25,725 nucleotides of DNA from a virus. The notes beneath the pieces are model-generated. The model saw only the letters and a list, made by a program, of their open reading frames with translations. It searched no databases and had not been told where the DNA came from. A program made the translations under genes and the position numbers. Below, in pieces: positions 1 to 25,725 of this stretch (within the stretch, counting starts at the first letter, position 1; every line of letters begins with the position of its first letter). The stretch lies in the IMG/VR virus record IMGVR_UViG_3300044940_000245, positions 1 to 25,725 of that record. One strand, given 5' to 3'.

Positions 1-135
1 CATTAGCCTATGCTACATTAGCCTATGCTACATTAGCCTATGCTACATTAGCCTATGCTACATTAGCCTATGCTACATTAACCTATGCTACATTAGCCTA
101 TGCTACATTAGCCTATGCTACATTAGCGTAGGCTA
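1..135. repeat. 15-bp tandem repeat array upstream of the terminase genes
   Basis: Nine contiguous 15-bp units of CATTAGCCTATGCTA start at base 1, so the array continues beyond the left edge. Unit 6 (76-90) has one change (TTAACC) and unit 9 (121-135) has two (GCGTAGG). There are no spacers, so this is not CRISPR. Each unit holds TAGC and GCTA as 4-bp inverted arms, and neighbouring units form the near-palindrome TATGCTA-CAT-TAGCCTA, so the array is a string of small dyads. Iteron-like arrays of this kind serve as protein binding sites. Its place directly upstream of the small terminase makes a terminase recognition site (cosB- or pac-like) the leading inference. A replication iteron or the coding end of an upstream gene with a five-residue repeat remain possible. 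Confidence 0.9.
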
Positions 136-190
136 GTCCGACCTAGGCAAGTGCAGCCTATGCTACATTAGCATAAGCTAATTAGGCGGC
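136..190. repeat. Degenerate repeat copies and a 6-bp inverted repeat
   Basis: The array decays here. GCAGCCTATGCTA (153-165) matches most of a unit. It is followed by ATTAGC-ATAA-GCTAAT (167-182), a perfect 6-bp inverted repeat with a 4-base loop and the same TAGC/GCTA core. Between them lies GGCTAGTCCGACCTAGG, with two CTAG cores. Decay at one end of a tandem array is usual for arrays that grow by slippage. Confidence 0.6.
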
Positions 191-204
191 AAAACCTAGG
201 TTTT
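191..204. promoter_or_regulatory. 14-bp perfect palindrome AAAACCTAGGTTTT
   Basis: This perfect dyad has no loop and is centred on CCTAGG. It lies between the repeat array and the GC-rich tract. It could be an operator or a binding site for a dimeric protein. It does not look like a terminator because it lacks a GC-rich stem with a loop. The function is inferred only from symmetry and position. Confidence 0.35.
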
Positions 205-340
205 GGGTCCCAGTGACCGCGGCAAAAACGCGGGCGGGCGGCGGCGCGGCTTGATTTTTGCGCAGCCGATTAATTTTTCGTCGATTTTTAGGGCTTGCAT
301 TTCATAGAGTCTTGGTGTAGTGACGCAATCGGAGGTGACA
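205..340 (+). promoter_or_regulatory. Non-coding leader of the terminase operon: GC-rich tract, spaced T5 tracts, Shine-Dalgarno
   Basis: No gene is seen here. A very GC-rich stretch (229-250) is followed by three T5 runs at 255-259, 274-278 and 285-289. Their 19- and 11-base spacing is close to helical phasing and would favour a bend. In lambda the cos region lies just before the small terminase gene and combines a GC-rich nicking site with terminase and IHF sites, so a cos-like site is a reasonable but unproven reading. GGAGGTG (331-337) is a strong ribosome binding site for the ATG at 341. No convincing sigma-70 promoter was found. Confidence 0.35.
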
Positions 341-961
341 ATGCGCGCAGATGACGAGAGCGTCGAGCTTACTGAAGAGCAGATCAACAAGCTCGCGACT
401 GTCTTTGACAATCGCGGAAGGGTGGATCGCACTCTCGGCAAGGACGCGCTGATCGATTCCGCCACTAATCCTGAAACTCGTCGCCAGCAAGCGATCGAGT
501 TCTTCGGTGCCGGGTATTTTGATCCTATTCCTGATCCTGAAGTCGAGGCGATGAATGACGCCGAGCAGACCGGCGTCGACGCGGTCGCCGACGACGGGCT
601 CGTGTACGGCACGCCGATCGAGCTTCTGCGCTATAAGACGATCTATCTTAGGGAGAAGGCGCGTCGAGCCGCGCTGGAACGGCGTGTCCGACAGGCCGAT
701 CTTGTTCCTTATTGGGTGATCGAACAGGTCGTGTTCGATCCGTGGAAGAAGATCAAGATCGAGCTCGAGCAGATCCCGAGGGTCTTTCGTCAGCGGTTCC
801 CTGGTCTGGAAGAGGAAGCGTACGAACATATCACACGCGCCATTTCCGACACGCTGCTCACCGCGCAGAGGTACTTCCTCGGCGCGAAGGAAGAACTAAT
901 CACGATCACTAAAGAGAACGGCTCGCTCAAATCGTCGCCTCTTGGCACAGTGATGACGTGA
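341..961 (+). CDS. terS: Terminase small subunit, Nu1-like
   Basis: The 206-aa product is the likely DNA-recognition subunit of the packaging terminase. Residues 92-165 resemble the C-terminal half of the Nu1 family: a charged helix with LREKARRAALERRV (103-116), then LVPYWVIEQ (121-129) and an arginine-rich helix ending in FRQRFPGLEEE, the usual pattern of the region that contacts the large subunit. The first 90 residues show no clear winged-helix DNA-binding motif, which is unusual for Nu1. The ATG at 341 is preferred to the GTG at 320 because GGAGG at 331-335 sits five bases upstream. The stop overlaps the next start as TGATG. The assignment rests on weak similarity plus a position directly before a certain large terminase. 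Confidence 0.75.
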   Translation: MRADDESVELTEEQINKLATVFDNRGRVDRTLGKDALIDSATNPETRRQQAIEFFGAGYFDPIPDPEVEAMNDAEQTGVDAVADDGLVYGTPIELLRYKTIYLREKARRAALERRVRQADLVPYWVIEQVVFDPWKKIKIELEQIPRVFRQRFPGLEEEAYEHITRAISDTLLTAQRYFLGAKEELITITKENGSLKSSPLGTVMT

Positions 962-2916
962 TGTCGGCTTATCAACAGGCTCTGCAGGAGCGATTTGGGT
1001 CGCTTCTTGAGCGACTGGCTGAAGAAGTTGCCCCCAGGCGATACAGAAAAGTGTCTGAATGGGCGGAAGATCACGCTTATTTGGACTCGACAGTGTCTGC
1101 AGAGCCTGGTCCGTGGCGGTCCTATCCATATCAGATCGCCATGATGGACGCCTTCGTCGAAGATCGCGTCGAGATCGTGGTCGCGATGAAGAGCGCTCGA
1201 GTAGGCTGGACGCGTATTCTCGGAAATGTGGTCGGCTATTACGCTCACGTAGAACCGTCGCCGATTTTGCTGGTTCAGCCGACGCAGCAAGATGCGTATG
1301 GCGAGGTTCGAGACGCGATCGATTCGGTGTTGTCCCGCTTGCCGATCAAGCAAAAGCGGATCGGTTCGCACGGTACGATTTTCCGACGGGAGTTTCCCGG
1401 CGGTCTGTTGTATGTGATCGGCAGCAACTCCCCGAGGTCTTTCCGCCGCATAACCGTCCGTCTAGTGCTGTTTGACGAGGTTGACGCGTATCCCATCGCT
1501 GTGCGTTCGGAAGGTGATCCAATCTTTCTCGGCATGGCCCGAGCCACGACCTACTATAACCGGAAAATCGCCATCGGGTCCACGCCCACGCTGAGCGGCG
1601 TGTCGCGCATCGAGGAATGGTGGGAGAAAAGTGAGCAAGGACATTTCTTGATCCCGTGCTGTCATTGTGGAGTAGAACACGTCCGAGTCTTCCGCAAGGA
1701 CAGCAAAGCACCCGTCATTCGTGGAAAACAGATCCCTAAAGCGTATGTGGATTGGCAGAACGACGATCCTTCCACAGCGAATTGGATTTGCGAAACCTGC
1801 GGCGCTGTTCAACCACTAACTAAGAACTTATCTATGCTCAAGCGCGGGCGATGGCTCGCGGACCGCTGGTCGTGGGAGCTGGACAAGGGATTCACTTTCG
1901 CTCCTAACTTCAACGGTGTGATCGGGTTCCGAATCTGGGCCGGATACGCGCTGCATCCGCTAGCGACCCCGGCAGAAATTGTCAAGGGGTATCTACGAAC
2001 TCGAGGCGACGATCGTGCCTACACGGTGTTCGTAAACACTGTTCTAGGCGAGCCGTTTGAGAATACTCAGGAAAAGGTTCCGTGGGAAGTTCTGCGTGAC
2101 CGCGCTGAGCCGTATACCGCTGAGGCTCCGGAAGGCGTTTTGTGCATCACGGCAGGTGTGGACGTCCAAGGAGATCGCCTTGAGTGCGAAGTCGTTGGTT
2201 GGGGCTTCGGTGAAGAGTCCTGGTCACTGGATTATCACATCCTACCGGGGAATCCGACGCAGACGGAGGTTTGGGATCAGCTAGAACAACTACTCCAGCA
2301 ACCGTATCACTTGCCGGGCGGAATTCCGATCTATGTGTCTGGAGTGTGCGTCGATAGCGGTTATTTGACAAAATCTGTATACGAATTCACTAGGCGCACC
2401 TCCTTGACCGTATGGCCCACGAAAGGCGTACCAGGTCCTGGTCGCCCGATGATCAATATGATCTCGCGGGCGCATCACCTCAAGCGCCGGGCGTTGTTGG
2501 CCCGAGGCATTGTGACACCTGTCATCCTGGGGGTGGACGAGGCGAAGGCGCTGCTCTATAACAGGTTGTCGTTGGTGACGGAACCTGGACCAGGTTATTG
2601 TCATTTCCCTACTGACCGACCGGCCGCATGGTATCAGCAATTGGTCAGTGAACGACTGATCACTACTCGGTTCGGCGGTAAGGTGACATCAAAATGGGTG
2701 ATTACCCATGGCCAGCGCAACGAGGCGTTGGATTGTCGTATTCTCGCGATGGCAGCGATTCAACTTCTGCGACCGAATTTTGACTCTCTTCAAGAAGAAC
2801 TCACCAGGCGACGAGACCCCATTAAGCCGAAACCGGATCAAGAAACAGAGGTTCAGGCCCCGCCGACTCCCAAACCTAAGCGCTCGCTGGTCGATGATTC
2901 GTGGCAACTGGCTTGA
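961..2916 (+). CDS. terL: Terminase large subunit, GpA family
   Basis: The 651-aa ATPase and nuclease pumps DNA into the prohead and cuts it, as lambda GpA does, and its length is typical. With the ATG at 961 as residue 1, a Walker A-like KSARVGWTR lies at 77-85, Walker B LVLFDEVDAY at 168-177 and the coupling segment IAIGSTPT at 203-210. A zinc-ribbon-like pair CCHCG (233-237) and CETCG (278-282) separates the two domains. Nuclease acidic residues are visible in AGVDVQGDRLECE (398-410) and VCVDSGYLT (462-470). LDCRILAMAA near the end is also typical of the family. Starts at 958 (GTG) and 961 (ATG) are both possible, but ATG is chosen because it overlaps the small terminase stop. No good Shine-Dalgarno is present, which fits coupled translation. 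Confidence 0.96.
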   Translation: MSAYQQALQERFGSLLERLAEEVAPRRYRKVSEWAEDHAYLDSTVSAEPGPWRSYPYQIAMMDAFVEDRVEIVVAMKSARVGWTRILGNVVGYYAHVEPSPILLVQPTQQDAYGEVRDAIDSVLSRLPIKQKRIGSHGTIFRREFPGGLLYVIGSNSPRSFRRITVRLVLFDEVDAYPIAVRSEGDPIFLGMARATTYYNRKIAIGSTPTLSGVSRIEEWWEKSEQGHFLIPCCHCGVEHVRVFRKDSKAPVIRGKQIPKAYVDWQNDDPSTANWICETCGAVQPLTKNLSMLKRGRWLADRWSWELDKGFTFAPNFNGVIGFRIWAGYALHPLATPAEIVKGYLRTRGDDRAYTVFVNTVLGEPFENTQEKVPWEVLRDRAEPYTAEAPEGVLCITAGVDVQGDRLECEVVGWGFGEESWSLDYHILPGNPTQTEVWDQLEQLLQQPYHLPGGIPIYVSGVCVDSGYLTKSVYEFTRRTSLTVWPTKGVPGPGRPMINMISRAHHLKRRALLARGIVTPVILGVDEAKALLYNRLSLVTEPGPGYCHFPTDRPAAWYQQLVSERLITTRFGGKVTSKWVITHGQRNEALDCRILAMAAIQLLRPNFDSLQEELTRRRDPIKPKPDQETEVQAPPTPKPKRSLVDDSWQLA

Positions 2917-3043
2917 CCAATTGCGCCTAAAATTAATGCCAGCCGTACCTAAGCCCGGCCGGCCGGCAAGGACGCAATTTTTGCAGTGTTTCGTCAACCA
3001 CCAAAACCCTTGTGCGCGGGCTCGAACGGAGGTATAAGGCACC
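2917..3043. other. Intergenic gap with a 12-bp palindrome and a ribosome binding site
   Basis: This 127-base gap is the largest non-coding stretch inside the gene block. It holds the perfect palindrome CCGGCCGGCCGG (2955-2966), with a T5 run about 14 bases further on. It has no stem-loop with an adjoining U-tract, so a terminator call would be weak. GGAGG at 3028-3032 serves the ATG at 3044. An overlapping frame that enters the gap from inside the large terminase gene is taken to be non-coding. Confidence 0.5.
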
Positions 3044-3268
3044 ATGCCCACCCCTCAAGAAATGTACGAACTGTATCTGGCTGCGGAGCAAGCCGTGTTA
3101 CGCGGTCAGACCGTTCGGCTTGGCGAGCGCTGGTTGTCGCTCCCCGATCTTCAATGGATCATTGAGGGTCGCAAGTATTGGGAGCGTCAGGCCGCGCGCG
3201 AGCGCTATGGTGCGATGGGCTATGTCATCACCGCGACGTGGTCCTCAGGCGGGCCGGGGGACAGATGA
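3044..3268 (+). CDS. gpW-like head-tail connector protein
   Basis: This 74-aa protein has the size and gene position of lambda gpW, which binds below the portal after DNA packaging and makes the platform for the tail stopper. The pattern fits the family: an N-terminal helix with YLAAEQAVLRG, a short turn (QTVRLGERWLSL) and a second helix DLQWIIEGRKYWERQ, followed by a short flexible end. It starts at an ATG with GGAGG 11 bases upstream, and its TGA overlaps the portal ATG as ATGA. Similarity is at the level of pattern and length, but the position between terminase and portal strongly supports the call. Confidence 0.85.
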   Translation: MPTPQEMYELYLAAEQAVLRGQTVRLGERWLSLPDLQWIIEGRKYWERQAARERYGAMGYVITATWSSGGPGDR

Positions 3269-4731
3269 CTTTCGAGCCCACCTGGCTGGATCGCATCATT
3301 GGGGTATTCAGCCCGGCTGCGGCTTATCGTAGGGTTGCGTACCGCGCGCTGATGCGCTATCGCGGAGCGCAGCCGTCTAGGTATCGTAACCCGATCCCAC
3401 CTGATCGTCCTCAGAACCAGGTCGTCGCGGCTGACCGCATTAAGCTACGGTCTATTGTTCGCGACTTTGAGCGTAATCACGACATCGCCAGAGGCATCAT
3501 CACGACGCTGGTCGGTCGAATCGTAGGCACTGGCATCGAGGTCGATCCTCAACCACTTACTTCGTCCGGGAACCTAGACCAAGCTCTGGCGAGACGCATC
3601 ACTGATGCTTGGAACCAGTGGTGTGAGTCTCCTGAAATGTCGGGGCTTTATGATATGTCCCGACTCCAGCAGGTGGCGTGTCGAGCCTGGCTGCGGGACG
3701 GCGAAGTTTTCGCTCAGCTAGTATCGTGGAACCGTACCGCTGAGCAAGTACAGGTGCCGTTCGGCATCGAACTGATCGAGACGGACTGGTTGAGCTCCGA
3801 GACTGACGAAGCTCAAAATGCTTTCGACGGTATCGTAGTCAATAACTGGCGGCGACCAGTAGCCTATCTTTTCTATAAGCGGTCTGTTAACGATCAAGCT
3901 CCGACGACGCAGGAACTCGTACGCATTCCCGCTGAGCGTATCTTGCATCTCGCTTTGCGAGATCATGTTGGGCAATTGCGCGGGGTTCCGCTGTTGGCTT
4001 CTGCGATCGAGCGTCTTCGCGACCTGGCCGATTACGAAGAGTCCGAGCGACTGGCTGCCAAGGTGGCCAGCGCGATGACCGCAGCTATCAAGCGCGGTTC
4101 ACCGGACATGTTCGACCCCACGAAAATCGTAGACGGCGAACGTGAATGGACGTTCAAACCCGGCCAGATCTACGAGCTCGCTCCCGGCGAGTCGATTGAC
4201 GTGATCGATACTCGCCGTCCGAATTCCGCCTTGTTTGATTTCCGTAGAGCGATGCTGAAGGCGGTCGCGGCAGGGACCGGCGCGCCGTATTCTTCAATCG
4301 CGCGCGACTACGAAGGGTCGTACTCCAGTCAGCGGCAGGAGCTAGTCGAGCAAAGCATGCTGGACCAGCTCTTGGCTCATCAATTCACGGCTGGATTCGT
4401 GCGACCAATCTACCGTGAATTCTTGCGGCACGCTATCGCTGTGGGGGTCTTGCCGGCAGGCGATCTCCGACGTATGTCAAACGCAGTGTACCTGACCCCC
4501 ACCGTGCCGTGGATCGATCCCCTCAAAGAGGCGCAGGCTTGGGTCGAATTGGACAAAGCAGGTTACGTGTCTCCCCAGTACATCATGCGGAAGCTCGGTC
4601 TCGACCCAGACGATGTTCGGAGACAGCGTGAGGAATGGGATCGGGAACCGACCGGTCAACTGGACGTCAAGACCGCAGCCCCTGCGTCTAACGAGCCCGC
4701 TGGACGCGTTGTGAGGATCTATGGCGCGTGA
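3265..4731 (+). CDS. Portal protein, lambda gpB family
   Basis: The 488-aa subunit should form the ring at the unique capsid vertex through which DNA enters and leaves, and on which the terminase docks. Family hallmarks are visible: an early basic segment, the RNHDIARGIITTLVGRIVG region (70-88), RLQQVACRAWLRDGEVF in the first half, and a C-terminal core around 325-362 with RRAMLKAVAAGTGAPYSSIA and YSSQRQELVE, a near-signature of lambda-type portals. The ATG at 3265 is chosen over an upstream in-frame GTG inside the connector gene because it makes an ATGA overlap behind a G-rich stretch. The C-terminus overlaps the next gene by 11 bases. Confidence 0.95.
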   Translation: MTFEPTWLDRIIGVFSPAAAYRRVAYRALMRYRGAQPSRYRNPIPPDRPQNQVVAADRIKLRSIVRDFERNHDIARGIITTLVGRIVGTGIEVDPQPLTSSGNLDQALARRITDAWNQWCESPEMSGLYDMSRLQQVACRAWLRDGEVFAQLVSWNRTAEQVQVPFGIELIETDWLSSETDEAQNAFDGIVVNNWRRPVAYLFYKRSVNDQAPTTQELVRIPAERILHLALRDHVGQLRGVPLLASAIERLRDLADYEESERLAAKVASAMTAAIKRGSPDMFDPTKIVDGEREWTFKPGQIYELAPGESIDVIDTRRPNSALFDFRRAMLKAVAAGTGAPYSSIARDYEGSYSSQRQELVEQSMLDQLLAHQFTAGFVRPIYREFLRHAIAVGVLPAGDLRRMSNAVYLTPTVPWIDPLKEAQAWVELDKAGYVSPQYIMRKLGLDPDDVRRQREEWDREPTGQLDVKTAAPASNEPAGRVVRIYGA

Positions 4732-6751
4732 GTTGTTCCTGTACGGCGACTTCGGTCTAGAGATCCGGGCAAAGGATTTCTATGACGAGCTCAAGACCAG
4801 CAAGGAAGACACGCTGGTCAGGTTGAGCAGCGCCGGCGGTGATCTGTCCGAGGCGGTTGCGATCGCAAATATGATCGTTGACCGCGGCAATGTGGATATT
4901 GCTATTGATGGTCTCGCAGCCAGCGCTGCGACCGTCGTGGCTTGTGCTGGCCGCAAGGTGACCATCGACGCAGGTGGATCGTACATGGTCCATGGACCGT
5001 CGCTGCTTGTGATCCAGGCCAACGCTGATCGCCTGCGCAAGGTGTCCGATTTCCTTGACAATTACTCGGACCAGATGCGTGAGTTCTACCGTCTGCGTCC
5101 GCAGATCAATCAGTCGAAGTTGGAGGAGTGGCTCAAGAACGGAGAAGATAACTGGTTCACGGCGTCGCAGGCGCTGGAACACGGTTTCGTAGACGAGGTT
5201 AGAAAGACCCCGTTCTTGGAGCTTTCGGCCCGCTTGCTCAACTTCATCCCGCGCACCATGAGGAGTTCTACAGTGCAGGAGTCGCCCCAGACCGCAACGC
5301 CTAGCCCTGTGCCGGCCGCGGTTGCCAGCCAGCCGGCCGCTAGCCCGCCGGCCGCGGTTGCCAGCCCGCCGGCCGCCAGCCCGCCGGCCGCGGTTGCCTG
5401 CCCGCCGGCCGCCAGCCCGCCGGTGGACCATGCCGCACAGATCGTGGCTCGCAATTCCAAGATCCGTGAGCGAGCTAAGCCGTTCATGCATCTGCCCGAG
5501 GTACAGGAGCTCGTTTACGACTACCTCACCCACGTCGACCGTCCCGTCGAGCAGTTCACCGATGCGCTGGTCGGGGTGCTCGCCAAGGGGACGCAGCCTG
5601 TGGTCTCGTATCCTTCGGTCCAGGGTGCCCCTGGCAAGGATGAGGTCACGAAGCTTCGCGAGGGTGTGACCAACTGGCTCACGATGCGGATGCGGCTCCC
5701 GGAGCGGTTCGGCTCTGCGTTCCAGGCCGGCGACCCGGGCGAGTTCCGTGGCATGACGCTGGTCAACATCGCCGCCGAATGCCTCGAGCGAGCCGGGGTG
5801 CGAACCAAGGGCCGCTTCCCGCACGAGTTGGTCACCGAGGCGCTGCAGAGCAATCGGCTCTTCGGCATGCAGACCGCGAGCGACTTCGCTGTGCTGATGG
5901 AAAACGTCATGCACAAGACGCTCCTCGCGGCCTACAACACGGAGCCGTACACCTGGTCGCGTTGGTGCTACAGCGTCACGGTGGACGATTTCCGCAACCA
6001 CATCAGGTACCGCACGGGTCTGCTGCCGCGACTGAAGACCCTCAGCGAGGACGGTGAGATCCCGTTCATCCGCATCCCCGACGGCGAGCGGTACATGGTG
6101 TCGGTGGATGAGAACGGTGTCCGCATCGGGCTCAGCCGCAAAGCGATCGTGGACAACGATCTTAACACCTTTAGCGACCTCGTCGCGCAGCTCGGAGCTT
6201 CCGCCCGCCGGTCTGAGGAGCTCGACGCGATCAACCTCCTCATGTCTAACCCGGTGCTGCCGGACGGCAATCCGTTCTTCCACTCCAGCCGCGGCAATGT
6301 CGCGACTGCGGCCGCTCCGTCGGAGGCGAGCTTCATCGACGTGATGCTCAAGTTTGCCGCGTTCAAGGACATCGCCGGAGAGGACTATCTGGACCTGTCT
6401 CCGGACTTCATGCTCTGCGGTAAGTCCGTGGAGCCTGTCGCTCGGCGGATCAACGCTTCGCAGTCGATGGTCGCCACGAACATGTCCGCTGGCGTGGTGA
6501 ACGTGGTCCAGAACACTTACAGCGAGATCATCTCGACGGCGCGTCTCGGTCCGGCCTCCACGGCGTGGTACTCGTTCGTCCGTCCGTCTCGAGTACGGTC
6601 GTTCGAGATGGTCCATCTGTCGGGCGCTGAGGCTCCCCAGATCTCCCAGGAGCAGCCGTTCAACACGACTGGTGTCCAGTGGAGGATCGTGCACGTGTGG
6701 GGTGTCGCGCCGGCTGATCCTCGCGGCTGCATCTACAACGCTGGAGCCTGA
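4721..6751 (+). CDS. ClpP-like prohead protease / major capsid protein fusion
   Basis: One 676-aa frame joins three parts. Residues 1-165 are a ClpP-like serine protease with likely Ser68 in GLAASAA, His91 in MVHGP and an Asp near 113. Residues 185-300 hold an Ala/Pro-rich linker with a 12-residue repeat and a helical, scaffold-like stretch (RNSKIRERAKPFMHLPEVQ onward). Residues 310-676 are an HK97-fold capsid protein of the known fusion family, with FRGMTLVNIAAECLERAG, MENVMHKTLLAAYNTEP, RRSEELDAINLLMSNP and STAWYSFVRP. The protease should process the prohead and the capsid part build the shell. Codon use is more GC-biased than in neighbouring genes, as expected for an abundant protein. A good internal ribosome binding site and GTG at codon 185 may also yield a 492-aa scaffold-capsid product. 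Confidence 0.95.
   Translation: MARELFLYGDFGLEIRAKDFYDELKTSKEDTLVRLSSAGGDLSEAVAIANMIVDRGNVDIAIDGLAASAATVVACAGRKVTIDAGGSYMVHGPSLLVIQANADRLRKVSDFLDNYSDQMREFYRLRPQINQSKLEEWLKNGEDNWFTASQALEHGFVDEVRKTPFLELSARLLNFIPRTMRSSTVQESPQTATPSPVPAAVASQPAASPPAAVASPPAASPPAAVACPPAASPPVDHAAQIVARNSKIRERAKPFMHLPEVQELVYDYLTHVDRPVEQFTDALVGVLAKGTQPVVSYPSVQGAPGKDEVTKLREGVTNWLTMRMRLPERFGSAFQAGDPGEFRGMTLVNIAAECLERAGVRTKGRFPHELVTEALQSNRLFGMQTASDFAVLMENVMHKTLLAAYNTEPYTWSRWCYSVTVDDFRNHIRYRTGLLPRLKTLSEDGEIPFIRIPDGERYMVSVDENGVRIGLSRKAIVDNDLNTFSDLVAQLGASARRSEELDAINLLMSNPVLPDGNPFFHSSRGNVATAAAPSEASFIDVMLKFAAFKDIAGEDYLDLSPDFMLCGKSVEPVARRINASQSMVATNMSAGVVNVVQNTYSEIISTARLGPASTAWYSFVRPSRVRSFEMVHLSGAEAPQISQEQPFNTTGVQWRIVHVWGVAPADPRGCIYNAGA
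5261..5275 (+). promoter_or_regulatory. Candidate internal ribosome binding site and GTG start for a separate capsid product
   Basis: AGGAG (5261-5265) stands seven bases before an in-frame GTG (5273-5275), exactly where the protease domain ends and the linker begins. Initiation here would give a 492-aa protein without the protease. Lambda offers a precedent in the same place, where the scaffold Nu3 starts in frame inside protease gene C. Use of this site is inferred, not shown. Confidence 0.45.
5311..5418 (+). repeat. Three 36-bp tandem repeats coding an Ala/Pro-rich linker
   Basis: Copies lie at 5311-5346, 5347-5382 and 5383-5418. They encode PAAVASQPAASP, PAAVASPPAASP and PAAVACPPAASP, and differ by only a few bases. 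The unit is a multiple of three, so changes in copy number would lengthen or shorten the linker without breaking the frame. Such segments are usually flexible, which fits a hinge between the protease and the scaffold-capsid part. Confidence 0.92.
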
Positions 6752-6754
6752 TCC

Positions 6755-7102
6755 ATGGCGACTAACTTCAAGTACGAGGGCGACAAAGTAACTGTCCTGT
6801 CTCCAGGGACCGTCACTAGTGGATCCGGAGTTCTGATCGGGCTCCTGTTCGGCGTGGCGCTTCACGACGCAGTGGTGAACGAGCTACTTACGCTGGGCGT
6901 GACTGGAGTCTGGTATTTGCCCAAGGCGACCGGATCGGCTTTGACTGCCGGGACGGTCGTGTATTGGGACGCGACCAACTCCAGGGTGACTACGACGGCT
7001 ACCGGTAACAAAGTGATCGGGCTCGTGGAAACCGCCGCCGCATCGTCGGACACGAAGGTCGCGGTGCTCTTGACTCCGAACACCAACGCTCTCGGCTCGT
7101 AA
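6755..7102 (+). CDS. Capsid decoration (cement) protein, DUF2190-like
   Basis: This 115-aa protein follows the capsid gene by three bases and has the features of DUF2190 capsid cement proteins: an N-terminal YEGDKVTVLSPGTVTSGSGVLIG, a central hydrophobic ALHDAVVNELLTLGVTGVW, then ALTAGTVVYWD and NKVIGLVETAAASSDTKVAVLL. Such proteins sit on the outside of the shell and strengthen it after expansion, as lambda gpD does with a different sequence. GGAG lies about eight bases before the ATG. No signal peptide or membrane segment is expected. Confidence 0.88.
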   Translation: MATNFKYEGDKVTVLSPGTVTSGSGVLIGLLFGVALHDAVVNELLTLGVTGVWYLPKATGSALTAGTVVYWDATNSRVTTTATGNKVIGLVETAAASSDTKVAVLLTPNTNALGS

Positions 7103-7108
7103 CACGCG

Positions 7109-7402
7109 ATGTTTCAGGCTGGAGCCGACGTGCTCTACGACGGATGGTTGGCTCAACCAGCGACGTTGCACGTCGGCTCCACTCCTGTTAACGTCAAGGT
7201 GATACTGGATAGCGTTACGGAACAGATGTCCACGCTGGACGGCAATTTCACGCGAGACCGAATCGTGTGCTATATGTTGTCCACTGCCACACCTTCAGCG
7301 GGTCAGCGATTGACTATTGGTACTACTGATTATTATATCATCTCTGCTCCGGAACATGATCTTGTGACCGGTGAATGGAGAATGGATCTACGTGTCGCTT
7401 AA
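7109..7402 (+). CDS. Head-tail joining protein, gpFII-like stopper
   Basis: The 97-aa product has the length and ending of the gpFII / phage-attachment family, which closes the head after packaging and gives the tail its docking surface. The pattern is a variable N-terminus, a middle beta-rich stretch and a C-terminal GQRLTIGTTDYYI followed by a short strand with EWRMDLRVA. Gene order (decoration protein, then stopper, then tail genes) supports this. The Shine-Dalgarno is poor and the start lies six bases after the previous stop, so coupled re-initiation is likely. The end overlaps the next gene by 11 bases if that gene starts at 7392. Confidence 0.75.
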   Translation: MFQAGADVLYDGWLAQPATLHVGSTPVNVKVILDSVTEQMSTLDGNFTRDRIVCYMLSTATPSAGQRLTIGTTDYYIISAPEHDLVTGEWRMDLRVA

Positions 7403-8117
7403 GATCACCACGTCCCCGACAGCCCCTCCGGCGAAGCAGTTCGAGGAGGCGTGGCTACGCCTCTCGAAAGAGGCTGTTAAAGACGTCGGTCGCGATGTGC
7501 TGACGGTGTTGCGTCAGCAGACTAAAGGCCGATTTAAGTCTACTAGATTACCGCGCACGTGGCGTCAGGAAGTTTATCCACCTAGGGATCGTTTGGCTTA
7601 TAATCCAGCCACTTTGATCTATTCAAAAGTTCCTAAGATCATTGACGCGCATGAGCGGGGAACACCATATGGACCCGTGCACAAGCGGTTCATGGCTATC
7701 CCGCTCGACCCAGAAACCGTGTCATTTACGAGGAATGAACTCATTTCGTCCGCTCGTGGGGTAGAACGCCTCATTTGGCGACGCAAGCAAGTCGAAGTGA
7801 ATAAGGCCAGGCTCGTCCAAGCTAGATATACTCCAGAGCTATTGGCTGCTCGCGGCTGGCAGTTCAAGGCTGTTCGACTCGCTTCTGGTGCGTTGATCTT
7901 ATTCGGAGCAGCCCGACAGACTACTCCAGCGGCCAAATCGTCCAACACGCTGAGCAAGAAGGGTTTCGCGCCGAAACGCGGAAAGACCGATAATGCGGTG
8001 TGGATCCCGATGTTCTGGCTAGTGAAGATGGTCGGGTTCAGAAAAACATTTGATCTACCGAATTTGGCCAACAAGGCGCAACTCGCCTTGCTCCTCAAAT
8101 TCACCAAGGTCCCCTGA
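7392..8117 (+). CDS. DUF6441-like tail completion protein
   Basis: This 241-aa protein resembles DUF6441, a phage family found between the head-tail joining gene and the tail terminator gene, in the slot of lambda gene Z. The typical core is visible: LPRTWRQEVYP, then YNPATLIYSKVPKIIDAHERG and a FMAIPL segment. It is rich in Lys and Arg. The frame opens at a GTG at 7371, but the GTG at 7392 is preferred because GGAG at 7377-7380 stands 11 bases upstream. Its TGA overlaps the next ATG as TGATG. The biochemical role of the family is not settled; maturation of the tail end that meets the head is an inference from position. Confidence 0.75.
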   Translation: MSLKITTSPTAPPAKQFEEAWLRLSKEAVKDVGRDVLTVLRQQTKGRFKSTRLPRTWRQEVYPPRDRLAYNPATLIYSKVPKIIDAHERGTPYGPVHKRFMAIPLDPETVSFTRNELISSARGVERLIWRRKQVEVNKARLVQARYTPELLAARGWQFKAVRLASGALILFGAARQTTPAAKSSNTLSKKGFAPKRGKTDNAVWIPMFWLVKMVGFRKTFDLPNLANKAQLALLLKFTKVP

Positions 8118-8545
8118 TGTCGGTTCGCTACACAGTTTTTCAGGGTCTCTTGAACGCGCTGAGCGACGCTGCGGTCGGTCCAGTAGTCCATGCCTTGACC
8201 CCGGCATTGGATTTGCCGCCTGGAGTGTTTTTGGTTCTACAGGATCAGGACATCGAGGTGTTGGAAACAACGATGTCCCCAGTCACTTGGCAGCTTAGAC
8301 ATTCTTATCAATTGGCGGCATGTTGTAGGTCTATTGATCCAATCAGCGTCTACAGTGTCTTGGACACGGCAGTTGATACGATCCACGACACTTTGATTAC
8401 GACTTCGCACTTGCATCCATTAGTTGAGTCGGTTAGCTTGGATCCGTTCACGTTCTCTGTGGACTACAGTTTCGGCTCTGTTCCCTTGGCGATCCTTGCG
8501 GGACAGGTAAATCTTGAGTATCTTACAGCTCGCAGCACGGGGTAA
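8117..8545 (+). CDS. Tail terminator protein, gpU-like
   Basis: This 142-aa protein sits just before the tail tube gene, the place of lambda gpU, which caps the growing tail and makes the surface that binds the head. It begins SVRYTVFQGLLNALSDAA, a helix typical of this group, followed by alternating strands and helices including SVYSVLDTAVDTIHDTL. Sequence similarity is weak, so the call depends on length and order. The start overlaps the previous stop. Cysteines in AACCRS are not known to matter. Confidence 0.6.
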   Translation: MSVRYTVFQGLLNALSDAAVGPVVHALTPALDLPPGVFLVLQDQDIEVLETTMSPVTWQLRHSYQLAACCRSIDPISVYSVLDTAVDTIHDTLITTSHLHPLVESVSLDPFTFSVDYSFGSVPLAILAGQVNLEYLTARSTG

Positions 8546-8550
8546 CTCAG

Positions 8551-9474
8551 ATGCCTCTGATGAAGGGATCTTCGGTCAAGCTGGCCCTCGCGTACGAAGG
8601 TTCGTATGGGGCTTCTCCAGGAGCGTTTAGCTATGTTCCGTTCATCAGCTCCGGGCTGAGGGGAGAACAGACGCTTCTCGACAATGACATCTTGGGTTTG
8701 GGACGTGACGCTCAGCGTCCGGCTCGGGATGTCGTGAATATCAACGGCAGCGTCACTGTTCCTATTGACGCGGTCAATGTCGGATATTGGCTTAAGCTGT
8801 TGCTTGGAAATCCGACTACAACTGGCACTGGGCCCTATCAGCATTCGTTCGTCTCCGGGTCGGATACGCTCCCCTCTGCACAGCTCGAGTTCGGCGACGC
8901 TGGACTCTATCATCTTTACAAGGGCGTCGTTGCGAACAGTTTCCAGTTGCGCGCTGAACCGACCGGTCGTGTCAATGCCGTGTTTGAGTTGCTCGGCGCG
9001 TCTGTGACCTACGCTACGTCTTCCGTCGCAGGTTCTCCGACTAGCGGCACTTTGACCAGGTTCAACGCGTTCGACGGTGCGATCAAGAAGGATGGGGTTG
9101 CACTCGCCAAGATCGTGGCCGCTGATCTCCGCTTGTCGAACAACATCGAGCTGATGCGGTACATCGGCGGCGCAGGTGCGGTTGAGGACGTCGTGCCCGG
9201 GATCTTCCAGGCCACTGGAACTATCGAGGCCAGGATCTCGGACAATACCCTGTTGACGCTCGCCAACGCCGGAACGCTGTTCGATCTCGACCTGACATTC
9301 ACTTCTGGTACGAACGTGCTTAACCTCAGCTACCAGTCGGCTGAGATCGCTAGCGCTGGCGTGCCGTTCGAGGGCCCTGGAGCGGTTCAGGCCACGTTCA
9401 ATCTCGTTGGGGCGAAGTCTGGTAGCAACCCCTCTATCAAGATCGACCTCACCAACTCCAAGTCGAGCTACTGA
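8551..9474 (+). CDS. Major tail tube protein
   Basis: The 307-aa product has the look of the phage tail tube family: an N-terminal SVKLALAYEGSYG followed by a hydrophobic/Gly segment, paired strand regions such as VVNINGSVTVPIDAVNVGYWLKLLL split by loops, LYHLYKGVVANSFQLRAEP, and a C-terminal AVQATFNLVGAKSG. Subunits stack as hexameric rings around the tape measure to form the tube. Its codon use is GC-rich and biased like the capsid gene, consistent with high expression. It is followed directly by the chaperone gene, as in lambda (V then G). The stop overlaps the next ATG as TGATG. Confidence 0.85.
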   Translation: MPLMKGSSVKLALAYEGSYGASPGAFSYVPFISSGLRGEQTLLDNDILGLGRDAQRPARDVVNINGSVTVPIDAVNVGYWLKLLLGNPTTTGTGPYQHSFVSGSDTLPSAQLEFGDAGLYHLYKGVVANSFQLRAEPTGRVNAVFELLGASVTYATSSVAGSPTSGTLTRFNAFDGAIKKDGVALAKIVAADLRLSNNIELMRYIGGAGAVEDVVPGIFQATGTIEARISDNTLLTLANAGTLFDLDLTFTSGTNVLNLSYQSAEIASAGVPFEGPGAVQATFNLVGAKSGSNPSIKIDLTNSKSSY

Positions 9475-9890
9475 TGGCTAGGATCAAGCTGAGTGAGCTC
9501 AAGAGCGCTGTTCTTGAGTCGATCGACATGCCGGATGGAGCCGTTTGGCGGGTTCGTCGAAACTCGCCAGTGGCTGACTTCATTGGCATGGCGGCCTATT
9601 CCGCTAAGATGCGGGAAGGGACCGGCAAGGCGATCTTGGAACGCGTTATCGCTGTTGCGCGAGAGGTGGTCGTAGAATGGGAAAACATGGAGACCGAAGA
9701 AGGACCGCTCGAGTGCACGCCGGACAATGTGGAGCTCGTTCTGCGTAACGTCCCAGGCTTCGCGATGCAGTTCTACCTCAAATGGGAAGCTGTCCTTGAA
9801 AACCGGAACCAGGAGGGAAACGTCTCAGACGATACCTCGCGTGGTCGCTCGGTAGAGGAAGTCAGTACTGTGCCGCCTGTCGTCAGCTAA
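9474..9890 (+). CDS. Tail assembly chaperone, gpG-like
   Basis: The 138-aa unshifted product sits between tail tube and tape measure, the place of lambda gpG, which keeps the tape measure soluble while the tube polymerises around it. It has a helical core (KAILERVIAVAREVVVEWENM and PDNVELVLRNVPGFAMQFYL) and an acidic, disordered C-terminus with NVSDDTSRGRS. A slippery heptamer at 9815-9821 lies in register near its end, and the -1 frame stays open beyond its stop, so a longer G-T form is predicted. The start overlaps the tube gene stop. Confidence 0.82.
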   Translation: MARIKLSELKSAVLESIDMPDGAVWRVRRNSPVADFIGMAAYSAKMREGTGKAILERVIAVAREVVVEWENMETEEGPLECTPDNVELVLRNVPGFAMQFYLKWEAVLENRNQEGNVSDDTSRGRSVEEVSTVPPVVS

Positions 9891-10162
9891 ACGCTCCGTG
9901 CGCGACCGAAGAACGATGGAGGTGCCCGTACTACGCTGATCTACCGACCTCTCGAGGCGCGATGGTGTTCTTGGGAGTGTTCTCCACTTCTTGGATCGTT
10001 GCGACGGAAGGACGCTTGAGAGTCGATCTTCCGGCGGTGTACGCGACGTATTCTAACATAGAACACGATCCGTACGAGCTGAGTTGGTTGATCAAACAGC
10101 TTGAAGGCGCTCTAGCGGATATCTCAAATGACGCTCAAGAAAGCGATCAGGCTACAGCTTGA
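9474..10162 (+). CDS. G-T tail assembly chaperone made by programmed -1 frameshift
   Basis: After codon AAC at 9819-9821 a -1 slip would continue from 9821 and read to TGA at 10160-10162. The fusion has 116 residues of the G part plus 113 of the T part, 229 in all. The -1 frame is open without interruption from 9800 to 10162, right across the G stop. The added part has RLRRYLAWSLGRG, a cysteine cluster CAACRQLNAPC with a further Cys soon after, and a helical end with DPYELSWLIKQLEGALADIS. In lambda the G-T form brings the tape measure together with tube subunits. The T part overlaps the tape measure start by 35 bases. Without the shift this stretch would be an unexplained 237-base gap. Confidence 0.82.
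9815..9821 (+). promoter_or_regulatory. Slippery heptamer G_GGA_AAC for -1 frameshifting
   Basis: The heptamer GGGAAAC has the X_XXY_YYZ form and lies in the right register, with zero-frame codons GGA (9816-9818) and AAC (9819-9821). Lambda uses GGGAAAG for the same purpose. AGGAGG (9811-9816) overlaps its start and a small 4-bp hairpin CGTC-TCA-GACG begins at 9821. Whether either stimulates the shift is unknown. Confidence 0.82.
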
Positions 10163-13100
10163 AAATAATGACGTAGTCGTTCGCGAATTTGAGCGCGTCG
10201 TAGAAAACATCGATCGTCGGTCTTCCAAGGCCGCTCAAAGCGCTAGTCGTTCGTGGGAAGACTCTACTCGCCGCACGGAACGCGCGTTCCGTGGTCAGGC
10301 GAACATGATCGGTCAGCAGATTTCCGACATCGTAGTCCAGCTCGAGGCTGGTGCGAACGCCTTCCGCGTATTCCTGCAACAGGGCTCCCAGATCGCTTAT
10401 CTGTTGGGAGGACAGATCGGTCTTTGGTTCGCGATCGGCTCTGCCATGACGCTGGTCGTTCAGGGCTTGATGCGAATCGGAGAAGTATCTACCGAAGTAC
10501 AGAAAGAATTTCAAAAACTAACTGATCAGGCTAAGAGCTCTATCGCTGAGTTCTTTGACACAGCTCGTTCTGCGGATGAGTTGCGCCAGGCCCTGACGAA
10601 CCTGAACAAGCCGGCGCGCGAGACCGTCATCCAGGAATACGCTGGTCAAGTACAGGTCTTAAACGAAAAGATCTCCCAGTTTCGCCAGTTGTTGAGCAAG
10701 TCGGCGCAGGGGCTGACGCTGTCCCCTGTCGATCGTCGGGCTCTGCAGTTGGCGATTGAGTCACCCAGCCTAGGCGAGATTCCGGGCAGGCCGCCGGAGC
10801 CCGTTCGCAAGGAAGCAGCCCGCCGAGCGCTGGAAATCGCTCGCGAAATGGATCGCCTGCGCGCCGAGTTCGACGCAGGTAAGATCAGCGCATTTGAGCT
10901 TCGCGATGCTATGGCGGATCTTGACCGCCAGCTAGAAGAAACGTTCAGCACGTTCTACGGAGGAGACAAGCCGCAAAGGACTCAATTACGCGAAGAGTTC
11001 CGAGCGATGACCGAGCAGGTCATCGCGCTAGAGGAAGCGTTGGCCAAGGCGAACGACCAGATGGCTCGCCTGCGCGCTGCTCAAGGCGAGCAGGTTGAGT
11101 TTCCTGGTAAAACGATTCTGCCGGCGGATCAGCTTAAGAACATCCAATCACTAGAGAAACTGATCCAGCGACTCGAAGCTGACCGAGACGAATTGTATCG
11201 CAGGGTCGTTGAATTTGACCAACCTGAGCAGAATAAGAAACGTGCTGAAATTGCTCGGGCGCTACAGGACTTGCCAGGGGTCGGCGAAGACCGCGCAGCT
11301 TACGCTGAGCGTCTTGCTGCAGCCGTTGATATTCTTGATAAACGCCTTAAGGAACTTCAAGTCGAGAAGGATCTGCGCGAACAAGAACAACGTCGCCTCG
11401 AGATTGAACAGCGCCGCATTGACGCGCTAGAAAAATCTCTTGAGCTCGAGAATACCGCTCTTAGCAGACAACTTCGGGCGATGGAGCCTGGAAAGGCTCC
11501 CGAAGACTGGCAAATCAAGCTATCCAAGTTCGAAGAGAACCTACTCCAGCGGCGACTTTCGTTGGGTCTGGACCCCAACGATCCTCGCTTGGCTACCGTC
11601 AATCAGCTTATTGACAACCTGGTCACGCTCTACCGCGAAAAGCTCTGGCGCGAAGAGCGCGAGGACCAGCGCCGAAAGGAGGAGGCCGAAACTAGACGTA
11701 ATGAGTCCGCTTTTCAAGCTAATCTAGCGAATATTCAGCGTCAGACCTTGGCGCTGAGAGCTAGGGAATCTAAACTGTCTTCTGGAGATGAGCTAGATTC
11801 GCTAGAAACTCGTATAGAGCAGTTCATGCTTGAGCTCGAAGCCGCTGGCGTCAAGCTCAACGAGGACATGACCAAACAACTCAACGAGGCGCTGGCGAAG
11901 TTCAGGGAGGCCTGGCAGAGCTTCGAGCGGGCGGCTAGGGAGCGCGATGCGCTCAAGGTGTATGAGTCTCGTGTTAAAGAATTGACCGGGTCTATCGTAA
12001 GGGCTCGCACAGAGGTTTCTCAACTAGAAATTGAACTACGCGCTCTGGAGCAGACCGGAGTGCTTGGCCAGGAGCAGGCACAGGCGTTCAGCCCGCTGCT
12101 CCAGTTCCAGGACCTCAAAGGGACGCAGGAGTACGAGACTCTCGAATATCTACTAGGTAGGATTTTGGAACTTCGTAGGAAGCTCACCGCCCAGCAACTC
12201 GCTCGTGAAGAACGTGATAAAGACCTAGAGGCTCAAGCACAGGCCGCTGAAGAAGCGATTCGACTCTATGCAAAACTCGGGCAGGAGCTGGAGCAGAACG
12301 CGCGCATTGCCGACGAAGGCGATCGTGCTTTTGGTGATCTGGAAACCAAAGCGTCGGCGCTGCGAGAACAGATTATTAAGATCACCGAACGAGCTCCGGA
12401 ACTGCGAGAACTGTTGCTGCAGCGCTCTTCTGACACGCTGTTCTCGGAGTACGCTGCTCGGCGGGCGCAAGAGGCGAGGAAGCGTCTCGAGGAGCTCGGA
12501 GAGGCCGCGGCTCAGCTACCCGCGATCGCCGAACGATTCAACACATTGTTCGGTAACGCTGTTCGTTCGATAAGTATCTTGCAGGCACAGATCGCAGGTG
12601 TCAGTACAGAGACGCTTGATTGGGAACAGACGCTAGCAGATATTGATCAAGAATTGAAATCGTTTGAAGGGGTGTTCACGGTCTCGCAGATCGAGGAGTT
12701 GCGCAAGCGTAGGATCGAACAGGCTCGCTTGAATCTGTATCTGCGAGAACAGGCCAAAGATCGAGCAAAGATCGAAGAGGACGAAGAACGTTCTATAGAG
12801 TTGTGGACTGAGCTTCGTGAACTGCAAAGTGACAGTGTCACTGAGCTCGAGACGATGTATCGTGTCTTTGGTGATGTTGAGGCGCGGGCTAAACAGCTAG
12901 TTGAGCAGATCGGGAAACTGAGAATCCCCACTGAGCGAAAGCAGGGGTTGCTCAACCTGGCCTATGAAGCTCTGTCGTCTGCTGAGATTGCTAAACGCGC
13001 GAAAGATGATGCAGAACGTTTGAAGGATCTACAGAAGGCGGCGGATTCTGTTGACACGAGTAGGTTCGAAGAAGAGCTCAAAAAGGCCAATCGCGAACTA

Positions 13101-14438
13101 GACATTGCTAGGCAGCGATTGGACGGCTTCGGCAATGAAGCTACCGAAGCAGTTATAGCTTTCAGGACTCTCGAGTACGAATTAGCAGATTTCAAGGCTC
13201 TCGGCTTTACTGACGAACAAATCGCCAAGCTGCGCGCTGTTCGCCAAGAAATCATCCGCGTTACAGAAGAGACTCGATTCAGACAAGAGATCGAAGCCGC
13301 GGCCGCTGAAGAGCGTCGTAAGAAAGAAGACGCGATGACGGCCGCTAGTGAAAAGTGGATGGAGCAGCAGCGAGAAATCGCTCGTCTACGTTATCAACTC
13401 AATAACATTGGACGCAAGGACCTTGAATACCAGCTCGAGGTCATGCGCATCCTAGACGAATATGAAGCGAATCCGTACAAAGAGGAATGGCGGGTCAAGC
13501 AGCTTCGTGATCAGTTACTAACGATCGCTAAGCTCAAGCAACAGATCAGGGAAGCGGAAGAAGCGGCTAGGAACATCCCAGACATTAAGCCACCTAGGTC
13601 TCGAGAAGAGGTTCTCGACGAGCGCGCTGAGCGTCTCGAGGAACAGCGAATTCGTCTAGAACAAGAGATCTCGCTGCTTCGGTTCCGTGCGGACAACTTG
13701 CACGCTCAGAACCTAGAAGAACTTGTTACTCTTGAGCAGTACCGTCTAGAACTATTGCAGCAGTATCTTCCCGGGCTCGAAGAGCAAATTCAGCTTCTAA
13801 TGAAGCTCAAAGAGCTCCAGATGGAGGAACAAAAGCAGCTAGACGAGCGAGAAAAGAAGCTAGAAGATGTCCAACGACTCGGAGAACAAGCCGGCTACAC
13901 GCTGACTAGCGGTCTGTGGGATGCGGTCACCGCTGGTCGGTCTCTTAATGAGACCATAATCGACATCACGCGCAGCTTGGTCGACATGCTAGCGCAGTAT
14001 CTGTTGATTGAGCCGTTCGCCAGCGCGCTTGGTGCTGGAGTCAGATCTTACTTTTCCCCGAAGACACCTGCCGCGTCGTCTACGACCACTCCCACGACTA
14101 GCTCGCCTGTGCCTCACGCCAAAGGTGCGGTCTACGCGAAGCCTTCTTATTTCAACCTGGGGCTGATGGCGGAGGCTGGTCCAGAAGCCATCATGCCGTT
14201 GAGCCGAAACGCACGCGGCGAGCTCGGGGTCAAGGCCAGTACTGCTCAGCCGGTACAAGTGAACATCATCGATCAGCGCGGACCGGATGCGCCACAGGTT
14301 AAGGTCCAGGAAAGACGCGAAGGAAGCCGTGTCTTGTTGGAGGCTGTCATAACAGATACTGTGAACGGATTGATAGAACGCGGCGCTCTTGATCGTTCTA
14401 TGCGCGGTAGATATGGTCTGTCTAGGAGGCCTCGGTAA
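10128..14438 (+). CDS. Tail length tape measure protein
   Basis: The 1436-aa protein sets tail length and, in related phages, leaves the tail during DNA entry. Residues 57-92 carry the lambda-H-type signature (GQQISDIVVQLEAGANAF and FLQQGSQIAYLLGG), followed by a hydrophobic segment to about 118 that may insert in the host membrane. Residues 120 to about 1240 are mostly long charged helices rich in Glu, Arg, Leu and Gln, very probably coiled coil. The end has a second hydrophobic stretch (SLVDMLAQYLLIEPFASALG), a Thr/Ser/Pro linker and the typical GLMAEAGPEAIMPLSRNARG (about 1340-1365). It is longer than lambda gpH (853 aa). At roughly 0.15 nm per residue the tail would be about 215 nm. The start lies within the T frame, and the stop overlaps the next ATG as TAATG. 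Confidence 0.95.
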   Translation: MTLKKAIRLQLENNDVVVREFERVVENIDRRSSKAAQSASRSWEDSTRRTERAFRGQANMIGQQISDIVVQLEAGANAFRVFLQQGSQIAYLLGGQIGLWFAIGSAMTLVVQGLMRIGEVSTEVQKEFQKLTDQAKSSIAEFFDTARSADELRQALTNLNKPARETVIQEYAGQVQVLNEKISQFRQLLSKSAQGLTLSPVDRRALQLAIESPSLGEIPGRPPEPVRKEAARRALEIAREMDRLRAEFDAGKISAFELRDAMADLDRQLEETFSTFYGGDKPQRTQLREEFRAMTEQVIALEEALAKANDQMARLRAAQGEQVEFPGKTILPADQLKNIQSLEKLIQRLEADRDELYRRVVEFDQPEQNKKRAEIARALQDLPGVGEDRAAYAERLAAAVDILDKRLKELQVEKDLREQEQRRLEIEQRRIDALEKSLELENTALSRQLRAMEPGKAPEDWQIKLSKFEENLLQRRLSLGLDPNDPRLATVNQLIDNLVTLYREKLWREEREDQRRKEEAETRRNESAFQANLANIQRQTLALRARESKLSSGDELDSLETRIEQFMLELEAAGVKLNEDMTKQLNEALAKFREAWQSFERAARERDALKVYESRVKELTGSIVRARTEVSQLEIELRALEQTGVLGQEQAQAFSPLLQFQDLKGTQEYETLEYLLGRILELRRKLTAQQLAREERDKDLEAQAQAAEEAIRLYAKLGQELEQNARIADEGDRAFGDLETKASALREQIIKITERAPELRELLLQRSSDTLFSEYAARRAQEARKRLEELGEAAAQLPAIAERFNTLFGNAVRSISILQAQIAGVSTETLDWEQTLADIDQELKSFEGVFTVSQIEELRKRRIEQARLNLYLREQAKDRAKIEEDEERSIELWTELRELQSDSVTELETMYRVFGDVEARAKQLVEQIGKLRIPTERKQGLLNLAYEALSSAEIAKRAKDDAERLKDLQKAADSVDTSRFEEELKKANRELDIARQRLDGFGNEATEAVIAFRTLEYELADFKALGFTDEQIAKLRAVRQEIIRVTEETRFRQEIEAAAAEERRKKEDAMTAASEKWMEQQREIARLRYQLNNIGRKDLEYQLEVMRILDEYEANPYKEEWRVKQLRDQLLTIAKLKQQIREAEEAARNIPDIKPPRSREEVLDERAERLEEQRIRLEQEISLLRFRADNLHAQNLEELVTLEQYRLELLQQYLPGLEEQIQLLMKLKELQMEEQKQLDEREKKLEDVQRLGEQAGYTLTSGLWDAVTAGRSLNETIIDITRSLVDMLAQYLLIEPFASALGAGVRSYFSPKTPAASSTTTPTTSSPVPHAKGAVYAKPSYFNLGLMAEAGPEAIMPLSRNARGELGVKASTAQPVQVNIIDQRGPDAPQVKVQERREGSRVLLEAVITDTVNGLIERGALDRSMRGRYGLSRRPR

Positions 14439-15457
14439 TGCTGTCCGTTTGGCCGGGCGAGCTGCCGAACCCGCTTTGGAAGTCGTATGAGCTTGAAACT
14501 GTAGATACCGTTATTCGTTTTGAACCAGATCATGGTCCTCCGTTGCAGCGGGTTGCCACATCGTGGGAACCTGTAGTCGCTCGAGGTGTCTGGCGGCTCA
14601 AGGACGCCCACTATAAGATCCTTCGTGATTGGTGGTCTAAGCAGTTGTCGCTTGGGGTCAAGCAGTTTGTCTGGAGAGAGCCATATCTTGATCAGTACGG
14701 CATCTGGGTTTTCAAATCACCGCCCAGTGCGCCAAAGATCGTTGCTCCGGGATATGTGGACGTAACTCTGGAACTGTTGCGACTGGCAGAGTACGGTCCG
14801 GAGACCCCGTATGCGAATCAACACGTCTGGTATGCAGATGCGCTGGTTTACAAGTCGACTAGTCCTCTGACTCTAGCCAGTCCGAACGAGACTGTTGTTC
14901 GTTGGGACAGCGCTTCTGGAAAATCGCTTAATCAATGGATCGCTCCAGTTACCTTACGTTCCGACGGCAGCAAGCGCTATGTGGAGATCACTTCTGGTAA
15001 GGGCCTGGAGCTTGCGAACTATGTTCCTTCTTTAGACGATTTCACTATCGGCCTTGGTTTGACCGTTGGTCGGGGATCAATACGAACCCCGTCGGCTTCA
15101 TCGCCCGCGCTGGATTGCTGGGTGACTACTATCGGTGGTACTGATGCGACTTTTCGTACTCAGGATTTCATCAGTCGAGTAGATGCTCTTCAGGTATTCA
15201 CTAAACAGACCATTTTCATGCGCGGCGGGGAGACGCTAGACACGTTCATTGATGGTGTGTTGGCTGGTTCCACGTCTGCTCCACAACTCAAAGATGTTGT
15301 CCCAGGCACCTCTTTCTATTTGACGCTACAAACAGAATCTAACGACACGTACAACTTTTCTTATCTGAATGTCTATTGTTTTCTGCTATTTCCATTTCAG
15401 ATCACGAATATGGACATTGTTGCTTGGGATCAACTCTTTAAGCTGCGCATGCTGTGA
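14438..15457 (+). CDS. gpM-like minor tail protein with C-terminal LamG-like domain
   Basis: The 339-aa protein follows the tape measure gene, the slot of lambda gpM. Residues 1-115 look like a tail tip protein: PNPLWKSYELETVDTVIRFE, an arginine-rich middle, and a segment with LRDWWSKQLSLGVKQFVW and PGYVDVTLELL. Residues 120-339 add a beta-rich region that resembles a LamG/concanavalin-A-like sandwich, with VVRWDSASGKSLNQW, KRYVEITSGKGLEL and DDFTIGLGLTVGRG. Such folds often bind glycans. AGGAGG at 14424-14429 precedes the ATG by eight bases, the strongest ribosome binding site in the tail block. The product is about three times the length of lambda gpM (109 aa), and the added domain accounts for the excess. 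Confidence 0.7.
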   Translation: MLSVWPGELPNPLWKSYELETVDTVIRFEPDHGPPLQRVATSWEPVVARGVWRLKDAHYKILRDWWSKQLSLGVKQFVWREPYLDQYGIWVFKSPPSAPKIVAPGYVDVTLELLRLAEYGPETPYANQHVWYADALVYKSTSPLTLASPNETVVRWDSASGKSLNQWIAPVTLRSDGSKRYVEITSGKGLELANYVPSLDDFTIGLGLTVGRGSIRTPSASSPALDCWVTTIGGTDATFRTQDFISRVDALQVFTKQTIFMRGGETLDTFIDGVLAGSTSAPQLKDVVPGTSFYLTLQTESNDTYNFSYLNVYCFLLFPFQITNMDIVAWDQLFKLRML

Positions 15458-15900
15458 TGTTGCGTAAATCCTTTCTAACAGACCCGTTCGTACTCCTCGT
15501 GACGCTGACCAATGAGGCGTGGACCGAGCCGGTACGCTTGAGCACTCATTATCCAGAATTTGTGTCTAGGGGACAGACTTATCTCTATTGGCCTATGGAA
15601 CCTATCTTGCCAGGATCTTCTAAGGAGGGGAGCGATCCTGGTTCGCTACTGCTCGCCAACGATGGGGTCTTGTTCACTTCACTGCTTAGAGACACGGTGA
15701 AACCGAGCCAGTGCTTACTGGAAATCGTGTCTATTGATCAACCAGACACGCTGCTACTCGCAACTCCAAACCTGGAGGTCCCGGAACTGACCTGTACTGC
15801 AGACGTTCTGCGGGTGCCGCTGGTCGTCCCTCAAAGAGCGTCGCGTCGATATCCGGCCGATGTTTTCTCCCCGGCGACTTTCCCGGGCCTTGTGCCGTGA
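15457..15900 (+). CDS. DUF1833-like minor tail protein
   Basis: The 147-aa product matches the outline of DUF1833, tail tip proteins that occupy the place of lambda gpL: an early LLVTLTNEAWTEPVRLSTHY, a SRGQTYLYWPMEPILPG segment, a middle with VLFTSLLRDT and CLLEIVSIDQPDTLLLA, and an ending with ADVFSPATFPGL. It probably joins the tube to the J-like tip. The ATG at 15457 is preferred to the GTG at 15454 because of the TGATG overlap with the previous stop. Its own stop overlaps the next gene as GTGA. Confidence 0.72.
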   Translation: MLRKSFLTDPFVLLVTLTNEAWTEPVRLSTHYPEFVSRGQTYLYWPMEPILPGSSKEGSDPGSLLLANDGVLFTSLLRDTVKPSQCLLEIVSIDQPDTLLLATPNLEVPELTCTADVLRVPLVVPQRASRRYPADVFSPATFPGLVP

Positions 15901-16280
15901 GCGATCTTCGTTACCTCGAGATCCCCTACCGACCTTGGGGCATGTCGTTTGAAGGGTGCGACTGCTGGGGCTTGGTCGTGTTGTGGTATCGACACGAACT
16001 AGGTCGTGAGTTGCCAACCGTCGCTCCTAGTGGTAGGCTGACCGCGCTGGAGTTTAGCAAGGCGATCAAACATGTCCACGCTCCTCTCTGGGTTGAAGTC
16101 CTTCCTCCTTACCGTCGCGGGGATGTGGTCTATTTCCCGGAACCGAATCCGCATTGTGGCGTACTCGTCAATTCTTATCTTCTCCTTCATATTGATCATC
16201 AAGTTGGCCATGGCTATTTTTCTAGATTAGATGATCCGATGCTGCCTCCCAAGCGCGTGATCTATAGATGGCGCACCTAG
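15897..16280 (+). CDS. NlpC/P60-type tail peptidase, gpK-like
   Basis: This 127-aa cysteine peptidase carries the NlpC/P60 catalytic pattern: Cys23 in GCDCWGLV (20-27) and His86 in PHCGVLV (85-91), with a further His at 98 near the usual third residue. Tail-borne members, including lambda gpK, are thought to cleave peptidoglycan cross-links or process tip proteins. It keeps only the peptidase half, which is common in this group. The GTG at 15897 starts inside the previous stop (GTGA). The end overlaps the tip protein gene by 13 bases. Confidence 0.9.
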   Translation: MSDLRYLEIPYRPWGMSFEGCDCWGLVVLWYRHELGRELPTVAPSGRLTALEFSKAIKHVHAPLWVEVLPPYRRGDVVYFPEPNPHCGVLVNSYLLLHIDHQVGHGYFSRLDDPMLPPKRVIYRWRT

Positions 16281-19200
16281 TCGTAGCAGCGAGACAGAAC
16301 CCGTTTGCTCTCGACCGGGTCGTAGAGCAGGTTGGTCCGACTACTGCTCGCGCGCTGGTTCAGCGATATTTTCCTCCTAGTCATCAACCGTATGTAATCG
16401 TCTTTCTTGATGGAAAACTAATCCCTATAGAAGACTGGGATAAGGTCATTACTAGTGGCCTGGTCGGCTTGACCATCAGGCCGCAGAACAGAGAACTAGT
16501 TCGCATCGGACTGTTCTTCGCCGTCGTCGTTGCAGCCGCGGCAACGGGGCAATGGGCGGCATTGCCCGTCGCGCAAGGCGGGCTAGGGCTTGGCGTGCTA
16601 GGCTCTAGCGCGCTAGGCGCGGCTGTAGGGCTGGCTGGCGGGTTGTTGGTTAATGCCCTAGTGTCGCCTGCAGAGCTCTCGACCGATGGGGGTCGAGGTT
16701 CTAAGTCTTGGTCGCTGGATCGCGTTTCTAATCAGGCCAGGATCTATAGCGCGGTTCCCCGTGCTTTTGGACGAATTCGTTATTACCCTCCTCTAGCTGC
16801 AGAACCGATTCCCTATCGTAAGAAGCGTCGAGAACATGTTCAGGTCGCGCTGTGCTGGGGATATGGTCCTCTTGAGGTAACGGATATCAAGGTCGGTAAG
16901 ACTCCGATCACATATTTTGATAATGTGCAGTCGGAGTTCTTCCCTGGCGACCCTGGCGTGGTGCCGGAATCAACTCTGTTCTCTCAAGATGTTCATGTCG
17001 AGACCATCAATGAAGAAGTCGTCAATGAGTTCGGACCTCTGGTTCGTCGGAGTGGTGTCGCTCCCGAGCAAATCGAGGTAGTACTCAGCTTCCCCCGAGG
17101 CCTCGTAGATTTGTCAGATGGAGATACCGATGAACTCGCTGTTACGTTCGAATTAGAGTATTCCTATGTTGATTCTGGGGTCTGGCAGACTTGGGTTACA
17201 GAGACCGTCAGACGAGAAACTACGAATCCATTCAATTTGACCTACACGCTTGATGTGACTGGTCAGGTTGATGTGCGTCTAACTAGAATCACTAGGGACC
17301 GCAAAGACTTCGCGAAATCAGATTCATTGTTCTGGCGGTTTTTGATTTCCAGGCGCGCTGGTAATCCCTTCAAATTGCCGGGAGTCGCTATCAGCACTTA
17401 TGACTTTCGTTCAGGGGAACAGCTCAGCGGGTCTGTAGACGAGATCAGTGGAGTTATCTCTGCTAAGGTTCTAGACTGGAATGGTTCCGATTGGGTATTG
17501 CGGGAAACGTCCAATCCCGCGTCCATAGCGCGCGCTGTTCTGCAGGCATCCGGTGCCTGGGAGCCGACTCCGGATAGTGAGTTGGATCTGGCCGGGTTCG
17601 TCAGATGGCATGAATATTGCCAGCAGCATGGGCTTGAATGTAATATCGTCATAGACTGGGACAACGCCACACAGGAAGAAGTACTCCAGCTAGTCGCCGC
17701 TACTGGCGACGCCATTGTACCGTTTATCAATGGTCGACGTGTTCCGGTCATAGATTCCGTACAGACGACCCCTGTACAGATGTTCACTCCTTTGAACATC
17801 AGAGATCTGAAATCTGATCTAACCTTCATAGACGTTCCGCACGGGCTGAGAGTCAGGTTCTTGAACGAGGAACGGGACTACGAGCCTGATGAGCGAGTCG
17901 TCTATATGGACGGCTACGGACCAGATAACGCATCGAAATTCGAAGATTTCGAGATCCCCGGCGTTACGAGCCCTAAGCTGATATATCGTCACGCGCGCCG
18001 GCGACTAGCTGAGATCTTGCTGCGCCGCGAGCGTTTCACATGGCTGTCGCCGTGGGACTGGTTAACTTGTCGTGTAGGCGATCTGGTGCACCTATCCCAT
18101 CACGCGCTGGGAGTAGGTGTTTCGTGGTCGCGTGTTCTTAAAGTCTACACAGATCGAGAGAACCGAATCACTGGTGTTGATTTAACTTCCCCGGTGAATC
18201 TTAAAGAAGAAGGATCTTACGGTGCTCGTATCAGAGGGGCTGAGATCTATACCGTGGCGATCAGTAGATTTACTTCCACGCATCTTGACTTTGAAACGCC
18301 ACTAGACGGCTCTGTTGAGGTCGACGATCTGGTCTCGATTGGGGACCTTCAAGTAGAAACTATTCCACTACTGATTACTAATATCCGACCAGCGGAACAG
18401 TTGATGGCGGAGATCACCGCCGTACGGTATCATGATGGTGTCTACAAAGCAGACACCGAAGTTATTCCCCCATGGTCTAGTGGCATCTCATCTTCCTTGT
18501 TAGAACCACCTATCGTCACGTTCGCGATATGGGATTATCGAACTAGCGAGGCTGTGCTGGCTGTCGAGGACACTGGAACATACACTCAACCGCTGGCTGC
18601 TCTGGAAATTGGATGGAGATACAATCCCGAAGATACGATGACTATTAACTCGTATCCCCCAGACACGAGTTCCGTCAGACTGACCCTGGCAAGGGACGCG
18701 CTCGTCCAGGGCAGGTGGCGAACGCTGAACGGTCGCGTCAGCTTGTGGAGCCCGACCGTTCGCGTTAGCACATCGCGTGCAGCGCAGACCATTTCTTCGT
18801 TTGGTGTCAGCTCAGCGTGGATCGATTCAGACTACTTGCGCTGGGCGATGCGAGATACCAGTAAGCACTACGATGGTTGGCAGATCAGGTATGGACCTCC
18901 CGGAGTGCCGTGGGAACTGGCTACTCCGCTCCACCAGGGGTTGTTGCAGACACAGTATTTTCCGATCAGCAATCTTCCGTTCTATAATTGTGAGCTATTG
19001 ATCACTGTCTATTATAACGGTGTCCCTAGCGAACCGTACCGGCTGCCCTACGCTCCCGCTGATCTAGGTGGGGATCGGTATGATCTATGGTCAGTGGACT
19101 ATAAAACTCTGGGATGGCCAGGCGTACTGCCCTCACACGTACAGAAAACAGATATTTTGACGAGTGAAAATTCTCTATGGATGTTTCCTGCTCCTGGCGA

Positions 19201-19747
19201 GCCGATGTTTCCTGCGCCAGAAGCGCCCATGTTTGTTCCCAGGGGAGCTGAATTCACGTACAGAACAGAGTTCGAGTTCCCTGACGGGTTCGAACCTTCT
19301 GATGTTTTGATTATTCAACCTATTGGAGTCGTGAGCGCTCTACAGTATACTAGGGAGGTCAGGACACTAGTCGAGACAGCATTTGATGACGAAACTGTCT
19401 TTGACGATGGTACGCGCTTCACGGAAGCTGGGGTTGGTTCTTATCTGCCTTGGCCTGGTGAGTTGCGATATCAGGCGGGAGCCAAGATCGAAGTTACCAT
19501 TGTCGCCAGCTACCTCGAGCACCTCTATTTCAAAATCCGAGGTAGAGCGCGAAAGTATTATCAAACGAATGTCGTCGTTTCTCCTGATGGGACCGTTATC
19601 CAGCTCGAGGCCCCGTATCGATTCGTGCTTGCCGTGCATGCGATACCCATCGGTAATGCGACGGTCCGGGTGATATCTAAGGAGCCGGAAGTGGTAGTCG
19701 CGTCAGACGTGGAAACCCTGGCGGACATCACAGTGGAGTATGTCTAA
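16268..19747 (+). CDS. Tail tip / host specificity protein, gpJ-like
   Basis: The 1159-aa protein is close in length to lambda gpJ (1132 aa) and holds the tip slot after the NlpC/P60 gene. Residues 1-75 are a small folded domain. Residues 79-133 are a long hydrophobic Gly/Ala-rich stretch ending LLVNALVSP, then NQARIYSAVPRAFGRIRYYPP, as in many J-like proteins. The middle holds tail-hub-like parts (CQQHGLECNIVIDW, IRDLKSDLTFIDVPHGLRVRF, RRERFTWLSPWDWLTCRVGDLVHL). After about residue 700 come fibronectin-type-like sandwich segments. The end has a repeated motif (MFPAPGEP / MFPAPEAP / MFVPRG, from about 972) and a distinct beta-rich tip that may contact the receptor. No Shine-Dalgarno is evident, so coupling is likely. 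Confidence 0.88.
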   Translation: MAHLVVAARQNPFALDRVVEQVGPTTARALVQRYFPPSHQPYVIVFLDGKLIPIEDWDKVITSGLVGLTIRPQNRELVRIGLFFAVVVAAAATGQWAALPVAQGGLGLGVLGSSALGAAVGLAGGLLVNALVSPAELSTDGGRGSKSWSLDRVSNQARIYSAVPRAFGRIRYYPPLAAEPIPYRKKRREHVQVALCWGYGPLEVTDIKVGKTPITYFDNVQSEFFPGDPGVVPESTLFSQDVHVETINEEVVNEFGPLVRRSGVAPEQIEVVLSFPRGLVDLSDGDTDELAVTFELEYSYVDSGVWQTWVTETVRRETTNPFNLTYTLDVTGQVDVRLTRITRDRKDFAKSDSLFWRFLISRRAGNPFKLPGVAISTYDFRSGEQLSGSVDEISGVISAKVLDWNGSDWVLRETSNPASIARAVLQASGAWEPTPDSELDLAGFVRWHEYCQQHGLECNIVIDWDNATQEEVLQLVAATGDAIVPFINGRRVPVIDSVQTTPVQMFTPLNIRDLKSDLTFIDVPHGLRVRFLNEERDYEPDERVVYMDGYGPDNASKFEDFEIPGVTSPKLIYRHARRRLAEILLRRERFTWLSPWDWLTCRVGDLVHLSHHALGVGVSWSRVLKVYTDRENRITGVDLTSPVNLKEEGSYGARIRGAEIYTVAISRFTSTHLDFETPLDGSVEVDDLVSIGDLQVETIPLLITNIRPAEQLMAEITAVRYHDGVYKADTEVIPPWSSGISSSLLEPPIVTFAIWDYRTSEAVLAVEDTGTYTQPLAALEIGWRYNPEDTMTINSYPPDTSSVRLTLARDALVQGRWRTLNGRVSLWSPTVRVSTSRAAQTISSFGVSSAWIDSDYLRWAMRDTSKHYDGWQIRYGPPGVPWELATPLHQGLLQTQYFPISNLPFYNCELLITVYYNGVPSEPYRLPYAPADLGGDRYDLWSVDYKTLGWPGVLPSHVQKTDILTSENSLWMFPAPGEPMFPAPEAPMFVPRGAEFTYRTEFEFPDGFEPSDVLIIQPIGVVSALQYTREVRTLVETAFDDETVFDDGTRFTEAGVGSYLPWPGELRYQAGAKIEVTIVASYLEHLYFKIRGRARKYYQTNVVVSPDGTVIQLEAPYRFVLAVHAIPIGNATVRVISKEPEVVVASDVETLADITVEYV

Positions 19748-20682
19748 TGACGTACAGTAGAGCAGTCATCTTCGTTGAGGGAGACAATACAAATCCGAAT
19801 AACCGCACTAGACTGGATCAGTTCATTAAGGGTGTTTATGATCAGATCAGCACCTTGCCGACGAACTATACTGGTCTCGCAAATAAGATCGTAAAGGTCA
19901 AATCAGACGAAACCGGACTGGAAGTTGGCGAAGTTCCGGTTCAACATGTTCGTTCTCCGATCGTCTTGGGGACCGGCCAAACCATCGGCGCTGATCACGT
20001 GGCTCAGCGTCTTGTGTCTGAGTCCGGTGTGATTACCTTTTACGAAAGGTCGGTCATTCTACGAAATTCAGGTACTCCGCCGGCTAGCAATGTCACTGTG
20101 ACTCTGCCCGGCGGCGCGTCTGTGACCGTTGGAATGTGGTGGAGCATCATGGCCGCGCCTGATCAGGGCGGCACCTTGACCATACAGGCACCGAGCGGTT
20201 CTACTATTAATGGAGAATCCAGCATCTCCCTGGATGGTCCGAATGCTGAAGCTATCGTGACCGTTGGAGCCGTCTCCGGCGCGAATGTGACGTATTACGC
20301 TAGCGGTCAGATCAGTTCGGGCCAGACATTTACTGGTCCGACTATGTTTGCTGGAAGTGTGAATTTCAACAAGCAAGAGGTCTATGGCGGGTGGATGAAG
20401 CTCGGTCCTACTATTGACAATAGTACTTCTTCACCGATTGTTCTTGGAGATTCTGACATCGGCGTAGAACGGCGCATCACAGCCACTACGGCTAAGACTA
20501 TTCAAGTACCGACTGGTTGGCGAGGTGTGTTCCACGCGCTGAATGAAACCTCGAGTACGACACATGTTCTTAGTCTAGAAGGGGGAGGTTCAGTAAACGT
20601 TGGGCCGGGAAAGAAAGTTATCGTCGATGCCAATGGTACGAAGCGCAACGTGGCGATCATCACATATGACCTTAGTGGGTGA
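19747..20682 (+). CDS. Tail appendage protein, function unknown
   Basis: The 311-aa product starts in a TAATG overlap with the tip protein gene, so it is probably another tail appendage. Residues 1-60 look like a short N-terminal attachment part (NRTRLDQFIKGVYDQISTLPTNY). The rest is rich in Thr, Ser, Gly and Val and predicts as beta strands, with an imperfect pattern shared by RSVILRNSGTPPASNVTVTLP in the middle and GWRGVFHALNETSSTTHVLSLEG near the end. The second form resembles a module in the partial gene at the right edge. No enzyme motif was seen. It could be a short fibre or an adaptor for the next protein. Confidence 0.6.
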   Translation: MTYSRAVIFVEGDNTNPNNRTRLDQFIKGVYDQISTLPTNYTGLANKIVKVKSDETGLEVGEVPVQHVRSPIVLGTGQTIGADHVAQRLVSESGVITFYERSVILRNSGTPPASNVTVTLPGGASVTVGMWWSIMAAPDQGGTLTIQAPSGSTINGESSISLDGPNAEAIVTVGAVSGANVTYYASGQISSGQTFTGPTMFAGSVNFNKQEVYGGWMKLGPTIDNSTSSPIVLGDSDIGVERRITATTAKTIQVPTGWRGVFHALNETSSTTHVLSLEGGGSVNVGPGKKVIVDANGTKRNVAIITYDLSG

Positions 20683-20688
20683 CTCATC

Positions 20689-23600
20689 ATGCGTAGGCGT
20701 GTTGCCGCTGGTCTTCGCCCGCTGACCTCTGTCAGCGCTGCTCCCGTTACAGTAGAAACCGTCACTGAGCGGGTGGATTTTGCTGATTTAATCAACCCGG
20801 CTAACTGGAATATTACTAATAAAGATTCTATCAAAGGTGTTGCAGAAGCGAGCTCAGATTCCACGTATGAGAATCACAGCTTCACCGCAGGAGGAACATT
20901 CGGCGCGACCGCCGTGTTCAGCGCTGTTTCTGGACAATTGTCCGGCGACCTTTTGCTACGAGTGCGAGCCAAGGTTTCCACGACTACCGGCGCGCCCAAG
21001 GTCAGAGCATCTCTTTATGAAGGAACTGTTCTTAAGAGTACGGGCACATGGCAGAATCTAACAACGTCCTTTGCCACCTACACGTGGACGTATTCTTCGA
21101 ACCTGTTATCTGACAAAACTGGAGCGCAGGCTAGATTCGTATTCGAGTTCAGCGATTCTGCCAGCGCGCCGAACGTCGGGTACTACACGGTCTCGGCGGT
21201 TGATCTGATTCGAACCCGCACTAGTCAAACTGTCAGCGCTGGTCCACAGAATCCGGCGACCTATCCTACTGCCTCTAGATCTATTCTGGTATCGAATAGC
21301 CAGGAACTGCAAGCAGCCTTGCAGGCGGTTCAGCCTGGAGAACATATCGTTCTTAGTTCGGGCTCCTATAGCGGACAGTTTTCTGCGTTCAAGCACGGCA
21401 CCAAGGAGAGCCCGATTGTAATTCGTGGTGAACAGCTTCATACCGCGGAGTTCACTGGATCTCTTGAACTGCGAGGTAACCACACCTGGATCTATGGAGT
21501 ACAATTCAACGCTGCGACGTTGCGCCTGATCGGAGAAGGAACTGTCGCTAGCCGGTGTTATTGGCGCCAGGGTCAAGACGACATTTCCGCGGCCTGTGTG
21601 TCTGTGACAGGAGTTGATTGCCAGGTCGGGTTCTGTGAATTCGATCGCTATCGTGCGAAAGCAGTTGAAGTCCTGCCGGGCGCTGGCGCGCGCAGGACTT
21701 GGATTCATAGAAATTATTTCCACGACAGCAACACCGATCAGCGGTATCAACTCTATGGCATCGTCATAGGGTCGCCGTCAGACGAGCTCGTCGAGCTCGG
21801 TGGGGTGGTGGAGTACAATCTTTTCCGCAGATGTCTGTCCAAACAGAACAACTTGATTCTAAACTTCTGTAGTCGGGTCTCGATCAATAACAACACGATC
21901 GAACAGTGCTACGGCGCGCTGATCAACAATCGCGCCGGTAATGGCAATTCTATCAAGGGCAACTGGATCAGTGATCCACAGTCTGGCGTAGGGGGAATCA
22001 ATAATTACGGAGCGGATAACGCTATCCACGGCAATTTCTGCTCTGGTAAGATTTCGATCTATGCTGGTAATCGTAGTCCATTGACTATTGACGCTAGAGA
22101 CACGCCAGCGTCGCTGCGAGCATCTGTTGTCAGCAACATCGCCACCGTCATCGTTGGAGCGACTCCTCCTAGCGACGTACCCGCTACTGACACTGTCGTA
22201 GAAGCTAACCAAGGAACTGTCCAGCGCCAGCGTGAGGTCGGCACAACCGTCTCTGCGACCTCGTCGATCAGCGTCCCGGCCCCTGTTCGCTTGGTGGACA
22301 CAGACGTCGGTCCTTACGCGAACATGAGCGGAGGCCTCAATCGTCCTCCCGCTGAGCCGTCTGGGGCTCGCATTGTCAACGTCACGAATTCTACAGAACT
22401 GACTAATGCACTTCAAAACGCCCAGGTCGGCGACAAGATAGTCTTGGCCAATGGGACGTATTCTGGGAACTACACGGTCAACGTTGCCCAGGTCGCCCTT
22501 GTCGCTGCGTCGATCAACGGCGCTTCTATCACTGGCGTCTTGTCTTTGCAGGGGATGTATCAACAGGTCTATGGTGTCAGGTTCTCTGGAGGGGGTCGCG
22601 TAGAGGTTTCGAATGTCGGACAGAAAGTGGTTCGTTGTCGCTTCGATGGATGCACTAGTTCGCCTGTAATCAAGGTCTCAAAAGAGGACTGCGAAATTTC
22701 TTGGTGCGAATTTGTTGGCCTACAAGCCCAGGGCGTGAACGTCCGCCCTGCGGACGGTGGTCGCAGGGCCTGGATCCACCACAATTACTTCTACAACTCT
22801 ACGTCCAGCGGCACCGATCGCCATGCGATTTTGCTCGGGGTGGCTGGAACGGATATCTCGCTGCAGGCTGCCTGTGTTGTGGAATTCAATCTATTTGAGA
22901 ACGTTACGACTCATGATCAGGTAATTCAGGTATTGTCCAGCACGAACATCTTGCGATACAACACGTTCGTCAATTGCGGAACCAGCCGCTATGTCCAGAT
23001 TCAGTACGGTGTGAACAACGCGCTACTCGCCAACTACTTTGATCAATCTGGCGGGTGGCGAATTATGGATCGCGACAACTCTGCGGTGGGCAATAAGTGT
23101 CTGGGTGGTCAATTTCAAGTCAGCGCCGGAACACACGACCCAGACACCAGTCCTGGATGGCAGACTCCCCCGCTGGACTACCCCGCAGCCAAGCGATCTG
23201 TGGTCGCCGGTAATGATGGAGCACTCCTGGTAGGACATGTGTTTCCTGGTCGTTCTGGGGACCAGACGGTACCAGCCAATGCGACTGAAGTCAGTGGTCA
23301 CGTGGGAACGATCACTTACGGTACTCATTCAGGAACAACGACACCCTCCCTTAACAGAACCGTCCCGGCCGCTGTTCGGTTGACTAGCGCTGACGTTGGT
23401 CAGCAGGCTGGCCAACTCCCCACTACGACTCCTTCTGGCTGGCCGGCCGGCTGGACAGTTCCTTCTCTGAAGTCGTATCACGGCATTGGACAAGCGTTCA
23501 ACTACTGGGGAGGTCTGTACGTCTTCCAGCGCTATGATCAGTGGCTTGGCAGACCGACGAATGTAGCGACTGTCTGGGCAGAGCAGAACGTTCCAGATTG

Positions 23601-24495
23601 GGACAGCTTGGCCGGAGGCGCTGGTCCAGACGACACTACTTGGTCCGGTCAGATCAATATGTGGAATATCACGAAAGCCTTGGACACGTCTCTCTGGCCC
23701 GCTGATCGACCGGTTATTATCTGTATCACTGGGCTGCCAGCGACTCATGCTGTGCGGTTGTCCAACAATCAATGGCAGAACGCCAATTCCTGGCAGCAGG
23801 TTGCTAACGGTGAATTTGATGTCTACTACACTAGACTGTTCCGTAGACTAGCTTATCGTTGTCAGCAGGCCGGCAAACCGGCGAACAAAGTCATTATCCG
23901 CTTCGCTTGGGAAATGAACGGTACCTGGTATAATCATGCTGTTGGATCAGACAAAGCAGGGTTCATCGCTGCGTGGCAGCGCATCGTAACTCTCGGGAAC
24001 GCTGCAGTCGCTGCGATCATGGGTTCTGGTAAGCGGTTCCTCTGGGAGTTTGGACCGTCTTATCAGCTACGCTTCGGGAATCGCACGAGCGAGCGCTTAT
24101 GGAATATCTATCCTGGCGATGCTTATGTAGATATCGTCTCGTTGAGTCTCCACGATAACATTGGCATCAAATCTTCAGCAGATTGGCAGCGCTTGTTGGA
24201 ATACGACAAGAACAATCAGCTAGAAGGTCTGCATCCGTGGTTTGATTTTGCTCGCTCGAGGGGCAAGCCAGTTGGCATCAGCGAGATGTCGTTCAATCAC
24301 ACGGCTAAGCAGTACTTCCCGGTCACTGAGAATCCAGAAGCAGCTTGGGCAGGCTTTGAAACGCTGCGTCAGCGATACATCGACGCGTTCCTATATTTTG
24401 TGTACTTGTCGGATAGCTACACTTCTATGTTTGATCGAGGGTCCTGGGGAGAGCCTTATCGTCAGCGATACAAGCCTGGTGGAGTCGCTCCATAA
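20689..24495 (+). CDS. Tail-associated polysaccharide enzyme: beta-sandwich, two PL6-like beta-helices, GH26-like glycosidase
   Basis: This 1268-aa protein has four parts. Residues 30-175 look like a carbohydrate-binding beta sandwich. Residues 198-545 and 560-905 are two related parallel beta-helices like polysaccharide lyase family 6, each opening with a SxELxxALxxxxxGxxIVL pattern, then a GxYSG turn, WIHxNYF and VExNLF. Residues 925-1268 resemble GH26: RFAWEMNGTWYNH with probable acid/base Glu1075, FLWEFGPSY, YPGDAYVDIVSLSLHD and GKPVGISEMSF with probable nucleophile Glu1199. The canonical PL6 Lys is not seen in either helix and the Arg only perhaps in the first, so lyase activity is doubtful; the GH26 glutamates are present. 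The likely role is binding and cutting capsule or exopolysaccharide; the substrate cannot be read from the sequence. It starts six bases after the previous stop. Confidence 0.85.
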   Translation: MRRRVAAGLRPLTSVSAAPVTVETVTERVDFADLINPANWNITNKDSIKGVAEASSDSTYENHSFTAGGTFGATAVFSAVSGQLSGDLLLRVRAKVSTTTGAPKVRASLYEGTVLKSTGTWQNLTTSFATYTWTYSSNLLSDKTGAQARFVFEFSDSASAPNVGYYTVSAVDLIRTRTSQTVSAGPQNPATYPTASRSILVSNSQELQAALQAVQPGEHIVLSSGSYSGQFSAFKHGTKESPIVIRGEQLHTAEFTGSLELRGNHTWIYGVQFNAATLRLIGEGTVASRCYWRQGQDDISAACVSVTGVDCQVGFCEFDRYRAKAVEVLPGAGARRTWIHRNYFHDSNTDQRYQLYGIVIGSPSDELVELGGVVEYNLFRRCLSKQNNLILNFCSRVSINNNTIEQCYGALINNRAGNGNSIKGNWISDPQSGVGGINNYGADNAIHGNFCSGKISIYAGNRSPLTIDARDTPASLRASVVSNIATVIVGATPPSDVPATDTVVEANQGTVQRQREVGTTVSATSSISVPAPVRLVDTDVGPYANMSGGLNRPPAEPSGARIVNVTNSTELTNALQNAQVGDKIVLANGTYSGNYTVNVAQVALVAASINGASITGVLSLQGMYQQVYGVRFSGGGRVEVSNVGQKVVRCRFDGCTSSPVIKVSKEDCEISWCEFVGLQAQGVNVRPADGGRRAWIHHNYFYNSTSSGTDRHAILLGVAGTDISLQAACVVEFNLFENVTTHDQVIQVLSSTNILRYNTFVNCGTSRYVQIQYGVNNALLANYFDQSGGWRIMDRDNSAVGNKCLGGQFQVSAGTHDPDTSPGWQTPPLDYPAAKRSVVAGNDGALLVGHVFPGRSGDQTVPANATEVSGHVGTITYGTHSGTTTPSLNRTVPAAVRLTSADVGQQAGQLPTTTPSGWPAGWTVPSLKSYHGIGQAFNYWGGLYVFQRYDQWLGRPTNVATVWAEQNVPDWDSLAGGAGPDDTTWSGQINMWNITKALDTSLWPADRPVIICITGLPATHAVRLSNNQWQNANSWQQVANGEFDVYYTRLFRRLAYRCQQAGKPANKVIIRFAWEMNGTWYNHAVGSDKAGFIAAWQRIVTLGNAAVAAIMGSGKRFLWEFGPSYQLRFGNRTSERLWNIYPGDAYVDIVSLSLHDNIGIKSSADWQRLLEYDKNNQLEGLHPWFDFARSRGKPVGISEMSFNHTAKQYFPVTENPEAAWAGFETLRQRYIDAFLYFVYLSDSYTSMFDRGSWGEPYRQRYKPGGVAP

Positions 24496-25190
24496 TGCCG
24501 GCCAGCCTGTCTGCGACATCTGTTGCTCTTTCAGACGCGGTCGCCAGGACTTCCTACTCGTTTAGTAACGTCAATTTCCCGTCTGGCAAGATTCTTCTGG
24601 GCGTGAAGGTAAGCAAGACGGCGTCTGGAGCCCCGTCCATTGCATCTATCACACATCCTAATCTAAGTAATATCACACTGATCAGAGAAGCTACTCACGC
24701 TAATTCCACCGAGAACCGAGGAACCAGGATCGCTCTGTATTCCGCGGACAGTAGTGGGGGTTCTGGAACCCTCACTATCAATATCAACAGCACCGACGCT
24801 TGGAGCTGCCAGGTCTTGGCCTGGCAAGTCTCTGACATAGACTCGATCATTGGACAAGCGGATGGTCTATCCTCTGGGGACACAGATGTAGATGTCACCG
24901 CTAGTCCAGCGACCGGCGGAGCAGCACTAGGGCTCGCGCTGGTCGGTTGCTACAGGACCAACACGTCTGGAACCATTTCGATTTCAAATTGGACAACAGC
25001 AGATAATTCCACGAGCGCAGGCTACTTCACATTTCGGGGATCCGGATTTACTGGAACCCCTCCATCAGCTCCTGTGGGCACGCTCAGCGCTGGCTACATG
25101 CGACCCGGAATCATGGTTGCTGTTACTTGGTCTGAGATCGCAGCTTCTTCCGGAGCAAAGAGCGCGCTGATCCGCGCACCTGGGGGATGA
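24495..25190 (+). CDS. Small beta-rich phage structural protein, function unknown
   Basis: The 231-aa protein overlaps the previous stop as TAATG and belongs to the adsorption cluster. It is rich in Ser, Thr, Ala and Gly with alternating strands (KILLGVKVSK, GTRIALYSADSSGGSGTLTI, AWSCQVLAWQVSDID, ALGLALVGCYRT), like a single jelly-roll or immunoglobulin-like sandwich. No signal peptide, membrane segment or catalytic motif is seen. It could be a fibre tip, a decoration or an adaptor. The family was not recognised, and the call rests on position and composition. Confidence 0.6.
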   Translation: MPASLSATSVALSDAVARTSYSFSNVNFPSGKILLGVKVSKTASGAPSIASITHPNLSNITLIREATHANSTENRGTRIALYSADSSGGSGTLTININSTDAWSCQVLAWQVSDIDSIIGQADGLSSGDTDVDVTASPATGGAALGLALVGCYRTNTSGTISISNWTTADNSTSAGYFTFRGSGFTGTPPSAPVGTLSAGYMRPGIMVAVTWSEIAASSGAKSALIRAPGG

Positions 25191-25192
25191 AC

Positions 25193-25236
25193 TTGCTGAC
25201 AAATTCGAGTCGTGCTAGCCTCGCCCAGGAGTTGCC
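25193..25236 (+). promoter_or_regulatory. Possible weak promoter and Shine-Dalgarno before the last gene
   Basis: The 46-base gap at 25191-25236 breaks the chain of overlapping genes. TTGCTG (25193-25198) and TAGCCT (25216-25221) are 17 bases apart, and TGC precedes the second, giving an extended -10 shape. Each matches the sigma-70 consensus only in part. AGGAG (25227-25231) lies five bases before the ATG at 25237 and is a convincing ribosome binding site. The promoter is tentative, the ribosome binding site is not. Confidence 0.3.
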
Positions 25237-25725
25237 ATGGTCACCCTACCTACTCAACTGACGACTGGGGAGAACGGGTCTACTCAGCAGCAAACTGCTG
25301 ATACGATCAACGCACTCACCACTTTCTTGTCTCAAGTGGTCGGTGGTGGAGCAATCTCTTTTCTCACCATATCTAATGACACGATCACTCCATCTACTCC
25401 ATTCATCAGACTTGAACCCGAAGGCGGGGCTTCTAGCGACGACTTAAAATACATTAATCCACAGAATCTATTCGATACCGGAGACACGACCGCTGGTCGT
25501 GTGTTGCTGCTCACCCTAGCGAATACCGGCAAGTCCATTACTCTTAAGCACAATATGTCTGGTACTGGGCGACTTCTACTGCCTCAGTCTGCTGACTTCG
25601 TGCTGTCGACCTATGGCACTGTCCTGATCGCTGCATGGGATTCATCTCAATCCGCATGGCGGGTCTATGTCGCTGCGATATTGCCGATCAGCGGGCCGTT
25701 GACGCTTCCGACTTGGGACACGGCT
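25237..25725 (+). CDS. Partial tail fibre-like protein (cut by right edge)
   Basis: The frame is open from the ATG at 25237 to the last base, 163 codons, with no stop. The N-terminus (LTTGENGSTQQQTADTINALTTFLSQVVGG) resembles the short helical attachment part of phage fibres. It is followed by a beta-rich module with ITPSTPFIRLEPEGG, RVLLLTLANTGKSITLKH and a segment with TVLIAAWDSSQSAWRVYVAA. That layout is common in phage proteins that end a virion fibre. It is similar in kind to the end of the gene at 19747-20682. The full length is unknown. Confidence 0.75.
   Translation, partial: MVTLPTQLTTGENGSTQQQTADTINALTTFLSQVVGGGAISFLTISNDTITPSTPFIRLEPEGGASSDDLKYINPQNLFDTGDTTAGRVLLLTLANTGKSITLKHNMSGTGRLLLPQSADFVLSTYGTVLIAAWDSSQSAWRVYVAAILPISGPLTLPTWDTA

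Follow-up and report, generated by a model that had tools for sequence, protein, structure and literature searches.

Gene neighbourhood and domain order

The window, by which we mean the whole 25,725 nt stretch of viral DNA analysed here, contains an intact ORF for a 1268-aa protein, listed below with its neighbours.

16268..19747, + strand: protein resembling TipJ / central tail fibre J, encoded two genes before the 1268-aa gene
19747..20682, + strand: 311-aa gene immediately before the 1268-aa gene, without a family match
20689..24495, + strand: PL6-like / PL6-like / GH26-like protein of 1268 aa, intact ORF
24495..25190, + strand: 231-aa gene directly downstream, no family match

The 1268-aa ORF starts 6 bases past the stop of the 311-aa gene, and its end overlaps the start of the following gene by one base (TAATG). 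The product of 16268..19747 matched PHROG 31 (E 1.5e-68) and also NF040662 (E 1.7e-37), the latter with 129 bits, below the cut-off of 140. Judged by position only, the 311-aa gene probably encodes a tail accessory protein. The original prediction placed the 1268-aa protein on the phage tail, and it is gene order only, namely a position in the tail module after TipJ, that suggests this location. The protein has no strongly hydrophobic N-terminus. A candidate similarity between the 231-aa gene and the gene that follows the GH26-like gene of another phage contig (L053) was dropped, as BLAST gave no hit at 1e-3.

A second contig (L001) encodes an identical 1268-aa protein, from a gene that differs by one synonymous change. 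Beyond this same phage, searches that included the INPHARED phages found no close homologue, and the whole protein had no match in INPHARED at E 1e-5. The terminase of the phage matched 665 records from many genera. TipJ matched 70 records, most commonly from Achromobacter (21) and then Pseudomonas (12), and the best-scoring of these were Rhizobium and Bradyrhizobium phages. In the viral_contigs set, the only TipJ relatives were the contig of the same phage and one of 4,073 bases, which carries an identical stretch.

The 1268-aa protein consists of a predicted N-terminal beta-sandwich, two tandem PL6-fold beta-helices and a GH26-like barrel, in that order:

20770..21222, + strand: N-terminal region, residues 28-178, predicted beta-sandwich with strands from residue 74
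21274..22323, + strand: first PL6-fold beta-helix, residues 196-545 (Pfam PF14592, PDB phmmer, AlphaFold model)
22369..23403, + strand: second PL6-like beta-helix, residues 561-905 (Pfam PF14592, PDB phmmer; sequence only)
23476..24492, + strand: GH26-like barrel, residues 930-1268 (profile, hhalign, model)

The PL6-like and GH26-like matches lie far above chance, and they bear out the three folds and the order in which they had been predicted, the second helix by sequence only. Residues 28-178 had no Pfam match of note, and AlphaFold placed strands at 74-176 with low to moderate confidence; in the model, which spans residues 1-549, confidence is high for the helix core alone. The predicted beta-sandwich is possibly a carbohydrate-binding or tail-attachment module.

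The PL6-fold helices and their catalytic positions

The whole protein matched Pfam PF14592 (Chondroitinase B) in two stretches with E 8.5e-20. Taken separately, the first half gave E 7.6e-13 (48.7 bits) and the second half E 2.8e-10 (40.2 bits), both above the curated cut-off of 24 bits. In phmmer searches of the PDB, helix 1 matched 7o84 (E 7.6e-11) and helix 2 reached E 4.1e-5. The AlphaFold model of helix 1 is a beta-helix whose top Foldseek matches are PL6 alginate lyases (E 4.5e-11), and it aligned with the PL6 lyase 7o7t over 329 residues (VIA Z 34.9, rmsd 2.8). The fold matches of this model span lyases, hydrolases, epimerases and fructotransferases; they include the phage tail enzymes Sf6 tailspike, Phi92 gp150 and K5A lyase, as well as PfbA, a beta-helix with a surface adhesin title (Z 28.0). 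In the viral fold library, the best 50 of 1725 matches were general beta-helix and tail proteins, none of them named PL6.

The two helices share 31% identity (E 8e-41) and group together in the tree with support of 100/98. They probably arose by an ancient duplication, which is likely rather than shown because the long branches of the tree meet, as flagged by the tool.

We compared both helices with characterized PL6 lyases at the positions of the catalytic residues, as follows.

21865..21867, + strand: F393 of helix 1, where PL6 lyases have the catalytic Lys (AlyGC K220), by alignment
21931..21936, + strand: R415-A416 of helix 1, at the places of the catalytic Arg (kept) and His (lost), by alignment
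22933..22935, + strand: L749 of helix 2, at the place of the catalytic Lys, by alignment
23002..23007, + strand: Q772-Y773 of helix 2, at the places of the catalytic Arg and His, both lost, by MAFFT

The catalytic Lys (AlyGC K220, BcelPL6 K249) is absent from both helices, and the catalytic-site His (BcelPL6 H271) is replaced by Ala416 in helix 1 and Tyr773 in helix 2. The catalytic Arg (AlyGC R241, BcelPL6 R270) is represented by R415 in helix 1. In helix 2 it is absent by most alignments: MAFFT places Q772 there, and the HMMER pairwise alignment to AlyGC places R767. The two acidic Ca-ligand columns hold no acids in the helices (Gln/Asn and His/Gln). R415 is a remnant of PL6 chemistry, and as such counts against the explanation that we favour below.

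Conservation was judged against 38 bacterial PL6 rows derived from 32 loci, mostly Lentzea and Bacteroidota, that had been found using the window protein itself. One row (L045) stops short of the catalytic columns; in the other 37, the Lys position is occupied by Lys in 35 rows and by Arg in 2, and the Arg position by Arg throughout. We defined conserved columns as those with one residue in at least 90% of the bacterial rows, of which there are 57: by our count 27 are kept in both helices, 13 in one, and 17 are lost in both. Columns kept in both include H340/697, N342/699, F344/701, E375/732, N377/734, N402/758, G417/774, N425/782 and N449/802. The catalytic set, save R415, falls among the lost columns, while the helix fold stays. 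The 17 columns lost in both helices also include Gly, Phe, Leu and Asn positions; the loss thus extends beyond the active site, and could reflect general divergence.

PMC6879350 reports that Lys and Arg mutants of BcelPL6 were inactive and that the His is crucial, and PMC12028748 reports that changing the Lys or Arg of AlyGC to Ala cost nearly 95% of activity. The missing Ca-ligand acids do not by themselves decide PL6 activity, since PMC6879350 mentions one Ca-independent PL6 lyase. Compared with PL6 lyases and chondroitinase B (7o84, Pedsa0632; 5gkd, AlyGC; 6qps, BcelPL6; 1ofm), the phage helices share the right-handed beta-helix, the PF14592 match, the 27 columns kept in both copies and the Arg in copy 1; they differ in lacking the Lys base, the Ca-ligand acids and the catalytic-site His, and in standing in tandem in one chain. 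Both helices look like former lyases put to use for binding or spacing. The original prediction had treated them as acting lyases and suggested, as substrate, a mixed polymer of uronic acid and neutral sugar. Neither claim was supported: both copies have lost the Lys, the His and the Ca-ligand acids, and without lyase chemistry there is no reason to expect uronic acid in the substrate.

The GH26-like barrel and its phage relatives

Against Pfam GH26, the C-terminal part scored E 0.035 (13.9 bits) within the whole protein and E 0.0056 (16.5 bits) as a separate domain, below the cut-off of 20.2 bits. A phmmer search of the PDB with this part alone returned nothing at E up to 10, so the likeness to GH26 rests on intermediate sequences and on the model. 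The A5 profile, built from the GH26-like part and four phage relatives, matched the lichenase CtLic26A with E 1e-30. By itself, the GH26-like part reached an hhalign probability of 99.0 (E 6.8e-18) against an alignment of six relatives from which it had been excluded. The structural model, built on 5 sequences and of moderate confidence (mean pLDDT 59.8, pTM 0.69), gave lichenases or mannanases at Foldseek ranks 1-19, an endoglucanase H chain being first, and a VIA Z of 12.6, with GH26 entries ranked first. The domain-by-domain structure prediction that had been proposed thus returned a PL6-like helix 1 and ranked GH26 first for the barrel, the second result with moderate confidence.

Three sites define the putative active centre:

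23911..23913, + strand: E1075, aligned with the GH26 acid/base (RFAWEMNGTW), by alignments and profile
24145..24153, + strand: S1153-L-H1155, where GH26 has Asp-x-Tyr (BoMan26B D261, Y263), by alignments
24283..24285, + strand: E1199, aligned with the GH26 nucleophile (GISEM), by alignments and profile

Both glutamates named in the original prediction are therefore kept and align with the acid/base and the nucleophile. R1071, G1078 and W1080 are kept as well, and PMC6556568 names their GH26 counterparts. The barrel fold, both catalytic Glu and the Arg/Gly/Trp positions around the acid/base are shared with GH26 enzymes (CtLic26A 2bv9 and 2cip; CjMan26C; BoMan26B), from which the phage domain differs in its sub-threshold Pfam score, in Trp1074 for the His of the HE motif, and in Ser-x-His for Asp-x-Tyr. 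The Trp is found in phage relatives too, and according to PMC6556568 neither the xylanase branch nor the branch of unknown function retains the HE-motif His.

The GH26-like part groups with GH26-like domains on other phage contigs (L046, L047, L048, L053 and others), the nearest relatives found, at 21-30% identity. The comparison covered 20 relatives, each sequence counted once, that matched with E no higher than 1e-20; L004_3_309 and the second fragments of L061 and L062 exceeded this limit and were dropped. The relatives keep the Tyr of Asp-x-Tyr in 20/20 and the Asp in 19/20, unlike the domain studied here, which has Ser1153-x-His1155 and is the sole one of the 21 sequences compared without Tyr at that position. 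The E1199 column is Glu in 19/20, the exception being L061, where the gene is split. Most relatives had been found with the motif WE[MF]NG[NTS]W. Its Trp, Glu, Asn, Gly and Trp columns were thereby set in advance, and the counts at W1074, E1075, N1077 and G1078 carry no independent weight. That motif includes neither the Asp-x-Tyr columns nor the nucleophile column; one of two motifs used in an earlier scan held the nucleophile Glu. Loss of the Tyr may mean that the hydrolase is dead as well.

Several phage GH26-like domains are fused to modules of sugar-binding type (L046 has a CBM60, L058 and L065 a malectin and L068 a LamG-like module), and three of the proteins (L053, L056, L072) have strongly hydrophobic, signal-peptide-like N-termini. 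L046 had no match in INPHARED at 1e-3. The claim that the domain combination is unusual stood in part. Two Chondroitinase B matches occurred in none of the 12 relatives scanned with Pfam, and among the titles and abstract openings listed from the open-access literature, none names a phage protein that combines PL6-like with GH26-like domains. However, L048, a 1210-aa protein with the one, weak, Chondroitinase B match among the 12, also joins a beta-helix to a GH26 domain; its contig carries portal-like, weak minor-tail-like and virion-structural-like genes. In Caudovirales phage GX15bay (MK557849), an annotated 'endoglucanase' beside a 'mannanase' matches the phage GH26-like proteins L002 and L048, with several glycosyltransferase genes nearby; the window protein had no match to GX15bay at E 1e-5. 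These dispersed domains, including a second beta-helix/GH26 fusion, are a set in which one could look for depolymerases of beta-linked surface glycans.

Candidate roles of the three-domain protein

We lean, with modest confidence, towards a tail-associated protein of a siphovirus-type phage that binds a host surface glycan. The tandem PL6-fold helices, having lost their beta-elimination chemistry, would be long, stiff modules for glycan binding or spacing, and the GH26-like barrel, if active, would be the sole cutter of the chain. Its substrate could be a neutral polymer of beta-linked hexoses or pentoses from the capsule or exopolysaccharide of the host, hydrolysed by a two-glutamate retaining mechanism in which E1075 would act as acid/base and E1199 as nucleophile. 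His1155 would then stand in for the Tyr that usually holds the nucleophile. Counting for this reading are the retained PL6 fold beside the lost catalytic residues, the adhesin PfbA among the fold matches, the GH26 likeness with both glutamates, the sugar-binding-type modules joined to other phage GH26-like domains, the fusion in L048, the gene order after TipJ and the N-terminus without strong hydrophobicity. Besides R415, the spread of the losses beyond the active site, the missing Tyr and the moderate confidence of the GH26 model count against it.

The foremost alternative, which we consider unlikely though deserving of weight, is a wholly non-catalytic adhesin, with all three sugar-enzyme domains dead and the protein acting as a receptor-binding fibre for a host glycan. 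Consistent with this, PL6 catalytic residues are lost from both helices save R415, and the GH26-like part lacks the Tyr and Asp that its relatives keep, the Tyr being the residue that hydrogen-bonds the nucleophile according to PMC6381184. Against it, both glutamates and R1071, G1078 and W1080 are kept, which would be unexpected at a freely drifting site. Furthermore, His1155 could still bond the nucleophile; GH10 enzymes have a His at that place.

We regard as improbable a new build of depolymerase, in which the two former PL6 lyases would hold the glycan like a track and pass it to a single hydrolase of GH26 origin with a His-held nucleophile and a specificity new to GH26. Similarly, it is improbable that the helices cut sugars by other chemistry, with different residues lining the PL6-fold groove. 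The range of enzymes that the beta-helix fold hosts, phage tail enzymes among them, is compatible with such a change, as are the acidic and His residues kept in both copies (E375/E732, H340/H697), but the bacterial PL6 rows show no variation at these positions either, so the residues look structural.

That the protein is no part of the virion but an auxiliary carbohydrate enzyme, either released or exported by the host, appears very unlikely: the signal-peptide-like N-termini of L053, L056 and L072 and the treatment of viral GH26 genes as auxiliary carbohydrate metabolism in PMC6460857 would fit, whereas the 1268-aa protein lacks a strongly hydrophobic N-terminus and its gene sits in the tail module after TipJ. 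That both helices are active PL6 lyases, working with an active hydrolase of the GH26 type on a mixed polymer, is scarcely credible despite the clear family likeness and R415 in copy 1, given that neither copy has the Lys base or the Ca-ligand acids and that the cited AlyGC and BcelPL6 mutants lost activity.

The helices are a clear case against reading activities from fold matches on phage tails: they pass the PL6 cut-off and yet have lost most PL6 lyase residues. Returning to the tail-associated glycan-binding protein that we favour, its barrel offers a natural Tyr-to-His variant that could be used to probe how far GH26 catalysis depends on the Tyr.

Gene setting and fold of the putative tail protein

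The 1268-aa protein is best read as a putative glycan-binding protein of the tail, in which two apparent ex-lyase helices form the framework and at most one hydrolase is present; its main interest lies in the contrast between a confident fold and lost chemistry. The observation behind the original prediction was confirmed, and its interpretation was partly supported. The gene is carried by a virus record in which family matches follow the order large terminase, portal, joined protease/capsid gene, minor tail protein and tape measure, then additional virion and minor tail protein matches, and finally a tail-tip protein resembling TipJ, a gene order from which we infer a siphovirus type. The ORF under study is positioned as follows.

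20689-24495, plus strand: 1268-aa ORF, second gene downstream of TipJ

Six bases separate the ORF from the end of the upstream gene, and one base is common to the start of the next gene. A letter-identical protein is encoded by L001, a 33,993-base IMG/VR contig of the same phage that differs from the window at 3 bases in 11,037, one of which is inside the 1268-aa gene and is synonymous. No match to the protein was found amongst the INPHARED phages at E 1e-5. Elsewhere in the window, a single 676-aa ORF (4721-6751) matches head maturation protease families as well as the 'major head and protease protein' family (PHROG 133, 4523); therefore, protease and capsid seem joined.

Both helices exceeded the 24-bit cut-off of Pfam PF14592 (chondroitinase B, PL6), with 48.7 bits for copy 1 (residues 196-545) and 40.2 bits for copy 2 (residues 561-905), and matched solved PL6 lyases with best E values of 7.6e-11 and 4.1e-5, respectively. 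The copies share 31% identity (E 8e-41). The model of residues 1-549 is a beta-helix, predicted with high confidence in the core of copy 1; it retrieved PL6 lyases at Foldseek ranks 1-24, and VIA aligned 329 residues with Z 34.9 (rmsd 2.8). For copy 2, sequence matches point to a PL6-like fold. The N-terminal part, a predicted beta-sandwich, gave no family match.

On its own, the C-terminal part (residues about 930-1268) carries a GH26 signal too weak for Pfam, or for any phmmer match in the PDB. BLAST linked it to the phage proteins L046 (E 6e-12) and L047 (E 8e-12), both of which exceed the Pfam GH26 cut-off and have GH26 enzymes as PDB matches. A profile of this part with four phage relatives reached CtLic26A at E 1e-30, and hhalign of the single sequence against six relatives gave 99.0 (E 6.8e-18). 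For the moderate-confidence model, Foldseek ranks 1-19 are occupied by lichenases and mannanases; VIA Z scores reach 12.6, compared with 10.3 for the highest row whose title gives a different kind of enzyme (galactanase). Taken together, Pfam and PDB sequence matches, profiles and models (of copy 1 and the GH26-like part) mean that the predicted PL6-like, PL6-like, GH26-like assignment holds.

Active-site residues of the PL6-like helices

The bacterial PL6 comparison set comprised 38 rows, 37 of which reach the catalytic site. The catalytic Lys column holds Lys in 35/37 and Arg in 2/37, the catalytic Arg column is invariant (37/37), and the adjacent His column is His in 35/37. At these three columns copy 1 has F393, R415 and A416, and copy 2 has L749, Q772 and Y773, although one pairwise alignment places R767 rather than Q772 at the Arg column. 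PMC12028748 names a Ca-ligand Glu pair for MhAly6; at the two corresponding acidic columns the copies hold Q/N and H/Q. Amongst 57 columns with one residue in at least 90% of bacterial rows, both copies keep that residue at 27, a single copy keeps it at 13, and both have lost it at 17. The 17 include the Lys, one Ca-ligand acid and the His, but Gly, Phe, Leu and Asn positions are among them as well; residue loss in the helices thus extends beyond the active site. Further polar losses in both copies are H444 to N, H470 to R/L and R472 to T/Y.

In BcelPL6, Lys and Arg mutants are inactive and His-271 is crucial (PMC6879350), and AlyGC loses nearly 95% of its activity when Ala replaces Lys220 or Arg241 (work cited by PMC12028748). 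Judged by residue, the helices do not look like PL6 lyases, and beta-elimination by either copy is unlikely, given these losses and the inactive or strongly impaired published mutants. The proposal that the helices act as lyases is thus not supported, with the Lys, acids and His gone from both, and the uronic acid part of the proposed substrate, which was grounded in that chemistry, becomes likewise unlikely.

Two Verrucomicrobia PL6-like proteins (L023, L026) have Arg at the catalytic Lys position. Neighbouring pairs of PL6 genes with intact catalytic Lys and Arg occur in Lentzea genomes (L016, L017, L021, L032, L037). The start of a 409-aa protein of phage contig L051 (5926-7152) matches each helix, with E 1.7e-9 and 2e-7 and roughly 40% identity across 67 residues.

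Catalytic residues of the GH26-like domain

As predicted, both GH26 glutamates are kept: four alignments place E1075 at the acid/base column and E1199 at the nucleophile column. The lichenase entry 2cip has Gln at the nucleophile column of the profile alignment, which would fit a nucleophile mutant. Downstream of YPGDxYVD, relatives carry an Asp-x-Tyr motif (Tyr in 20/20, Asp in 19/20), where the window protein has Ser1153-Leu-His1155. In GH10 enzymes a His bonds the nucleophile. The Tyr of Asp-x-Tyr does so in GH26 mannanases (PMC6381184). By analogy, His1155 could replace Tyr at the nucleophile contact, so activity in this domain may be intact, altered or lost.

The HE-motif His is Trp1074 in the window protein, with Trp also in phage relatives. 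This His is missing from some GH26 branches, according to PMC6556568, which also names further subsite residues corresponding to R1071, G1078 and W1080. Because of Ser-x-His in place of Asp-x-Tyr, and Trp1074 in place of the HE-motif His, we label the domain 'GH26-like' rather than a GH26 member.

GH26-like domains on other phage contigs

We found 26 GH26-like loci on phage contigs, duplicates and the window's own phage included, and compared 20 distinct domains. Some of the 12 Pfam-scanned proteins join the domain to CBM60, malectin, LamG-like or Ig-like modules. The 1210-aa protein L048 carries a beta-helix and a GH26 domain in one chain (Beta_helix 8.4e-7; GH26 7.8e-8; Chondroitinase B 2.8e-4, below cut-off), with a portal-like gene and a weakly minor-tail-like gene nearby. 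The beta-helix/GH26 combination is therefore rare but not unique; within the sequences searched, only the window protein has a doubled PL6-like helix with a GH26-like domain.

Viral GH26 is listed among auxiliary enzymes of mangrove soil viruses (PMC6460857), and an annotated endoglucanase of phage record GX15bay matches L048 and a further locus, L002. Three phage GH26-like proteins (L053, L056, L072) have strongly hydrophobic N-termini resembling signal peptides; some phage GH26 enzymes may therefore be exported by the host. In L047, the gene preceding the GH26-like one (3214-4785) matches GDSL esterase and, in part, arabinofuranosidase B, hinting at an esterase and hydrolase pair. In two contigs (L061, L062) the GH26-like gene is split into two frames just upstream of the nucleophile, either an error or a real break, and contig L004 carries a pair of GH26-like ORFs no more than a few kilobases apart.
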